In this document: piece after piece, positions 1-64,000 of the stretch
How positions within the stretch are numbered: the stretch's first letter is position 1
Layout: every line of letters begins with the position of its first letter
From: a virus
Virus record (IMG/VR): IMGVR_UViG_3300043434_000266
Location: 1-64,000 of that record
Length of the DNA: 64,000 nucleotides
Direction: 5' to 3' (one strand)
Translations under genes and position numbers: made by a program
Notes under the pieces: model-generated
What the model saw: only the letters and a program-made list of their open reading frames with translations
What the model was told of the DNA's origin: nothing
The model's database searches: none

Positions 1-1
1 C

Positions 2-3000
2 GGTAATGATAAATACGATGCACAGATTCGTAAACTAGTTTATGAAGGTAGAGCAAGTTATAATCCTGCAACTAAGGTAATGACTTTCTTAAAACCTAAT
101 CAACAAACTAAAGTTGATCAGACTACTCAAACTTTATCTAAAGATAAACGTACGTGGAATGAGCAAGATAAAAAAACAGTTGCTAAGGTAAAAGAGGACG
201 CAACAAAGATGACTCCTGAAAAAGCTAGGCAGTACATTGTTGATAATCAAAAAGACTTTGTACAGAAGTCAGCATTAGCAGCTGGAGCATTAGCAGCACC
301 ATTTGCAGCACCAGCTGTAATGGGGGCATTAGAAGCACCAATGGTTATAGCTGGTTCTACAGTTCCTCAAGCAGCAGTAACTCTTAATGCAGGTCAGGCA
401 ATAGGTGCATTAGGTGCGGGTTATGGATTTACTCAATTACCTAATACTTGGAATACAGTAAACAGAGCTGTTGATAATCCTACAACATCAAATATTACAG
501 ATGCTGCAACAACTTTGGGTGTTAATGCGTTAGACTTTGTGGGAGTAGGTCTTGGTAAAGCTGCGTTAAGTGGTACAAAAAACGCTGGACGTTTCTTAAC
601 TACGCAAACACCTTTAAAAAATGCGTATAAGATTAATCCTTGGGCATTTAAACCTAATCCTAATAATATTTATAGAGGTATTGGAAAAGGTGGAATGGAA
701 GATGCTTTTCGATCAGGAGTTATACGAAATAACCCAAATAAATTTTCAACAGAAGGCATAAGAGCTGGAGTAGAAAACGGAGGTTTTAGAAGTCCATATT
801 TTGTTGAGGGTGAAAATTTTAATATTGCTGAACAATATGCTAATGGATATATAGCTGAAACACCTTTAATAAGAAACGCAGAAACAGGAGAATTAGCAGC
901 ATATCCAGCTGGTAATGATTGGGGATGGACAGGAGCTGAAGCAGAAATGCCTTTAAAAGATTTTAAAATATTACAAAAAGATTGGTTAAGAGGTTATAAA
1001 CCTGTGGAAGTTCCTAAAGTACTACCTGGTTCTGCTAATGCAGGTTCTATTACAAATACAGCACCTGTTTCCTGGTCTATGCAAGAGATGCCAGGATTAC
1101 ATTTAAAATCTACAATGAGTGGTAGTACTTTAGAAAAACAACTTTCTAAAACTGGAGAAATAAGTAGAAACAATATTATAGCACATATAAATAAAGCAGA
1201 AACTTCTGCTGCTGATAAATTTACTTTACAAAAAGTATTAGATACAAAGTTTCCAAATCAAAATAAAATAGACTATAATGATTTTAGAAAAGCTGTTTCA
1301 GATGAAGCTATTGAGTTAGAAAGAAAAGTTTTACCAGATTATCAACATAATAATTGGGGTGTTGGTAGATTAGGTTATCCTCTTGCAAAAAGATCTAGTT
1401 TTGACAATGCAATAAAATCTGGACAAGAGAATATACAAAACTTAGAAAGAAGGTTAAGTGGTACTATTGAATCTAATCCTTGGGAAACCCGTGAAGATTT
1501 AGAGTGGCAACTATCTGAAGCAAAAAACCAACTAGCAAAAAACTTATCTGAGTACGAAAAACTACCCCTAGAAAATGTATCTATTACTTATGAAAATCCC
1601 ACAAAGTTTGGTAGTGGTAGTGCTGATCATTTTGATGAATCTACATTAGGACATGCTCGAACATTAGTATCTCAGGAAGAACCGGATATTATGCACTTTT
1701 TAGAACAACAGAGTGATTACTGGCAAAAGTTAGGAAAAACAAAACCTGTTGATTTAGAAAAATATGAAAAACAAATCGCAAGACGAGAAGCTGAGTATCT
1801 TGAAGATTTAGAAACTCTTAAAAAATTAAAAGAAACTAAAATGGATTACACTGGTAATCCAAAATCAGATTTCGAAATAGCGCAGTTTGAAGATATTGTA
1901 AATAAAAAAGGTGCAGAGCTAAATTTGAGAAAAGGGAATCTTTTTAATCCTCAACAAAAAGAATTTTTAGGTAAAAACTATCAAGAAAGACTATTACAAG
2001 AAAATGTAAAATATGCAGCAGAACAAGGAAAATCTACTGTAAGAGTTCCTACTTCTGAAACAGCTGCTAAAATACAAGGATATGATAAAAAAGTAGATGC
2101 AGACAGAGCAAATCTTCTTGCAAATGAAATAAGTTTTTTAGAGAGACCTGATGTTTGGAAAGCATCAGAAGTAAACGATTACAATTCTGATATAATATCA
2201 CGTGTAACAAAAGAATTAGAAAATGCAGGGGGTGATGTTGAAAAACTTATTGCTAAAAAATTAGAAGAGAAGAAACGGGCAATGACGGTAGATTATTTAC
2301 CAATGCATCAAACTATTCTTAAAAAATATTCAGAACAACCTAAGACTATTAAAAAGCTATTTGGTGCAGAACCTAGAGTAGTAACAGATGGTAAAGGTAA
2401 TACATGGTACGAGTTTGATATACCTGAAAGTTTTAAACAAGGAAAAGCTGAAATTAAAGCTTTTCGTTTAGGCGGGTTTATAAGAGAAGGATCAACTACA
2501 CAGCAAAATAAAAATAATGGTTTATATCTAGGTCACTATGAATTTAAAGATGGTGGATTAGTTCAAATGCCTTTGGGTGGTGCTAATAGATATAGTGGTA
2601 AGATGACCGCTGATGAATTTAATCAGCTAACAGAGAAACCTCTACCACTTGCACTACAGTTACCAGAGAAACCAGCTACTACTATTGAGGAATACATGGC
2701 ATCCAAGAATCCAATTCTTAAAAGGGATCTTGAAAAAGCAAAAGTAGAAGCAGTAGAAAAAAAATATAGTGAGTCTCCCACATATAAGGGTGAAGCTAAT
2801 GTATATAGATCCCCAGAGGAACATGCTGCAGTATATGAAAAAACAGCTGATCATAAATTAAGATTTAAGAATGAAGCTGACTACAGTGAAGAAGATATTA
2901 AAACTATTCAAAAAGATTTTGTTGATAAAGGTATATTCCAATCTAAACAATTAGATCCTAAGAACTATAAAACAAAAGAAGAAGTAATTGCGCTTCAAAC

Positions 3001-5857
3001 ATTTCTAGCAGAGAATGGTTTGATGGATGATCTTGGTAAGTATGGTGTTAATAAAGACGGTATTGATGGAAAGTTGGGTGCTAAAACCAGAGCTGCAATT
3101 CAGAAGTACAATGAACATAATAAAGAATACCAAGAGGGTGTATTAGATGATGCTACAAAAAAAGCAATCAAAGATTTTAAAAACGCTGAAGATGCTAAAC
3201 GTGCATTAGGATTAAACGTAGGTTCTAATCTATATGGTATGGTGAACGAGGATGGAACAGCTAATGTAGGTCTGTCTAATCAGGAACTTTCTGACTTTGA
3301 GAAACAACTCATGAAGAGAGGTTACTTCACAGGTAAAGATTATAATACAGATTTGATATCTGATGATGAAGTTAATCCTAAAGTAGCATTTAAGTTTAAA
3401 CTTAATCCTAGTTCTAAGACACCATTTGGAATGTGCGCTCAGTATGTTAATGGTACTGTATGTGATGAAGATGCTGCAGGATTTGAAGCTCGTGAAGGTT
3501 TAGGATTAAATGGATCTGCGTGGCACATCTCTGATAATATTGAAAAGAAAGGTGGTAAAAGAATCTTTGCAGGTTTACCTGAAAGAAGTCAAGTAGGTGA
3601 TCTAAAGAATAAGGATCAAATTACTAACTATCTTAAGTCTACATTAAGCTCTCAAAAAGATGCACTAAAGAGTATTATAGGCGGTGGCGTTACATGGGAC
3701 AGTAAAGTAAGACCTGGTGATGTTGTAAATATATTTTACGAAGGTTCTAACTATACCGAAGAAGCATATCAGCAAACTAAATCTATGAACAATAGATTGT
3801 TTACAACTCACGTAGGTGTTGTTAAAGCGGACGATGCAGGTAATCTATATGTGGAACATAACGTTCACGGAAAAGTAGAGAAAGATAAGATCACTGATTT
3901 TCTTGAAGGTAAAGTTAAAGGTAATGGTAATAACAGAGTCTCAATGATTTCCGGTATTACAAGACCTAATTACTACACTGGAATATTTGAAGATGGTTCG
4001 GGTATACCTTCTGCTGGGGTAGATTATTATCAAACCGAATATGGACAATTTAATCCTAAAGGTGTAAAAGCTAGACAGGATGATAATAATGCACAGTCTG
4101 TTGCAGGAAAGAATACCTACAAACTATTAAAAACTATTGAGAAGAACAAGGATAAAGTATTAAAAGACATTCCTATTACTGAGAATGAGTTTGATAAGTT
4201 GATGAGAACAACTCGTGCTATTCCTACATTAGAAACCTATGGTGGTATGAACTTAGGTGAACCTGTTAACCAAACACAGAAATGGTTACAGGATACATTT
4301 ATGAGTGATAGAGAAAAGTCAATGGGTATTACTAAGTTAAAAGACGAAAGTAATTTGAATCCGACTTTGCGCAAGAAGCTTCTTAAATCAGATGAAGAAT
4401 TAGCTACACCAGAGAAAGCGGCATTACCAACATTCTATAAAGTAAGTAAGGATTATTTATATCTTAAAGAAGTAGCTAATAAGTATGGTATTACAAATAT
4501 TAGTACGGATCAATTAGCAAAACTTGCAGGTTTAGCATATAATCAATCAGTAGGTAAGATTGCAAAAGATCTTGTAGAAGCTGGTTCTTATGATAACTAT
4601 ATCAGTGGTCGTCAACAAAAAGCAAAAGCTGCTGGATCAGATAAGTTTAAATACGAAAGTCTTATAGATATCTATGATCAGCAAACTATGAAACGTGGTG
4701 GTAACGTAAATAGTCAAGGATTATTCTTAGGTAAGTTTGAATTCAAAGACGGCGGTCTTGTAAAGTATCAGGACAAGGGTGAGGTTAACATGTATGAATT
4801 AGAGAGACGTGCGAAAGCAATGGGTCACAATAGCATTGAAGACTACAGAAATGCTAATTGGGGATATGGTGAGAATCATCCTAAAATAGTAAAACTTAGA
4901 CAAGAGTATCCATATACGTGGAAACTAGCAAAAGGATTACCAAGTGTAGAAAGATATAAAGATGTTTCCCCTACACAATGGTTTGATATGCTTGATATGA
5001 TTGCTCAAGCAGAATCTAAGAATAGAAATATTCGACAAGGAGATGATGGACCTGGTAGAGGTTATTATCAATTTGAAGCACCATCCACAACAACAGCAAA
5101 AAATAGAGCAATTCAAATTAAAAAAGATTTAAAGAGTTTGGGTTACGATTTGCAGGTACCTGAAAGATTTGATACAAACTTTATGAATCTATCTAAAGAT
5201 GAACAAGCTTTCTATGCACTGAGTAATCTTATTAAAGGTGCTTCTGCAAAAAGAGAAGGTAATCCTAATTATAAAATTGATTTAACTAATCCTGGTAAAG
5301 CATGGTTTGATTTACATTGGGCAGGTGCTGAGAAACATCCAGAAGATGTTAATGATCGTATTGCGCATTGGAATGAATCAAACCCTAATTACAAAATAGG
5401 ATTTGATCAAAAAAAACAAATTGTTCCTTTAAAAGCAAATGGAGGTTTGGTTAAAGCACAGGAAGGTAAAGAAATGCCGTTTGACTTACCACTAAAAGAA
5501 CAAAACATCTATTTACTTCCTGAGTATAATCAACCCATTAATCCATTTACTGGAGAGATTCTTCCGGATCCACAAAGACCGAACTTAGGTATGGATACTG
5601 GAGCTACAGAATATAAGTATACTTACGGAAGTGACAAAGGTGATATTGATGTACCATCAATAGTAGCAGGTCAGTATATAGGAGATCAAGCATTAGATAG
5701 ATACATGCTTACAGGTGAAAGATTTAAGACAATGAACGATCCTGGATCCTATAGTAAGTTCTACGATCAAATGGGTCAATTAGGTTTGATGCAGGAAAAG
5801 AATGGAGGGTCTGTAAGAAAAGTAAAGATCAAACGTGCTCCTAGGAAAAACCAGTAA
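2..5857 (+). CDS. Giant virion-associated protein with three cell-wall-lysis-type domains (5' end cut by window edge)
   Basis: The frame is open from base 2 to the stop. The 26 codons before the first ATG (80) read as normal protein, so the true start is probably outside the window. Numbering from that ATG: a Gly/Ala-rich hydrophobic stretch at about 70-140; an ADP-ribosyltransferase-like patch (YRG near 200, then a YF.EG...A..YANGY pattern); a peptidoglycan-binding repeat (GIDGKLGAKTRAAIQ, about 994); a CHAP/NlpC-type region with C1119 (FGMCAQYV) and H1244 (THVGVV); and a lysozyme/transglycosylase-like region with E1645 (IAQAESKN, then GYYQF). Two copies of an EFKDGGLV motif separate these parts, and the protein ends in a basic tail. 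It is probably an injected or tail-tip protein that opens the cell wall during entry. The hydrolase calls come from motifs; the ART call is weak. Confidence 0.8.
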   Translation, partial: GNDKYDAQIRKLVYEGRASYNPATKVMTFLKPNQQTKVDQTTQTLSKDKRTWNEQDKKTVAKVKEDATKMTPEKARQYIVDNQKDFVQKSALAAGALAAPFAAPAVMGALEAPMVIAGSTVPQAAVTLNAGQAIGALGAGYGFTQLPNTWNTVNRAVDNPTTSNITDAATTLGVNALDFVGVGLGKAALSGTKNAGRFLTTQTPLKNAYKINPWAFKPNPNNIYRGIGKGGMEDAFRSGVIRNNPNKFSTEGIRAGVENGGFRSPYFVEGENFNIAEQYANGYIAETPLIRNAETGELAAYPAGNDWGWTGAEAEMPLKDFKILQKDWLRGYKPVEVPKVLPGSANAGSITNTAPVSWSMQEMPGLHLKSTMSGSTLEKQLSKTGEISRNNIIAHINKAETSAADKFTLQKVLDTKFPNQNKIDYNDFRKAVSDEAIELERKVLPDYQHNNWGVGRLGYPLAKRSSFDNAIKSGQENIQNLERRLSGTIESNPWETREDLEWQLSEAKNQLAKNLSEYEKLPLENVSITYENPTKFGSGSADHFDESTLGHARTLVSQEEPDIMHFLEQQSDYWQKLGKTKPVDLEKYEKQIARREAEYLEDLETLKKLKETKMDYTGNPKSDFEIAQFEDIVNKKGAELNLRKGNLFNPQQKEFLGKNYQERLLQENVKYAAEQGKSTVRVPTSETAAKIQGYDKKVDADRANLLANEISFLERPDVWKASEVNDYNSDIISRVTKELENAGGDVEKLIAKKLEEKKRAMTVDYLPMHQTILKKYSEQPKTIKKLFGAEPRVVTDGKGNTWYEFDIPESFKQGKAEIKAFRLGGFIREGSTTQQNKNNGLYLGHYEFKDGGLVQMPLGGANRYSGKMTADEFNQLTEKPLPLALQLPEKPATTIEEYMASKNPILKRDLEKAKVEAVEKKYSESPTYKGEANVYRSPEEHAAVYEKTADHKLRFKNEADYSEEDIKTIQKDFVDKGIFQSKQLDPKNYKTKEEVIALQTFLAENGLMDDLGKYGVNKDGIDGKLGAKTRAAIQKYNEHNKEYQEGVLDDATKKAIKDFKNAEDAKRALGLNVGSNLYGMVNEDGTANVGLSNQELSDFEKQLMKRGYFTGKDYNTDLISDDEVNPKVAFKFKLNPSSKTPFGMCAQYVNGTVCDEDAAGFEAREGLGLNGSAWHISDNIEKKGGKRIFAGLPERSQVGDLKNKDQITNYLKSTLSSQKDALKSIIGGGVTWDSKVRPGDVVNIFYEGSNYTEEAYQQTKSMNNRLFTTHVGVVKADDAGNLYVEHNVHGKVEKDKITDFLEGKVKGNGNNRVSMISGITRPNYYTGIFEDGSGIPSAGVDYYQTEYGQFNPKGVKARQDDNNAQSVAGKNTYKLLKTIEKNKDKVLKDIPITENEFDKLMRTTRAIPTLETYGGMNLGEPVNQTQKWLQDTFMSDREKSMGITKLKDESNLNPTLRKKLLKSDEELATPEKAALPTFYKVSKDYLYLKEVANKYGITNISTDQLAKLAGLAYNQSVGKIAKDLVEAGSYDNYISGRQQKAKAAGSDKFKYESLIDIYDQQTMKRGGNVNSQGLFLGKFEFKDGGLVKYQDKGEVNMYELERRAKAMGHNSIEDYRNANWGYGENHPKIVKLRQEYPYTWKLAKGLPSVERYKDVSPTQWFDMLDMIAQAESKNRNIRQGDDGPGRGYYQFEAPSTTTAKNRAIQIKKDLKSLGYDLQVPERFDTNFMNLSKDEQAFYALSNLIKGASAKREGNPNYKIDLTNPGKAWFDLHWAGAEKHPEDVNDRIAHWNESNPNYKIGFDQKKQIVPLKANGGLVKAQEGKEMPFDLPLKEQNIYLLPEYNQPINPFTGEILPDPQRPNLGMDTGATEYKYTYGSDKGDIDVPSIVAGQYIGDQALDRYMLTGERFKTMNDPGSYSKFYDQMGQLGLMQEKNGGSVRKVKIKRAPRKNQ
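2519..2572 (+). repeat. EFKDGGLV linker motif, copy 1
   Basis: This encodes GLYLGHYEFKDGGLVQM within the large partial protein. It closely matches copy 2 at 4719-4772 (GLFLGKFEFKDGGLVKYQ). Both copies sit between recognisable domains, so the motif looks like a repeated linker or processing signal. The DNA differs at many synonymous sites, so conservation is at the protein level. Confidence 0.7.
4719..4772 (+). repeat. EFKDGGLV linker motif, copy 2
   Basis: This encodes GLFLGKFEFKDGGLVKYQ, just before the C-terminal transglycosylase-like domain. Shorter relatives follow at about 5432-5470 (KANGGLVKAQEGK) and 5796-5835 (KNGGSVRKVKIKRAP). The next two genes carry similar K/N-G-G stretches. Confidence 0.7.
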
Positions 5858-5868
5858 ATTTTAGTATC

Positions 5869-5879
5869 TTGTATAATAT
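5869..5879 (+). promoter_or_regulatory. Candidate phage promoter motif TTGTATAATAT
   Basis: The 37-base gap between the partial giant gene and the 780 aa gene contains TTGTATAATAT, ending 15 bases before the ATG. The similar 11-mers TTGTATATTAT (38758) and TTGTATAAAAT (59916) also lie in gaps just upstream of + strand genes. That makes it a candidate phage promoter element. AT-rich DNA yields such words by chance, so this is an inference. Confidence 0.4.
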
Positions 5880-5894
5880 CACTATCTTAGCCAG

Positions 5895-8237
5895 ATGAAC
5901 AGAAAAAAAAGAACACGCAGTAGCAGAAAAAGTTCTCCACTTTCAATAGACTTGAGAGATTTTCTTATGTATAGTAACCCTTCAATGTTTGCTCCTAAAG
6001 TAAGGGCAAATGGGGGTGAAGCATATCCTCAAGCACCAACCATGAATCAATTCTTTGATTACGGTCATCCTACACCACAAGTACCTTTTGTTTTCCAAAC
6101 AGGAGGTATGATGGATTTCTCCGGAGAGAATTCTACGAGACGTTCTAACTTCTTAAATAAGATTAAAGAAGCAGCAGCAGCTGCTGTTCAGAAAGAGTTT
6201 GAGAATGAAGCATTTGACTATGAGGAAGAAGCGGATTCAATGTTTCAAACAGGTGGTCCATTCGCAATGGATTTCTCAAAAGCAAACGCGTGGGCATCTG
6301 CACAACAACCATCTAACTTTTATAATGCTGCATCTAATTTTGCTACATTATGGGATGCTGCACAAAGCGGTCCTACAGATACATATATCAAACGTTGGAA
6401 ACAACAGCAGTTACCTATTGCGCAAACAGGATTAGAGAATAAGAATGATTGGAGAGATCAACTTTCTCTTTATCCAGAGAATGAGTATATTCCAGAAACT
6501 CCTAACGAAGATCCGTTAGCAACTATGACGCGTGATCAACGTCTCGCATATGAGAGATCAAGACGCAATCTTGCTCCTGGTACTGTTGTAGATCAAGTAA
6601 CAGCAAACGATAGTAGTATAAAGAACCAAGCTCTTGCTGATCAACGTGCTAGAGAAATGGGGTTAGATCCATTAACTGGTAAAATGATGGGTAAGGATAT
6701 GACTCCTATTGTAGAGAAAGATACTGCTGATTGGAGAAATCATATGATGATTCCTGGTAGAAATACAGCTACCGCTACAACTACTACAACTCCAGGTGCT
6801 AATACTAATCAAACAATTGTTGAAAAAGCTGTAGAGGATGTAAAGAAAAAAGAAGAGGAAAAGAAAGTTACTCCACCTGCAGCAGGATCAGATGTAACAT
6901 CAACATCTCCTGATGGTACTCAAATAGTAACTAATCCTGATGGCACCCAATCTTCTATATCACCACAAGAAGCTGCAAGAAGAAAAGCAGAAGAAGATAA
7001 AAAGAAAGGTGCAAATCCGGAAACTCCTGCTCCAGGTAGTGAAGAAGAAAGTAATGCCGCAGCAGCCGCGGGTATGTCACCTGAACAATACAGAACGTTC
7101 TTAACCAGAGCAACTGTAAACAATAGACGTGCTATCCTACCAGGTAATAGATTGAGATCTATGGATTTCTATTTTGATACTTATGGTCCTGGTATGAACC
7201 CTATTACAGCATCTGCACAAGGTGCTCGTAATACTCAACAAGGTCAAGGTACAATGCAGAATCCTCAAAATCCTGCTGATGTACCTGGTGCTAGAAGTAA
7301 TCAACCAGGAGCTCCTAAGAGATCTGGTTTTTTAAATAAAATATTTGGAAGAGCTGATGAACAATCTAGATGGAATCCTGAAAACGATGTCAGCAGATTT
7401 AGTTCTAAAGTTAGAAATACAGAATCTCCTGTAATGGAGAGTCAGTTTGAAACTCAAGGTTATTCTGACAAGAATTATATGTCTGATCTAAGAAATGATA
7501 TGGCAACAAATCGTTTGAATCGTTTAGGTGAACGTATTGATAGAAACATGCAGAGAGAAATGGCACTCGATAAGTTTTATGGAGCTCCTATCTCAGATAG
7601 AATGCAACGTTTAAGAGATCGTGATTTACGTAGATATAATAGAGTTGCCGATAGATTTAATAGAGATGAGTATGTAGCACCAGCATTCGCAATGGGTGGT
7701 GGTATGGCGTATTTCCAACCAGGTGGTGAAAATGATATTTACGGAACTGATGGTTATTCTACAGACGGATATGATACTACAGAACGTGAAGACTATGCAG
7801 GTAATACTATCTATGAAGAAGCACCAGCAGAGTATCAAGCGCAAATACCTGGTCAGAAAGTAGGATCAAATAAAATGACTGCTATCTTCGGACACTATAA
7901 TCCTTATGAAGCACCTATGATGTTAGCTGGATTACAAGCAACTGCAGGTTTGATGGATAGAAGAAACCAAAGAAAACTTCAAGGTGAGTGGATGGGTAAG
8001 ACTAGTGCTGACCAAGTTTACACTAAAGACTTTGAAAAAGATCGTGGAGATTATACTATGAATGAAGGTTATTCTAGCGATGATATGGTACCTATTAAAA
8101 ATGCAGGATATAATTACCAATCTTTTAATGCTAAGATGGGTGGTAGTTATAAGAAAGGTGGTGAATATTATTTATCAGATGAAGAAATCCAACGTATCAT
8201 TGATATGGGTGGTGAAGTAGAATTCTTAGAAGATTAA
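5895..8237 (+). CDS. Gly-Gly-motif virion/cargo protein (780 aa)
   Basis: I do not recognise an enzymatic domain. The protein starts with a very basic segment (MNRKKRTRSSRKSS) and then repeats short Gly-Gly motifs: VRANGGEAYP, VFQTGGMMDFS, MFQTGGPFAMDFS, AMGGGMAYFQPGG and, at the C-terminus, MGGSYKKGGEYYLSDEEI and MGGEVEFLED. The middle (about 290-400) is low-complexity and rich in Thr, Pro, Ala and Glu, so probably disordered; another part (about 540-620) is rich in Arg, Asn and Asp. It lies between the partial lysin-like gene and a second Gly-Gly-motif protein, four bases apart from the latter. This position suggests a structural or cargo protein of the virion. Function unknown. Confidence 0.75.
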   Translation: MNRKKRTRSSRKSSPLSIDLRDFLMYSNPSMFAPKVRANGGEAYPQAPTMNQFFDYGHPTPQVPFVFQTGGMMDFSGENSTRRSNFLNKIKEAAAAAVQKEFENEAFDYEEEADSMFQTGGPFAMDFSKANAWASAQQPSNFYNAASNFATLWDAAQSGPTDTYIKRWKQQQLPIAQTGLENKNDWRDQLSLYPENEYIPETPNEDPLATMTRDQRLAYERSRRNLAPGTVVDQVTANDSSIKNQALADQRAREMGLDPLTGKMMGKDMTPIVEKDTADWRNHMMIPGRNTATATTTTTPGANTNQTIVEKAVEDVKKKEEEKKVTPPAAGSDVTSTSPDGTQIVTNPDGTQSSISPQEAARRKAEEDKKKGANPETPAPGSEEESNAAAAAGMSPEQYRTFLTRATVNNRRAILPGNRLRSMDFYFDTYGPGMNPITASAQGARNTQQGQGTMQNPQNPADVPGARSNQPGAPKRSGFLNKIFGRADEQSRWNPENDVSRFSSKVRNTESPVMESQFETQGYSDKNYMSDLRNDMATNRLNRLGERIDRNMQREMALDKFYGAPISDRMQRLRDRDLRRYNRVADRFNRDEYVAPAFAMGGGMAYFQPGGENDIYGTDGYSTDGYDTTEREDYAGNTIYEEAPAEYQAQIPGQKVGSNKMTAIFGHYNPYEAPMMLAGLQATAGLMDRRNQRKLQGEWMGKTSADQVYTKDFEKDRGDYTMNEGYSSDDMVPIKNAGYNYQSFNAKMGGSYKKGGEYYLSDEEIQRIIDMGGEVEFLED

Positions 8238-8241
8238 TATT

Positions 8242-10854
8242 ATGCTTAGAAGAGTAAAAGTAAAAAGCTTACCTAGAGCAAAAAATGGAGGAGTTAGTTA
8301 TAATCAACTAGCTCCTATGTTTATACCTAATGAAAATGGAAATCAACGTACACAAGTACGTGATACATTAACTAGTGTACCTAGAGAAGAAGCAAATCTA
8401 GAAGCTGAAGGTGGTGAAACAGCATTAGTTCCTAATGTTGGTGGATTACCTGCGCACTATAAAATTAAAGGTAACAGACACACTAGTGGTGGTGTACCAT
8501 TGAATCTTCCTAATGAGTCATTTATATTTAGTGATACTAAAGCAATGATCATTAAGGATCCAGATGTACTTGCTGAGTTTGGTGAAACTAAACCAATGAC
8601 CCCTGCAAAGATTGCTAAGAAGTATGATATAAATAAATATCGTGAAATCTTAGCTGATCCTGATATGGATAGACGCAGTAAAGAAACTGCGGAGAAAATG
8701 ATCTCTAACTATAATGTAAAATTAGGTAAGCTTGCTACATATCAAGAATCAATGAAAGGTTTTGATGGTGGTATTCCTACTGTATCAATGCCTTATTTAG
8801 AGAGTAGTGGAATTAATCCACAAGACTTGTTACCATTACAACCACAGCAACAATCACCTCAACAAGAAATGTTAGAAGGTGAGATGTATGCTGAACAGAA
8901 TCCTACTGAAGAACAGTTTGAAGCTGAGCAAGAATTACCTGAAGCACAGTTTGGTGGTGGTCGTTTAGGAAGACGTATTAGAGAATTCTTTAATGGTAGT
9001 AGACAATTTGATCCTACTACTGGTATCTATATGAATACAGATGCTCAAGGAAGAGTATTCTATGTAGATGGTAGAGGTGTTCAAATGCCTGGTAATATTA
9101 CATTACCTCAAGGATTCATGTCACCAGGAACAGTAGTTGGAAACAATCAACCTACAGGTACTTCTAACACTACAACTACTACAAAAACTAAAACTGTTAC
9201 TAAGAGTACTGCTAGTAAAGCAAAAGTTGACGAATCAAAAGTTAAGAAAGCTGATGATCCTAATCTTAAAGTAGGTGACTACTACAGAGATTCTGAAGGT
9301 AAACTTAGAAAGGTTACTAAGGTAGGTTATTCTAAAACACCTATTGGTACAACTTACTCAGGTCCAGAAGATTACAAAGCTACTTACAACGATCTTGAAG
9401 GGGATGTTGCTCAAGCAAATGCGCTCATGGAAGATCTTGCAAAAGATGGACTTGCTGAAAAAACTGATAAAGGTTGGATTATTTATGCTGGTGCAAAAGA
9501 TAAACTTGATATACAAGATAAAGACTTTTTAACTAGAGTAGCTTCTTATAATAAAGCTGCAGGATTAAAAGAACTTGGCGCACCTGGATTTAGTATTGCT
9601 TCACAATCACAGTATAAAGATAATAAGAAGGAAGAAAAAGTTGATAGTGGTTTCTACGGTTTTGCTGATCCAGAAATGCTAGAACTTAGATACTGGCAAG
9701 CAACAAATCCTAAAGGTACTTACGAGGACTTTAAGAAAATGGATGATGCTGCTAAAGTTCAGAATCGTAAAGGAATGTTATCTTTATATGGGTATGATGT
9801 TGAGAAGCTAGGAGATGTGGTAAACGATCCTGCTAAACTATATACTAAAGAATTCGTTACAGATCCTAAATCAGGTCTCGCTGCTAGAAATGAAGTAACA
9901 TTTAAAGGTGACAAAGCTAAAACATATAGAAGTGCTGATGACGCTAAGATTGGTTTAGATCACTTGGATGCTTATAGTTTAGCACCTGAATATGGTAATG
10001 AGTTAATAGATGAAACAGAAGATGCTGAGGATATAGAAACTAATACATTAGAAGATACTTACGCTGGTGATCAAGATACACCATATTGGAAACAAGATGT
10101 TGTTAGAATGGCAGGTGCATTTGGAGATCTTAATAGAATCAAGAAGTATACTCCTTGGTCACCTAAGTTAGCACCTTATATTCCAGATCCTACATTTTAC
10201 GATCCTACTAGAGAACTTGCTGCTATCAATGAACAGATGGCAATTGGTTCACAAGGTGCTGGAGCATTTGCACCTGCACAAGCATACAACGCACGTCAAG
10301 CAGAGATGCAAGCACAAGGTGCTAAATCTGTAGCAGATGTATTAGGTCGTTATAATAACTTGAATGTTGGAGCAGCTAATCAGTTTGAATTAACTAAAGC
10401 AAATGTTTTAAATCAAACTGGAGCAGCAAATGCTGATATATCAAAAACTTTATATGATCAGATGGTGACTGCAAATCAGCAATATGATAACTCTAAAGCG
10501 CAAGCTCGTCAAGAACTTCGTCAATCTTATATTGATGCAATTACAAACCGTGCACAAGCACAAGCATTGAATGAGACATATGGTGACCATTATATGGTAG
10601 ATCCTGCATCTGGTGGTTATGTAAACTTTACAGGAAAAACTAAAGATCTTGAACCTAGTAATCCTTATGATCAACAAATGGCGAGTGCGTTCAGAGATCT
10701 TAAAAATCAGTTCCCTGATGTTGATGATAATGTATTAATAAAGTTAATGGGTAAAGATCAAACACCTAACTTTGCAGATGATTATATGAAGGCGATGGCG
10801 AGCATGTACCCCGCACAAACTGGTGCAGGATATGGTGCTAATTATCAAAGTTAA
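8242..10854 (+). CDS. Gly-Gly-motif virion/cargo protein (870 aa)
   Basis: The N-terminus (RRVKVKSLPRAKNGGVSYNQ) resembles the C-terminal tail of the first gene (NGGSVRKVKIKRAPRK). A conserved-looking module follows at about 50-150: GGETALVPN, HTSGGVPLNLP, then EFGETKPMTPAKIAKKYDI. The region from about 180 to 235 is Gln/Glu-rich, and a Thr/Lys-rich linker (about 305-335) leads to a mixed globular region. The C-terminal part (from about 650) is Ala/Gln-rich and predicted helical. No enzymatic motif is seen. Gene order before the RNA polymerase block matches the place of internal or portal-associated cargo proteins in crAss-like phages. Function is inferred from context only. Confidence 0.75.
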   Translation: MLRRVKVKSLPRAKNGGVSYNQLAPMFIPNENGNQRTQVRDTLTSVPREEANLEAEGGETALVPNVGGLPAHYKIKGNRHTSGGVPLNLPNESFIFSDTKAMIIKDPDVLAEFGETKPMTPAKIAKKYDINKYREILADPDMDRRSKETAEKMISNYNVKLGKLATYQESMKGFDGGIPTVSMPYLESSGINPQDLLPLQPQQQSPQQEMLEGEMYAEQNPTEEQFEAEQELPEAQFGGGRLGRRIREFFNGSRQFDPTTGIYMNTDAQGRVFYVDGRGVQMPGNITLPQGFMSPGTVVGNNQPTGTSNTTTTTKTKTVTKSTASKAKVDESKVKKADDPNLKVGDYYRDSEGKLRKVTKVGYSKTPIGTTYSGPEDYKATYNDLEGDVAQANALMEDLAKDGLAEKTDKGWIIYAGAKDKLDIQDKDFLTRVASYNKAAGLKELGAPGFSIASQSQYKDNKKEEKVDSGFYGFADPEMLELRYWQATNPKGTYEDFKKMDDAAKVQNRKGMLSLYGYDVEKLGDVVNDPAKLYTKEFVTDPKSGLAARNEVTFKGDKAKTYRSADDAKIGLDHLDAYSLAPEYGNELIDETEDAEDIETNTLEDTYAGDQDTPYWKQDVVRMAGAFGDLNRIKKYTPWSPKLAPYIPDPTFYDPTRELAAINEQMAIGSQGAGAFAPAQAYNARQAEMQAQGAKSVADVLGRYNNLNVGAANQFELTKANVLNQTGAANADISKTLYDQMVTANQQYDNSKAQARQELRQSYIDAITNRAQAQALNETYGDHYMVDPASGGYVNFTGKTKDLEPSNPYDQQMASAFRDLKNQFPDVDDNVLIKLMGKDQTPNFADDYMKAMASMYPAQTGAGYGANYQS

Positions 10855-10878
10855 TAATTTAGATATTATATTTACAAT

Positions 10879-13800
10879 ATGGCAACGTACTTACCCGGAA
10901 TAACTGACTACATACCAAAAATACAACCGTTCAAACCGGACCTTAACTACTATGCTAATATATTACAAACTAAAGAAGCTCAGTATCAAGCAGGATACGA
11001 TAAGCTAAGTAATATATACGGTACGTTATTGAACTCCGAAATGCTTCGTTCTGGAAATATAGAACGAAGAGATGAATTCTTTACAAAGATTGATAATGAT
11101 ATCAAAAAGGTATCAGGAATGGATCTTTCTAAAGAACAGAACGTGATGGCGGCACAGAAGATATTTCAACCACTTATAGATGATAAGTACATCCAAAAAG
11201 ATATTGCGTTTACTAAAAACTGGAGAGGTCAACAATCAAGAGCGGAAGCTTTAAAGAATTGTACAGACCCTAAAAAATGTGGTGGACAATGGTGGGAAGA
11301 TGGTGTTCGTGCATTGAATTATCAAGCTGAAGATTTTACAAAAGCAACAGACGCTGAGTCATTATCTTTTGCAAATCCTACTTATACTCCTTATGTAAAC
11401 ACTCGGCAGAAAGCAATGGATTTTGCTAAGGAGATGGGTTACAATGTAAAAACTGTAACATATAGTCCTGATGGAATGTACAGAATTAATACAACTAATG
11501 GTCCTCAGATTGTTGAGGATTTAACTAAGATGTTTATTAATCAGACTCTATCAGATCCTCAAGCTTTAGATATGTATAAAACAAAAGCATATCTAAATAG
11601 AAAAGATTACGTTAGAGGATACGCACAACAGTTTGGATCAGAAGAAGCTGCAGAAAGAAACTATATTAATGATATCATAAATAAATCTAAGGAGACGCAA
11701 AGTAAACAAGCAGCTCAAGCAGAGAAACAAATAGATGGTATTACTGAAGATAGAGCGATTGCAGAAAAGTCACTTACTAAGTTTCCTTTAAATGAAACTG
11801 CTGATGCTAACTATATAGAATATCTTGAAAGTCTAGATGGTAACGAGCAAGCCGCATCCAGTGTTGCAGCATCTTCAAAAGATGCATTGATGCAAATAGA
11901 AGGTTTGGAAAACATGGATATCCAAACTATGCGTTATCGTGCAGATCTTGCTGAAGCACAAAATCTACTTGTAGATCAAATGTACGGTGCCGCTACAGAT
12001 TATGCAATGGGTACCATGGAACAAGAGATAGAAGAAGATAAGTATGCGCTTGCTTCTTTCAACCATGGTTTGCAAATGAAAGAAATCGAATATAGAGCTG
12101 CTATCGATTATGAGATGGAGCAATTGAAATTCGATAACCAAAAACAATTAAAGTTATATGAGTACGCTTTAGAGAATGGTGGTCTACCAGGTAGTGAGAG
12201 CGCACTTAACTTTGATGAACAAGGTATGCCTGTTGAACCCGGAGCGGGTGGTACAGGAATTCCTGAAGGGGGCGCTGCTGCTTTTGCAGAACAACAAGTA
12301 AAAGCAAAAATGGATGGTTATAATCAAGCTACTCAAAACAAGATGCAATTTGTTGTATCTCAGCTTGATGCAATTATTAACAATCCTAATGCTTACTCTA
12401 AAGAAGAAGTAAGTCGTGCTAAAAAATATAAAGAGGAACTCTACGGTAAAGCAGAAGTAACTTCTAATATTGGACAGATCCAAGCACAGCAATCTATAGG
12501 TAACGCTGGTAATCTTACACAAGCTGTTGTTGGCGCTGCTGCTGTCGATGTTGCTTTAACAACTGCTGCATCACTTGCTGCAGCAGGAACTGCTACTACA
12601 GCAACCGGTATTGGCGCACCAGTAGGTTTAGCACTATTAGGAGCTGCTGGTGTTACTATGGCAGCAAAAGGTATATATGATTTCTTTACTGAAAATAATG
12701 AAGGTGAAGAAGCAGCTGTTGTAACTAGTCAAGGTGGATACATCGACGCTAGTGGTAAAATGGTAGATGTCAAAGGACATACTGATGCCACCAATCCTAA
12801 AAGTCCATATAATATTACTAATATAAACAAACGTCTTGATGCATTTATTGCTACTGAAGGTAATGGTTTATTTAGAGGTAACGAGAATTTTAAAAAGCGT
12901 GCATCACAATTAAATCAAGAAATTGAGAAAGCTGATGCAATGCAACAATCAGCGTTTAAGAAAGCACGTAAAGATAATTTGAGTATTCGTCAAAGAATCG
13001 TAGGTTTATATGGTGGTAATGACGGTAGTGAATTATTAATTGATGACACCGGACACAAGCTTAGTGAGCAAGAATTTATTAGCGCGTACACTAAAAAGTA
13101 TTCACGTGGTATAGATAATCCTATGCTGAATCCTGCAGCAAAGTTTATGATGGATATATTTGAGGATGATGCTGCTGACATATACGATAAAGCTATTGAA
13201 AGATATAATCGTATATACGACAACGGTGAAGTTGAGGGTTTGGGTATTGGTATTAATTCTATTGGTCAGGGTGGTGGTTTAGTAGGTAGAGGAAATCGTG
13301 TTTTTGATTTTGATCCTGCACAACCCGGACCACTTAAAGCTGCAGTTAAAGAAATGTATCTTAAAGATATAGCGCCTGCTTTGAGTAATCGTAGTATGAA
13401 AGGTGCTACTTTTGCATTTGGAGATGCCGCATCCTTTACTAATCAAGATGAGTTGGGAGATGATGCTGAAGCTGCGGCTGTAATATCAAACTTAATGAAA
13501 CAATCTTTAGGTACAAAGTGGAAAAAGACTAACAATAATCGTCCTGTATTCCAGATTACTCGTGTTGGTATTACACAAAATAATCCTGATAAAGTCGCTG
13601 TAACGTTTGAGGTTAACGAAGATTTTATTAATAAGTATGATGGATCAGATAAGAATCCCGGTATTACTGCTAAGATGTCTCAATCAGGAGATAATAAAGT
13701 ATCTGTCTTATTCGATAGAAATAAAGTAAATTCATTATTCTTTAAATCTATTGAACCGTCAAACGAAGAGTTTTTATTATATAATAATGGTAGACTTGAT

Positions 13801-14052
13801 GTTAATGCCTACAATGAATTTGGAGGAACAGGATCTATTACAAGAGATCCTGTATCAGGAATGAAGTCATTTACGCTTACCCAAAAGCATGTAAATCCTG
13901 AAACTGGTAAATTAGAGCAGCTTACTATGAGTGATGTTGGAGACTTTGACGTTACCGACATGTATGAAAAGATTAATCAAGAACTTGCAACAAGATACCA
14001 ACAGAACTATAACACATTAAGAACACCTGCAGAAGAACAAACAAATGAGTGA
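10879..14052 (+). CDS. Putative internal virion/ejection protein (1057 aa)
   Basis: No catalytic motif is visible. The N-terminal half is mostly helical and charged (MATYLPGITDYIPKIQPFKP at the start) with a CTDPKKCGGQWW patch near 130. Acidic helices with coiled-coil character lie at about 340-430. A long Ala/Gly/Thr-rich hydrophobic stretch (about 545-600) could insert in membranes. The rest looks globular. The gene begins a coupled block: its stop overlaps the next start by 8 bases, and that block encodes the polymerase-containing cargo. Large helical proteins with a hydrophobic segment in this position are typical of proteins ejected with the genome. That role is an inference. Confidence 0.7.
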   Translation: MATYLPGITDYIPKIQPFKPDLNYYANILQTKEAQYQAGYDKLSNIYGTLLNSEMLRSGNIERRDEFFTKIDNDIKKVSGMDLSKEQNVMAAQKIFQPLIDDKYIQKDIAFTKNWRGQQSRAEALKNCTDPKKCGGQWWEDGVRALNYQAEDFTKATDAESLSFANPTYTPYVNTRQKAMDFAKEMGYNVKTVTYSPDGMYRINTTNGPQIVEDLTKMFINQTLSDPQALDMYKTKAYLNRKDYVRGYAQQFGSEEAAERNYINDIINKSKETQSKQAAQAEKQIDGITEDRAIAEKSLTKFPLNETADANYIEYLESLDGNEQAASSVAASSKDALMQIEGLENMDIQTMRYRADLAEAQNLLVDQMYGAATDYAMGTMEQEIEEDKYALASFNHGLQMKEIEYRAAIDYEMEQLKFDNQKQLKLYEYALENGGLPGSESALNFDEQGMPVEPGAGGTGIPEGGAAAFAEQQVKAKMDGYNQATQNKMQFVVSQLDAIINNPNAYSKEEVSRAKKYKEELYGKAEVTSNIGQIQAQQSIGNAGNLTQAVVGAAAVDVALTTAASLAAAGTATTATGIGAPVGLALLGAAGVTMAAKGIYDFFTENNEGEEAAVVTSQGGYIDASGKMVDVKGHTDATNPKSPYNITNINKRLDAFIATEGNGLFRGNENFKKRASQLNQEIEKADAMQQSAFKKARKDNLSIRQRIVGLYGGNDGSELLIDDTGHKLSEQEFISAYTKKYSRGIDNPMLNPAAKFMMDIFEDDAADIYDKAIERYNRIYDNGEVEGLGIGINSIGQGGGLVGRGNRVFDFDPAQPGPLKAAVKEMYLKDIAPALSNRSMKGATFAFGDAASFTNQDELGDDAEAAAVISNLMKQSLGTKWKKTNNNRPVFQITRVGITQNNPDKVAVTFEVNEDFINKYDGSDKNPGITAKMSQSGDNKVSVLFDRNKVNSLFFKSIEPSNEEFLLYNNGRLDVNAYNEFGGTGSITRDPVSGMKSFTLTQKHVNPETGKLEQLTMSDVGDFDVTDMYEKINQELATRYQQNYNTLRTPAEEQTNE

Positions 14053-17000
14053 GATCTATAGATTACCTAGTGGTAAACCTTTCAGCGCAGACATTAGAAA
14101 AAATGTTGGAAATGCATTAACAGGACCCAATCCTCAACCTGCACCAAAGACTGCAGCAGAAGCTCGTCAACAAGCAATGGCGAGTATGAATAAGTTTGTA
14201 ATAGAAGCACCAAAAGCTGATACACTTAAATATGATAAACCATTTACATTTAACTCAGATGTAACTGGTCAGAACTTTGAAAGGTATTATTCTCACCCCC
14301 AATTTAAAAAGTTGGGATTTTCTCCATTTAGAGATAATGAAACTGCATATAACCAGAACTCAAGTTTATGGGATGATACTGTACGTGCAGGTAAATACTA
14401 TCCTAAGTTAGTAGGTTTAGCTGTAAGTGGTACTTTTGGTAACTGGGATGAACTATTCTCAGCAACACCTGATGTAGATAACTCCATTAAGATGGAGAGG
14501 TACATGAACATGGCGTCTTCAAGTCGTGATGGATTTGGTGCAAAAGCATTAAACTTTGGAGTCAATAGTGCATATACTGTTGGTATAATAGGATCTATTG
14601 CTGCTGAAGAAGCGGTGCTTGCAGGTATAGGTGCAACAGGTGTTGGATCTGGTGTTGCTGTAGCTGGTACAACTAAGAATATATTAAAGCTTAACAAAGC
14701 ATTTGATAGATTAGCAGATATATTCAAAGCAGGTTCTAATATTACAGAAGCTCGTAAAACGTGGGAAGCAGTTGGTAAAGTATCTAAAGCTGTATTACCA
14801 TTTCAAAATACTGCGAATCTTTTCAGACAAACGGAGAGAGCAGCAATGGGTTGGAATAAAATGGACGACTATGCAAAAGCATATCATTCATTTGGTGCAT
14901 TCTTTAGAGACTTAAGAGAAATTAACTTAGTAACCTCTGAATCAAAACTCGAAGGAGGATTTGTTCAGAACGAAGTTGCTAATGATTTGATAAAAGAATT
15001 TAGAGCAAAGAATGGTCGTGATCCTAATGATCAAGAATCTAAGAAGATGTATGATCAAGCACGTGAAGCAGGATTCTCAACTAGTTACGCTAACATGGCG
15101 GGTATCTATGCTAGTAATAAAGTAGTACTAGATAAATTATTAAAGGGTGTTCCTGTATTAGGTCAAGTAGAACACGCCGCATCTAAATCAGTCAGAGGTT
15201 CTATCGTAAAGAATGCTAACTGGTTGAAAGAAGGTAAGAATCCATTTGAAGTTCTATACGGTGCTAAGAAGTATGTAAACAAAGAGTGGTTAAAACAGAC
15301 CGCTAAGAACATACCTAAAAACGGATTACGTTATATGAGTGCTAACCTTATGGAAGGTACTCAAGAAGTTTATCAAGAAGCAACTGCAGAAGCAATGAAG
15401 CAGTATTATATTGATACTTACTACGACCCAAATCGTGCACATCAAGGACACATGATGGCATCTATTAAAAATGGTTTGAAATCTCAAATAAGTGGAAGAG
15501 GTTTAGAGACATTCTTAAGTGGTGCATTAATGGCAGGACCTATTCAAGTTGCTCAAAATGGTTTGATGCGTTTGGGTGAATACGGTAACTTAGTTAAATT
15601 AAAATCTCAAGCAAAATCATTTGACGCTGATCCTAAGAATGCTGGTAAAGAGAATCCCTATACTAAAAAGATTAATGAGTATAAAGAATGGGATACGAAA
15701 GTAGTTGATGCTCTTAATGATCTTACAAAAAATAAGAAAGAAAACTTCTCTAAACTATACAGAAACGCTAAAGAACAAAAAGATCTTGCGGATCTATATG
15801 AAGATGCTGCTTTGAATGACGATACTAAGACTGCAGTTGATACTAAAGAAGACTCTTTGTTTGCTCATATTAATACATTAAGAAGAAGTGGTACTTTAGA
15901 TTTATTCAAGGAGCAATTACAATCGCTTTCTGAATTATCAAATGAAGAACTCAATGAAGCTTTTAATGAACCCGGCGGTACAAATGTAGTAGATGGTAAA
16001 AATATAGGAGACCGTATCCAAACAACATTAAAAAGAATTGATGAGATTGATAAGCATTTAAGTGATGTAGAAAAGATCGCTAACCCTTATGATGCTCGTC
16101 AAGATTTCTTTAAATGGTTTGGATTTGAAGAAGCACGTAAAATGGTAGCTTACCATGATTACACCTATAAGCGTATTGGAGGTCGTATGACCGGTATATC
16201 TGAGAAGATACAAAATACATTAAGTTCATTGGGATCTAATCCTAACTATTCTGATATTGCTGCATTATTTAATGTTGGTAGAGAAGCTAATTTAATGGAC
16301 TCTATGGACATGGGTATGACCAGTGAGATCGATCTTATTCAAAAAGAAATTGAGGGAATAGGTGATATTACTGATCTAACATTAAAGCGTAGAAAGGATA
16401 TATTATTAGCAAAGAAAAATAGACTTCAAAATATGTCTGTTGCTGTACAAAATTATGTACAAGCTAATAAGTTAATGAACTCAAACTTATCACCTGAAGA
16501 AGTAGATGATGTAACAGAACGAGTAGCTGTTGCAGAACAATTATTATATGATGCATTTAAAGACCACCTTACAAACATAGGTGTATCTCAAGGAAAAGCT
16601 AGTGCTGAGTTTGGTATATTTAATAAGACAATTGATGAGTTGTTTGGTCAGTATAAAGATTACTGGAGACTAGAAGCGGACAAAACAAACTTTGCAAACG
16701 CAATCAATATGTTGTATAACCCAGAGTTATACGGACAAGCAGTTGATCGTTTTGCTGAAGCAGCATCACAAGCAGATATTGTTAAAGCAGAGAAAGCAAA
16801 AGAAGCGGCTCTAGCATATAAAAAGAGATATGCTACTAATGATTTCTTAAATGACCTATTGAGTCAGTATAATGTATTTGTAAGTGAGGATGAAGCAGAA
16901 GCATATCTAGCTAATAACATTGTACCTAGTAAATTCGTTAATGCTGATACAGGATACGAATTAGATCCTAGAAGAGATAAAGAAACATATGATAAGATTT

Positions 17001-20000
17001 TAGATCTTATTGATAAGTACGATGAGGTGTTCTTTGAGGAGTCTGGTCAACGTTTATTTAAACCAGCAACATTTGATGCAGGTGTGCGTATAGCAGGAAC
17101 ATCAGGTAATAAAGAGATTGCTGAGTTTGTTCCTGAGTTTGCAGAAAACGACAAGAGAACATTTTCTGACTTAGCACAAGAATTTGGATTTAGTAAAGGT
17201 AGAGCTGAGTCACAAGTAAAATTAGATACTGTACTTAATGCGATTATTAATAGTAAGTATGCTTCACAAGAACAGAAAGAACTTGCTAGAAAGCTTATTG
17301 CACTTACTGATAAAACAGATCTGATTACATTTAAACAGAACCACTATATAAACTCTACGTACGATAGCACCAATGGTATTATTGTAGACGCTCGTTATAG
17401 TTCAAAAGATTACGATGCTAAAGTGTCAGTTCCTATTGAGTATTCTATTCTCAATGGTGTAATGCAAAAAGTGATTACTGATGCATTAGCTGATCCCGCA
17501 TATGCAAGTCAGATTTCTGAACTTAGAAAACTTGCTATAGCAGCAACATCTAATGATACCGAGAAAGCTTTGTTTAAATATGGTTTAGCAAACGATAAAC
17601 AATTTGTTTCGGAGTTACTTACAAATGGTGACTTCCAAGCTTTCCTACAAAACATCGAATATCAAGGAGACAGTACAGAGATTAGTAATGAAGCTAAATC
17701 AATGTGGGGTAAATTCCTAGATATTCTAAATGATATATTTAAAGATGTACTAAAACTAAGTAAAACAGTTTACGCGGAAGCAATGACTGTTACATTAAAT
17801 AAATTAGCACAACCCAAGACAGGAACTACAACTAGTGGTCAGCAACCCACAGCTACTCCTGGAGGAGGTACCTCTGTAGATACAGATGCACAAGATGCTG
17901 AATTAATGCAGAAACTTAGAGATAAGTACGATTCTATAATTGCAGGAATGTCTGATGCTGATAAAGCAGGTATGGTATTCGATAGTTGGAGAAAAACAGA
18001 TTCTCGTGCAATAGATATTATTAAAAAGCATAAAGCAGATAAAATACGTTCACAAGCTAGTGGACAGGGTGCAGGAAGTTCTCAAGTATTTGTAGACGCT
18101 GCGACTAAGAGAAGAGCATTAACTGCTGTTGGATATACATTTGATGAGATCAACAGTATGTCTGAAGATGAAATTAATGACTTGTATTCTAGAAGAGAAG
18201 AGTTAGCAAAAGGATTTGTACCTAACTTAAATAGCGAAGACTGGGGAGAAATTGATGAGGTGATGAACGCAGCTAAGAAAAGAGTTGCTGATATGAATCT
18301 CAAGCTTACTGAAGATACAAAGAACTATGTACAATATGATGAAAACGGTCAACCTATAGAAGGTACTGAGAGAAAGCGTGTAAGTAGTGTTGTAAAAGAA
18401 CCTTTAACCGATGTTAAACCTGTAGCAAGTGCAAGAGGTAATATTATTGATGGACTTTTTAAAGATTTCTTACAAGGTAAGCTCCAATCATTTGACGCAT
18501 TTAAAGAACGCTATAAAGAACTACAAGCACTTCCAAAGAACAAAGTAGTAAACTTTTCTGAAGAAATGCTTGAAGATTTATTTGATTCTGTAAGAACAGT
18601 TCAAAAAGCTTTAAACAGTAAGGGTATTAAAGTAATAAGTGATTTTCCAATTATCAGTGGTATACTAGGTTCTGACGCAGTTGCTGGTGAAATGGATATT
18701 CTCGCTTATAATAAGAATGGTAAAATATTCATTATTGATATTAAATCAGCTTTTGCAAATAGACGATTAGGTTATGATGTAGATAATGCTTTAAGACTTG
18801 CATTAGGGGATAAGTATTCTCAGTTTTCTAAAGCAATGAAAGAGAATGACAACCTTGTCCGTAAAGCAATGGGAACATTTTCTGATCCTGCAGATAAGGC
18901 ATTGATCGAAGATACTATTAAAAAGGTATTAGAAAAGTATCCAAACGAAGAATCTGATTTCTTAGAAGGTAAAGATATTACAGTACCTATTTTCTATCCT
19001 ATATCAGACCGTGCACAACAGCTAGGATATAAAGAATTATTACGTCAGTCTACAGGACTAGAAGCTGACTTCATTAATATCTTTCCTATTACAACAGATT
19101 ATGCAAAAGCAGGAACCATTAATGGTGCTAGAATGTTACCTGAAATAGTAGGTGTAAGGACAGATGAGGATGGTAATAAAGTATTGCAAGAAAGTAATAA
19201 CTATTCTATTAGAGTTGATACTTCTAAAAGTATATATGAATTAGGAATACCTGGTGTCACACAAACCGTTACTACTTATCCTGAGAATCCAATTGCTCAA
19301 AAAGCACCTCAACCACCAGCAACCCCAACTCCTGTTTCTGATATAGAAGCTGAGATAGAAAAAAATAAAAAAGCAGATTTAGAACAATTAAAAACAATAC
19401 CTCCTGGTAACTATATTAGAGTTAACGGTAATGAAAAGGAATTACTTAAAAAGTTTAGAGAATACTTAACTGATGTTCTAGGATGGGAAAGAATGACTAT
19501 TGGGTTTTCTAATGGTAATCTTACACTTAACTACTTAGGAACTGAACTTAAAATACCTGCTTCAATTAATATACTTGGTGGTAATACTGCTATTATAGAT
19601 ATAAATGTAGAAAATGTAATTGAAACTAAATATAATGCAGAACTAGCTGCTTTAAAAGGTAAACCAACTCAACAACAAGGTGGTTCAAGTCAAACCAGAA
19701 CATACGATAACAAACCAATTGCTAAAGGTTTAAAAGGTAAAGTAATTTATATAACTCCTGATAGTTATACTACAGGGGATATGAAAACTCACTCTGAAGA
19801 CTTAGTAGCAGGTGATGATTTAGTTAATGCAGCAATCTTAGGTTTAGATCAAGAAGCTTTAAAAACTAAATTAGAGAGTTTTTCAAAAGGTAGTAGTCGT
19901 CTAGCTAATGCTGCAGGTGGATTGCTCAACTTCATAAAGAAAACAGGTATCTCTGAAAAAACATTAGATGGTAAAAATAACTTCAAATACTTATTAGCTG

Positions 20001-20932
20001 TATTACAAAGTGCTGGTGAAACAAGCGTAGCTGGAGAAATCTATGGTAATGCAATGTCAGAAGCAAGAAGACTTGCTAAAGATGGTAAGACCGTAGTATT
20101 TGATAATATCAACATACTTAAGTACGGTTCTGATTTAGACTTAGCTATTTTAAATAGTGAGTCTGATATTGCTAAGAAAGCTGTTACTACTCCTGGAGGT
20201 AAGACAGCTATTGCATTTGCTGAAAATACTTATCAAGGTACTAAGAAAAGAGTATTTACAGATAGTGCTGAAAGTATCATTACAGGAGGTGCTGTAAGTA
20301 AAACACCTAAAGCGCTTAAAGATTTAAGAGCAAGCGTTAATAAGATTACAGCTAAATCTGACTTACCACAGTTTAAGGACTTTATAAAGGCATTAAAGAG
20401 TCAAGGTGTATTAGATGATCTATTAGAAGATCAAGGTCTTACTCAAGAATCATTTGATGCTTTGATTAAACAAAAAGAAAATGAACTCTCAAACCAACTT
20501 ACTATTAATGATATCGTAAGTCTTGAAGGGGAAGTCCTTGTAAAATTCTTAAATAAAAAAGGAGAGGAAAGAATAGGTCTTGTTGTTGGAAAAACAGAAG
20601 ATAACAAACTAGAAATCAAGGATATAACTAAAGAATATACTGAACTTAATAGAGGTGACCTACTAATAGACATAGATGATTTAAGCTATGCTGGTTTGGG
20701 TACTAAAGCAAAAAGTAGTAAATTAGCAGAGAGAGAGGTTAATGAAAGAGTTTTATCAATAATTGAGTCAGAAAAAGTGGACAAAGCAGACAAAGTTACT
20801 AAAGCACAGTCAAACAAAACACAGACAGATACTGGTGCTGACATCGATGCGCAAAAAGATGACTTGGGTAAGTATGACCCGTTTGATAAAGATGCTAGAA
20901 ATAATAATAATGCCGACTTTTTAAGCTGTTAA
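14045..20932 (+). CDS. Giant virion/injected protein with PD-(D/E)XK nuclease-like site (2295 aa)
   Basis: This is a very large, mostly helical protein. A hydrophobic Gly/Ala/Val segment (about 175-220) may be a membrane insertion helix. Around residues 1540-1570 the pattern AGEMDIL, then IFIIDIKSA gives D1551 and D1565-I-K1567, the acidic-x-Lys signature of PD-(D/E)XK nucleases, with a predicted beta-turn-beta layout. Low-complexity linkers lie near 1260-1285 and 1750-1770. It overlaps the previous gene by 8 bases and ends 2 bases before the RNA polymerase gene, so it belongs to the same translationally coupled block. It may assist the virion polymerase or degrade host DNA; neither is shown. 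The nuclease call is motif-level only. Confidence 0.75.
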   Translation: MSEIYRLPSGKPFSADIRKNVGNALTGPNPQPAPKTAAEARQQAMASMNKFVIEAPKADTLKYDKPFTFNSDVTGQNFERYYSHPQFKKLGFSPFRDNETAYNQNSSLWDDTVRAGKYYPKLVGLAVSGTFGNWDELFSATPDVDNSIKMERYMNMASSSRDGFGAKALNFGVNSAYTVGIIGSIAAEEAVLAGIGATGVGSGVAVAGTTKNILKLNKAFDRLADIFKAGSNITEARKTWEAVGKVSKAVLPFQNTANLFRQTERAAMGWNKMDDYAKAYHSFGAFFRDLREINLVTSESKLEGGFVQNEVANDLIKEFRAKNGRDPNDQESKKMYDQAREAGFSTSYANMAGIYASNKVVLDKLLKGVPVLGQVEHAASKSVRGSIVKNANWLKEGKNPFEVLYGAKKYVNKEWLKQTAKNIPKNGLRYMSANLMEGTQEVYQEATAEAMKQYYIDTYYDPNRAHQGHMMASIKNGLKSQISGRGLETFLSGALMAGPIQVAQNGLMRLGEYGNLVKLKSQAKSFDADPKNAGKENPYTKKINEYKEWDTKVVDALNDLTKNKKENFSKLYRNAKEQKDLADLYEDAALNDDTKTAVDTKEDSLFAHINTLRRSGTLDLFKEQLQSLSELSNEELNEAFNEPGGTNVVDGKNIGDRIQTTLKRIDEIDKHLSDVEKIANPYDARQDFFKWFGFEEARKMVAYHDYTYKRIGGRMTGISEKIQNTLSSLGSNPNYSDIAALFNVGREANLMDSMDMGMTSEIDLIQKEIEGIGDITDLTLKRRKDILLAKKNRLQNMSVAVQNYVQANKLMNSNLSPEEVDDVTERVAVAEQLLYDAFKDHLTNIGVSQGKASAEFGIFNKTIDELFGQYKDYWRLEADKTNFANAINMLYNPELYGQAVDRFAEAASQADIVKAEKAKEAALAYKKRYATNDFLNDLLSQYNVFVSEDEAEAYLANNIVPSKFVNADTGYELDPRRDKETYDKILDLIDKYDEVFFEESGQRLFKPATFDAGVRIAGTSGNKEIAEFVPEFAENDKRTFSDLAQEFGFSKGRAESQVKLDTVLNAIINSKYASQEQKELARKLIALTDKTDLITFKQNHYINSTYDSTNGIIVDARYSSKDYDAKVSVPIEYSILNGVMQKVITDALADPAYASQISELRKLAIAATSNDTEKALFKYGLANDKQFVSELLTNGDFQAFLQNIEYQGDSTEISNEAKSMWGKFLDILNDIFKDVLKLSKTVYAEAMTVTLNKLAQPKTGTTTSGQQPTATPGGGTSVDTDAQDAELMQKLRDKYDSIIAGMSDADKAGMVFDSWRKTDSRAIDIIKKHKADKIRSQASGQGAGSSQVFVDAATKRRALTAVGYTFDEINSMSEDEINDLYSRREELAKGFVPNLNSEDWGEIDEVMNAAKKRVADMNLKLTEDTKNYVQYDENGQPIEGTERKRVSSVVKEPLTDVKPVASARGNIIDGLFKDFLQGKLQSFDAFKERYKELQALPKNKVVNFSEEMLEDLFDSVRTVQKALNSKGIKVISDFPIISGILGSDAVAGEMDILAYNKNGKIFIIDIKSAFANRRLGYDVDNALRLALGDKYSQFSKAMKENDNLVRKAMGTFSDPADKALIEDTIKKVLEKYPNEESDFLEGKDITVPIFYPISDRAQQLGYKELLRQSTGLEADFINIFPITTDYAKAGTINGARMLPEIVGVRTDEDGNKVLQESNNYSIRVDTSKSIYELGIPGVTQTVTTYPENPIAQKAPQPPATPTPVSDIEAEIEKNKKADLEQLKTIPPGNYIRVNGNEKELLKKFREYLTDVLGWERMTIGFSNGNLTLNYLGTELKIPASINILGGNTAIIDINVENVIETKYNAELAALKGKPTQQQGGSSQTRTYDNKPIAKGLKGKVIYITPDSYTTGDMKTHSEDLVAGDDLVNAAILGLDQEALKTKLESFSKGSSRLANAAGGLLNFIKKTGISEKTLDGKNNFKYLLAVLQSAGETSVAGEIYGNAMSEARRLAKDGKTVVFDNINILKYGSDLDLAILNSESDIAKKAVTTPGGKTAIAFAENTYQGTKKRVFTDSAESIITGGAVSKTPKALKDLRASVNKITAKSDLPQFKDFIKALKSQGVLDDLLEDQGLTQESFDALIKQKENELSNQLTINDIVSLEGEVLVKFLNKKGEERIGLVVGKTEDNKLEIKDITKEYTELNRGDLLIDIDDLSYAGLGTKAKSSKLAEREVNERVLSIIESEKVDKADKVTKAQSNKTQTDTGADIDAQKDDLGKYDPFDKDARNNNNADFLSC

Positions 20933-20934
20933 TA

Positions 20935-23900
20935 ATGAGTATAATTTGCGACCCTTCAGGTGAATGGAGTATATCCCGAGAAGATATTTTTAAAATAAAC
21001 AGAAAGGTAGCAGGAATGCTAGCTGAGAAAATTGAGAAGAACTCTAAAATTGATTTAGGTAAGTTCATCAATGCAATCTTTGATGAGGTTGTAACTGCAA
21101 CAGGTGATCAGCAACGAGCACTTGCTGTAGCAAGACATATACCTTTTGCAATTGAATTATCTAAGCAAGTATTCCCAGACAAGATTCGTGTACCTCTACA
21201 CAAGAATAAACTATTAGATTCTGCAGCACTTGAAGACGTAAGTGTCTCATTTACAGAGTCTTTAGATAATGTTGCTACATTTCTAAATAACTATAGGGAT
21301 TCGTTAAAACCTAAAGTCAGAGACACTGCAGGAATAACAAACAGTAGTGCAGCTGTTCAACCTAAAACAAAGATAGATGTACTTGACTATGTCTTTGTTC
21401 CTGACGATGTATTAACTACAACGGGTCAGGAGGTGAATGATGAAAGAGATTTAAGATGGTATTATAACTTTCTAAAGTATTTGGGTGAACAAAATATATA
21501 CCCTAATGCAGACGGTACAATTAATTACTTTGGTAAGACTCTTCAAGTAAGCATAATGACAGGATTAAGTATTCCTGTTGATAAGTTGTATCCCTACGAG
21601 CGAGTAAAACCCAATATTGAAAAGATGAAAACCAATCAGATTTTCATCGGGTTTACTGATACTAACGGTGACTTTGTTTATTTCGATGATAACTATAACT
21701 TGACTGATGATACAGGTGCGTTTATTTACTTCCCATTAAGAACAGTTCCTAAAGTTATATCAGAGCAAAACGGTAAGCGTATTTTTGATATTGATGAGAG
21801 TGTTAGAGAAAACAGAATACAACCAATAGCTAGTATAGTAGCTAACAGGAGACTTGCTGGTGAAAATACAAATGAGGAACTTGTAAGGGATCAGATAAAT
21901 CAAAACTACAACGATATAAAAGATATCACTGATTACTTATTAAGTAAGGGTAACTATAAGAAAAAACTTAAACTGAACCTAAACAGAATAAGCAGAGGTT
22001 TTATCTTTAGAGTTTCTGGAACAGAAGGTAGAAAACGTATAGACAGTATTACAAACTTGTCTGACTTTAATCCGGTTATTCTTGATTCTAATGAAGCTAA
22101 GGGTATGGTAAAAGCAGCTTTCTATGTAACGGGAGTTGATGAACCTATACCATTTTCAATGGCTGATTTTCCTAAAGAACTTGCTGAGAAGACAGCAGAT
22201 CTTTTATTAAATGATGTATACTATGATGGTAATCTAATTACTTCAACTGATAAATCACGCTTGATATCTCAATACTTAGGATTTAATCTTAATGATAAAA
22301 CTGGTCCCGAGGGTACTGTAGGATTTATGTATAGTCCTACTACAGGAGAAATACTTATTAATTCTAAACCCTTAAGTACAGATAAAGCACAAGCAAAAAA
22401 TGAGATTGTTGATTACTTAACAAGGGATATAAGTATACCAACTGCTGATAAAGAGATAGCGTTTAAAAATAAATTATTCTTTAACCAGCGTTTTGTAAAT
22501 GATAACTTTACAGATTTTAGTCTGTCACCTGTATCAGAAGGATTTGCTTTAACTACAAATCAAGATGTTACTTATGTTGATTGGGTAAAAGACAATGCAT
22601 ACGTTTATGCAAAAACCACTAATGGTGAAATTCGTGAAGAGAACGGTTATATAGCATTTGAGGTTCCTATTGACACTTTGTACATAGCTCGTCAGAAAAT
22701 GACAGATGCTCAGATAAAAGAGTTTAAAGCAAAGCAAGAAAGCAAAACAGTTAAACCTAATAGTGTATTAGAAAATAATGCATCTCCTTCTTCACCAACA
22801 AATTTAGCAGATTTGCTAATGCGTCGTGATATGACTGGTTTTGATGTTAGTGCTACGCCTGAACAAATTGAGAAAGCTAAAGAAGATTACGATGCAAAGG
22901 TTATTACTTTCAGAGATAAGAACGGTAAGGTTGTACAGAAGAAGCTAACTGATCTTATACCTTACGAGGTAATGTTTAACATTGCTAATAGTAATGGAAA
23001 CGTTAGAGCAACATGGACTCGTGCAGGTATTACTCTATTCCAAGGATCCGACTATACAGATTTATATCATGAGTCTTGGCATGGTTTTACACAATGGTTT
23101 CTTACAGGTGATCAGAAGTTAAAACTTTATAACGAAGTAAAAAACTCTGGAGAAACTATTCGCTACTATAATAATGGTTGGAAAACTATGAATAGTAGTA
23201 AACTAGATTTTAATAATCCGGACCACATCCTATATGCTGAAGAACACTTAGCTGAGAAATTTAGAGAATACTCTTTAGGTAAGTATACTCCAGCTAGTGC
23301 TGTTGAGAAATCTATGTTTAAAAAGATTTGGGAAGCAATCAAAGCATTGTTTGGTTTTGGTTCTCCTGAAGAAGTACTCGCTCCATCAGGTTTGGTAGCA
23401 AAAGCATTCCAAGATTTAAAAGCTGGTAACCTTGTTGACTACACTTTTGATCAAGCAAACGTTCGTTTTAATAGATTAAATAGTGGTATTACAGCACTTA
23501 AGAGTAGTACCAGTCCTATTAAGAACTTGGATATTACGTCATCTCTAATGGTTACAGAGGGTATAACTGATGTCATATCAGCTTCTGTAGATGAATTAAA
23601 TAAAGAATACGGGACTAATAAATTTACAATTGGTATTTTTGAAAATGATACCGTAAAGAAAGAAGTTCTTAGAAGAGCAAAATCAAAATTAATTGACAAA
23701 CTTAATGAGTTAGAAGCTAAAGTTGATTTAGCTACAGGGTTTGAAAAAGATAGACTTGATAAATCTGTTCAGACTTTATCTTGGGCAATTGATAATTTTG
23801 ACATTGATGATGTAAAATCCGGAACACTAAAGTACTATAACGACAGAACTGGATTCTTTACATTGTCTACAGGTGCTAAAGTAATAGATACTGAAACAGC

Positions 23901-26900
23901 TATAGATGGACAGACTGAAGAAAATACAGATGCTCCAGCAAGTCGTGAAGGTGTGACAACTGATGAAGGTACTGAGTTCTCTGCAGTAGATCGTATGTCT
24001 GATAGCATGCGATACATCTTAGAATCTCTGTTTGAAAGAGTAGAACCTACTAAAGACAATCCTGAAGGTTATGTATATAACGATTTAGGTTTTAGAAAAG
24101 CAGTTCCGTTTAAAACGGCATTTGCTGTAATAGCAAGTGCTACAGCTAATAAGTTGACACCTGAGGAGATGTACAAATCTCTTCAAACAGCGTCAGATAC
24201 TAAAACTCGTAATAAAACTCAGAATTATAAATTCTTATTTATTAAACAGTTGTTAGCTAAGTTAGGTGATCCAAGAAATCCTAACGCACAAAGTTTGACA
24301 GGACAAAATCTTATTAGTGAGTTTTTCTTTACATTCCGTTTAGATAAACAAACCGGTATACAAGTTACTGCAGAAAGAGAAGGTGTGTCATTAACTATTA
24401 AAGTAGGAACATCTGATTCTGCTGAAAAAGCATTTGGTAGAACATTAGAAAATCGTTTCCAAACCGGAAAGGTGAAATCTAAATATATAACTAAGAATAA
24501 GAATAACGAGTATGAAATTAATCTAAAAGGAATACTTGAAGATTATCCTTCATCAACAGCTGCTAATGCAAGTCCTGTCTCATTTTTAAGAGCGCTTGGT
24601 ATTGATATAACAGACACAGATGCTGTTATTAACTTCTTAAAGAAGCAAAATGCAATTACAAATATCTATCAGACAGTACTTGATAGATCTAAGCTTATAG
24701 ATAAACCTACAACGTCATTAGTACCCGAAAGAGCTTCAGGACTATTTAATGATAAAAGTTCTGTATGGAACACGTTACTAGAAGCTGAAAGTAAGTATTC
24801 AGGTTTTAACGCTGGTTACATGTTTAAGAACGTGAATGGAGACCCTCAGTCAGAGATGAACAATCCTAGCACTGCTGGTAACCAGATCCACCTTATAAAT
24901 GCAGCAAAAACCTATGCAGAATTAATTTCAGATCCTCGCACAGCGCACTATAGTACTGAAAGAAATTCTTGGGTAAAAACATCTGTAATGTTCCAAAAGC
25001 TATTTGGAAAAAAACTTACAATAAAGAATACTGAGGACGGTAGACCTGTTAGTATAAACGTTCAATCATTGTTAGGAACTCAAGCACTTAATGTAGAAGA
25101 TGATATCAGAAGTTTAATAAGTGGGATGAAGTCAGCGGCATCTGATGTACAGACTGCTTACTTACGTGATTACTTCATGACCTTATTAAACGGTGCATCT
25201 GAAGCATTTAAACATGCTGATAAATCATCTACATATGTAGCATCCTTAGATGCAGGAGGTGTATATTACTATGTTAATCCTAAAACATTTACATCAAATA
25301 TTGGTAGAAACAAAGCAAATGAAATCTTTATAGGTTACATTGCTTCTGAGTTAGAGCGTATTAAAAAAGTAAGTTCTAAAAAACTTATAGGTGAACAAGC
25401 TGATGATATTATCTTAGGAGGTAAACCAGGATCATATGAGACTTTAAAAACAAGAGGTTCTGAATTTGTTGTCTTCCATGATATAATAAAAGATGAATTA
25501 AAAGAGGAGCTTATAAAGTTAGATGTAAACACAGTTGAAGATTTTCTAGATCTTGTAGGTAAAGATGCTAGTTTAAAAGATAAGCTAGTCAATGCTTTAA
25601 ATAACTATTTTGATCAGTTAGCACTTGAGGACTACACTATGCTAAAATCTTTTGGTGTAACAAAAGCGGAAAACTTCTTTAAGACAATTAAAAATAGATT
25701 CCCGGAACTAGCTGTACTTAGCGATCAAGACGTTTTAAAAGCTACATCTGAAGCATTTACATACAATGCTTTCATACATAAGATGGAGATGAGCACCTTG
25801 ATTTATGGTGATCCTGCACTATACACACATGACAAAGATGAGCACATGAAACGTGTTTCTGGTTTCTTTGCAACAGGTCGTATAGGTAGAACAGACAGCA
25901 GTATGAATGCATTTATTGCAGCAAACGCTGGATCTTATCATACATCACAGTGGTTTAAACAATCAGGATTTGCTGCACCTACAAATACTTTAAGCTATCA
26001 ATCAACAATTCTTCCTATTGCAGTTGGTGAAGACCCCGTAGATAGATCTGTATATCTTGATGAGATGATCAAGATTGCAAAAGAGCAAGGTATTCCTGAA
26101 TCAGATTATGCAGCTTATGAAGAAATGAAAAGTGCTGATGGTGAAGCTTGGATAAGTTTTGATGCATATAGAGCGTTGGAGATTCGTTTTAGAAACTGGA
26201 ATCCACAGAAAGAACTACTATATAATAAGATCATTAATAATGAAAAGACAGATAGTGCTGAAGTTCTAAAAACATTCTATCCTGTAAAGAAACTACAATA
26301 CTCAGGACCACTAGACATTACTAACTTTTCTGCTTTAGCTTTCCATAAGTACTCACTTATTCCATTAATACCTTCTGTCATTAAAGATAGTCGTTTAGAA
26401 GTACTCCATAACAAAATGGTTTCTGAAGGTATTGCATATACTGTACTACAGTCAGGTTCCAAGATTGTATCTATCGGTAAGAATGGTACTTTGGATTCTT
26501 TCTATGATAAAAATTACAATCCTAAATTTGCTGATCCTAATTTTAAGTTTACAAAAAATAACATCTTTGTAGACTATCTTAAAGAACAGTTAGTTACTAA
26601 GGATAAGTTCAAAGAAGAAATTGATTTCCCATCACAGATTCGTAAGCTTATTGTATTAGGAATGGATCCTGAAAGTCCATTAATTAAAACCTATTTGAGC
26701 AACATCGATAAGATGACAAAAGTTGCGGAGACAGAACTTAAGATGGAGCTGGGTTATAAAGATGTAAAATCTAGAAAAAAAGGTGAACCTGCTTTAGATC
26801 TTAAGAAACTATTAGAGTATGTAAAGTCAAGTCTTACCGCACAAGACTTAGCAGAACAATCAATTGATTTCATTGAGATAGGTGATGACGGTAAATTAGT

Positions 26901-29900
26901 ACGTTTCTTAGACCTTTCCGAAGATCCTTCTAAGATTGAAAAGATTATTGGTGCTTTGGTAAACAAACGCATTAATAAGCAACCTGTATATGGTGAGCAG
27001 TATATTCAAGGATCTAGTGTAGGGTTTGAGAAATTCTCTAAACCTACTCAAATAGATCTTGATAAGTACGGTGAGTGGGGATTACCATTCTACAGAATGA
27101 GTAAAGATGGTAAGTCTGTATCAGCAATGAAAATTAAAATTGCTTTACACGGTAAATTTAAAAACTTACTAAAACTTAATCATACAGATAATAAAGTAAT
27201 CGGTACCATAGAGAGACTTAATGAAATGTTGAAGGATGAGAACTGGTTGAATACCGGAGAACATCGTCAAATGGTTACGCTTATCGGTGCTCGTATCCCA
27301 ACGCAGGGTCCAAACTCTATGGAGTTTATGGAGGTATTTGAGTTCTTACCTGAAGAAGCAGGTAACATTATGATTCTACCTTTAGAGATTGTAGCTAAGT
27401 CAGGTGGTGACTTTGATATTGATAAACTTGTAACAATGATTCCCGGTATCACTGATAACGAGGGAGTTATTGAGATTGAGAAACCTAAATCATCACGAAA
27501 ACTTTTAAATACTATAATTGAGGAAAAGTACGAGTTGATTAATGAAATCAAAGAGATCAGAAAAAAGTATCTTAAATCTTATTTAACACCTGAGCTACAA
27601 GAACAAATTGATAGTCTTGAGAAGGAACAGAGTGATGCTTATCAAGAATTCTTATCGCAGTGGACAAATAACTACTATGTAGGAGGTGCTACAGAAAAGT
27701 ACTATAGTAGAATCAGTAATGCTAAACAAGCTATCGACAGCATCTATGAGCAGTTTGATCAAGATCTTAATGACCAATATAATGCTGAAGTAGAACCGGT
27801 TAAAGAAAAACTTCGTCAATTAAACAGAGAAGAAAACTTCTATAAACCAAAAGCTTATCAACAAGATGTATTAAACTCTATGAGAGCTATCTTAAGTAGA
27901 CCTGATAACTACATCAACTTAACAAGACCTAACGGTACTGGTATTTATACAGAAGGTAGTGAAGATGCTCAGTTTAATAATAAGAGTATTGTTGAGTTCT
28001 TAGCTGAGTTTAATCGTGTTTATAATAAGAAGTTTACAAAAACAAATCCATTGGGTAAAAAGAAGATTTCTCCAACCCGTATAATGGAAAATGGTTACAA
28101 TATTTCTAAAGCAGCTGCTCTCTTTACCGGTAAAATGGGTGTTGGTATGCTTGCTACAGGTAACACATTTCACGCATCAGCTGTATTAGCAGATGTGTAT
28201 ATGAGTCCTTTTAGAGAAGAAGAGAAGCTTGTAAACAAAGTGCCTGTAACTTATAAACTTATACAGCAGTTATTAATACCTCATAACTTTAAAATAGTAG
28301 ACGGTGAAAAAGTTATTGATTTTTCTAAACCTAAAGATGCTGATTTAAAAAACTATGTTCGAGATGTAGTTTCAGAGTTAATGAATGGATACTTAGACGT
28401 TGCGAAAGATGAGTGGGTTTATGATATTAATGCTGTTAAACAGTTGGAACCAGAATTTGAGTTCATGCTTTTAGCAGGGGTTCCTGTGAAAACTGCAGCA
28501 CTAATGTTAGCGCAACCTCTTGTGCGACAGTACCTAAATAAGTTTAAAGAGTACTCTAGTCCTTATGCACTATTCAATCCTGAGGATAACTTATCAAATA
28601 CAAATTTTGCAAAGCGTCAAGCTTTAATTGATGTACTACTTAAAAATGATATGTCTAGTGTGTTCCCTATGGATGACACGGGGGAACCAAATACATTTTT
28701 AAATACACCTGCATTATTAGAAACACTTCGTGCTCAGTATTTACAAGGGGATCTAAAGAGTAATAGAAACGCTTTAATCTTAGAAAAAGCAAGATTAGAA
28801 GGTTTAGAAGAAGTAACTGTAGGTACTGAATATGAAATATACTTTGATAAATCCGATAGTGTTTCAATACTAACTGTACAGTCTATTACACCTAAAAAGA
28901 ATGAGTATAGTGTTGTATTGAAAAATGAAAAAAGCGGTAAGGAGTATACATATACAGTAAATAAGTTTGGTGAAGGTAAAACAATGCGATTTGAAGAACC
29001 TGTCACATTCATTGATGTCACTTCAGAAATCAATAGATTATCTAAGCAAATTGCTGATGCTGATATTGAATTAGAAGAAGCTCCTCAAGGTGAGTTTCCT
29101 AATCTAGTAATTGGTGATAAAGTAACAGAAACTTTAAATAGACGTAGGGATGAGTCAGGTAATATTAAAAAAATAGAAGTCCCTGGAGAGTTTTATAAAG
29201 TAGAAGTTCCTGGTCATTCTGATATTAGACTATACTTAAGTAAAAATGACTATGGAACTTGGGTAGTCGAAGAATTCTACTCAGGTTTACCTGTTGGTTC
29301 AGGATCAACACCTAGTATAGCTTTAGCTGATGCTGAGAAAAAACTTAAAGAGAATCTTTCTAATATCAAGAAAGGTGATAAGGGTTACGAGATTGCAAAA
29401 GAAATAAAAGCTGATGTCAAAAAGTTGACACCCCCTAAAGGAAAAGCAAAATCTGTAAAACCTCAAGAGTCTCCTGAGATACTATTCAATAATGAGAAAC
29501 TGATTGATAACTTAAGAAAACCTGGATCTAGTTTAAGTAAACAACACTTTGCACATTTTGCTGAGATTATCTACATGGCAAGTCAATTGACTAACTTAAA
29601 GATGGGAATTCGTTTCGACACTTTAAAAAATACTAGTTACTTTGATGCAGATCAGCAAGAAAAAGGATTCGAGGCAACACTAGGTAAAGCATTCCCTGCA
29701 GATGTAGTTAACAGACTTATTGATAAAACTGTATTAAAAAGTTTTAGAACAGGAGCTTTCTTAAAAGAAGTCATTGGAACATTATTACCTGTAAGAGCTA
29801 ATTCAAAAGTTAATAATGCTATTGGATCTATTATTAAGGGTATGTCAGATCTATCAATGGATGATAAGGAAAAACTAGCAAGTCAGTTTAATACAGACTT

Positions 29901-31728
29901 ACTACTTTATATCTTCCAAAACAAGCTATATAGTTTTGATAGTGAGACCGATACATATAGATCTGCTGATATTACTGAGACTGTTGCACCTATTGCAAAA
30001 GAACAAGTTCTTAAAAGAGGAGCATTTCTTAATCCTAACACAGGTGTAATGCATGTTGATAAAGCTCAGATCATTAAAGAGTTTAAATCTAAAGCATTTA
30101 CTACACCATCATATGGCGGCGAAAGTAGATTAGCGCCGTTACCAGCATCTATATTTGATAGATATAAAACTGAGAATAGAGTAAAACTCTACTATAAGTT
30201 TGTACTAGAAAGAGAGTCTTTAAGAGATGCTTATCCATACAATGAGACTATAAACAGTTTTGAGTTCCAAAACTTCTTAGTAATGATAGGGTTGAATACT
30301 GATATACCTATGCGCTATGAAGAATTCATTCGTAACAAAGCTTTAGAAAACTTATATCTTGATGGTCCTTTATTTGGAGCAGAGTACAAGTTTAATGGTA
30401 TGACTACTGCTGTAGATAAGTTCTTAAGAATTCTTGAGACTCATCCGGAGTTAGTTACCGCATATCCTGTACTTGATATTATAGGAACTGTTAAGTCTGG
30501 TTCACATAGATTCTTCAAACTTAACGATAGAATTTCTGATGGAACTGTACTTACTGCATATAAAGATCAGATGGCAATCCTTGCGGATCCGGGTCAGATT
30601 AAAGTAAAAAATACTGAGGAAAACTTATACATCAGTCAATTCTTTGCAAAATTAAATACCATAGGATATCTGCAAGCAGGTAACAATAAGAACTCTGAAT
30701 TGTATATGATGTCTATATTGGATATGAAACCAATCAGTAGCTATGTTCAGAACACTATAAATGATGTTATGAATAGTCCTAAGTTGGATGGTGTGTTGGA
30801 AGATTTTGAAAGTAAGTTTACCACATCATTTGCAAGACGTAAGTCATTTGCATTTACAAACTATGCGTTTAATGCACCTTATACAGCAACTGATAAAGCA
30901 ACAGTAGAAGATCAACCATTACTGAAGTATATAAGAAACGGAAAGGTTAAAACTGGAAGTATATTCATTAATGAAGAAACAGGAGAGATTGAAGATGTCT
31001 ATAAGTATAACGAGTCTATGTTTGAAACTACTAGTAAAGTAGTAGCTAAAGATGATACTGAGTTAACAAAGAGAAACTATAAGATCACTGAAACTGATGT
31101 ACAGGCATTATTTCAGATTAATCCTGAAGCAACGTATGTATTTGAAGATTCTTATCCTAAAGTAACTTTAAAGGAAGATGGTTCTTTAAACATTGGTCAA
31201 AGACCAACTAATCCTACTAGAATTGAGCAAGAAGCATTTCGCGCAGGTTTAGCAACAGGAAACAGTTTTGCAATTCCTATTACAAAGCAAGATGGTTCTA
31301 TACCAGCAGTTGAAAAAAATGCGGTACCCAAGGAGCTGATTGACATGTACATTCAAGAACTAGTGAATTTAAGAGATAGTGGAAAAACTATCATATTCCC
31401 TTCAGAAGGTATAGGTAATAAACTATTAGGATTCTTTAAAAACAGCTTAGGTAACTTAGAAATGAGAAAAGAAGGAGCGAAGAATATAGATCTGTACTTA
31501 TATTTGTCTAAGAAACTTCTAGAGAACTTCGGATATAGAAATCCTAAAATGGAAATGATCACTAAGAACTTTACACCTGAGTTACTTGAGGGTGCTCAAA
31601 CAGGACTAGAGTTCATACAGCAGTTCTATATAAACAAGTCAGAGAGTTTAGGGTTAAGTGAACCACTTCAAACTCTAACAGACAAAGAGGTTAATGATTA
31701 TATTAATAAATGTAAAGGTATTTCGTAA
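20935..31728 (+). CDS. Virion RNA polymerase catalytic protein with embedded zincin-like motif (3597 aa)
   Basis: The catalytic signature is clear: D2159-F-D-I-D2163 in AKSGGDFDIDKLVTM, preceded by R2120-I-P-T (GARIPTQGPNSM). Together these match the order of the RxPT...DFDGD region in the double-psi beta-barrel of cellular RNAP beta-prime, and the DxDxD loop of YonO and of the crAss-like phage phi14:2 virion polymerase. About 1400 residues earlier is H712-E-S-W-H716 with acidic residues at 769-770 (YAEEHLAE), a zincin-type metal site. At 3597 aa it is much longer than phi14:2 gp66, so extra domains are fused. It most likely makes early phage RNA after injection. It sits between two coupled genes (TAATAATG before, TAATG after). 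Confidence 0.9.
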   Translation: MSIICDPSGEWSISREDIFKINRKVAGMLAEKIEKNSKIDLGKFINAIFDEVVTATGDQQRALAVARHIPFAIELSKQVFPDKIRVPLHKNKLLDSAALEDVSVSFTESLDNVATFLNNYRDSLKPKVRDTAGITNSSAAVQPKTKIDVLDYVFVPDDVLTTTGQEVNDERDLRWYYNFLKYLGEQNIYPNADGTINYFGKTLQVSIMTGLSIPVDKLYPYERVKPNIEKMKTNQIFIGFTDTNGDFVYFDDNYNLTDDTGAFIYFPLRTVPKVISEQNGKRIFDIDESVRENRIQPIASIVANRRLAGENTNEELVRDQINQNYNDIKDITDYLLSKGNYKKKLKLNLNRISRGFIFRVSGTEGRKRIDSITNLSDFNPVILDSNEAKGMVKAAFYVTGVDEPIPFSMADFPKELAEKTADLLLNDVYYDGNLITSTDKSRLISQYLGFNLNDKTGPEGTVGFMYSPTTGEILINSKPLSTDKAQAKNEIVDYLTRDISIPTADKEIAFKNKLFFNQRFVNDNFTDFSLSPVSEGFALTTNQDVTYVDWVKDNAYVYAKTTNGEIREENGYIAFEVPIDTLYIARQKMTDAQIKEFKAKQESKTVKPNSVLENNASPSSPTNLADLLMRRDMTGFDVSATPEQIEKAKEDYDAKVITFRDKNGKVVQKKLTDLIPYEVMFNIANSNGNVRATWTRAGITLFQGSDYTDLYHESWHGFTQWFLTGDQKLKLYNEVKNSGETIRYYNNGWKTMNSSKLDFNNPDHILYAEEHLAEKFREYSLGKYTPASAVEKSMFKKIWEAIKALFGFGSPEEVLAPSGLVAKAFQDLKAGNLVDYTFDQANVRFNRLNSGITALKSSTSPIKNLDITSSLMVTEGITDVISASVDELNKEYGTNKFTIGIFENDTVKKEVLRRAKSKLIDKLNELEAKVDLATGFEKDRLDKSVQTLSWAIDNFDIDDVKSGTLKYYNDRTGFFTLSTGAKVIDTETAIDGQTEENTDAPASREGVTTDEGTEFSAVDRMSDSMRYILESLFERVEPTKDNPEGYVYNDLGFRKAVPFKTAFAVIASATANKLTPEEMYKSLQTASDTKTRNKTQNYKFLFIKQLLAKLGDPRNPNAQSLTGQNLISEFFFTFRLDKQTGIQVTAEREGVSLTIKVGTSDSAEKAFGRTLENRFQTGKVKSKYITKNKNNEYEINLKGILEDYPSSTAANASPVSFLRALGIDITDTDAVINFLKKQNAITNIYQTVLDRSKLIDKPTTSLVPERASGLFNDKSSVWNTLLEAESKYSGFNAGYMFKNVNGDPQSEMNNPSTAGNQIHLINAAKTYAELISDPRTAHYSTERNSWVKTSVMFQKLFGKKLTIKNTEDGRPVSINVQSLLGTQALNVEDDIRSLISGMKSAASDVQTAYLRDYFMTLLNGASEAFKHADKSSTYVASLDAGGVYYYVNPKTFTSNIGRNKANEIFIGYIASELERIKKVSSKKLIGEQADDIILGGKPGSYETLKTRGSEFVVFHDIIKDELKEELIKLDVNTVEDFLDLVGKDASLKDKLVNALNNYFDQLALEDYTMLKSFGVTKAENFFKTIKNRFPELAVLSDQDVLKATSEAFTYNAFIHKMEMSTLIYGDPALYTHDKDEHMKRVSGFFATGRIGRTDSSMNAFIAANAGSYHTSQWFKQSGFAAPTNTLSYQSTILPIAVGEDPVDRSVYLDEMIKIAKEQGIPESDYAAYEEMKSADGEAWISFDAYRALEIRFRNWNPQKELLYNKIINNEKTDSAEVLKTFYPVKKLQYSGPLDITNFSALAFHKYSLIPLIPSVIKDSRLEVLHNKMVSEGIAYTVLQSGSKIVSIGKNGTLDSFYDKNYNPKFADPNFKFTKNNIFVDYLKEQLVTKDKFKEEIDFPSQIRKLIVLGMDPESPLIKTYLSNIDKMTKVAETELKMELGYKDVKSRKKGEPALDLKKLLEYVKSSLTAQDLAEQSIDFIEIGDDGKLVRFLDLSEDPSKIEKIIGALVNKRINKQPVYGEQYIQGSSVGFEKFSKPTQIDLDKYGEWGLPFYRMSKDGKSVSAMKIKIALHGKFKNLLKLNHTDNKVIGTIERLNEMLKDENWLNTGEHRQMVTLIGARIPTQGPNSMEFMEVFEFLPEEAGNIMILPLEIVAKSGGDFDIDKLVTMIPGITDNEGVIEIEKPKSSRKLLNTIIEEKYELINEIKEIRKKYLKSYLTPELQEQIDSLEKEQSDAYQEFLSQWTNNYYVGGATEKYYSRISNAKQAIDSIYEQFDQDLNDQYNAEVEPVKEKLRQLNREENFYKPKAYQQDVLNSMRAILSRPDNYINLTRPNGTGIYTEGSEDAQFNNKSIVEFLAEFNRVYNKKFTKTNPLGKKKISPTRIMENGYNISKAAALFTGKMGVGMLATGNTFHASAVLADVYMSPFREEEKLVNKVPVTYKLIQQLLIPHNFKIVDGEKVIDFSKPKDADLKNYVRDVVSELMNGYLDVAKDEWVYDINAVKQLEPEFEFMLLAGVPVKTAALMLAQPLVRQYLNKFKEYSSPYALFNPEDNLSNTNFAKRQALIDVLLKNDMSSVFPMDDTGEPNTFLNTPALLETLRAQYLQGDLKSNRNALILEKARLEGLEEVTVGTEYEIYFDKSDSVSILTVQSITPKKNEYSVVLKNEKSGKEYTYTVNKFGEGKTMRFEEPVTFIDVTSEINRLSKQIADADIELEEAPQGEFPNLVIGDKVTETLNRRRDESGNIKKIEVPGEFYKVEVPGHSDIRLYLSKNDYGTWVVEEFYSGLPVGSGSTPSIALADAEKKLKENLSNIKKGDKGYEIAKEIKADVKKLTPPKGKAKSVKPQESPEILFNNEKLIDNLRKPGSSLSKQHFAHFAEIIYMASQLTNLKMGIRFDTLKNTSYFDADQQEKGFEATLGKAFPADVVNRLIDKTVLKSFRTGAFLKEVIGTLLPVRANSKVNNAIGSIIKGMSDLSMDDKEKLASQFNTDLLLYIFQNKLYSFDSETDTYRSADITETVAPIAKEQVLKRGAFLNPNTGVMHVDKAQIIKEFKSKAFTTPSYGGESRLAPLPASIFDRYKTENRVKLYYKFVLERESLRDAYPYNETINSFEFQNFLVMIGLNTDIPMRYEEFIRNKALENLYLDGPLFGAEYKFNGMTTAVDKFLRILETHPELVTAYPVLDIIGTVKSGSHRFFKLNDRISDGTVLTAYKDQMAILADPGQIKVKNTEENLYISQFFAKLNTIGYLQAGNNKNSELYMMSILDMKPISSYVQNTINDVMNSPKLDGVLEDFESKFTTSFARRKSFAFTNYAFNAPYTATDKATVEDQPLLKYIRNGKVKTGSIFINEETGEIEDVYKYNESMFETTSKVVAKDDTELTKRNYKITETDVQALFQINPEATYVFEDSYPKVTLKEDGSLNIGQRPTNPTRIEQEAFRAGLATGNSFAIPITKQDGSIPAVEKNAVPKELIDMYIQELVNLRDSGKTIIFPSEGIGNKLLGFFKNSLGNLEMRKEGAKNIDLYLYLSKKLLENFGYRNPKMEMITKNFTPELLEGAQTGLEFIQQFYINKSESLGLSEPLQTLTDKEVNDYINKCKGIS

Positions 31729-34700
31729 TGATAAATGCATGTCCCGGGGGACCAGAATGGAACAAACTTGTTAAAGCTGTAGGTGAATTTGAAGCTTATA
31801 AGGATTACATAGAGAACGGTGAAACAATCCGTTCTGTTGATGAAGTTTTAAAAAGCAAACCTTTTCTTGAAAAGGTAAAACGTAATGAAGCTGATACAAA
31901 AGCTATAGAAGAAAATCTTCTATCAGGGTTCCTTAAAGATTTTGGAATAACGGTAACAGAATACGAATCATTAAAAGATGATCTTGGATTAAATGGATAT
32001 ACCGCAACAGACCTTATTACTAAAACTGTTGTTCATCAACCAGGGGAGTCGATATTACCTGAAGCAGCATATATTGCTTATTCTATTTTAGGTAAACAGA
32101 ATAATAAAATCAGATCCGAGCTAAGATATTTGATCAGAAAGTGGGACAAGTACGAAGAGAGATTTAACTTCCATAAAGAGTTATTGAAGAAAAATAAAGT
32201 GTCCATTAAGGATTCAAAAGAATGGAAAAACAATATCCGAGATAAGGTTATTATTGACTTCTTAAAAGATAATTTGTATCAATACTACAGTAATCCTACT
32301 GAATTTAAAAAGAATTTGGATACTAAGTGGACTCAAGAAGACTTTACTTTATGGGAGAAGATCATTAGAGCTATTGAAAACTTTTTAAGTAGAACCTTTG
32401 GATATAAGGAAGAAGAGTATATAACTCAGTTAAAAGACACAGGTTCTGCAATAGCAAGTGAACTACTTACACAAAACTATGAATACTTCAAGTATAATCT
32501 TTCAGAAGATCAGATTAGAAAGTACTATAGTAGTACAATAGAATCAGATCCTAAAGCAAAAGATATTGTTACAGTATTACAAAAGATCGGTTTAGTTTTA
32601 ACAGGATCATTAGCATTAAGAAGAGCTGGTGAAGTATACAGAACAGCAGAAGAGAGTGTGCATGATATAGATTGGATTGTACCATACCTCATGAACATGT
32701 CCGGATATAATGCTAAGCTAACTGAAGCAATGTTGAGAGGTGATGAACCTACTCTATTCAGAGAAGATGTTGAAAAACTAAAATTGGATAAGCGTTCTAA
32801 AAACGCTTTGAATCAAATTGCTCAGATGGATTGGTTTCTTAAAGTACAAGAAGCATATCCTAATATAAGATTTACAAACGGATTTTATGGAAAAGAGCAT
32901 GCTAATCTAGAAAGTTTTACAGCGCAAGCTGCAATAGACGGTGAATTTTATGATAGCGATGGTTATCATGAAGAAGAATTTGCTACTTATAGAAAGGATC
33001 CTTATACAGGTGCACCAGTAAAAGAAAAGATTAAGAGAACTATAAAGCACCAAAAGGGGGATTACGTTAAGGGTACCGGTTATCAAATAGATTTCTTTGT
33101 AAGACTAGAAGAGCATCAGGAAGAACATGATGGTTATTTCTTATTATGGAAAGAAATCATGTTAGCTAAACTAAGAATGGGTAGAGATAAAGATTTCATT
33201 GATTGGAAAGCATTTCAACCATACTTAGCATCTAAGGATAAGTTTAATTTCTTCTATGAAGGATTCCGTCATATAAATTTTGAGAGTTCGCAAGACTTCT
33301 TTTTAGAAGACATGACTCTTAGCAAGAAAATAAAGTATGAGGATATTGATACTATTGTTAACTATATCGTTGATACAATTCCTGGAGTTAAAACTTATGC
33401 TGAAAAGGTAGGATTCACACCTGTTCAAACAAACATGCGTAAAGCTAACTCTGTTGTAGAAGCAATGGTTCAGCAATTGTCATCTAGATTAAACATCCCT
33501 TATCAATTTGTTACAGCTGCTGAAGCACGTGAAATTCTAGAAGGTGCTGGTAAACCATTCACAAACCAAGCGGGTTTTTATGTCGGAGGTACAGTATATC
33601 TAGTGTCTAGTGATTTGAATCTAGAGACAGCAATACACGAATTTAGTCACCCTTTTATAAGAGCGATTCAACAAGAGAATCCTCAACTATTTGAAAAATT
33701 AGTTAGTGATCTATCTTTAACAGAAGAGGGTCAAAAGATCATTAACATAACAAAACAGTTATACGGAGAAGACGATCCTTTATATAAGGAGGAGTTACTA
33801 GTTCGAGCATTAACTCGAGCAGCTAGAATGAAACTTACTGGAGCACTTAAGCAGTATAAAAACAAAAGCTTTAAAAGTGTAATCGATAGAGTATTGTATG
33901 CTATAAAAAAGGCATTCAGAAAATACTTTGGTAAGTCTGTTGATGTTTCTGATTTAGATGTAGACACAAGTATTGAAGATCTATCTGAAATGTTGTTGTC
34001 TGCAGATCAAATTACCTTTGATGTTGAAGCGGTTAGTCAAGAAGAACTTGTAGCAGAAGAACGCCGTGTCAAAGAAGAAATAGATCAGTTTCTTAATATT
34101 GGTAATACCGATAGCGGTGCTATTGCTATTAAGACAATGATTAGTGATTTTACTCGTATATCAAGAGATCACATCGACAAGTTAGTAAAGAACCGTAATC
34201 TTAAAGATATAGCGGAGATCCTTAAATCAGGTTATGATGAATCTGACTATAAGAGTATTATTCGAAATTTAAGTAACTATCAAGAAGATCTACTAGAAAA
34301 AATAGAGGACGCTTCAGAAAGACTAGAATACGAATCTCAAAGAGCAACTGCATTAGTTAACTCTATATACAGAATTAAATATATGAGTGCCAAGATGGTA
34401 CTGCATATGAAAGACTTACTTGCTGAGGACATCTCTCCTGATACTGTAAGAAAGTTTTACTATTATAGTAAACTTGTAGATGATTGGTCTAAGATTATTG
34501 CAAAGACGCGTCGAATGATGACGAATGAAGATGTGATAACAGGACCAATGGCAACTGTTGTTTCAGAGATTGAAAGTTTATTGAAGACAGCAAAAGACTT
34601 AGATGTTGATATGAGCATGCGAGGTTCTGTTGATTTGTTAACAGAGACTATCAAACCTTTATCAGATAAAGTTAAGACTTACTATGAGGATATTATTAAA

Positions 34701-37700
34701 GCGCTTAAAAAGAAAGGTGCTCCTGATAGAATCATAGAACGTTATGAGAGAGAGTATAAAGAAGCAAGCTTGGAAGAGAAAGATATTAGAGAATGGTTAT
34801 CTGGGCAACGTGGTGATACACATGCTATTAGTGCATGGTTAGAGTCATTCATGAACATTCAAGATCCTGTTGTATTTGGTCTTGCTAAATACTTGAATGA
34901 TAATATCAGTGATGTATTGACTAAAGCACAACAGCGTCAGAACAGCAGAACAATGATATTGGAACCAATGCTTAAAGCAGCAGGGTTGGATCTAAAAGAT
35001 TACCAAGCGCTAAACAAGTTGGTTACCTACAAAGAGTTTGAACCTATTTATAATTCTGAAGGAAAGTATGAGGAGAGAGAACGTATGGCATACATACACC
35101 ATGTAAAAGGATATCAAAAAGAGGTTGGTAAGCTAAACGATCAAATTCGTGAAGCAGAAAAGAAATCACAAGAAACTGGTGACACTACAGAACTTGACGC
35201 ACTTAGAGCACAATTAAAACAATTGTTACATGATCATTTCTATAATGACTATGACTCTAGGGTCTTTGCATCTGAATCGTTATTTACTCAAGATGAAATA
35301 GGTCAGAAAGCATATACTAAAAGAAGCGCTATCTTAAACAAGATCAATAACCTAGATGCAGGAATTCATCAAAAGACAGAGTTATATGATTCTGACTTTC
35401 AAGAATTGCGAGACATGCTTTGGAAAGAGTACCAACATTTATATTCATTCTCATACGAGGATGGTAGTATGAAAGTACCTGGTACAGAGGATTATGAAAT
35501 TACAAAACGTTTAAGAGATCATAGAGAAAGAACACGTGAATTTTATGAGTGGGTTCCTATTAAGGGTATGTTCCAAGGATCATTGAGATCATATGAGCAA
35601 CAATTAAGAGCACAAAATCTTACTGATAAACAATTTGAAGAAAAGCGTAAACAATGGATTGATGAGAATACTAAAGTAAAAATCAAACCTAAGTTTTGGG
35701 AGGATGTGCAAGATATCATTGGAAGACTTAAGAAATTAAAAGAATCACTTCCTGTAAATATCGGAGCACAAATGAAGTTGGATGAGTACTTCAAAGAACT
35801 TAATGACCAGATGAGTGCGTATAGAGACGAAGACGGTCAACCTGAAGCTAACTCAATGAGTGAAGAAAAACTTAGACGTATTGCTGAACTTGATGAACTT
35901 ATTTCTGAAGAAAGAGATAATCTAAGTAAGTATACAGGGTTGTCAGAAGAGGAGGAACTTTTTGTAGCAGACTTTCAAAATAAAGCACAAGCATACATTG
36001 CAAGCAAGTTTGATCCTCTTAACATGAGTATGGATCAGTACACTGAACTATTTGAAGAGTTTAAAAATCTTAATCCAGCAGATGCCGCAGACTATGAGTC
36101 TTTGATGGATAAAAGAGTTAGTGCTGAAGATGACCCGATGCTAAAAGAAGAACTAACTTACTTATTGGCAGAGTTAAATGCAATAAGAAGTAAAGTACCA
36201 ACCGATCAATATATTGATAAACTCAATTCATTTGTTAAAACATCTGATGATGGTAATGGTATAAACAAGAGTACAATAAAAGAACGTTTTGGAGTAGAAG
36301 CTTTTGATAAAAGTATTATATCAAACATGCTAGAAGATACAGGATTCCTACAGAAATTATTTATAGAGAGTCCTGAATTCAAAGTTTGGTTTAATCAAAA
36401 TCACCAACAACGTATTTTTGAATACACGTATGGTCCTAACGCAGGTGATGAAAAAGTAAGCTATTCACCATCAAGTGCTTGGAGAGTTACTCGTCCAAAC
36501 CAAGAAGAGTACTATGAAACCACAGAACTTTATGATGAGGCTGGTAATGTTATTGGTAGTATACAAGGTGTACCTGTAAGTAAATATTGGAGACGTCAAC
36601 TTAAATCTGAGTACAGAACCCAAAGAGTTACGTATAAGGAAGCGTTAGAAATGGGTGACCTTACTAAAGCAACAGTTGATGAACAAGGTCGTTGGTTACC
36701 AAAACCCGACAGTAAATATAGGAACGAAGACTACTATAGATTACAGCGTACAAATAAACCGGCATTTGATTTACTTACTCAGATTCATAAATTCCATCAA
36801 GAAAACCAAGACGGATTAAATGTAAATTCCAGATTGGGTATGTTTATGGCAAGGTACCGTAAAGATAACTATGAGTCTTTAGTATCAGGAGAAGCAAAGG
36901 ATAAAGTAACATCAATGATTAAAAACTTCAAGTCATCTTTCAGAAAAGCTGCTGATGATTTTGAAGAAGGTTATAATGCAGAAAACCAGGTAACCTATGT
37001 CAACCTAGATATGTTTGATACTCAAACTTCGGGTATCCCTATTACAGGTAGAGCAGACTTAGATCTAGAAGAAACATCTGAGGATGTTATCTCTAGCTTA
37101 ATGCGTTACATGCTTTCTGCAGAAAGACAAAAGAAACTTATTGAGATTAACCCTAACGTTAGAGCAATACAGAGTATTGTAAATAACGAAGAGAAAGGGG
37201 GTATCAAGGATATGACTAAAGCTAACAAGCAAGATTACCTGACTCAAGGTATCACAAACTTTGCTACTAAGAAAGGTAAATCAGTTCGTGCTCAAGTCAT
37301 TAATGCAATGATCGAAAGAGAGCTTGAAGGTAAACAGTTAGTAGGTGTAACCGAGAATCTTGCATGGGCAAACAAACTTGCAGGTAACTTAATGAAGATG
37401 TCATCATTTGCATTCTTTGCATTTGACGCAGCTTCCGCACTTAAGAACGCATTCAACGCGCAGTTCCAGTCTATGATTGCAGCTGCTGGTGGTGACGGTT
37501 TAGATATGGCGAGTATTACAAAGGGTGCTTATTGGGCACAGTTTGCATCAAGTCAGGTATCATTTGAGATTTATAAGTTCGGACCTAAGTCTTTGAATGT
37601 TCAATTAGTAGAGATGTTTGATCCGGAAGCTACACGTTTTGATAAAGACGCTGGTAGAAAGTTTGCGGAAAGTTCTACAAGAACATTGTCAAGAGACGTT

Positions 37701-38747
37701 GCAAACATGCAATGGTTTACAAACTTCCGTGCTTGGACGCAGATGAATGCTACCTTGCAATTATTTGGAGGTATGATGAACCATCAAAAAGTAAAGCAAA
37801 CTGTAAATGGTGTTACTAGAGAGATTCCTTACATTGAAGCATGGGAAGTTAAGGACGGACAACTAACTGTAAAACAAGGAGTTGACCAAGAATGGAACAT
37901 TGGGGGTAAGAAGTTTACAGAAATGAGAAACAAAGTTCAAGCTGCTAACAAGAACTTGAACGGTGCACTATCCAAGATGGATCAACCAATGGCAAACAGA
38001 TACTTGTTGTATAGAATGATTGCTTATATGAAGACGTGGTTTACTCGTCAGTTCATGTCTCGTTTCCAATTTAGAGGAAACTGGAAAGAACCTCGAGCAC
38101 GTTGGGATATTCAAGCAAACGATTTACCTATAGGTTACTACATCCAAGGACTAGATACTTTAAGAAGAGGTATCATGAGTATGGGTGCTGACTTTAAATA
38201 TATGACACCTAGAGAGATCGCCGCTGCTAAGAAAGTAGCAATGGAAATGGGTATCATTATATTAGGAAGCGTTCTCATCAAACTATTGTTTAATTATGAT
38301 GACGACGATGAGGATCGTTTCAACAAACTAAGACAGAAATCAGGACCACTTCCAGGATTATTTGTAGCGGATACTCCATTTGAGTTTAATGCTACAGGAT
38401 ACTTAGAGAACCAATCATTGTTCTTAGCTAAGTCAACTATGAACGAACTTCAAGCAATGACTCCTGTGTTCGGTTACGATGACTATATTAACATGCTTAA
38501 GTTAGAATCTGTAGCTGTAAGTAGTACTGTAGTAAATATGGGTAAGACTCTACAAACAATAACCCAACTTGTAGCACAAGATCCTGGAGCACGTTACAAA
38601 CGTGACGCAGGTCCATACGAGTGGCAACAAGCAGGAGAGTTAAAGAGTATTAACTATTTGCTAAAAAGTGTAGGTATTTCTGGTAAGATGATTGATCCGG
38701 TAAACGCACTTAGAGGGTTCGAAAGTGCACAAAATCGTTTCAAGTAA
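31728..38747 (+). CDS. Giant virion protein with nucleotidyltransferase-like and zincin-like sites (2339 aa)
   Basis: The start codon overlaps the polymerase stop (TAATG), implying fixed stoichiometry. Residues 291-316 read LTGSLALRR then HDIDWI, giving G293-S294 and D313-I-D315, with a third Asp at D455 (YQIDFFV). That is the GS...DxD...D layout of DNA polymerase beta-type nucleotidyltransferases. H637-E-F-S-H641, after a VYLVSSDLNLETAI segment, is a second HExxH metallopeptidase-like site in this gene block. Long coiled coils fill about 840-1000 and 1100-1500. Hydrophobic helices appear near 1890-1920 and 2180-2195, the latter followed by DDDDED. It resembles phage multi-domain injected proteins. 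Enzymatic activity is untested and inferred. Confidence 0.75.
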   Translation: MINACPGGPEWNKLVKAVGEFEAYKDYIENGETIRSVDEVLKSKPFLEKVKRNEADTKAIEENLLSGFLKDFGITVTEYESLKDDLGLNGYTATDLITKTVVHQPGESILPEAAYIAYSILGKQNNKIRSELRYLIRKWDKYEERFNFHKELLKKNKVSIKDSKEWKNNIRDKVIIDFLKDNLYQYYSNPTEFKKNLDTKWTQEDFTLWEKIIRAIENFLSRTFGYKEEEYITQLKDTGSAIASELLTQNYEYFKYNLSEDQIRKYYSSTIESDPKAKDIVTVLQKIGLVLTGSLALRRAGEVYRTAEESVHDIDWIVPYLMNMSGYNAKLTEAMLRGDEPTLFREDVEKLKLDKRSKNALNQIAQMDWFLKVQEAYPNIRFTNGFYGKEHANLESFTAQAAIDGEFYDSDGYHEEEFATYRKDPYTGAPVKEKIKRTIKHQKGDYVKGTGYQIDFFVRLEEHQEEHDGYFLLWKEIMLAKLRMGRDKDFIDWKAFQPYLASKDKFNFFYEGFRHINFESSQDFFLEDMTLSKKIKYEDIDTIVNYIVDTIPGVKTYAEKVGFTPVQTNMRKANSVVEAMVQQLSSRLNIPYQFVTAAEAREILEGAGKPFTNQAGFYVGGTVYLVSSDLNLETAIHEFSHPFIRAIQQENPQLFEKLVSDLSLTEEGQKIINITKQLYGEDDPLYKEELLVRALTRAARMKLTGALKQYKNKSFKSVIDRVLYAIKKAFRKYFGKSVDVSDLDVDTSIEDLSEMLLSADQITFDVEAVSQEELVAEERRVKEEIDQFLNIGNTDSGAIAIKTMISDFTRISRDHIDKLVKNRNLKDIAEILKSGYDESDYKSIIRNLSNYQEDLLEKIEDASERLEYESQRATALVNSIYRIKYMSAKMVLHMKDLLAEDISPDTVRKFYYYSKLVDDWSKIIAKTRRMMTNEDVITGPMATVVSEIESLLKTAKDLDVDMSMRGSVDLLTETIKPLSDKVKTYYEDIIKALKKKGAPDRIIERYEREYKEASLEEKDIREWLSGQRGDTHAISAWLESFMNIQDPVVFGLAKYLNDNISDVLTKAQQRQNSRTMILEPMLKAAGLDLKDYQALNKLVTYKEFEPIYNSEGKYEERERMAYIHHVKGYQKEVGKLNDQIREAEKKSQETGDTTELDALRAQLKQLLHDHFYNDYDSRVFASESLFTQDEIGQKAYTKRSAILNKINNLDAGIHQKTELYDSDFQELRDMLWKEYQHLYSFSYEDGSMKVPGTEDYEITKRLRDHRERTREFYEWVPIKGMFQGSLRSYEQQLRAQNLTDKQFEEKRKQWIDENTKVKIKPKFWEDVQDIIGRLKKLKESLPVNIGAQMKLDEYFKELNDQMSAYRDEDGQPEANSMSEEKLRRIAELDELISEERDNLSKYTGLSEEEELFVADFQNKAQAYIASKFDPLNMSMDQYTELFEEFKNLNPADAADYESLMDKRVSAEDDPMLKEELTYLLAELNAIRSKVPTDQYIDKLNSFVKTSDDGNGINKSTIKERFGVEAFDKSIISNMLEDTGFLQKLFIESPEFKVWFNQNHQQRIFEYTYGPNAGDEKVSYSPSSAWRVTRPNQEEYYETTELYDEAGNVIGSIQGVPVSKYWRRQLKSEYRTQRVTYKEALEMGDLTKATVDEQGRWLPKPDSKYRNEDYYRLQRTNKPAFDLLTQIHKFHQENQDGLNVNSRLGMFMARYRKDNYESLVSGEAKDKVTSMIKNFKSSFRKAADDFEEGYNAENQVTYVNLDMFDTQTSGIPITGRADLDLEETSEDVISSLMRYMLSAERQKKLIEINPNVRAIQSIVNNEEKGGIKDMTKANKQDYLTQGITNFATKKGKSVRAQVINAMIERELEGKQLVGVTENLAWANKLAGNLMKMSSFAFFAFDAASALKNAFNAQFQSMIAAAGGDGLDMASITKGAYWAQFASSQVSFEIYKFGPKSLNVQLVEMFDPEATRFDKDAGRKFAESSTRTLSRDVANMQWFTNFRAWTQMNATLQLFGGMMNHQKVKQTVNGVTREIPYIEAWEVKDGQLTVKQGVDQEWNIGGKKFTEMRNKVQAANKNLNGALSKMDQPMANRYLLYRMIAYMKTWFTRQFMSRFQFRGNWKEPRARWDIQANDLPIGYYIQGLDTLRRGIMSMGADFKYMTPREIAAAKKVAMEMGIIILGSVLIKLLFNYDDDDEDRFNKLRQKSGPLPGLFVADTPFEFNATGYLENQSLFLAKSTMNELQAMTPVFGYDDYINMLKLESVAVSSTVVNMGKTLQTITQLVAQDPGARYKRDAGPYEWQQAGELKSINYLLKSVGISGKMIDPVNALRGFESAQNRFK

Positions 38748-38757
38748 ACTAACTTTT

Positions 38758-38768
38758 TTGTATATTAT
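38758..38768 (+). promoter_or_regulatory. Candidate phage promoter motif TTGTATATTAT
   Basis: The 48-base gap after the giant genes contains TTGTATATTAT, 27 bases before the ATG at 38796. It resembles the word before the 780 aa gene. This is one of the longer gaps in the + strand half and a sensible place for a separate promoter for the anchor and lysis genes. I see no hairpin here. Confidence 0.45.
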
Positions 38769-38795
38769 ATATGTAAACTATTAAAAATAAACACG

Positions 38796-38897
38796 ATGGC
38801 ATTTATCGACATTTTCAACTTCAAAAAATACTTCGCTAAGTCTAGTGATGCACAAGTCGCACGTTACGGACATGTGAATGCTTTATACGATGATCTT
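38796..38897 (+). repeat. Duplicated anchor-coding segment, copy 1
   Basis: Codons 1-34 of this gene encode the same peptide as 39247-39348 except at two positions. The DNA differs at many third codon positions, so this is an old duplication kept by selection on the protein, not a recent copy. Confidence 0.85.
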
Positions 38898-39245
38898 GCA
38901 CCAAGAATTAAGAATCATGGTACGTATAGAAGTACAGCATCATCTACACCTTCTGTAATAGTACCTATTACTTCTTACGCAGGTAAAGTAGACTTACCAA
39001 ATTTCGGTGTTCCTGTAGCTATAGAAGTTCTCGGAGCCCCTAAAAGTGAACCAGGTCGTGTAGAATTTGCTTTGTCAGCTGATTTTATAACAGAAAATTC
39101 TATGGCAATTGTTAGTGTGGGAATAGTTACTGACTTATTACTTGCATCAAGTACTTGTGAAAACGGACTAATAACAATTAGTATACTTAATTATAGCACT
39201 ATTGAAGTAGAAGGTATAACTGTTAACTTCTTAATCATTAACTAA
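38796..39245 (+). CDS. Putative virion surface protein with shared N-terminal anchor, copy 1 (149 aa)
   Basis: The first 34 residues (starting MAFIDIFNFKKYF, then SDAQVARYGHVNALYDDL) match the next protein at 32 of 34 positions. After that the two proteins are unrelated. The C-terminal part is rich in beta-branched and small residues and looks like a beta-sandwich, as in phage head-decoration or fibre proteins. The arrangement fits a fixed virion-binding N-terminus joined to a variable outer domain. I know of no enzyme activity. Gene spacing to the paralogue is one base (TAAGATGG). Location just before the lysis cassette supports late expression. Function is inferred. Confidence 0.75.
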   Translation: MAFIDIFNFKKYFAKSSDAQVARYGHVNALYDDLAPRIKNHGTYRSTASSTPSVIVPITSYAGKVDLPNFGVPVAIEVLGAPKSEPGRVEFALSADFITENSMAIVSVGIVTDLLLASSTCENGLITISILNYSTIEVEGITVNFLIIN

Positions 39246-39246
39246 G

Positions 39247-39348
39247 ATGGCATTCATAGATATCTTCAACTTTAAAAAGTATTTTAGAAAACCTAGTGAT
39301 GCACAGGTTGCTAGATACGGTCATGTTAATGCGTTGTATGATGACCTA
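39247..39348 (+). repeat. Duplicated anchor-coding segment, copy 2
   Basis: Partner of the segment at 38796-38897. The two encode nearly identical 34-residue N-termini with many synonymous differences. Confidence 0.85.
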
Positions 39349-39666
39349 GTTAATAGTTTTGCAATCGAAACGGCTGAATATACTAAAACAGGTCCTACAG
39401 TATCAGTAACTACAAAATCTGGTATTATCTCTGTAACAGAGACATTAAATACAACTGATTACATTCAATTTAGGATCGTTAATGAAGACATTACTGCAAA
39501 TACTGTTGTTCTTGTAACTGCCTACAATCCTGATTTAGGTACAAGTATATTACATGCTGCTCCCTGGGTGGGTCCTAGTCCTGATGGTGGTCGTTATGCA
39601 GTCATTACAAACCTTGGTGCAGACACAGTAGAAAATATTAAATTGTTATATTACATAGTATCCTAA
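39247..39666 (+). CDS. Putative virion surface protein with shared N-terminal anchor, copy 2 (139 aa)
   Basis: It shares residues 1-34 with the preceding protein (differences A/R at 14 and S/P at 16) and then diverges. The C-terminal region (about 40-139) is Thr/Val/Ile-rich and likely all-beta; it contains repeated TxSVTTKS and ISVTETLNTT strands typical of decoration or carbohydrate-binding folds. Its stop codon overlaps the start of the peptidoglycan hydrolase gene (TAATG), so the anchor proteins and lysis genes are co-translated. A role on the virion surface is inferred from the tandem pairing and location. Confidence 0.75.
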   Translation: MAFIDIFNFKKYFRKPSDAQVARYGHVNALYDDLVNSFAIETAEYTKTGPTVSVTTKSGIISVTETLNTTDYIQFRIVNEDITANTVVLVTAYNPDLGTSILHAAPWVGPSPDGGRYAVITNLGADTVENIKLLYYIVS

Positions 39667-40211
39667 TGAAAAAGTATACAACAAAAGAACTTAGAGCTGA
39701 GTTTGAAAAGCACGGATATGATTTTCCAACTTTTCATTTAGTAGGTATTAGATCTAACGCTAATGCTAAGAATCAGTTTGATGATCTTATTGGTGTAATA
39801 GAAAGAGATACTATTACTTGGTATACTTGCACAACTAATCCTGGAACACACTGGTTACAGAATTTGCTTAACCCAAAAGGTGCAGCTATGTTAGTACCCG
39901 GACAATGGGATGATTGCTGGAAGATAGGATTGCATCAAGGTAAATACGAAGCACTTACCCAATGTGCACCCGTTACTGTATATAGAGACGGAGATAAAGA
40001 TGATGTAGCTGAAGAATCTAAAGTAACTGAGACAGGTATCTTTGGTATTAATATCCACCGTGCTAATCCTAGTTTAGTATCTAAGCTTATAGATAAATGG
40101 TCTGCCGGATGTCAAGTTCTTAATGACCCCAAACAGTTTGCAGAGTTACTAGGTAAATGTAAAAAATCTGGATTTAAGAAGTTTACATACACCCTATTAA
40201 AAGAATTCTAA
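39666..40211 (+). CDS. Putative endolysin / cell-wall peptidase (181 aa)
   Basis: The C-terminal half has GIFGINIHRANP followed by DKWSAGCQVL. This His...SAGC pattern resembles the catalytic His and Cys of YkuD-like L,D-transpeptidase and related phage peptidoglycan-hydrolase families (compare HG...S.GC). The N-terminal half contains TFHLVGIRS and a Trp-rich WYTCTTNPGTHWLQ segment. No signal peptide is seen, so it would need a holin to reach the wall; a holin-like gene follows immediately with overlapping start and stop. Late lysis function is strongly suggested by this context. The exact bond cleaved cannot be told from the sequence. Confidence 0.7.
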   Translation: MKKYTTKELRAEFEKHGYDFPTFHLVGIRSNANAKNQFDDLIGVIERDTITWYTCTTNPGTHWLQNLLNPKGAAMLVPGQWDDCWKIGLHQGKYEALTQCAPVTVYRDGDKDDVAEESKVTETGIFGINIHRANPSLVSKLIDKWSAGCQVLNDPKQFAELLGKCKKSGFKKFTYTLLKEF

Positions 40212-40465
40212 TGAAGAACATTCTTCACAATATCTTCTCAAGTAAAGGAGATATATCTTTCAAGAGAGTAAGTTCAGCGCTTACTCTTTTAGCTTTACTT
40301 TCTTTAGCGTATATAAATACTCTTAGTGAACATAAAACTCCAGACTATGTTTTTGACTGGTTAGTTATGATTGTTATAGCTGGATACGGCGGTACTGTAG
40401 TTGAATCAGTGTTTAATAAAAAAACCAACAAGTCAAATGAGGGAGAATCGGGAACAACTAACTAA
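40211..40465 (+). CDS. Holin-like small membrane protein (84 aa)
   Basis: There are two hydrophobic helices, about 20-36 (ALTLLALLSLAYIN) and 48-64 (DWLVMIVIAGYGGTVVE), with a charged hydrophilic C-terminus (NKKTNKSNEGESGTTN). Size, two-helix topology and position between the endolysin and the spanin-like genes fit a class II-type holin. The start overlaps the hydrolase stop by one base and the gene overlaps the next by 29 bases. No holin family can be named from sequence alone. Confidence 0.65.
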   Translation: MKNILHNIFSSKGDISFKRVSSALTLLALLSLAYINTLSEHKTPDYVFDWLVMIVIAGYGGTVVESVFNKKTNKSNEGESGTTN

Positions 40466-40793
40466 AGATATTGTAGTCATATTAGTAGTAGGTATAATAG
40501 CTATTCTATTTGTACGTACTATGGTTAAAACTACAGAGAATGAGAAAAAGAATAACACTCTTTTTCAAAAGATTAATACGGATAGTTTAACTATTGATTC
40601 TCTTAAGATGAAAATCACTCATGACTCTCTCGCTCATATAGATAGTCTTAGAGTAGCTCATATAAACTATTTAAACAATCAAGATAATAAAAACAAAGAT
40701 GAGCGTGATGAAGCAAATGCTCTTATTCAGTATGCTACTGATAAGCAGCTTGACAGTCTCTGGGCAGTTTACTCCCCAAAGATTAGTCATTAA
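40437..40793 (+). CDS. Rz-like inner-membrane spanin candidate (118 aa)
   Basis: I chose the ATG at 40437 (MRENREQL) over the upstream in-frame ATG at 40401, because the upstream part would only extend the overlap with the holin-like gene. One N-terminal hydrophobic helix (IVVILVVGIIAILFV) is followed by a long charged helix (about 35-105) likely to form a coiled coil. This is the classic layout of an i-spanin, which spans the periplasm and helps fuse the membranes at lysis. A second secreted-type gene begins inside its 3' end in another frame, as in Rz/Rz1 pairs. Family membership is inferred from architecture. Confidence 0.6.
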   Translation: MRENREQLTKDIVVILVVGIIAILFVRTMVKTTENEKKNNTLFQKINTDSLTIDSLKMKITHDSLAHIDSLRVAHINYLNNQDNKNKDERDEANALIQYATDKQLDSLWAVYSPKISH

Positions 40794-41148
40794 TGGTCAA
40801 AAAGGAATATTTCTTTCTGAAGCAGAAGAGCGTGCTGTGCTTTCTGCATTAGTAAAATTGCGTTATTATTCTAATAGTGCTGCTATAAAGGACAGTATAA
40901 TCTTTGATATGTCAAAATCCATAGGTGATAAAAACTTTGAGATTAACTTATTAACAACTAAATATAACGAAAGTATATCTGATGCTAAAAAGTACGCTAA
41001 AGATTATAATTTACTCATAGAAGAGTATAATGAGCTTGGTGCACACAATATGGAACTCAATGCTAAGTTAAATAGTTCTTTAAAATGGAACATTGGACTC
41101 GGTGCTTCCGTATTACTACTAGGAACTTTATTAATCTTGACAAACTAA
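40699..41148 (+). CDS. Exported spanin-partner candidate, starts inside the i-spanin gene (149 aa)
   Basis: The ATG at 40699 lies 95 bases inside the previous gene in a different frame. The product begins with a signal-peptide-like stretch (MKQMLLFSMLLISSLTVSGQ), has a long charged helical middle (about 60-125) and ends with a hydrophobic helix (GLGASVLLLGTLLILTN). There is no lipobox Cys, so it is not a classic Rz1 lipoprotein. With both ends potentially membrane-associated it could be a spanin variant. The next gene starts at its stop codon (TAATG). Confidence 0.6.
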   Translation: MSVMKQMLLFSMLLISSLTVSGQFTPQRLVINGQKGIFLSEAEERAVLSALVKLRYYSNSAAIKDSIIFDMSKSIGDKNFEINLLTTKYNESISDAKKYAKDYNLLIEEYNELGAHNMELNAKLNSSLKWNIGLGASVLLLGTLLILTN

Positions 41149-41303
41149 TGGACAGTAACTTTTATTTTTTAAGAGCACAGATCAGAGTTATGAATCCTGA
41201 ATGGACTAATGCTCAGATTGATGACGAGGTCAGAAGAATCATGACAGAAAAGAAAGACTGGTATGATAATGACGGTGATGATTGTTTATATTGCGGATCT
41301 TAA
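41148..41303 (+). CDS. Small protein with Cys-x-x-Cys tail (51 aa)
   Basis: The ATG at 41148 overlaps the preceding stop. An upstream in-frame ATG at 41085 lies inside that gene and is unlikely. The protein has a short helical region (LRAQIRVMNPEWTNAQIDDEV), an acidic patch (WYDNDGDD) and ends in CLYCGS. The CxxC could bind zinc or be redox-active. Function unknown; it sits at the end of the lysis cassette. Confidence 0.55.
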   Translation: MDSNFYFLRAQIRVMNPEWTNAQIDDEVRRIMTEKKDWYDNDGDDCLYCGS

Positions 41304-41315
41304 CTATATTAGTAT

Positions 41316-41426
41316 ATGAAGAAACCTTCTTTCAAACCTGAGAACAACAAACTTGATAGCATAATCAAGGAAGCACGTACTCGGAAACCAAAACAACCTA
41401 AAAATCCTAACAATGGCAAAAGTTAA
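41316..41426 (+). CDS. Tiny basic protein (36 aa)
   Basis: ATG at 41316 to TAA at 41424-41426. The product is Lys/Pro/Asn-rich (MKKPSFKPENNK at the start, RTRKPKQPKNPNNGKS at the end) and probably disordered. It overlaps the next tiny gene by 14 bases in another frame and follows the Cys-tailed gene by 12 bases. It may bind nucleic acid. Coding status rests on position and spacing only. Confidence 0.4.
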   Translation: MKKPSFKPENNKLDSIIKEARTRKPKQPKNPNNGKS

Positions 41427-41553
41427 TACTGCAAAGAATAACTACGCACCCAGTGACACTCGTAAGAAGCGCCCTGGGATTGTAGCTAAAAAAAAATCAA
41501 GTAAACTAAAATCAAGTAAAAACTACTTGAAACGGTATAGAGGTCAAGGTTAG
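41413..41553 (+). CDS. Tiny conserved-type basic phage protein (46 aa)
   Basis: ATG at 41413, TAG at 41551-41553. It is highly basic: YAPSDTRKKRPGIVAKKKSS in the middle and SSKNYLKRYRGQG at the end. The RKKRPG...K..KLKSSKNY...YRGQG pattern resembles tiny basic proteins I recall from many tailed phages; their role is unknown. Its last 4 bases overlap the end of the oppositely oriented pyrophosphatase gene, marking the point where the two transcription directions meet. Confidence 0.6.
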   Translation: MAKVNTAKNNYAPSDTRKKRPGIVAKKKSSKLKSSKNYLKRYRGQG

Positions 41554-41933
41554 ACCCCTAGTATCTTTTTGATATCTGGTTTAGAGTAGTTATTTCCCTT
41601 CAAAATTTTTCCATCTTCTCTGAGAATGGGTAATCCGTCTTCTCCTAACTTGCTCATGTTCGATCTCTGTATCTCTTCGAATACTTCCACGATCTTGTCT
41701 TGCATACCATGTTTAAGAATGGTGCCCACCAGTATATATAACTGATCACCAAGAGCATCAGCAATACCCACCAAATCGTTCTCCCGACATGCGAGAAGAT
41801 ATTCAAATAGTTCTTCAGCTTGGAGATCATGTCTTAGTTGATATTCTTTTTCTTTTATTAAACTTGGTTCAGATGCATAGTGTTGTCCGAATACATCATG
41901 AAAGTGCTTTACAGCGTTTATAATTTCTTGCAT
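41550..41933 (-). CDS. MazG/PRA-PH-like nucleotide pyrophosphatase (127 aa)
   Basis: This is an all-alpha NTP pyrophosphohydrolase fold with E40-E-L-F-E44 and D59-A-L-G-D63 as metal ligands, then SNMSK and REDGKILKG, the usual tail of phage PRA-PH-like proteins. Such enzymes hydrolyse nucleoside triphosphates and may clear abnormal nucleotides or (p)ppGpp. I start at the ATG at 41933 because the preceding gene stops at 41935. It is the last gene of the leftward replication block and meets the rightward late genes tail to tail. Confidence 0.85.
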   Translation of the reverse strand: MQEIINAVKHFHDVFGQHYASEPSLIKEKEYQLRHDLQAEELFEYLLACRENDLVGIADALGDQLYILVGTILKHGMQDKIVEVFEEIQRSNMSKLGEDGLPILREDGKILKGNNYSKPDIKKILGV

Positions 41934-41934
41934 A

Positions 41935-42444
41935 CTAGTAACTGGAATAATACCACTCATCATAGTTAGGTGGTAGTTGTTGATTTTTAAATTTATTTAT
42001 AGGTAGTGTTTGGAAGTTAGGATACCCCATTTGATTAACTCCTCTTTCTTGAGGCGTGGTTTTATTGAGTTCTTCTAACTTCTTCTCAGCTTTCTGTGAC
42101 GTATACTTAACAGCATCGCAGAATCTCTGTTGGATACCATTAGACTCTAACATCATTGCTTCCATAAGAATCAAATAGTTAATAGCATCACCAAACTTTT
42201 CACGGATGGTATATTCAGAGTATGCATCTTTACTAGATATCATGTCCTTTATAGATATCATATGTTTCATCATGTACTCCCAAGCTACCATTTCACGTTT
42301 GTCATGAAAGGACATCTTAGTACCTTCTTCAAAGTTGTGGAATACGTCTTTGTCGGTAGCATACTCAGCACCTTTCTTTTGCAATAAAGATTGGATAAGC
42401 TTAATACGCTCATCTACTAGTTTGTTAAATTCAGTCTTTTTCAT
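41935..42444 (-). CDS. DUF1599 / nucleotide-modification-associated domain-like protein (169 aa)
   Basis: The pattern KKGAEYATDKDVFHNF, then WEYMMKHMISI and EKFGDAINYLILMEAMM matches the family often called nucleotide modification associated domain 1 or DUF1599, common in phages with nucleotide-pool enzymes. The C-terminal 40 residues are Pro/Asn/Tyr-rich and probably disordered. The ATG at 42444 is preferred: 42477 would place the start inside a strong hairpin. One base separates it from the pyrophosphatase gene, so the two are likely co-translated. Biochemical function is not known. Confidence 0.7.
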   Translation of the reverse strand: MKKTEFNKLVDERIKLIQSLLQKKGAEYATDKDVFHNFEEGTKMSFHDKREMVAWEYMMKHMISIKDMISSKDAYSEYTIREKFGDAINYLILMEAMMLESNGIQQRFCDAVKYTSQKAEKKLEELNKTTPQERGVNQMGYPNFQTLPINKFKNQQLPPNYDEWYYSSY

Positions 42445-42457
42445 TTTAAATAAATAA

Positions 42458-42496
42458 GACCCCAAGGGGGCATGCAAGGGTCATACCCCCAGGGTC
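42458..42496 (-). terminator. Strong GC-rich hairpin between DUF932-like and DUF1599-like genes
   Basis: On the minus strand GACCC-T-GGGGG pairs with CCCCC-TTG-GGGTC around a 15-base loop, then TTATTTATTT follows. It is an exceptionally GC-rich island in AT-rich DNA and lies wholly in the 57-base gap. It could end transcripts from the upstream genes or attenuate the two nucleotide-pool genes. The trailing T-run is interrupted, so termination may be partial. Confidence 0.6.
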
Positions 42497-42501
42497 AATT
42501 A

Positions 42502-43614
42502 TTATAGTTCTGGTAAATCAAATGATTCTCCGTCAAAGTTAAAGAATTCATCCTCAGCAGACAAAGTATTTTCTACTTTTTCTTGATCTTCATAGAAAGA
42601 ATTTGGTACTGGTGTAGTATCAAAATCAGGTTCTTCTTCTTCAAAGTCAAACAATGTAGGTTCTTCCTGCTTGTCAATATCAAAATCAGAACCTGGTGTT
42701 TCTACATTATCAAAATCAGGGATCAAAAGATCATTGGTCATATCTACCTGTAGTTCTTCCTCTTCTGCGATAACATCAAAGATATTAATCTGAGCAGGGT
42801 CAACAAGTGGTGTACTTAAATCCGTAACTGGTGTACTTAAATCTTGAGGTGGTGTACTTAAACCGGCAGCTAGTGCACTTATTACAGAAGGTGGTATACT
42901 TATTATACATCTGTCCAGATACGCTGCGTAGACAGTATCAAAACAACCAATGTGAGATCTAGTATAAAACTTAGGATGAGAATGCTTAATACTAGAAGCT
43001 AATGTAAAGTAAGCTTCCCAGTATGTAATCTCATCTTTCTTTAAGCTCTCATAATAGTGTTTAGTTGCTGTAAGCTGATCCGCTTTCAAATAGTCATTGA
43101 TAAATGCTCTACCGATGATATCACCCATCTCGTCTCTAGATATAGTAAGTAATTCTAGATTAGACTTGCGGGTCATTAACTCATTATAGAAATCAGATAC
43201 TCGTGCTACTTGATTCTTTACAGCATCAACCATCTCTATATCTGCAGTACCAGTATGTTTACGCATAAAGTACGCCATGTCCGAAGTCATCATGACTCCG
43301 TCATTGTCTTTGAAGTGTAAACCTATACTACAATGGAAACGGGTACTCTTATCATAAGAGTTAACCCAGGTAAATACAATACCTACATTCTCATCTGTAC
43401 CATAGGAGATATAGTGGTTACCTACGGATACATTCCCATTAGATGAAAACAATTCTCTATCTACAATTAAACCAGCTGTTGCTAGTTCTTGACGCACAGT
43501 GCTTAACACACTAGCGTTAGTAATTACTTTGTAACGTCCTCCATGTGAAGGAATGAGGGAAGGGTCACAGAGATAACTCTCTGTGGACCCACCCATTGAT
43601 AATTTAAAGGGCAT
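42502..43614 (-). CDS. DUF932-like phage protein with 7-residue repeats and acidic tail (370 aa)
   Basis: The N-terminal 245 residues look globular and resemble DUF932 / phage-plasmid-like proteins (VGNHYISYG, then FHCSIGLHFKDNDG and a helical second half), at low confidence. Residues about 238-272 are five tandem heptads (LSTPPQD, LSTPVTD, LSTPLVD, with two decayed copies before). The last 90 residues are very acidic (Asp/Glu/Phe-rich), as in proteins that bind basic partners or mimic DNA. It lies one base from the DNA polymerase gene and is transcribed after it. Role unknown; a replication accessory role is suggested by context. Confidence 0.6.
   Translation of the reverse strand: MPFKLSMGGSTESYLCDPSLIPSHGGRYKVITNASVLSTVRQELATAGLIVDRELFSSNGNVSVGNHYISYGTDENVGIVFTWVNSYDKSTRFHCSIGLHFKDNDGVMMTSDMAYFMRKHTGTADIEMVDAVKNQVARVSDFYNELMTRKSNLELLTISRDEMGDIIGRAFINDYLKADQLTATKHYYESLKKDEITYWEAYFTLASSIKHSHPKFYTRSHIGCFDTVYAAYLDRCIISIPPSVISALAAGLSTPPQDLSTPVTDLSTPLVDPAQINIFDVIAEEEELQVDMTNDLLIPDFDNVETPGSDFDIDKQEEPTLFDFEEEEPDFDTTPVPNSFYEDQEKVENTLSAEDEFFNFDGESFDLPEL
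42799..42903 (-). repeat. Five tandem 21-bp units (LSTPxxD heptads)
   Basis: The word GGTGTACTTAAA recurs at 42809, 42830 and 42851, with decayed versions at 42872 and 42893, a strict 21-base period. Read on the minus strand this gives heptads ISIPPSV, ISALAAG, LSTPPQD, LSTPVTD and LSTPLVD. It is an in-frame repeat, so unit number can vary without a frameshift. Confidence 0.85.
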
Positions 43615-43615
43615 T

Positions 43616-45607
43616 TTAAAATAAAGTTAGTTGTGACTTTTCTTTTTCTTTGCTGATATTCTCGATCTCTTTATAGATCCTCTCTAGATAGTACTCATCA
43701 TTAACATCATGGTCATCCCAAGATTTAATCTCAAAAAGATTAAACTCAGTCTGTAACCATTTACCTGCTTCTACACGAGTTTCTCTACCATCAGCTTTGT
43801 TGACCTTGATAATTTTACAACCTTTGTTGGATACATAGTACCTTACAACAGCTTGTAGTTCTCTATCTTGTCTAACACCTTTTACAAAACATGTTTCTAT
43901 AAAGATCCAATCACCTTTACGTTTAACACCAATACAATAATCTAGGATATTACGGTTAGTCTGTACGAATACTTCCGGCATAACACTGTGTACGAAGTAA
44001 TAATAGATCGCTTTTGGCACTATTAAAGCAGACTTATTCTTGTGTAGCGCTAGATCTGAAAACTCAAATCTACCTTTACATTTGGTAGCATTAAAATAAT
44101 ACTTACCGTTTACTTCTTTGAACACGTAATGCGGAGACTTCTTCTTAAGACTATCCCAATCCTCTTTACTTAGTTCTTTCTCTTTGAATACGGCGATATA
44201 GTTGTTGACATCACCGATAATCATCTTCTCATACTCGTCATGTTCTAACTGCAGCATAGTCATCTCTTCCCACTTAGCACATATTTCAAGATACTTATCT
44301 TTATAGCTAGCGGGGATTAACATCTCGAGACCATCTGTATTCTGCATGAGTGGTATACTTCCGGGAATACCGTCAGATAACATCTCATATAGCATGACTA
44401 GACTAAGTTGACCATTGATTGTAATACGCATTGTGAACTCTGGATCATACAAGAAACTATTCTCATCATTACTTAAACCATAAGTACTGTTAAGTATAAT
44501 CTTATATACATAGTTCTTTGGATCTTTCTTGGGAATTTTCTTTCTCTCCTCAAAGAACCATTCGTACTGATCGCAGAAATCTTCTTTGGGTAGATGCGCT
44601 GGAGACCACCTATTTCTAATCGCAAGATTAGGATAGAAACTGGTAACGTCTGAAGTCATGATGATCATTCCATCCTTTGCTTCATACACACCAGCTTTTG
44701 TAGCACCATGCACACCACCCAAACCGAAGTCTGTTTTCACACCTTTATGTGTGACAGAATACTTAAATCCACCTTTTGTATCATTAGGATTAATGCTTAA
44801 AGCTTTAAACTTCTCATGGATGTTTTTAAACTCTTTGCGATTAAACGTAATGTAATCCAATAGAATGTCTTTAACTACTATAGATTCTCTAACAGTTCTC
44901 AATTGTTTCAGGTCATACTTCTTCATTTGAAGTTTCTTACCCAAGAAATGCAAGAATAACTCTTTAGAAATCTTTGGTTCAGACGCACTGTACAGATTTA
45001 TTCCGTACTCATTAGTCAATGCTTTACGCAGCATGATCTGTTCCTTACTCAGGAGCATTACTTGCTTAGTCGCTTTAACGTCATTAATACAGTAACTTAC
45101 AATAGTGTTTATCTGTTCCTTAGTTTTGATCAGAGCACTGTGTTTGATTGGCATATCGCGAACGTTATTCCAATCCATAGAGAATTCGATCCATTTAAGA
45201 CTGGATCTTTTTGCTGGATTATCCCAGTGATTCAACCTGAATACATCAATCTGCTTGATACTTAAAGCACGTTCAGGATACTCAGCAAACTCTCCTTTAT
45301 TAGAGCGATCGATGGTATCCTGTGCTTTAAGATAAAGTATGTGAGCAATGTTCTCTGCAGGTTCATCCAAATAGTATTCACCTTCTCTTATGATAAACTC
45401 TGTTATCTGAGAGTCAAAGTTAATACCGTTGAATGAGATATGCCACACTTGTTCGTGCTTACACTCTTGTAAGAATTCATAGAGTTGTGGATAATCATTC
45501 TGCGTCTCGTGTACTACAAATACTTTAGTTTCATCAGACTTGTAATCGATGAACACGGCGACAAAGGCGTTAATTAGGGTTTCATAGTCATGTACCCAGT
45601 TAGTCAT
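43616..45607 (-). CDS. Family B DNA polymerase (663 aa)
   Basis: This is the replicative polymerase. The N-terminal 3'-5' exonuclease begins with D7-Y-E9 (HDYETL) and FNGINFDS as Exo II. Polymerase motif A is D320-V-T-S-F-Y-P (TSDVTSFYPNL), motif B is KIILNSTYGLSND near 370, and motif C is Q-N-T-D425-G. The usual family B motif C is DTDS, so the first Asp is Asn and the Ser is Gly. At 663 aa it is compact, without an obvious protein-priming insertion. It shares a base with the next small gene's stop and start. The primase, helicase and SSB-like protein of the same strand would complete the replisome. Confidence 0.9.
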   Translation of the reverse strand: MTNWVHDYETLINAFVAVFIDYKSDETKVFVVHETQNDYPQLYEFLQECKHEQVWHISFNGINFDSQITEFIIREGEYYLDEPAENIAHILYLKAQDTIDRSNKGEFAEYPERALSIKQIDVFRLNHWDNPAKRSSLKWIEFSMDWNNVRDMPIKHSALIKTKEQINTIVSYCINDVKATKQVMLLSKEQIMLRKALTNEYGINLYSASEPKISKELFLHFLGKKLQMKKYDLKQLRTVRESIVVKDILLDYITFNRKEFKNIHEKFKALSINPNDTKGGFKYSVTHKGVKTDFGLGGVHGATKAGVYEAKDGMIIMTSDVTSFYPNLAIRNRWSPAHLPKEDFCDQYEWFFEERKKIPKKDPKNYVYKIILNSTYGLSNDENSFLYDPEFTMRITINGQLSLVMLYEMLSDGIPGSIPLMQNTDGLEMLIPASYKDKYLEICAKWEEMTMLQLEHDEYEKMIIGDVNNYIAVFKEKELSKEDWDSLKKKSPHYVFKEVNGKYYFNATKCKGRFEFSDLALHKNKSALIVPKAIYYYFVHSVMPEVFVQTNRNILDYCIGVKRKGDWIFIETCFVKGVRQDRELQAVVRYYVSNKGCKIIKVNKADGRETRVEAGKWLQTEFNLFEIKSWDDHDVNDEYYLERIYKEIENISKEKEKSQLTLF

Positions 45608-45987
45608 TATTCAGCTGCTTGTACTGGTTGAGTAATATAAGTTTCGATATCGAAGGTATCTGCATTGAATGCAAACAACTTCACGAAAGCACGAATCTCA
45701 TCAACATTCTCAATATAGTACTCTTGGAAGGTTTCGATTGTACGACGCTCTTCTTTGTAAGGTTTACCTTCACGAGATGGAGACTTACGCATTTCGATAT
45801 CACCATTAGGATCCAACTTAGGCATCATATGGAAGATATCTTTTTGAACAGCACCGATAACTGCCAACACTTTCATGTCTGCGTCAAAGATACATTCTAC
45901 ATAAGGACAATCTACGTGAGTAGGGATCATCTTAAAAGTCTTTCCACTCTTCCAGGTGGAGGTAATTAACATCATGTTACTTGTCAT
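45607..45987 (-). CDS. Small protein upstream of DNA polymerase (126 aa)
   Basis: I do not recognise it. It is mixed alpha/beta, begins MTSNMMLITSTWKSGKTFKM and has a charged middle (KSPSREGKPYKEERR). The WKSGKTF looks like a P-loop at first, but it lacks the full GxxxxGK[ST] pattern. The stop codon overlaps the DNA polymerase start, so both are translated from one message. A role in replication is suggested only by this coupling. Confidence 0.6.
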   Translation of the reverse strand: MTSNMMLITSTWKSGKTFKMIPTHVDCPYVECIFDADMKVLAVIGAVQKDIFHMMPKLDPNGDIEMRKSPSREGKPYKEERRTIETFQEYYIENVDEIRAFVKLFAFNADTFDIETYITQPVQAAE

Positions 45988-45998
45988 AATTTTTGGTT

Positions 45999-46565
45999 TT
46001 AAAGGTCAAAGATAGATAAAAATTGTGGTTGCTTAATGTCCGTTACTAGAGTTTCTTTCTCTATATCAATTATGGAACATAGCTCACCTACTTCTTCAAG
46101 AAGTTCTTTCTCAACATTCAGATACTTAGCGTAGCTTTCAAAATAGTTATCCGGATTAAGATAGCTGTTAATCAGATCTTTATTCTTCGGATTGTTATTA
46201 AAGAACGCTAATATCTCTGTCTTTAGGTTCTTATCGATTTGAGAATACCTACCTGTTAGTAAGCAATCCCAAAACTTAGGATTGTCACTAAAATCAAACA
46301 CATATAATCCTTTATCATCTTCTATCTCATAGAAGTTATGAAATCTAGGATTACCTTGTAGTTTAGATTTCTCAAATGTTCTGAACTCTAAATCTGTTCT
46401 AAGGTGATACAAGCAAACTAATTTATGATCTTCAGGTTCAACTACTCCTTTTATAGAGATATATGTCTCCAAAGGAACTACAGATGAACCTCTTCTTATA
46501 CCTAGAAGTGGATATAAAAACATCCTAGATTTCTGAGTATATTTTGTATACAGATTTTTGACCAT
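45999..46565 (-). CDS. Hypothetical protein in replication block (188 aa)
   Basis: No known motif. The first two-thirds has strand-rich patches (YISIKGVVEPEDHKLVCLYHL, a FHNFYEIEDDKGLYVFDFSD patch); the last part is helical and acidic (NVEKELLEEVGEL). It lies between the Cas4/RecB-like nuclease and the small pre-polymerase gene with short gaps on both sides (10 and 11 bases), so it is part of the same message. Function unknown. Confidence 0.65.
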   Translation of the reverse strand: MVKNLYTKYTQKSRMFLYPLLGIRRGSSVVPLETYISIKGVVEPEDHKLVCLYHLRTDLEFRTFEKSKLQGNPRFHNFYEIEDDKGLYVFDFSDNPKFWDCLLTGRYSQIDKNLKTEILAFFNNNPKNKDLINSYLNPDNYFESYAKYLNVEKELLEEVGELCSIIDIEKETLVTDIKQPQFLSIFDL

Positions 46566-46575
46566 GTTTTAGTCT

Positions 46576-47544
46576 TTACAGGGTTACTTTATTTACAATG
46601 TAATCATAAGGTAGATCATACCTTCTATTAGTATAATGGAATTCAGCTTTCTTTATTACCTCGTCTAAGTTCCAGATCCAGCTATGCAATGTAGCAGCAC
46701 AAACAGGAAACGCGAATACCTGTTGGTACTTATCAATAACTATGAAATTAAATCTGATGTCTTTGACATTAGGGTACTTTGCTTGTATCAACTTGTAATA
46801 CATAGCAGCCTGCATCCAATACTTGTAATAGTCTACAGTTTCTCTAAACTCACTAATGGTCTTACCAGTAGTTTTAAAGTCGTTAATAGTGACACTATTA
46901 GTTTCAGGATCGTAAACATAGTTGTCTATGATACCTTTTAAACCAAAACCATACTTAGTATCAGCTTCAAGTGCAACTTCACTGTGACTGTTAGAACCAC
47001 CTAACTGCAGTAAACATGTAACTGATTCATTACTAAGGATGATTTCAACGTATCCTTTAAGTTTATCATAGGTCTCTTGGTCTATAACAGTCTTCGATCC
47101 CTTTGATTTGAGAAACTCATAATAAGAAATATTCTCTGCAGTGAGTATTTTATCTACACGTTGTTGGTCAGTCTTAAGACTTTGGTGTAGATTAATCTCT
47201 CTTAGAATATCAAGTATGATTGCCTCATGTGTGGACAAAGATAATGCTTCGCACCCATCTTGGCAAGATAGAGCATACACTTTGTCAATAACTTTCTTTG
47301 CATTGTCCCCAGGTAGACTGTTTGGAGATACTACGAATAGATCATCAAACTTCTCCTGTTCTAATAGTAAACAATGAAGAGCTCGACCCTCAACTAAATG
47401 AGAGTCAAGCCTATCTTCACGTTCACCAAGTATGTAATGTTTATAAAAAGTGTTCGGTACAAACATTAGTTTGTTCAGACTGCTGTAGCTGAACTGAAAC
47501 TTCTTGCTGTAGAACCTCTCCTCCGCTTGGAAATCCGTCATCAT
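46576..47544 (-). CDS. PD-(D/E)XK (Cas4/RecB-type) nuclease (322 aa)
   Basis: The N-terminal FSYSSLNKLMFVPNTFYKHY matches the helix that opens Cas4/RecB-type domains, and H57 sits in VEGRALHCLLLE. The active site is D207 (GIIDNY) and D222-F-K224 (TINDFKTTGK), followed by a helix with Q245 in MQAAMYYK. It probably acts as an exonuclease in recombination or DNA end processing, alongside the Sak4-like ATPase. The start must be at 47544 or 47541 to keep the first helix, so the gene overlaps the next one upstream by about 100 bases in another frame. That overlap is unusual but real. Confidence 0.85.
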   Translation of the reverse strand: MMTDFQAEERFYSKKFQFSYSSLNKLMFVPNTFYKHYILGEREDRLDSHLVEGRALHCLLLEQEKFDDLFVVSPNSLPGDNAKKVIDKVYALSCQDGCEALSLSTHEAIILDILREINLHQSLKTDQQRVDKILTAENISYYEFLKSKGSKTVIDQETYDKLKGYVEIILSNESVTCLLQLGGSNSHSEVALEADTKYGFGLKGIIDNYVYDPETNSVTINDFKTTGKTISEFRETVDYYKYWMQAAMYYKLIQAKYPNVKDIRFNFIVIDKYQQVFAFPVCAATLHSWIWNLDEVIKKAEFHYTNRRYDLPYDYIVNKVTL

Positions 47545-48604
47545 CTGTTTTTAATTTTGATTGTAATTTTTTCATTGCCTCATCTGTGAATCTATAACTA
47601 GTAAAAGTTATGTTATCACTACTAGCACTAAACTCTTCAGCACCCAACTCATACAAGAAATCAATAGTATCTTGAGTAACAGCATCTTTGTCTATAACAG
47701 TTCTAAAGATATCATCATAATTCGTACGTAGTTGATACCTCATGTTACTACCTAAGTAGTTAATAAAACCTTTGAAAGCTACAGTCTTACGAACTGAGTT
47801 ATCCCACATAGTTCTATTGTGTCTACGGCATAGTTCTAAGATATATACTAAACTCTTTTGATAGTTACAGTTAGCAATGATGGTCATAGCTACAGTATGA
47901 TTACTATTATCAGTACTCTTAAACATAGCATCTAAAGATTCAAAAGCTTCTCTATCAATAATAGATTCACCCATCAAGTCTAGTATAACTTGCTGATCAT
48001 ATACATTACCGTTACCACTAACTACATTCTGAAATAGCTCATTGTTATCTAAATCTACTTTCTTAATAATAGCTAAACTACTAGTAAACTCAAAGAATCT
48101 TTCTGACCAACCACTTATCGTAAAATATTTTCTGTCAATAGCACTAATCATTGGGTTTCTAATAGAATCCTTTATATAACAATGTGTAATATTATTAATA
48201 TCAACAGGGTGTACAAAAGCATTTTTCTGAATACCCACATTATCAAAACCTTTGATCATACTACCGATCTCAAAAGGAATCATATCAACAAAGTACTTAG
48301 CATTAGTAATAACTACATCAGCTTTGCTTTGATCTCTTGTAACTTTCATGTTGTGCTTATCTAAGAGACTTTTAAGTTTCTCCCTAGATACATCACACTT
48401 AGCTGTAAAGAAAATAGTTTTTACATTAGTCAAGTCCAGCTTTTTATCAGCCGTAAACTTTTTATACTCTTGTCTCATATAGTTTTGAAAACCCCAATAT
48501 CTATCGTGGTCTACAACTTGTACATCTTGAGTATCTACACTGTGAATCATACCATTCTGAATATCTATATCATTCAGAATCTTTATTGTCTTGTACTTGA
48601 ACAT
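47441..48604 (-). CDS. MoxR-cassette paralogue A, BRCT-like region plus shared segment (387 aa)
   Basis: Residues about 60-103 (NVKTIFFTAKCDVSREKLKS, then KADVVITNAKYF) have the strand-helix-strand pattern of a BRCT domain. Residues 217-262 (FESLDAMFKSTDNSNHTVAM, then KSLVYILELCRRH) are homologous to the next protein and to the 165 aa protein at 52099-52596. It is the last of the five-gene MoxR/VWA cassette in transcription order. It overlaps the gene before it by 35 bases and the nuclease gene after it by 104. It could be an adaptor or substrate-recognition partner of the ATPase. That is an inference; no enzyme motif is present. Confidence 0.65.
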   Translation of the reverse strand: MFKYKTIKILNDIDIQNGMIHSVDTQDVQVVDHDRYWGFQNYMRQEYKKFTADKKLDLTNVKTIFFTAKCDVSREKLKSLLDKHNMKVTRDQSKADVVITNAKYFVDMIPFEIGSMIKGFDNVGIQKNAFVHPVDINNITHCYIKDSIRNPMISAIDRKYFTISGWSERFFEFTSSLAIIKKVDLDNNELFQNVVSGNGNVYDQQVILDLMGESIIDREAFESLDAMFKSTDNSNHTVAMTIIANCNYQKSLVYILELCRRHNRTMWDNSVRKTVAFKGFINYLGSNMRYQLRTNYDDIFRTVIDKDAVTQDTIDFLYELGAEEFSASSDNITFTSYRFTDEAMKKLQSKLKTDDDGFPSGGEVLQQEVSVQLQQSEQTNVCTEHFL

Positions 48605-49742
48605 AAGTTAAATTGTGTTTTTTTGCGTATTCTTCAAAGGTATCTTTAGCAGTAACTTGTATGTTTAATATATCAGATCTGTCATCAAACCTACGGTCAA
48701 CATCATCTATAGTACCTATAAGAATCTTTGACATGATATCATTATAAAGTTCTTCAGTTACCTGATCTCTCTTTGTAAGAAGAGATAAGATCTCTATGCT
48801 ATTGCAGTTATACAATATATGTACATCATTAGTGTCTATGAACAATCTACCTTCCTTTAGTCTCCTGTTTTCACTATTAGTAATATGATAATAGTGTTTC
48901 TTAACAAGCTTATATAGAAGATACATAGACTTACTACAGTCAGTGTTAAATAAAATTTTAGATGCTGTAAGACTATCCTCATCAGATGGACTACTATACA
49001 TCATATCTAATGCATCAAACATCTGCTCATCCAAAGCAACTTGATCAGAACACGTAGCAATAAAATGCTCTTGTGTAATAACCGGTAACTTTTTAGATAG
49101 GATATTGTATACAAGTTCAACACCTTCTGCTGTCATCAAGTATCCTGTCTTCTTTTCATTAACAGTAGAGGCGTAAGTAGATTGATTAAACTCATATATC
49201 AAAGCACCAGATATAAGTATGTTATCTGTAGGTCCTATCTTAGTCTCAGGTTCTACATCAAAAGTCACGAATGTATTCTTGTTCTTAATGAAATTAATAG
49301 TAGTTTCATCATAACCTAGAACTTTATAATCACCTTTAGAAGCAAAGCATGCGTCTGGAATCTGATACTTGTATGCATCATAGTCTCCATTCTCAAGCAT
49401 GTTCTTTTCTGTACCTAGTACACATGTTGCTTTCTCTATATCTGTTACAATAGATATGTCTTTTGATCTACAATATTCCTTGATTTTATAACCAGGAATT
49501 TTAGAGTCGGGAAGTACGTATAACTTATCTCCTGCAGTAGGGGTAAAGGTATCACTCCCCTTAAGGAGTGACACCATTTTACCAAAACTAGCTTCTGATA
49601 TTACACATACATCCGCAACCTCTATAGGACTAGTATATGTACCTGGTGTTAGCATGTACACATACTTACCTACCATCTCAACAAATCTTAGTTTGTTAGG
49701 AATAGTAGGATCACTAAAAGGTTTATGGATGTTTCTTTGCAT
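48570..49742 (-). CDS. MoxR-cassette paralogue B, BRCT-like region plus shared segment (390 aa)
   Basis: It has the same layout as paralogue A: a BRCT-like region at about 71-111 (GDKLYVLPDSKIPGYKIKEY, then KATCVLGTEKNML) and the shared segment at 237-283 (MFDALDMMYSSPSDEDSLTA, then KSMYLLYKLVKKH). Length is nearly identical (390 against 387). A strand-rich part around 150-215 lies between. The start overlaps the AAA+ stop by one base. It seems to be a tandem duplicate that diverged early. Function unknown; gene order makes it a likely partner of the AAA+ ATPase. Confidence 0.65.
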   Translation of the reverse strand: MQRNIHKPFSDPTIPNKLRFVEMVGKYVYMLTPGTYTSPIEVADVCVISEASFGKMVSLLKGSDTFTPTAGDKLYVLPDSKIPGYKIKEYCRSKDISIVTDIEKATCVLGTEKNMLENGDYDAYKYQIPDACFASKGDYKVLGYDETTINFIKNKNTFVTFDVEPETKIGPTDNILISGALIYEFNQSTYASTVNEKKTGYLMTAEGVELVYNILSKKLPVITQEHFIATCSDQVALDEQMFDALDMMYSSPSDEDSLTASKILFNTDCSKSMYLLYKLVKKHYYHITNSENRRLKEGRLFIDTNDVHILYNCNSIEILSLLTKRDQVTEELYNDIMSKILIGTIDDVDRRFDDRSDILNIQVTAKDTFEEYAKKHNLTYVQVQDNKDSE

Positions 49743-50929
49743 TACTTTACAGTCATTTTAATAACCTCGGGGTTGAGCATGAGCTTGGAAAATTTACCTT
49801 TGTTACCATTAAGGATACCCTTAACCATGTAATACTTAAGATCATTACTGAAGATATCATCAGTAATCAAATTAGTAATACGGTCAATCATACCTTGGGT
49901 TACCGTGTTGTTATTTGCATAGTGTACTGCGTAGTTGATAACACGAGTGGTCATCAAGCTAGCAATGTCAGCACGGTAGTTATTACCCTCACCAACACAA
50001 GACTTAAGTTGTCCCTTGATATATTCCCAACTATTGTTAGTCAATACATCTTTAGGAGTTACCAACTTATCCAACTTGTTGTTAATGAACATAGTAAACA
50101 TAGTAGCAAACTCACCACCTACAGAACCTTCACCAATCATCTGGATAATAGGAAGACTTTCTTCAAAGCTTTCTAAACTAGAGATAGAGTTAAAGAATGT
50201 AGTAAAGCTACGCGCATTAGCACGCTTCTCTGTCAACTCTGGGTGCAACAACATAAAGTTAATACAACGAGTATCTATCTCATTCTCCTCTGCCCAACGT
50301 GCCCAGCACTCAAGATCAAACTTCAAATAGCTTGTAATAAAGCGAGTCTTCTGAGCCTCATCCAAAGATGTTACTTGATAGTCACCATTATCAGGATTAC
50401 TAGTTAAGATAACTGTCCATCCTTTTGGTAGTTTCCATGATACATACTCCTGACGGTCAATGATCTCCATAGTAGCTTGCATGAACCTAGCATCTGCACG
50501 AGTATAGTCATCAAGAATTAAGAGACCGTTCTCTCCCTTACCTTGAATCCATTCTGGTGCAGCATGTGTCATACGCTTTTCTCCAGTAGGTACATACTTC
50601 TGTTGGATATACATTGGCATAACGTTCTCAGGAATCCACTTCGTAACCTTCTGTCCGTCATCTGTAGTCTTAGTAACCTGAAATTCTTTAATAGGAAAAC
50701 CTACTAAGTCACCCAACTCCTCGAGCTGACTCAAAGACAACTTTACATAATCCATGTTGTGGTCCTTTGTGAACTGCAGAATAGTAGTAGTCTTACCAAT
50801 ACCTGCTTCACCCTCAATATTTACAGCTACAGGAATCTTACCATTCTCCTGTAGATACTTATTATTATTTACAACGTGAGATACAAACTGCTTTAACTCA
50901 TCTGTGTTTAATTGTACTTGCTTAGCCAT
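49742..50929 (-). CDS. MoxR-type AAA+ ATPase (395 aa)
   Basis: Walker A is G40-E-A-G-I-G-K-T (NIEGEAGIGKTT), Walker B is LLILDD (136-141), and a sensor-1 Asn lies in ILTSNPD (N178). The AAA_5/MoxR group fits. Family members act with VWA proteins as remodelling chaperones. Here a VWA protein precedes it in the transcript with 13 bases between, and paralogue B follows with a one-base overlap. The arginine finger likely lies in the QKTRF segment after sensor 1. The natural substrate is unknown; possibilities are phage capsid or tail parts, or host proteins. Confidence 0.9.
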   Translation of the reverse strand: MAKQVQLNTDELKQFVSHVVNNNKYLQENGKIPVAVNIEGEAGIGKTTTILQFTKDHNMDYVKLSLSQLEELGDLVGFPIKEFQVTKTTDDGQKVTKWIPENVMPMYIQQKYVPTGEKRMTHAAPEWIQGKGENGLLILDDYTRADARFMQATMEIIDRQEYVSWKLPKGWTVILTSNPDNGDYQVTSLDEAQKTRFITSYLKFDLECWARWAEENEIDTRCINFMLLHPELTEKRANARSFTTFFNSISSLESFEESLPIIQMIGEGSVGGEFATMFTMFINNKLDKLVTPKDVLTNNSWEYIKGQLKSCVGEGNNYRADIASLMTTRVINYAVHYANNNTVTQGMIDRITNLITDDIFSNDLKYYMVKGILNGNKGKFSKLMLNPEVIKMTVK

Positions 50930-50942
50930 TTTCTTTAATTTT

Positions 50943-52133
50943 TTAATTCAACTTGATTTGTGGTCCCGGAAGACTACTGTTAATTTCACCACGGGTAGAT
51001 ATTACCCACAACATTTTACCTCTCGGTTTTACATCTGTGTGACATTCACCATCTGTTAGATAGAACATACACGTATACTTTCTTGTATTCTCATTGTAAT
51101 ACTCTAGAACTGGATCAAAGTCAGTACCTCCACGACCGTGTAACACGATGTCTTGGTTAGGTTTGAACTTCTCAATACTTCTAATAGTAGTATCACACTG
51201 TAAGACGGTTACTTCACTACCAGTTTTATGTATGTGATGTATCTCATTAAGGAACTCCTTAACTTCCTTATCACTTACAGAACCACTAGTATCTATAGCA
51301 ACCAACAAGTGTCTCTTGTTTTTAATCTTGAGACCAGGATTTTCATCAAACCTTCTGTTTTCTTTACGTCTTAGTTTCTTAGTAAAGATCTCACTAGATC
51401 CTCCTGCAAATCTTCTAACATAACTACGCCAGTCAAACTTTGGAGGTTCAACATGTCTAAGTCTTTGAATAATACCTTGGAACTCTCCGGGAATAGTACC
51501 CCTAGATTTTTCTACAGTTTCTGCAATCTCTTTAAGAATGTGTGCTGTCTGTGATTCAAGCAATTTCTTTTCTGCTTCAGACAAATCTTCAAAATCTTTC
51601 CATGTACCGTGATCAGGATTAATAGTGCCGTCGCCATGTGCTTCACCTTCACCCATACCAGCCATGTCAGATATCTTACCACCATTACCAGACTGTTGTT
51701 CTTCTTCCATAGCTTTCATCAAGAGTTTGTAATACTCCCGACAACCTGCTTTAGGTGGTAGATTATATTCCGAGAATGACTCTAGAGTACATCCTCCGTC
51801 TGGTAAATCTTCTGCATCAATGAACTGATTAATCTCAATGTCCATAGCAATATTTGCTACTCTCTTATTTTGAAATTCATCTTGACATTGAATATGGAAG
51901 AAACCAATATGCAATAACTCGTGCTTAAGTAAACCTCTCTTGTGATTATCACTGAGAGAGTTCCAAAAGTCTTCATTAATAGTAAGCTGAAAGTTCACTC
52001 CATTCTTACTCACACCAGCGGTGGGGACTCTCTTGTCCCACACCTTATTTAAGCTGAGTATAAGTAAACCATAGAATGGTTCTTTAAGCATTAGTTCTTT
52101 ACTGACCTTCGCCAGTGAATCTTGTTTTGTCAT
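50943..52133 (-). CDS. Metallopeptidase-like + VWA protein, MoxR partner (396 aa)
   Basis: The N-terminal part matches the DUF2201 putative metallopeptidase domain: H71-E-L-L-H75 in LLKHELLHIGFFH, with AMDIEIN after it. The C-terminal VWA domain has the MIDAS motif D281-T-S283-G-S285 (VAIDTSGSVSD) plus GGTDFDP and YLTDGE. A Gly/Gln-rich, likely disordered linker (about 143-175) joins them. VWA proteins of this kind pair with MoxR ATPases, and the ATPase gene follows directly. The HExxH suggests possible proteolysis, but DUF2201 activity is not established. The start overlaps paralogue C by 35 bases. Confidence 0.85.
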   Translation of the reverse strand: MTKQDSLAKVSKELMLKEPFYGLLILSLNKVWDKRVPTAGVSKNGVNFQLTINEDFWNSLSDNHKRGLLKHELLHIGFFHIQCQDEFQNKRVANIAMDIEINQFIDAEDLPDGGCTLESFSEYNLPPKAGCREYYKLLMKAMEEEQQSGNGGKISDMAGMGEGEAHGDGTINPDHGTWKDFEDLSEAEKKLLESQTAHILKEIAETVEKSRGTIPGEFQGIIQRLRHVEPPKFDWRSYVRRFAGGSSEIFTKKLRRKENRRFDENPGLKIKNKRHLLVAIDTSGSVSDKEVKEFLNEIHHIHKTGSEVTVLQCDTTIRSIEKFKPNQDIVLHGRGGTDFDPVLEYYNENTRKYTCMFYLTDGECHTDVKPRGKMLWVISTRGEINSSLPGPQIKLN

Positions 52134-52596
52134 GTGGTACTAGTTTTAAGTCCATGCTTTTTACAAATGTGAAACCCCATTGTAGAAGGTGATCCTTCAA
52201 TGCATCTGCAAATCTTCCTAAGAAGAAGTTCATAGCAACAGCATCAGTATTTATTCTGGTAAGTTCTTCGTACATTGAGTTGTAGTTTAACTTATCAGCT
52301 TGATTAGTACATGTTTGTATCATAGTTCTAATCTCATGATTAAAACTACATGACCCTACATCTGTAACAGCCTCACCAAACAACTCTGTTCTAAAAGGAT
52401 TATTATCTCTTTTTAGTTTTGCTTCTGCATCTTTTGCAAGCAACAAGATATATGGAGCATTCTTTTGAAAATCTACAGCTTCAATAATACTAACAGCAAC
52501 TTGTACATTATCCCTATCAGGACTACATAACATATCAAGCACTCTGTCATACGTGGAATCATTGAGGATAATAACCTCATCTAAAGTTTTAGTCAT
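52099..52596 (-). CDS. MoxR-cassette paralogue C, shared segment only (165 aa)
   Basis: Residues 13-56 (DSTYDRVLDMLCSPDRDNVQ, then FQKNAPYILLLAKDAE) align with the shared segment of the 387 and 390 aa proteins; the BRCT-like region is missing. The rest is helical with FRTELFGEAVTDVG and a MNFFLGRFADALKDHLLQWG stretch. It is the first gene of the cassette in transcription order, overlapping the VWA gene by 35 bases and the DUF6915-like gene upstream by 8. Domain loss or a compact ancestor are both possible. Function unknown. Confidence 0.65.
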   Translation of the reverse strand: MTKTLDEVIILNDSTYDRVLDMLCSPDRDNVQVAVSIIEAVDFQKNAPYILLLAKDAEAKLKRDNNPFRTELFGEAVTDVGSCSFNHEIRTMIQTCTNQADKLNYNSMYEELTRINTDAVAMNFFLGRFADALKDHLLQWGFTFVKSMDLKLVPHDKTRFTGEGQ

Positions 52597-52936
52597 CTAT
52601 TTTCATTGTTTTAATCATCCATAGAGGATGTTCGTTAGACTTCATTGCGAGTATCCACTCTTTTGCTGAGGGTATGTAGTTATTACAATCCTCTTTTACA
52701 TGTTGTTCACCTACATAGCGAACCATTACTTTTTTACCTACTGAGTTTGTGAAGTATTCACCGAATATACTTTCTGCTTCGAATATACCTTCTGAATGAT
52801 GTCTAAACATACGGTGATCAGAATGACCAACCCATCCTTTAGTAGCATCAAACCAGTTATGAATATGTGAGTACTCTGATGGATGACCTCCCCACTTCTT
52901 TGCACTAGAACGTGCATGATCATAAGGATGTGCCAT
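52589..52936 (-). CDS. DUF6915-like protein (115 aa)
   Basis: The sequence MAHPYDHARSSAKKWGGHPS, then HNWFDATKGWVGHSDHRMFRHHSEGIF, GEQHVKEDCN and IPSAKEW strongly resembles a small His/Trp-rich family known as DUF6915, found in phages and bacteria. The many His residues may bind a metal. No activity is known. It overlaps paralogue C by 8 bases, so it is probably translated with the MoxR cassette, and the gene before it ends 1 base away. Confidence 0.65.
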   Translation of the reverse strand: MAHPYDHARSSAKKWGGHPSEYSHIHNWFDATKGWVGHSDHRMFRHHSEGIFEAESIFGEYFTNSVGKKVMVRYVGEQHVKEDCNNYIPSAKEWILAMKSNEHPLWMIKTMKIDD

Positions 52937-52937
52937 A

Positions 52938-53297
52938 CTAGTTTATGTCATCTATATCAAGTGTTCCATCTTGAAATGCTTCTCTAGCTTCCATTACATA
53001 ACCATGAACATCATACTCTAAAGTATTAATATCAAAATAAACAGTACCACTACCGCCATCATTGTTATACCAGTCATAGTCGTATTTAGTACTTAAGATT
53101 TCATACATAAAGTTTTCTACACGGTCATGAAAATCACCAAGGTCTATATGATCACCTTCAGTATTCTCAGCATATACAGTATCTATAGCACCGGAGTCAC
53201 CTCCCCCACTATACTCGGCAACTAGTTTCTCAACACCTAAATCTTTTAGTCCAGAGAAGAACATTGCTTTATCTAGATCATCATTAAATATACTCAT
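52938..53297 (-). CDS. DUF6878-like acidic protein (119 aa)
   Basis: This small acidic protein has EYSGGGDSGAIDTV and a WYNNDGGSGTVYFDINT segment, a pattern like the DUF6878 family. That resemblance is from memory and moderate. The acidic C-terminus ends DIDDIN. Close spacing (1 base to the next gene, 4 to the previous one) makes it part of the same message. Function unknown. Confidence 0.55.
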   Translation of the reverse strand: MSIFNDDLDKAMFFSGLKDLGVEKLVAEYSGGGDSGAIDTVYAENTEGDHIDLGDFHDRVENFMYEILSTKYDYDWYNNDGGSGTVYFDINTLEYDVHGYVMEAREAFQDGTLDIDDIN

Positions 53298-53301
53298 ACA
53301 A

Positions 53302-53724
53302 TTAATATTTTTGTTTATAAAAACGTCCTAGGATATTACCATTCAGATAGAAGTCTGATTCTAGTACACCCTTGACAAACTGATACTTGGTTTCCATGTA
53401 TGTTAGTTCTGTTTTAGAATAACATATGTGTAAGATGTTCCTCTTAATAGGAACTTTATCTTTGTGAGCTTGCTTAAGTACTACGTTACTACTAAAGTAG
53501 TTCTCGTAATTTAACTTAGAAGTCTTCACGTAATTCTTTTTACGCTTATCTACAGGTGCGTTCTTCTTTGCAAGTTTCTTTTTGGTAACTAATGCAAAGT
53601 TCTTTTTACCTATATAAGCCACAGACTTACCGTCTATGATTGCTGTCATTTCATATATGAAACCAACAGCACCTTCAGGTATCATCTCAGGTGTAAATAC
53701 TACACCTTTATAAATCCAACTCAT
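53302..53724 (-). CDS. GIY-YIG-like nuclease candidate (140 aa)
   Basis: The pattern G21-F-I-Y24 and 13 residues later Y37-I-G39 (GFIYEMTAIIDGKSVAYIGK) matches the two strands that open the GIY-YIG fold. A basic stretch follows (KKKLAKKNAPVDKRKKNYVK). E112 in TYMETKYQFV could be the acidic metal ligand. Such proteins cut DNA, as homing endonucleases or in repair. The gene overlaps the primase start by 4 bases, which argues for a replication role over a selfish one. The call is motif-level. Confidence 0.5.
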   Translation of the reverse strand: MSWIYKGVVFTPEMIPEGAVGFIYEMTAIIDGKSVAYIGKKNFALVTKKKLAKKNAPVDKRKKNYVKTSKLNYENYFSSNVVLKQAHKDKVPIKRNILHICYSKTELTYMETKYQFVKGVLESDFYLNGNILGRFYKQKY

Positions 53725-54701
53725 TTACTTATTGCTTCTTTTAATAATGGATATAATACTTCTCTTGTCTTAACTAAACCGTGGTCTCTAACAGAATCAG
53801 ATAGATCCTTACTAAGTGGTAGGACAACACTAGCGATACCATAAGTTGATTCATATTTACTCATAGCTTTTCTACCGGCGTCGTCATTGTCAAACAAAGT
53901 AATGATATTCTTATACTTGCTTTTATATATGCTAATCGCACCTTGTGGGATAACAGTATTCTCACTATCTGGTGCTACGAATTCCGCATTGAATCCGAAC
54001 TTAGATAGTGACATAAGATCCTTGAGTGAACTGCATATGATGAGATTTGGTTTCTCAAACTTTAGTTGATCTGTACCTTGAATATAATTCTTAACTTTTA
54101 GAAACTTATGATCAGGATTCATCGGTTGATACATCTTGTAAATACTACCGTCTAGTCTTGTATATGCGTACAAATAGGGACCAGTAATAGACAAGTGTTT
54201 AACCGCATCTTCATCCTGCTTCTCCATAGAATAATCACCAACAGGAAATACATTGTATCTCTCTAGTGTTTCCGAATCAATATCAAATTGAGTCCAAAAA
54301 CTTGCATCACCTTTAGTCCAGGAGCGCTTAGAGAAATCTACAATCTTGTACTTCGCCATTTTCTTAAACGTACGCATGTCGTCAGTTGTACCAGTGTGTA
54401 GAAACTCACGGTAATCTTTTATAACCTTATTGACAGCTTCCGGGAATGTTACACCATATAGATCCATTACTAGATTGATTGGTGAACCGCCTCTACCAGA
54501 TGAGAAATCTTTAAACAGATACTTCTCTTCTTTACGATAGATACAGAAACTTGCAGTACGTTCTGTAGGATTAAATACAGATTTAATTTTTACATCTTGA
54601 CCGATTAATTTTTCGTTTAGATTACAATAATGCTCAAACATCCAGTAATCCGGAACATCATCATAACTAGACACTAGAACTTTAGAACTTATCATAAACA
54701 T
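53721..54701 (-). CDS. DnaG-like primase, divergent (326 aa)
   Basis: The N-terminus has the CHC2-type layout (NPTERTASFCIYRKEEKYLF, then FSSGRGGSPINLVMDLYG) but the zinc-binding Cys/His are missing. The C-terminal TOPRIM has D271-N-D273-D274-A-G (IITLFDNDDAGRKA), while the usual catalytic Glu position reads IICSSLKD. It would make RNA primers for the family B polymerase with the DnaB-like helicase. The ATG at 54695 is an alternative. A strong terminator hairpin ends 6 bases before the start, so this gene may need its own promoter or read-through. Confidence 0.85.
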   Translation of the reverse strand: MFMISSKVLVSSYDDVPDYWMFEHYCNLNEKLIGQDVKIKSVFNPTERTASFCIYRKEEKYLFKDFSSGRGGSPINLVMDLYGVTFPEAVNKVIKDYREFLHTGTTDDMRTFKKMAKYKIVDFSKRSWTKGDASFWTQFDIDSETLERYNVFPVGDYSMEKQDEDAVKHLSITGPYLYAYTRLDGSIYKMYQPMNPDHKFLKVKNYIQGTDQLKFEKPNLIICSSLKDLMSLSKFGFNAEFVAPDSENTVIPQGAISIYKSKYKNIITLFDNDDAGRKAMSKYESTYGIASVVLPLSKDLSDSVRDHGLVKTREVLYPLLKEAISK

Positions 54702-54706
54702 AGAGA

Positions 54707-54733
54707 TAAAAAAGGGGGAGCAATACTCCCCCT
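54707..54733 (-). terminator. Intrinsic terminator after SSB-like gene
   Basis: On the minus strand GGGGGAG and CTCCCCC form a perfect 7-base-pair stem (54714-54732) with a 5-base loop, followed by six T residues (54708-54713). This is a textbook rho-independent terminator 19 bases after the SSB-like stop codon. It lies only 6 bases ahead of the primase start, so it separates primase and everything after it from the recombination genes, or meters read-through. Confidence 0.85.
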
Positions 54734-54751
54734 CTTATCGTTAAACTTAGA

Positions 54752-55435
54752 TTACAATTCGAAATCAGAACCTACTGAAGACGATGTAGTAACGGTACCG
54801 CTACCAAACGACTCAACATTTTCTACTTTCTTCTTCTTGATGTGAAGATCAGATTCAAACTTGATCAATTTAGAGTCAGCTACATTAGCATTCTCCATAT
54901 TGTATGCACCGCGTTGGTTTCTAACTAGGAACATGTCATAGTTTGTATAACCTTCCTTGTTAAGATACTCTTTACCACCTACACACATTCTAACAAACAC
55001 ATCTTTGAAAGGTGCGTCATTGTTAAATGCTGTAACATAGTCTTCGATAGTTTCATGCTTGCTGTCATTCTCATCCATCCAGTTGAGTTTGTCTACAACA
55101 CGACAGATGTTCTGTAATGCTTTCAATATATCCATATCACGAGACACAGAGATACCTGTCTTAGTAGTTCCGTCTTTGTAAGCATATTCAGAAGTCTTCA
55201 CTTTACCTACTTGACCTTCGTAACGTCCTTTTTCAGGATTGTTCTTATCAATATAGAAACCTTCGAATCCTTCAATAGGACGAGTTTCTACGTTCATTAC
55301 CAAGTTGTAAGCGTTCTTGTCATAGACAGGTGCTTCCAATGTGATACTGTTGATTTTAACTTCTGTGTTACCAGGACCGATAACTTTTGGTAAAGATGTA
55401 CCTTCTGAGCTTTTTAAATCTTTTGTGCTAATCAT
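54752..55435 (-). CDS. Putative single-strand DNA-binding (SSB-like) protein (227 aa)
   Basis: The first 150 residues look beta-rich (VKINSITLEAPVYDKNAY, then VETRPIEGFEGFYID), consistent with an OB-fold. After a short linker it ends acidic and hydrophobic (VGSDFEL), like the C-terminal tails by which SSBs recruit partners. Gene order (helicase, hypothetical, Sak4-like ATPase, this gene, terminator, primase) fits an SSB. No diagnostic motif is present, so this is inferred. The leader is AT-rich without a Shine-Dalgarno site. Confidence 0.55.
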   Translation of the reverse strand: MISTKDLKSSEGTSLPKVIGPGNTEVKINSITLEAPVYDKNAYNLVMNVETRPIEGFEGFYIDKNNPEKGRYEGQVGKVKTSEYAYKDGTTKTGISVSRDMDILKALQNICRVVDKLNWMDENDSKHETIEDYVTAFNNDAPFKDVFVRMCVGGKEYLNKEGYTNYDMFLVRNQRGAYNMENANVADSKLIKFESDLHIKKKKVENVESFGSGTVTTSSSVGSDFEL

Positions 55436-55446
55436 TTTTCTTAATT

Positions 55447-56190
55447 TTAATCAATGTAAATTTCATTCCAGTTAACTACGATCGTTCCGTCTTCTTGCAT
55501 TTCAGACAGAACTATTTCTTTGTTGCTTAAGTGTGCAGGTCTTGCTCCACATGCTACTTCATCTGAGGTCTTAAAACTAATAATGTTTTTCTTACCTTTT
55601 CTGTACAAGTAACCTATAGAGTCAGAGTTAGACGCTGTGATTCTCTTTAACTTACCAGTTAAATCTAGATCTAGCGAGTTGAATTCTGAACCATTCTTCT
55701 CAAGCATTGTGTCTTTTACGTGACCCACTAGAATAGTTCTAGGTGCCCAGGTTTGAATATAATTCACAACCTTCGTAAATGCTTCCCTTAGATATGGATA
55801 ACCAGCACCATTAGGTAGACTAAGAATACTACTATACTTAGGTTTACCTTCTGTTAACCAGTTCTTACCCATAGGGGTTTTCATATACAACTCTTCAGCA
55901 TACGGAATACACATCTCTTCTAATGCAGTGATGGTATCGACAGCAACGTATTTATAAGGATTACCGGCATCCTTAATAGCTTTTCCGATATGCTTAATTT
56001 CTTCTACACTACTAGCTTCTATCTTCATAGCATCTACATACTTTGAACCTTTCTCAAGGTCAAGTATTAAACAGTTGTCTAATTGAGATAGTAAGGTAGT
56101 CTTACCGGTTTTGGGTTTTGAAAAAATAATCAGGTTCTTTGGACTCGTGTGTTCCGCAGCAACCTTCGCTGTTGGTAATATAATCTCCAT
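55447..56190 (-). CDS. Sak4-like RecA-fold ATPase (247 aa)
   Basis: Walker A is SKPKTGKTT (24-32), with LILDLEKG and a Walker B-like YVAVDTITALEE. The short RecA core without a large C-terminal domain is typical of AAA_24/Sak4 phage ATPases, which aid strand annealing together with an SSB. The neighbouring SSB-like gene supports this. A Rad51/RecA main recombinase is less likely because of length. It acts in the cytoplasm on phage DNA. Confidence 0.8.
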   Translation of the reverse strand: MEIILPTAKVAAEHTSPKNLIIFSKPKTGKTTLLSQLDNCLILDLEKGSKYVDAMKIEASSVEEIKHIGKAIKDAGNPYKYVAVDTITALEEMCIPYAEELYMKTPMGKNWLTEGKPKYSSILSLPNGAGYPYLREAFTKVVNYIQTWAPRTILVGHVKDTMLEKNGSEFNSLDLDLTGKLKRITASNSDSIGYLYRKGKKNIISFKTSDEVACGARPAHLSNKEIVLSEMQEDGTIVVNWNEIYID

Positions 56191-56204
56191 TGTTTTGATA
56201 TTTG

Positions 56205-56741
56205 TTACTTAACTAAGTCGTTCAACCACTTCTTGTTGCTGATTGGTTTCTTCAACAAAATCGCAGCTAAATCTTTGATTGTCATTTCAGACATAGGAGC
56301 ATCATCTTGCAACAAGTTTGAGAAATCATCAAACTCTGTTACCTTCAAGTTCGCCGCAGCATTAAACTTTGCTGGAGCTGTAACTTTTACAAGTTCACTA
56401 ACAGGAATCAAGTAACGCATCTTAGGATCATCAGAAGGAGTTGTAGTATCATACTCTTCTTCCCAATGGGGATTAAAATATAATCTCCACAATGTTCTGT
56501 TTGCATCTTGTGGTTCTGTATCACCTGCTACAAACTCTGTATACACGTCAGTCCCTTTTCTCAATTCACTAGGAAACAAACTAATATGCAACTCGTCTTT
56601 ACCTTTAGGTCGATACGCAATCTTTGGATAGAAATACGCGTCAGGAATTCCTAAGGCATTGAATGTTTCTTGGTGATACTCTCTTAGTTCAGCAACTTTT
56701 GTTTTGTAATCTTTTTCTTTTTCTTTCAAACTTAAACTCAT
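56205..56741 (-). CDS. Hypothetical replication-block protein (178 aa)
   Basis: A helical N-terminus (SLKEKEKDYKTKVAELREYH) leads to a beta-rich middle (DELHISLFPSELRKGTD, LWRLYFNPHWEEEYD) and a helical end (MTIKDLAAILLKKPISNKKW). No family is recognised. It overlaps the helicase gene by 4 bases and precedes the Sak4-like gene by 14, so it is co-expressed with replication proteins. It could be a helicase loader or recombination accessory, which is a guess. Confidence 0.65.
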   Translation of the reverse strand: MSLSLKEKEKDYKTKVAELREYHQETFNALGIPDAYFYPKIAYRPKGKDELHISLFPSELRKGTDVYTEFVAGDTEPQDANRTLWRLYFNPHWEEEYDTTTPSDDPKMRYLIPVSELVKVTAPAKFNAAANLKVTEFDDFSNLLQDDAPMSEMTIKDLAAILLKKPISNKKWLNDLVK

Positions 56742-57727
56742 ATTCTTAATCTTTTTTCTTGTTGAGGTGGTGTCTGCATTTCTGAAATACGCATGCGTTC
56801 AAACTCTGCTTTGAAAAAGCTCATTCGATTATCACCATTACGACATTTCAAGAAGTGCAATACAAGCACCCTGTCATTTTCGATCATATACCTATCAGGA
56901 CCATAGAACCTAATCTTTTGTTTAGCAGGTCTATTGATACCAATAAGTGTATCAGCGTGTTGAAGCAGAGCATCTGAACCGAAGATATCAGACTCTAGTA
57001 TGTAATTACCATACTTACCGTCTTCATTCCTCTCAGGATTGTCAATACCCCGGTTAAGCTGTGTAAGAATAATAAACGCGATTGGGAATCTACGTTTAAG
57101 TTCTGTGATAGCTTCACCTAGATTATATAAGGTATCAAACTTATCCTTCTCAAATGGTGCTTTCTTTAACAGCAAAGAGTGATCGAGAGTCACTATTGTT
57201 TTCGTAAATTCAAACTTACCTTCGTCATCCTTAGTCGCGTGGGTATTCATATAATCCACAATTACTTCTTTAAGTTCGTTGACGGTGATAGGTTCCTCTA
57301 CTATATCAATAGGGATCTTTACTCTCTCTTTAGCATGTTCGTAACATACACTAAGATCTTCATTCGATAACTGACCATCTGCACTACATAGGTATTTATA
57401 AGATTTACCAAGTACACTAGAGAATTCTCTGATCGCAGACGTACGAGCGAGCATCTCGAACTGAAACTCCAAAACACGAAATTGTTCGTCAGGGTTCAAT
57501 ACAAATGCTTCTCTTACAATCTGATCTTTAATCAAAGTTTTCCCGCTACCTGGTCTACCACCTATAACAGTCATCGAGTGCCATTCGAGACCATCAGTAG
57601 TAGCATCATTAAACTTTTCCCACGGAGTCTTCAAGCTACGAATTTCACCATCCATTCTACCTTTTAGGTAAACTAATGAGTCAAGGAAACCTTGCTTCTG
57701 GTCTTTCCAAAGCTTTTTTTTCTCCAT
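56738..57727 (-). CDS. DnaB-family replicative helicase (329 aa)
   Basis: The Walker A G57-R-P-G-S-G-K-T64 (VIGGRPGSGKT), Walker B TIVTLDHSLL, a later ILTQLNRG motif and the LKCRNGD segment near the C-terminus are those of the DnaB C-terminal (SF4) helicase domain. The DnaB N-terminal primase-interaction domain is absent or minimal; at 329 aa it is short for a full-length DnaB. This helicase would open the replication fork for the family B polymerase. Start M at 57727 follows an AT-rich leader. Confidence 0.85.
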   Translation of the reverse strand: MEKKKLWKDQKQGFLDSLVYLKGRMDGEIRSLKTPWEKFNDATTDGLEWHSMTVIGGRPGSGKTLIKDQIVREAFVLNPDEQFRVLEFQFEMLARTSAIREFSSVLGKSYKYLCSADGQLSNEDLSVCYEHAKERVKIPIDIVEEPITVNELKEVIVDYMNTHATKDDEGKFEFTKTIVTLDHSLLLKKAPFEKDKFDTLYNLGEAITELKRRFPIAFIILTQLNRGIDNPERNEDGKYGNYILESDIFGSDALLQHADTLIGINRPAKQKIRFYGPDRYMIENDRVLVLHFLKCRNGDNRMSFFKAEFERMRISEMQTPPQQEKRLRI

Positions 57728-57738
57728 TATAGTACTGA

Positions 57739-57933
57739 TTATCGTTGTTGAACGCTGATCCAGCGATGTACAAATTTATAAAATGTGTGTGATAAAACCA
57801 AGAGAAGCTCAATAATTAAGTACTCCAAGATATTAACATTCACAATGAAAGTATCTATGATAAAATAACACAATATCGACAATATTATCGACATACCTAT
57901 CTTTAATAGGATTTTCTCTGTTTCTAAACTCAT
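57739..57933 (-). CDS. Small membrane protein (64 aa)
   Basis: Two hydrophobic helices: about 10-28 (IGMSIILSILCYFIIDTFI) and 34-50 (ILEYLIIELLLVLSHTF). The C-terminus is basic (KFVHRWISVQQR). It overlaps the preceding gene by 4 bases. Such small inner-membrane proteins in phage replication blocks may anchor complexes or alter the host membrane. Function unknown. Confidence 0.55.
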   Translation of the reverse strand: MSLETEKILLKIGMSIILSILCYFIIDTFIVNVNILEYLIIELLLVLSHTFYKFVHRWISVQQR

Positions 57934-58484
57934 ACTACTCTTTCTGAGAAGTGAGCGTTGTCAGTTAGATCATCACCACCTAGAACAATATCACAACAAT
58001 TAGCAAGTTCAGAATCCCATGTCTTATCTGTATTTTGTTTACGGATAAAATACTGGGAGTTCCTCATATACTTATAGTTATCTTTCTCATAGGTATCTAC
58101 ATAATAAGATGTAGCTTTGAGAACTATTGTCCATTCGTAGTCATAGTTCTTAAAGAACCAACTAAACGCTTCTTCAATGTTTCTTTTGTTTACTCTGGCA
58201 GGTTTACCACTTGGTAACTTACCTTTTGGAAATAACTCTAAATAATCATCTACATTATAGGTAGTAGTCTTTGCTTTTGCAGGTACACTTACAAGTTTAC
58301 CTAGAACATCCTGTCCTTTCTGTGTGATCTTAGAGTCTTTTAGATACCCATCTGTTGTTAAACAACGCATCTCTAATGCAGTATTGATATGTTTAGGTAC
58401 TCTTTTCATAGAGATGCACCATAGCATATAATACTGATTTGGAGTTATACCTTTGATTTCAATATGGTCAAATAGTTCTTGCAT
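57930..58484 (-). CDS. Putative winged-helix replication protein (184 aa)
   Basis: The N-terminal 65 residues (ITPNQYYMLWCISMKRVP, then LTTDGYLKDSKITQKGQDVL) fit a winged helix: helix-helix-wing with an 'ITxKG' wing. The C-terminal part has an FSWFFKNYDYEWTIVLKATS segment. The ATG at 58484 is preferred; the frame extends to a TTG at 58490. It lies between the DnaA-like gene and the membrane protein and helicase, so a role in origin binding or helicase loading is plausible, but not shown. Confidence 0.55.
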   Translation of the reverse strand: MQELFDHIEIKGITPNQYYMLWCISMKRVPKHINTALEMRCLTTDGYLKDSKITQKGQDVLGKLVSVPAKAKTTTYNVDDYLELFPKGKLPSGKPARVNKRNIEEAFSWFFKNYDYEWTIVLKATSYYVDTYEKDNYKYMRNSQYFIRKQNTDKTWDSELANCCDIVLGGDDLTDNAHFSERVV

Positions 58485-58495
58485 AATCAACGAAT

Positions 58496-58978
58496 TTAAT
58501 CAAGATATTGTAATACCTCACCACCTGGATGATCTTTGAGACGTGTTGTAAACTGCTTTAATGTTTTAATATAATCAGCTGTATTGTAAGTTAAAGCATC
58601 TAACACAGTCTTTTTAGCTGCAATCACAGTTGTTCTATCTCTGTTAATAACATAAGCAACAGCACTATCTGTATAACCCATCTCACCTGCTATGTAACAT
58701 AGTAGTTGACGGGGTACAACGAGAGGTCTCTTTCTAGAAAACTTCTGATCTGTCATAAGACATGTAGGTGAAATCTCTAAAGCAATCTCTACAAGAGTTG
58801 ATAGAGGTACCTTAAATTCTCTAAACACATTCACATACGAGATGTTTAGCTTTTTTAGTTTTTCCTCTAGTGCTCTTTCCACATTTGCTTGAAATGTTTG
58901 GAACACTAACTTCAACTGCTGGTTCATTATTATCAGAGCTTGGTTCAAATCCTCCGCTCTCTTCTGGTTCTCTGTCAT
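58496..58978 (-). CDS. DnaA domain IV-like DNA-binding protein (160 aa)
   Basis: Residues 82-126 (SRKRPLVVPRQLLCYIAGEM, then NRDRTTVIAAKKTV) match the DnaA domain IV signature, in which the RDHTTV-like loop and the helix before it read DnaA boxes. No AAA+ domain is present, so this is the DNA-binding part alone behind a charged coiled-coil-like N-terminus (about 10-50). It may mark the phage origin or redirect host DnaA. It overlaps the next gene (upstream) by 158 bases; the M at 58927 is a possible later start. Confidence 0.7.
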   Translation of the reverse strand: MTENQKRAEDLNQALIIMNQQLKLVFQTFQANVERALEEKLKKLNISYVNVFREFKVPLSTLVEIALEISPTCLMTDQKFSRKRPLVVPRQLLCYIAGEMGYTDSAVAYVINRDRTTVIAAKKTVLDALTYNTADYIKTLKQFTTRLKDHPGGEVLQYLD

Positions 58979-59204
58979 ATAATCTTGTGTGTTTAGTTTC
59001 TAAAGCAAAGTGATTTACTGATTTCATCCGCCTGTATACAGTATCAACCATATCAGTTATACCAGTCATCTTGATATCAGCATCAGATAAAGCATCGTGT
59101 AGACACTTACTCTTGAATATACCCATATGACTTTTAACTGAAAATACAACTTCACCATACTGTGTAAGTTCACTTGATACAGTTATTGTTACTTTTTCTA
59201 CCAT
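58821..59204 (-). CDS. Hypothetical protein overlapping the DnaA-like gene (127 aa)
   Basis: The first 80 residues appear folded (KVTITVSSELTQYGEVVFSV, then a DMVDTVYRRMK helix); the rest is polar and ends in a basic patch and CECV (SSKCGKSTRGKTKKAKHLV). It overlaps the DnaA-like gene by 158 bases in another frame and the uracil-DNA glycosylase gene by 7. The overlap with the 5' end of the next gene is where the disordered tail is. Function unknown. Confidence 0.5.
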   Translation of the reverse strand: MVEKVTITVSSELTQYGEVVFSVKSHMGIFKSKCLHDALSDADIKMTGITDMVDTVYRRMKSVNHFALETKHTRLYDREPEESGGFEPSSDNNEPAVEVSVPNISSKCGKSTRGKTKKAKHLVCECV

Positions 59205-59911
59205 TTAATTTCTGTTTTACCTTGTAATTTTAAACATTCATTTACTCTGTTCCATACATTATCACAATCCCATTTAGACTGCTTGTTGTAGGCAGCACTT
59301 GCAGGATGAGATATAAGTATCTTACAGTTACCTTCGGGTACTAACTTAGCAAACTCTTGTGCTTGCTTACCCATAAACACATATACAAGTTCATTAGATT
59401 TATTCCATACTAATGAATCTATAACAGATGCAGTGAATGGTTTCCATAGCATTTGATGTGACCCTGGTTTACCAATAGTAGTAGTTAATGCTGTATTGAG
59501 CAATAATACACCTTGATGAGACCATCTCTTCAAATCACAATCTTCCGTATTAATATTAGAATCATACGTATCTTTTAAAGAACCGAATATATACCTAAGA
59601 GATGCTTCAGGACGTTGTGTTTTACTACATGAAAACGCAATACCATCTGCAACATCTTGCTGCGGATAAGGATCCTGTCCAATTATAACAACTTTTACAT
59701 CGTTAAATGGACATTCTACAAACGCATTGAATAGATCTTTTATCTTAGGTGTGAATCTTTTGTTATCCATAGCATCGGATAAAAGAGTATTTAATAGATT
59801 ATCCATACTGGGAGTATCTAAATAACCTTCTAGATATATATTCCATTTTGATGGACGTAACTTGTCAATCAATTTGTCTTTTACTTCTTGTAAGTTTACA
59901 CTTTCTAGCAT
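59198..59911 (-). CDS. ung: Uracil-DNA glycosylase, family 1
   Basis: G78-Q-D80-P-Y-P-Q holds the water-activating Asp. GVLLLN (134-139) gives the uracil-binding Asn, and H202 in SHPASAAYNK corresponds to the HPSPLS loop of family 1. I start at the ATG at 59911 (237 aa, close to the family's usual length); the frame is open further to 59965 but that part would overlap the divergent gene. It removes uracil from DNA. With ThyX and MazG-like enzymes nearby it suggests a phage that keeps uracil out of its genome. Confidence 0.9.
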   Translation of the reverse strand: MLESVNLQEVKDKLIDKLRPSKWNIYLEGYLDTPSMDNLLNTLLSDAMDNKRFTPKIKDLFNAFVECPFNDVKVVIIGQDPYPQQDVADGIAFSCSKTQRPEASLRYIFGSLKDTYDSNINTEDCDLKRWSHQGVLLLNTALTTTIGKPGSHQMLWKPFTASVIDSLVWNKSNELVYVFMGKQAQEFAKLVPEGNCKILISHPASAAYNKQSKWDCDNVWNRVNECLKLQGKTEIKW

Positions 59912-59915
59912 AAGT

Positions 59916-59926
59916 TTGTATAAAAT
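59916..59926 (+). promoter_or_regulatory. Candidate promoter motif in divergent gap (TTGTATAAAAT)
   Basis: The 23-base gap between the uracil-DNA glycosylase start (59911) and the + strand gene start (59935) contains TTGTATAAAAT, close to the words at 5869 and 38758. It sits only 8 bases before the ATG, so a transcript from it would have a very short leader. The gap may also contain signals for the leftward gene. Confidence 0.35.
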
Positions 59927-59934
59927 AATTAATA

Positions 59935-60264
59935 ATGAGCGACTCAAATACATTAAACGACCCAATAAGAGAAGTTGAAGTTCTAGATGAAAACGCTGTG
60001 TTCAAAGTAGAACTTACAGCACACTACTACTTTCGCTTGAATCAATTCTTGTTTGAAGCATTCCCTGTAAAAGATTCTCAAGAGTTTTTGGAACTACTAG
60101 AGAAAGTTAAAAAGGATGAAGAAGAATCTGATAGGAAAGTATATCATCTAAAAACTTTGATTTCTTTGATGACTGTACTTGAAGATTCTGCTAGAGAGCA
60201 AGGTTTCATGAAAAAGGTAAAACTTAACATTGAAACAGGAGAAAAGATAGAAAACCCTCAATAA
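59935..60264 (+). CDS. Lone rightward gene, helical protein (109 aa)
   Basis: This is the only + strand gene in the leftward half. It encodes a charged, largely helical protein (LDENAVFKVELTAHYYFRLN at about 18-37, then a helix FLELLEKVKKDEEESDRK, then LISLMTVLEDSAREQG). No known domain. Its end overlaps the opposite-strand NinB-like gene by 7 bases inside a hairpin. Its isolation suggests separate control from the replication genes, for example as a regulator or anti-host factor. That is speculation. Confidence 0.6.
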   Translation: MSDSNTLNDPIREVEVLDENAVFKVELTAHYYFRLNQFLFEAFPVKDSQEFLELLEKVKKDEEESDRKVYHLKTLISLMTVLEDSAREQGFMKKVKLNIETGEKIENPQ

Positions 60265-60270
60265 AGAGGG
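60255..60270. terminator. Bidirectional hairpin at convergent gene ends
   Basis: CCCTC-aataaa-GAGGG is a perfect 5-base-pair stem containing the stop codons of both converging genes (59935-60264 and 60258-60638). It is short and lacks a good T-run on either side, so it may be a weak two-way terminator. Confidence 0.4.
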
Positions 60271-60638
60271 AATCCTATCTTGTCACCTATCGCTATACAT
60301 GCTTGAATAGCGCTACTCACTTCTTCTTTACTACAATCTGCGAAAGACACGATGCTGTCACCTTTAACAAGACCAGCTTCGTTCTTTACGTAGAGTTTCA
60401 TGTCATCCATTGACATACCTGCATAATCTGCAAGTTCTCTAATACACTTATGAAGCTTACTTATCTGCGCATAAGACGCGTCATCAGTAACTACTTCATA
60501 TGTAACCTGGACTTTCTGTCCTTCTTCTAACTGTTTTACAAATAGATCAAGTTGAACTTTACTTAGCTGATTTGCTATTATCAGTTCCTTGTTCTCCTTT
60601 TTGAATCTTACGCTTACGGGTAACAGGTTTGCCGCCAT
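60258..60638 (-). CDS. NinB-like protein candidate (126 aa)
   Basis: A strand-rich start (NLLPVSVRFKKENKELIIAN), a central VTYEVVTDDASYAQISKLHK segment and a helical C-terminus with MSMDDMKLYVKNEAG and DCSKEEVSSAIQACIAIGDK resemble the size and order of phage NinB-like recombination-mediator proteins. The resemblance is faint. It overlaps the membrane coiled-coil gene by 80 bases. If NinB-like, it would work with the SSB and Sak4-like ATPase. Confidence 0.4.
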   Translation of the reverse strand: MAANLLPVSVRFKKENKELIIANQLSKVQLDLFVKQLEEGQKVQVTYEVVTDDASYAQISKLHKCIRELADYAGMSMDDMKLYVKNEAGLVKGDSIVSFADCSKEEVSSAIQACIAIGDKIGFPLY

Positions 60639-60864
60639 ATGTTGTTCTTGTTTGACCTTTATCTTTACGTGGTTTTCTCTTAAACTTTGCTAACTCTTGT
60701 TGAAGTTCTGCTTTGTCAACATATGTTCTGACATACTTGTCCATCATCTCTTCATATGCATCTTCAAGTTCTTGAATAAGATCTTTAGCATTCATTAGTT
60801 GACTAAAAGCATAAACTGCTGCAATACCTAGTACTACAGCAATACTTGTTAAAATAATAATCAT
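60559..60864 (-). CDS. Membrane-anchored coiled-coil protein with basic tail (101 aa)
   Basis: An N-terminal hydrophobic helix (MIIILTSIAVVLGIAAVYAF), an acidic helix (KDLIQELEDAYEEMMDKYV) and a very basic tail from about 65 (FKRKPRKDKGQTRTTYGGKP) can be seen. It overlaps the NinB-like gene by 80 bases and the next one by 4. It could tether DNA or a complex to the inner membrane. No family recognised. Confidence 0.55.
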   Translation of the reverse strand: MIIILTSIAVVLGIAAVYAFSQLMNAKDLIQELEDAYEEMMDKYVRTYVDKAELQQELAKFKRKPRKDKGQTRTTYGGKPVTRKRKIQKGEQGTDNSKSAK

Positions 60865-61190
60865 TGTTTTCCGTATTTGTTTTCTTTAAATTGTTTAATT
60901 ATTGCGGTAACTTCAGGTAAGTCCATCAAAGGAAGGGTGCTTACTTCATTACCAAATGTATCTATTGTCCTTACGAAGTCCGTCATATCAAGACCTGGTG
61001 TTTCCCAGAAAGCTTTGAATAAATGACCGTGTTCTTTAAGAACAGTATCAACAAACTGTTTCATAGTCATCTTAGTTTTGTGCCTATTAAACCACTTGAT
61101 ACCCTCGGTATTATCACAAGCATGAATACATACTTCAAGATGCATCATCAGATGCACAATTCTTAGCTTATCTTCTTCAGACATTTCCAT
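60861..61190 (-). CDS. Hypothetical helical protein (109 aa)
   Basis: Helices with charged faces (EEDKLRIVHLMMHLEVCIHA, then KTKMTMKQFVDTVLKEHG) followed by FWETPGLDMTDFVRTIDTFG. No motif. The start overlaps nothing, one or two bases separate it from the small membrane gene upstream, and the end overlaps the coiled-coil gene by 4 bases. Function unknown. Confidence 0.6.
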   Translation of the reverse strand: MEMSEEDKLRIVHLMMHLEVCIHACDNTEGIKWFNRHKTKMTMKQFVDTVLKEHGHLFKAFWETPGLDMTDFVRTIDTFGNEVSTLPLMDLPEVTAIIKQFKENKYGKQ

Positions 61191-61191
61191 A

Positions 61192-61374
61192 TTAATCTTC
61201 TCTATCTTTAAATCTTTCTGTTATAAGTACATAGATCACAGCAATTGATATTACAATGATAATTGTAGGTAACCACCACCATAACGGTAGTGTAACTAAC
61301 CACCATGACCAGTCAACAACATTACTAAGTTTCAAAGTTAAGAAGACTATGAATACAACTAATGAGATACTCAT
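61192..61374 (-). CDS. Small membrane protein (60 aa)
   Basis: Two hydrophobic helices (VVFIVFLTLKLSNVVDW and LWWWLPTIIIVISIAVIYVL) and a charged end (TERFKDRED). I choose the ATG at 61374, which directly follows the previous stop (TAATATG); the frame also has an ATG at 61389. It is one of three adjacent single-message membrane genes. Function unknown. Confidence 0.5.
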   Translation of the reverse strand: MSISLVVFIVFLTLKLSNVVDWSWWLVTLPLWWWLPTIIIVISIAVIYVLITERFKDRED

Positions 61375-61375
61375 A

Positions 61376-61627
61376 TTATTTTTTTCCATATTTTTTCACA
61401 AATTTATGCATCTGATACCACTCATTAAATGTTTTTGTCTCATGACCTGCTTCACCATGTACACCTTCTACATATCCACCATTCCATGCTGACTGCAGAT
61501 CAGTCTTATCAAAACAGATTTGATCCCGGAGAATATTATTCTCAGAGTGTACCATAGCCATTCTAACACTCATAAATACTATTACTAAACATAGTGCTAG
61601 TATTAATAACAAATAAACTAATGTCAT
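61376..61627 (-). CDS. Small membrane protein (83 aa)
   Basis: One N-terminal hydrophobic helix (TLVYLLLILALCLVIVFMSV), then a polar region with YVEGVHGEAGHETKTFNEWY. I choose the ATG at 61627, which follows an AT-rich leader; the frame extends to 61654 but that would overlap the gene upstream. Likely an inner-membrane or periplasm-facing protein. Function unknown. Confidence 0.5.
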   Translation of the reverse strand: MTLVYLLLILALCLVIVFMSVRMAMVHSENNILRDQICFDKTDLQSAWNGGYVEGVHGEAGHETKTFNEWYQMHKFVKKYGKK

Positions 61628-61638
61628 AATTTTAATTT

Positions 61639-61941
61639 TTATTGATATTGACATATATTATAAAACACTTGACCCTCTACTCTACGTACATAATCAATAA
61701 GCAGATAGAGATGTTCTATCTCATCATAACCAAGACGTTTCTTCTCAGCATGCTTATACTTAAACTTATACCCATTACCATCATTAATCATAGTAATAAG
61801 TAATTCACCTTTAGAATCTTCACTCCATGTGTCATTCATACTACGGTATAGTTGATACATAGTACCATCATCAGTGTCTGTTTCTGTAATGATGTACTCA
61901 ACACTCTGTTCCAGTGTGTCTATTACATAATAGTTTTTCAT
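61639..61941 (-). CDS. Hypothetical protein (100 aa)
   Basis: Beta-rich small protein: YYVIDTLEQSVEYIITETDT, then a SKGELLITMINDGNGYKFKY segment, then a helix KKRLGYDEIEHLYLLIDYVR. No family recognised. It overlaps the Cys-rich gene by 4 bases. Function unknown. Confidence 0.55.
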   Translation of the reverse strand: MKNYYVIDTLEQSVEYIITETDTDDGTMYQLYRSMNDTWSEDSKGELLITMINDGNGYKFKYKHAEKKRLGYDEIEHLYLLIDYVRRVEGQVFYNICQYQ

Positions 61942-62150
61942 TTCTCTTCTCCTTTTACTATGTTATTAAGTTGATTCCAAATACCTTGAGCATTCTCTCC
62001 CCAGTAATATGTACAGGTAAATTTGTTACCTTCTAATTTTCCGGGTATATCCATGAAGTAAGATTGATACTCATCAGGTTCTGATGTAAACCTATGACAC
62101 TTTTCTTTTACAGGACAGTCAGTCCCTTTACACATTGTAATATCTGGCAT
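61938..62150 (-). CDS. Cys-rich small protein, probably zinc-binding (70 aa)
   Basis: Cys at 7, 12, 18 and 45 (CKGTDCPVKEKC, later FTCTYYW) with a nearby His (CHRF) suggest a small zinc site. The type is found in many phages. It follows ThyX with a 2-base gap and overlaps the next gene by 4. Function unknown. Confidence 0.6.
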   Translation of the reverse strand: MPDITMCKGTDCPVKEKCHRFTSEPDEYQSYFMDIPGKLEGNKFTCTYYWGENAQGIWNQLNNIVKGEEK

Positions 62151-62152
62151 GA

Positions 62153-62773
62153 CTATAATTTAAAAGCATTAATAGTGTGTTCAAAAGGATTACCTTCTAG
62201 GTTCTTAACTATGTCTAGCATCTGTTGTGCTAACTCTCTAACTTCAACTTGAGCATGCTCACTGTTGCGTAGTTGTTGAAAGTGTGCAAAACTTCTCCAG
62301 TTAAACATAACATCCATAGTAATCTGAGAGTTAAAAGTTTTAAAGAACCTTGCAGATTCTTTAGCACGCTTACGTCCTAATGTAGGAGTCATAACATCTA
62401 AAGCTTTATGATATAAACGATTAGACATTCTAGTAAACTCTTCTAAAGTATGTTTCCATTCAGTATCCCAATCTTCAGGAATATAAGTCTTGTCTTCCTT
62501 CAACTCTTTATATCTAGCTGACTCACCATTTATACTAACTCCAATACGGTGTTTTAATAAATGAATGTGTGTAGCTTGATCTACAGTTACTAAGAAGTGT
62601 AGACTACTCTTCTCAAAAGGAGTATGATGTCCTTCTGATGCAAGCATGTCTAATAACTTAGGTATTCTATTTACTTTTTCTTCTGTCAAGTCTCTACTTG
62701 TACTTGTCCAAGCTGAACTTGCGTGTATGGTATCATCACCATAAAATCCTAATAAGTCTACTGTGTTCTTCAT
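62153..62773 (-). CDS. thyX: Flavin-dependent thymidylate synthase ThyX (206 aa)
   Basis: It makes dTMP from dUMP using FAD/NADPH and methylene-tetrahydrofolate. The ThyX signature is at residues 74-88, KHRIGVSINGESARY, where canonical is RHRxxSxNxxSxR[YF]; here K replaces the first Arg and the spacer is one residue longer. Other matches are DLTEEKVNRIPKLLDMLASE, HTPFEKSSLHF and MFNWRSFAHFQQLR with C-terminal helices. Length is typical for phage ThyX. It overlaps the preceding gene by 4 bases (ATGA). Confidence 0.9.
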   Translation of the reverse strand: MKNTVDLLGFYGDDTIHASSAWTSTSRDLTEEKVNRIPKLLDMLASEGHHTPFEKSSLHFLVTVDQATHIHLLKHRIGVSINGESARYKELKEDKTYIPEDWDTEWKHTLEEFTRMSNRLYHKALDVMTPTLGRKRAKESARFFKTFNSQITMDVMFNWRSFAHFQQLRNSEHAQVEVRELAQQMLDIVKNLEGNPFEHTINAFKL

Positions 62774-63009
62774 TTATACTTTCTTATTATTTCAAATGTT
62801 CTTTTAATAGCTGACCAATCAAGACAGGGTTCCTCACCATTCCTAACAGGATACCAAGCAAAGTTATATCCGTGGTTAGCGTTATAGTCTTCCCGACTTA
62901 CTTTGTTACCATTAACTTTGTCTATATATATCCAAGGAACATTACCAAAGAGTTCTAGTTCTATACCTATCTTCTTTAGTCTATTCCGGAATACTTCTAT
63001 CTCATTCAT
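62770..63009 (-). CDS. Small conserved-type phage protein (79 aa)
   Basis: A small alpha/beta protein (MNEIEVFRNRLKKIGIELEL, then NVPWIYIDKVNGNKV). I start at the ATG at 63009, which has a strong AAAGGAGGT site 4 bases upstream; the ATG at 63051 would need no such signal. The sequence resembles short proteins common in Bacteroidales phages, from memory. Function unknown. It ends with an ATGA overlap with thyX. Confidence 0.65.
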   Translation of the reverse strand: MNEIEVFRNRLKKIGIELELFGNVPWIYIDKVNGNKVSREDYNANHGYNFAWYPVRNGEEPCLDWSAIKRTFEIIRKYK

Positions 63010-63013
63010 TGTT

Positions 63014-63022
63014 ACCTCCTTT
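63014..63022 (-). promoter_or_regulatory. Strong Shine-Dalgarno site AAAGGAGGT
   Basis: AAAGGAGGTAACAATG (minus strand) places a near-perfect anti-16S match 4 bases from the ATG at 63009. Bacteroidota-type genes and nearly all others here lack such a site, so it decides the start and suggests unusually strong or differently controlled translation. Confidence 0.6.
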
Positions 63023-63053
63023 TGCGCCCATATTTTATCTTTTGCGCTCATTT

Positions 63054-63302
63054 TTAAGATCCTTTTATTTTATCTCTCATCCAAATAGCACCAAGTTGAA
63101 AATTCTTTTGAACAATCCCAACACTACTGCTGCCATAACCTAATTTATTAGATTTGTCTTTTATCTCCTCATCAGTTGGTAGTTGGATAGGGGTTATTTT
63201 ATCTAACTCCATCTTAAAAATAAATTTGTTGTGATTTTCTCCGGCTGAATACGCTGCTTTTGTCAATTCAATTACTTGTTCTTCTGTGTATAGCTTACTC
63301 AT
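63054..63302 (-). CDS. Small hypothetical protein (82 aa)
   Basis: I start at the ATG at 63302 (MSKLYTEEQVIELTKAAYSA), which has a GGAGGT site just upstream; the frame runs on to 63452 but that would overlap the neighbour by 158 bases. It has short helices and DEEIKDKSNKLGYGS and GAIWMRDKIKG patches. It resembles short phage proteins with YTEEQ openings. Function unknown. Confidence 0.6.
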   Translation of the reverse strand: MSKLYTEEQVIELTKAAYSAGENHNKFIFKMELDKITPIQLPTDEEIKDKSNKLGYGSSSVGIVQKNFQLGAIWMRDKIKGS

Positions 63303-63534
63303 TGTTACCTCCAAATGTTTCGTTGTAGTATTGTTTAGCGTAGTCAATTGCTTCTTGCAGAGGAAAGCCATCAGAAGCAATAACATAACCACGAGCAGAT
63401 GATTTGATAATTTCTTTTTCGTGCATTGCTTTGGCTTGTTCAAAAATGACACCTATGGCAATTTGATTTCCTTGTGGTATGAGGTTTTCTAATTTCTCAA
63501 CTACCCAATCAATACTACTTTGTTTCTTTTCCAT
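63295..63534 (-). CDS. Small hypothetical protein (79 aa)
   Basis: The sequence MEKKQSSIDWVVEKLENLIP, then QIAIGVIFEQAKAMHEKEI is a helical small protein resembling ones in many Bacteroidota phages. The ATG at 63534 lies right after the previous stop (63536); an upstream in-frame start at 63567 is less likely. It overlaps the next gene by 8 bases. Function unknown. Confidence 0.6.
   Translation of the reverse strand: MEKKQSSIDWVVEKLENLIPQGNQIAIGVIFEQAKAMHEKEIIKSSARGYVIASDGFPLQEAIDYAKQYYNETFGGNNE
63307..63314 (-). promoter_or_regulatory. Shine-Dalgarno site TTGGAGGT
   Basis: TTGGAGGTAACAATG on the minus strand precedes the ATG at 63302 with the same 4-base spacer (AACA) as the site at 63014. 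The two leaders share GGAGGTAACAATG, which suggests a common origin. Confidence 0.55.
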
Positions 63535-63535
63535 T

Positions 63536-63910
63536 TTACTTTTGTTTTTGTTGTTCAACGATTTCAATTAGCTTGGTAAGACACGCAAGTTCTGCTTCTT
63601 CGTATGAATTTAACGGGTAAATTTCAATGAAACATTCGCCTGTAATCGTGTTCCAAATATCATAAGACTGGTGAGTTGGTACTCCAACTAACTCATATTT
63701 CTCTCTAAACCATCTAAATGCTTGTTGGTAGAGTGGGGCTGATACTGAATCAGTATTATTAAGATGATATGTATTCATTGTATCAAATCTTACTTCATCA
63801 ATACCTAACATATAATTACCATTATCATTATACCAAGCAAAACAAGGTTCATCAAATCCAAGTGCTTTGAGTTTAACCGCCAACTCGTAGGGTACAAATT
63901 CTTTTTGCAT
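63536..63910 (-). CDS. Hypothetical phage protein (124 aa)
   Basis: MQKEFVPYELAVKLKALGFD, then CFAWYNDNGNY and LYQQAFRWFREKYELVGVPT is a pattern I recall from short proteins shared among Bacteroidota phages and prophages. The ATG at 63910 has an AT-rich leader (TTTATTAATATG); 63931 is an in-frame alternative. Function unknown. It is the first gene of the leftward block visible in the window. Confidence 0.6.
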   Translation of the reverse strand: MQKEFVPYELAVKLKALGFDEPCFAWYNDNGNYMLGIDEVRFDTMNTYHLNNTDSVSAPLYQQAFRWFREKYELVGVPTHQSYDIWNTITGECFIEIYPLNSYEEAELACLTKLIEIVEQQKQK

Positions 63911-64000
63911 ATTAATAAATGTATTTACCACAAGCCACTTGTTGACCTTGTGAGTTGGTTGTTGTTTTGATTTTAAATGTTGGGCCGTGCAAAAATCCTT
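63911..64000. other. Non-coding end of window, possible leader
   Basis: I see no coding frame. There is a small inverted repeat (CACAAG ... CTTGTG, loop 12) near 63935-63960 and an AT-rich stretch (TAAATACATTTATTAAT on the minus strand) before the gene at 63910. A promoter for the leftward block could lie here, but the window ends too soon to say. Confidence 0.3.

What the first reader, a model, noticed from the sequence alone, without database searches (positions are those of the whole stretch)
47441..52596. MoxR ATPase / metallopeptidase-VWA cassette with three paralogous partner proteins
In transcription order the genes are: a 165 aa protein, a HELLH+VWA protein, a MoxR-type AAA+ ATPase, and two proteins of 390 and 387 aa. 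The 165, 390 and 387 aa proteins share a segment (D...[FY]..[LV]DM..S.D..N...A..I....D..KS..YIL.L), and the two long ones also share a BRCT-like region. Overlaps or short gaps (35, 13, 1 and 35 bases) join all five. MoxR/VWA pairs are established remodelling chaperones; repeated partner proteins around one inside a phage replication block are not something I know described. They may be substrate adaptors or rival subunits of one complex that remodels phage or host proteins during replication.
Basis: partly seen in the sequence, partly recalled or inferred. Interest (0 to 1): 0.85.

Follow-up and report, generated by a model that had tools for sequence, protein, structure and literature searches.

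The report
Phage protein-remodelling cassette with interchangeable partners
A group of uncultured crAss-like phages carries an ATP-driven protein-remodelling machine together with two or three rapidly changing sister proteins, passed between phages as one block, which suggests that the phages swap the parts that choose what the machine acts on.

Summary
Five overlapping minus-strand genes encode p165, a zincin+vWA protein, a MoxR-like AAA+ ATPase, p390 and p387. Independent profiles show p390 and p387 are full-length homologues and p165 matches their C-terminal domain ("S"); unrelated profiles do not match. The order primase...S-VWA-ATPase-S(-S)-exonuclease holds in 103 unique complete relatives. 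All 74 loci found by the S protein alone carry the ATPase. The two long partners are ancient paralogues, and single-partner genomes keep one or the other. The partners are the most variable genes in the block: 36-46% identical where ATPase and VWA are 83-94%. A block from about SegE to the exonuclease moves between phages as a unit. One relative fuses VWA and ATPase. The BRCT-like fold is suggested, not proven. MoxR/metallopeptidase-vWA pairs are known in phages and MoxR-vWA-third-component systems are known in bacteria; I found no description of this third component. Best reading: a three-part remodelling or proteolysis machine with exchangeable adaptors. The target is unknown and no interaction was tested.

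The parts
52099..52596 (-). p165: small partner, S domain near the N terminus
   Evidence: S-profile hit 1.2e-18; profile-profile 1e-10 to p387 group and 2.7e-8 to p390 group; S-type gene upstream of VWA in 96 of 103 complete relatives
50943..52133 (-). zincin metallopeptidase + vWA protein (DUF2201_N + DUF2201)
   Evidence: Pfam 62 and 77 bits, above cut-off; HExxH and MIDAS in 146 of 146 unique relatives
49742..50929 (-). MoxR-like AAA+ ATPase; Walker B is DD rather than DE
   Evidence: phrog_1297 4.6e-34; Walker A in 126 and DD in 127 of 127 unique relatives
48570..49742 (-). p390: long partner, type II (BRCT-like region, linker, S domain)
   Evidence: S-profile hit 6.2e-17; AF2 pLDDT 88; tree clade II
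47441..48604 (-). p387: long partner, type I (BRCT-like region, linker, S domain)
   Evidence: S-profile hit 6e-28; AF2 pLDDT 79; BRCT Foldseek hits; tree clade I
46576..47544 (-). PDDEXK / exonuclease VIII-like nuclease; last gene of the co-moving block
   Evidence: Pfam PF12705 4.5e-9; phrog_412 1.3e-24; breakpoint peak just after it
52589..52936 (-). p115, DUF6915; travels with the block
   Evidence: Pfam PF21866 2.7e-38; dS tracks the cassette
52938..53297 (-). p119, DUF6878; travels with the block, fast evolving
   Evidence: Pfam PF21798 2.1e-10
53302..53724 (-). SegE-type GIY-YIG endonuclease at the primase-side edge of the block
   Evidence: Pfam PF19835 3.2e-19; breakpoints around it

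Best explanation
The cassette encodes a three-part protein-remodelling machine. Shown: a MoxR-like ATPase and a zincin-vWA protein with intact motifs, always accompanied by S-domain proteins, one small and one or two long. Inferred: the ATPase forms a ring and drives the zincin-vWA subunit, which grips and perhaps cuts a client protein. The S domain is the common docking part. The small S protein is a near-constant subunit, and the long proteins are alternative adaptors whose N-terminal BRCT-like and linker regions pick the client. Because adaptors change quickly while the core stays constant, and the whole block is exchanged between phages, the clients are probably variable, for example host proteins or a host defence met during early infection or replication. 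The client itself is not identified.
For: Strict linkage: 74 of 74 loci fetched with the S protein alone carry the ATPase, 71 the VWA. In ten long relatives of 102-126 kb, S matches occur only 2-3 times each and cluster together. Order kept in 103 unique complete cassettes, S downstream in 103, upstream in 96, genes mostly overlapping or within about 10 nt. HExxH and MIDAS in 146/146. One relative fuses VWA and ATPase in frame, 786 aa. Single-partner genomes keep type I (27) or type II (9), so the long partners can stand in for each other. Partners 36-46% identical where ATPase is 87-94%; dN/dS 0.34-0.75 for p387/p390 vs 0.07-0.17 for the ATPase in comparisons of the window or L006 with their near relatives. 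The block moves as a unit: L009/L150 have dS 0.04-0.19 from SegE to exonuclease and above 1.1 outside. Literature: MoxR acts through the vWA-bound client and third components define system types (PMC7159879).
Against: No physical interaction was tested; linkage and co-transfer also fit mere co-regulation. Alleles of p165 and of p390/p387 reassort: the window shares p165 with L009/L150 (88-89%) but not p390/p387 (36-38%), so small and long partners need not be matched. All three partner regions vary, not only the putative client-binding part. BRCT-like fold not significant. Seven of 103 cassettes show no detectable upstream S gene. The ATPase has DD in place of the usual DE in Walker B, so its hydrolysis rate is uncertain.
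Confidence: 0.5

Rival explanations
1. The machine serves virion assembly or maturation, including folding or processing of the giant virion RNA polymerase proteins, and the S proteins are assembly factors.
For: Iyer et al. 2021 propose virion assembly for the jumbo-phage MoxR/metallopeptidase-vWA pair and cite tail assembly in an archaeal virus (PMC7824862). The pair also occurs in N4-like phages, where gp24/gp25 are core genes (PMC4193335), and in AR9; from general knowledge these phages package RNA polymerases. In cyanophage S-TIM5 the pair lies near virion genes.
Against: Here the cassette lies between primase and exonuclease on the strand opposite the giant proteins and moves without structural genes. 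N4-like relatives also hold it beside helicase and polymerase genes.
Confidence: 0.22
2. Counter-defence: the machine inactivates a host immune or restriction complex, and the partners diverge in an arms race.
For: Fast divergence and allele exchange of partners and of p119; block exchange between otherwise divergent phages.
Against: No meaningful match to known defence-system models. Conserved among many phages like a core function. Fast change can also come from relaxed constraint.
Confidence: 0.2
3. The long partners are independent replication or recombination proteins (a BRCT-like module acting with the adjacent PDDEXK exonuclease) that only share the operon with the MoxR pair.
For: p387 overlaps the exonuclease gene and the block includes it; BRCT-like fold hints.
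Against: The small S protein upstream of VWA shares the domain, and no S gene was seen without the ATPase; crAss001 keeps the exonuclease without S or the MoxR pair.
Confidence: 0.12

Closest known systems
MoxR AAA+ ATPase with metallopeptidase-fused vWA, jumbo phages (Iyer et al. 2021, PMC7824862)
   Same: MoxR-type ATPase and zincin-vWA pair in a phage; same kind of domains and motifs
   Different: No S-domain third component described in the passages read; proposed for virion assembly, whereas here the genes sit in a replication block
MoxR-vWA ternary systems of bacteria: VMAP, iSTAND, FtsH, beta-propeller (Kaur et al. 2020, PMC7159879)
   Same: MoxR plus vWA plus a dedicated, fast-evolving third component in conserved gene order
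   Different: Third component unrelated in our scans; vWA here carries a zincin domain and no C-terminal effectors; phage rather than host
N4-like phage gp24/gp25 core genes (PMC4193335) and AR9 g028/g029
   Same: ATPase and zincin-vWA pair; in AR9 the pair is followed by proteins that share a C-terminal segment (E 1e-16), plus a third further on
   Different: Neighbouring proteins show no detectable relation to the S family
Uncharacterized proteins of CrAss-like virus sp. ctYsL76 and Podoviridae sp. ctz6O13 (two in one virus)
   Same: Predicted structures match p390 along nearly its whole length, Foldseek 3e-8, 3e-7 and 1e-5
   Different: Unannotated; gene neighbourhood not inspected

Membership tests
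Zincin-vWA (DUF2201) proteins | DUF2201_N and DUF2201 domains above curated cut-off | tested here: met
   62 vs 23.2 bits and 77.1 vs 26.4 bits
Zincin-vWA (DUF2201) proteins | HExxH and MIDAS motifs | tested here: met
   146 of 146 unique relatives; window positions 71 and 281
MoxR AAA+ ATPases | Walker A and Walker B | tested here: met
   126/127 and 127/127, but Walker B is DD, not DE
MoxR AAA+ ATPases | Curated MoxR-type profile (AAA_3, AAA_5) | tested here: inconclusive
   18.9 and 13.2 bits, below cut-off
MoxR AAA+ ATPases | Helix-2 insert, arginine finger, hexameric ring | not tested
Bacterial MoxR-vWA ternary systems | Third component VMAP, iSTAND, FtsH or beta-propeller | tested here: not met
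   No such Pfam match for p387, p390, p165 or among the shown matches of their relatives
Bacterial MoxR-vWA ternary systems | Dedicated third component in conserved order | tested here: met
BRCT domain proteins | Significant BRCT profile or fold match | tested here: inconclusive
   Foldseek prob 0.98 but E 0.06; PDB profile E 0.18; weak Pfam hits
crAss-like phages (Crassvirales) | crAss-type major capsid protein | tested here: met
   crAss001 capsid matches 7 of 10 relatives, 1e-9 to 3e-6; shown for relatives, not for this 79-kb record, which may be partial
crAss-like phages (Crassvirales) | Giant transcription protein with DxDxD motif | tested here: met
   GGDFDIDK in the 3597-aa protein

The most novel reading that the evidence does not exclude
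A portable phage machine in which a constant MoxR/zincin-vWA core is retargeted by swapping S-domain adaptors, so that recombination between phages changes which host proteins are unfolded or cut.
Probability: 0.3. Interest if true: 0.85.

Novelty: new variant of a known kind. Interest (0 to 1): 0.62.

Why it matters
Zincin-vWA proteins of this kind are found in hundreds of phage records (383 here) and, as far as I found, the MoxR/zincin-vWA pair has no demonstrated client or adaptor in tailed phages. A conserved partner family with small, long and alternative forms gives a concrete handle: pull-downs with the S proteins could identify the client. The constant-core, variable-adaptor pattern and block transfer would also be a clear case of retargeting by recombination in an abundant phage group.

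Tried and rejected
Pfam, PHROGs, NCBIfam and PADLOC gave no family for p387, p390 or p165; PHROGs phrog_4388 (0.0011) for p387 was too weak to use. tblastn of three long partners against 50,697 phage records gave nothing at E 0.1. p390 has no significant PDB fold match. The S profile does not match the neighbours of the pair in AD45-P1, AR9, phiFa, MTATph1 or XC38. Genome contigs: the S alignment could not be searched and the ATPase found no relative, so no host or bacterial source is known. crAss001 and phi14:2 as direct comparators: HMMs for ATPase, VWA and S find nothing in the crAss001 stretches read; phi14:2 was only read by its annotation. A chance or alignment artefact was rejected by the control profiles. 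The endoglucanase match of the p387 profile (6kdd, 0.0014) was not pursued.

Full report
What is there. The window is part of a 78,990-base virus record. On the minus strand, from primase to polymerase, genes run head to tail. p387 runs 104 nt into a PDDEXK exonuclease gene, so the run continues. The ATPase and VWA motifs are intact here and in essentially all relatives. One exception to textbook form is a DD Walker B in all 127 unique ATPases, while AR9, phiFa and XC38 have DE.

Are the three partners related? Pairwise BLAST is weak for p165 and p390 (0.96), so I collected relatives with the VWA and ATPase, sorted S proteins by position and compared profiles with no shared member. p165 group to p387 group is 1e-10, to p390 group 2.7e-8; p390 to p387 group is 4.6e-17 over most of their length. 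Eight control comparisons with unrelated genes gave 0.08 or worse. The relationship is therefore real: p165 corresponds to the C-terminal S domain of the long proteins, with little else. The AF2 model of p390 (pLDDT 88) shows an alpha/beta N-terminal half and a helical C-terminal half; p387 is similar at lower confidence.

BRCT-like region. For p387 the Foldseek hits with the highest probability are BRCT domains, though their E-values are not significant; by E-value they are interleaved with unrelated proteins. The p390-family profile independently ranks PARP1 BRCT first among PDB sequences at E 0.18, and a few relatives give weak Pfam BRCT hits. These agree but none is decisive; I call the region BRCT-like, not BRCT.

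Conservation. Among 103 unique complete cassettes the order primase, S, VWA, ATPase, one or two S, exonuclease holds; S is downstream in 103 and upstream in 96. The relatives first came from VWA/ATPase searches, so I also searched with the S proteins alone: all 74 new loci that hold S carry the ATPase and 71 the VWA. That search keeps only the 80 best matches, so distant S proteins elsewhere are not excluded. In ten long records S matches number two or three and sit together. One contig has VWA and ATPase fused in frame; a single contig could carry a sequencing error, so this is supporting evidence only.

History of the long partners. A tree of 87 long partners splits into a p387 clade (support 0.91) and a p390 clade (0.98); genomes with one long partner fall in the first (27) or second (9). 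The midpoint root is an assumption. The simplest reading is an old duplication followed by loss of either copy, which suggests overlapping roles.

Variability and transfer. In near relatives the ATPase is 87-94% and VWA 83-89% identical, the exonuclease 81-85%, but p387 and p390 only 36-46%. p119 and p165 are also fast. The window shares a p119-p115-p165 allele (dS about 0.2-0.4) with L009 and L150 while the rest of the cassette differs, so that sub-block reassorts. Several pairs have a recently shared cassette in otherwise divergent phages: L009/L150, L001/L006, L092/L124. Twenty-seven such pairs were counted, but they are not independent and probably reflect about half a dozen events. Switches concentrate at primase|SegE, SegE|p119, p119|p115 and exonuclease|p188 and are rare inside the block. 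Pairs were chosen by low ATPase divergence, which favours low values near the ATPase, so the sharp edges matter more than the low centre. p165 was scored in only 72 pairs. The measured dN/dS for p387 and p390 stays below 1, so whole-gene positive selection is not shown: fast change under weaker constraint is equally compatible. A SegE-type GIY-YIG endonuclease at one edge suggests a homing-like driver; this is inference.

Phage identity. Relatives carry a crAss-type capsid protein, the window's 3597-aa protein has the DFDID motif, and the gene blocks match the published layout (PMC7886860). p390 matches the predicted structure of a protein of CrAss-like virus ctYsL76. The record itself may lack the structural genes.

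Mechanism. Shown: intact catalytic motifs, strict linkage, either long partner sufficing in some genomes, fast-evolving partners on a slow core, block transfer. From published work on the family: MoxR changes the conformation of a client held by the vWA domain (PMC7159879). Inferred: S docks on the core, the N-terminal parts choose the client, and the zincin may cut it. Rivals are virion assembly, counter-defence and independent replication roles. The pair in AR9 is likewise followed by proteins sharing a domain; 5 of 54 control windows from two crAss-like phages held any paralogue pair and none held three, so repeated partners may be a recurring feature of these machines, on small numbers.

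Novelty. The core pair is known in phages and ternary MoxR-vWA systems are known in bacteria. The S family and the transferable phage cassette were not found described in the papers searched, a library that omits most subscription papers. I rate it a new variant of a known kind.

Noticed in passing
L241:20583-25805 (crAss001 gp75-gp79): Between primase and PDDEXK exonuclease, where the window has the MoxR cassette, crAss001 carries a ThiF protein (8e-16), a JAB-like protein (5e-4, below cut-off) and an N-terminal ubiquitin-like-looking gp79, reminiscent of a ubiquitin-type conjugation cassette. The last point is by eye.
   Followed up: partly
window 53302-53724: SegE-type GIY-YIG endonuclease at the edge of the transferred block; a possible homing driver of cassette spread.
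   Followed up: partly
L206:2593-4953: In-frame fusion of VWA and ATPase, 786 aa.
   Followed up: partly
L162:6241-8085 and 8869-10098 (Bacillus phage AR9): Three proteins after the ATPase-VWA pair share a C-terminal domain unrelated to S by our tests.
   Followed up: partly
L163:9070-12348 (Thermus phage phiFa); L250:6318-7355 (Vibrio phage phiKT1024): Groups of three paralogous proteins also lie near the VWA gene in these phages.
   Followed up: no
window 50943-52133: PHROGs phrog_1314 labels this zincin-vWA family 'HNH endonuclease', a name that also appears in many phage records; no HNH domain was found by Pfam. phrog_447 similarly labels the GIY-YIG protein 'NAD synthetase'.
   Followed up: yes
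L105:9081-9999; L145:9074-9983: Two S-type genes upstream of VWA, giving four S proteins in one cassette.
   Followed up: no
window 52938-53297: p119 (DUF6878) is among the fastest-evolving genes (dN/dS up to 0.83 in one pair).
   Followed up: no
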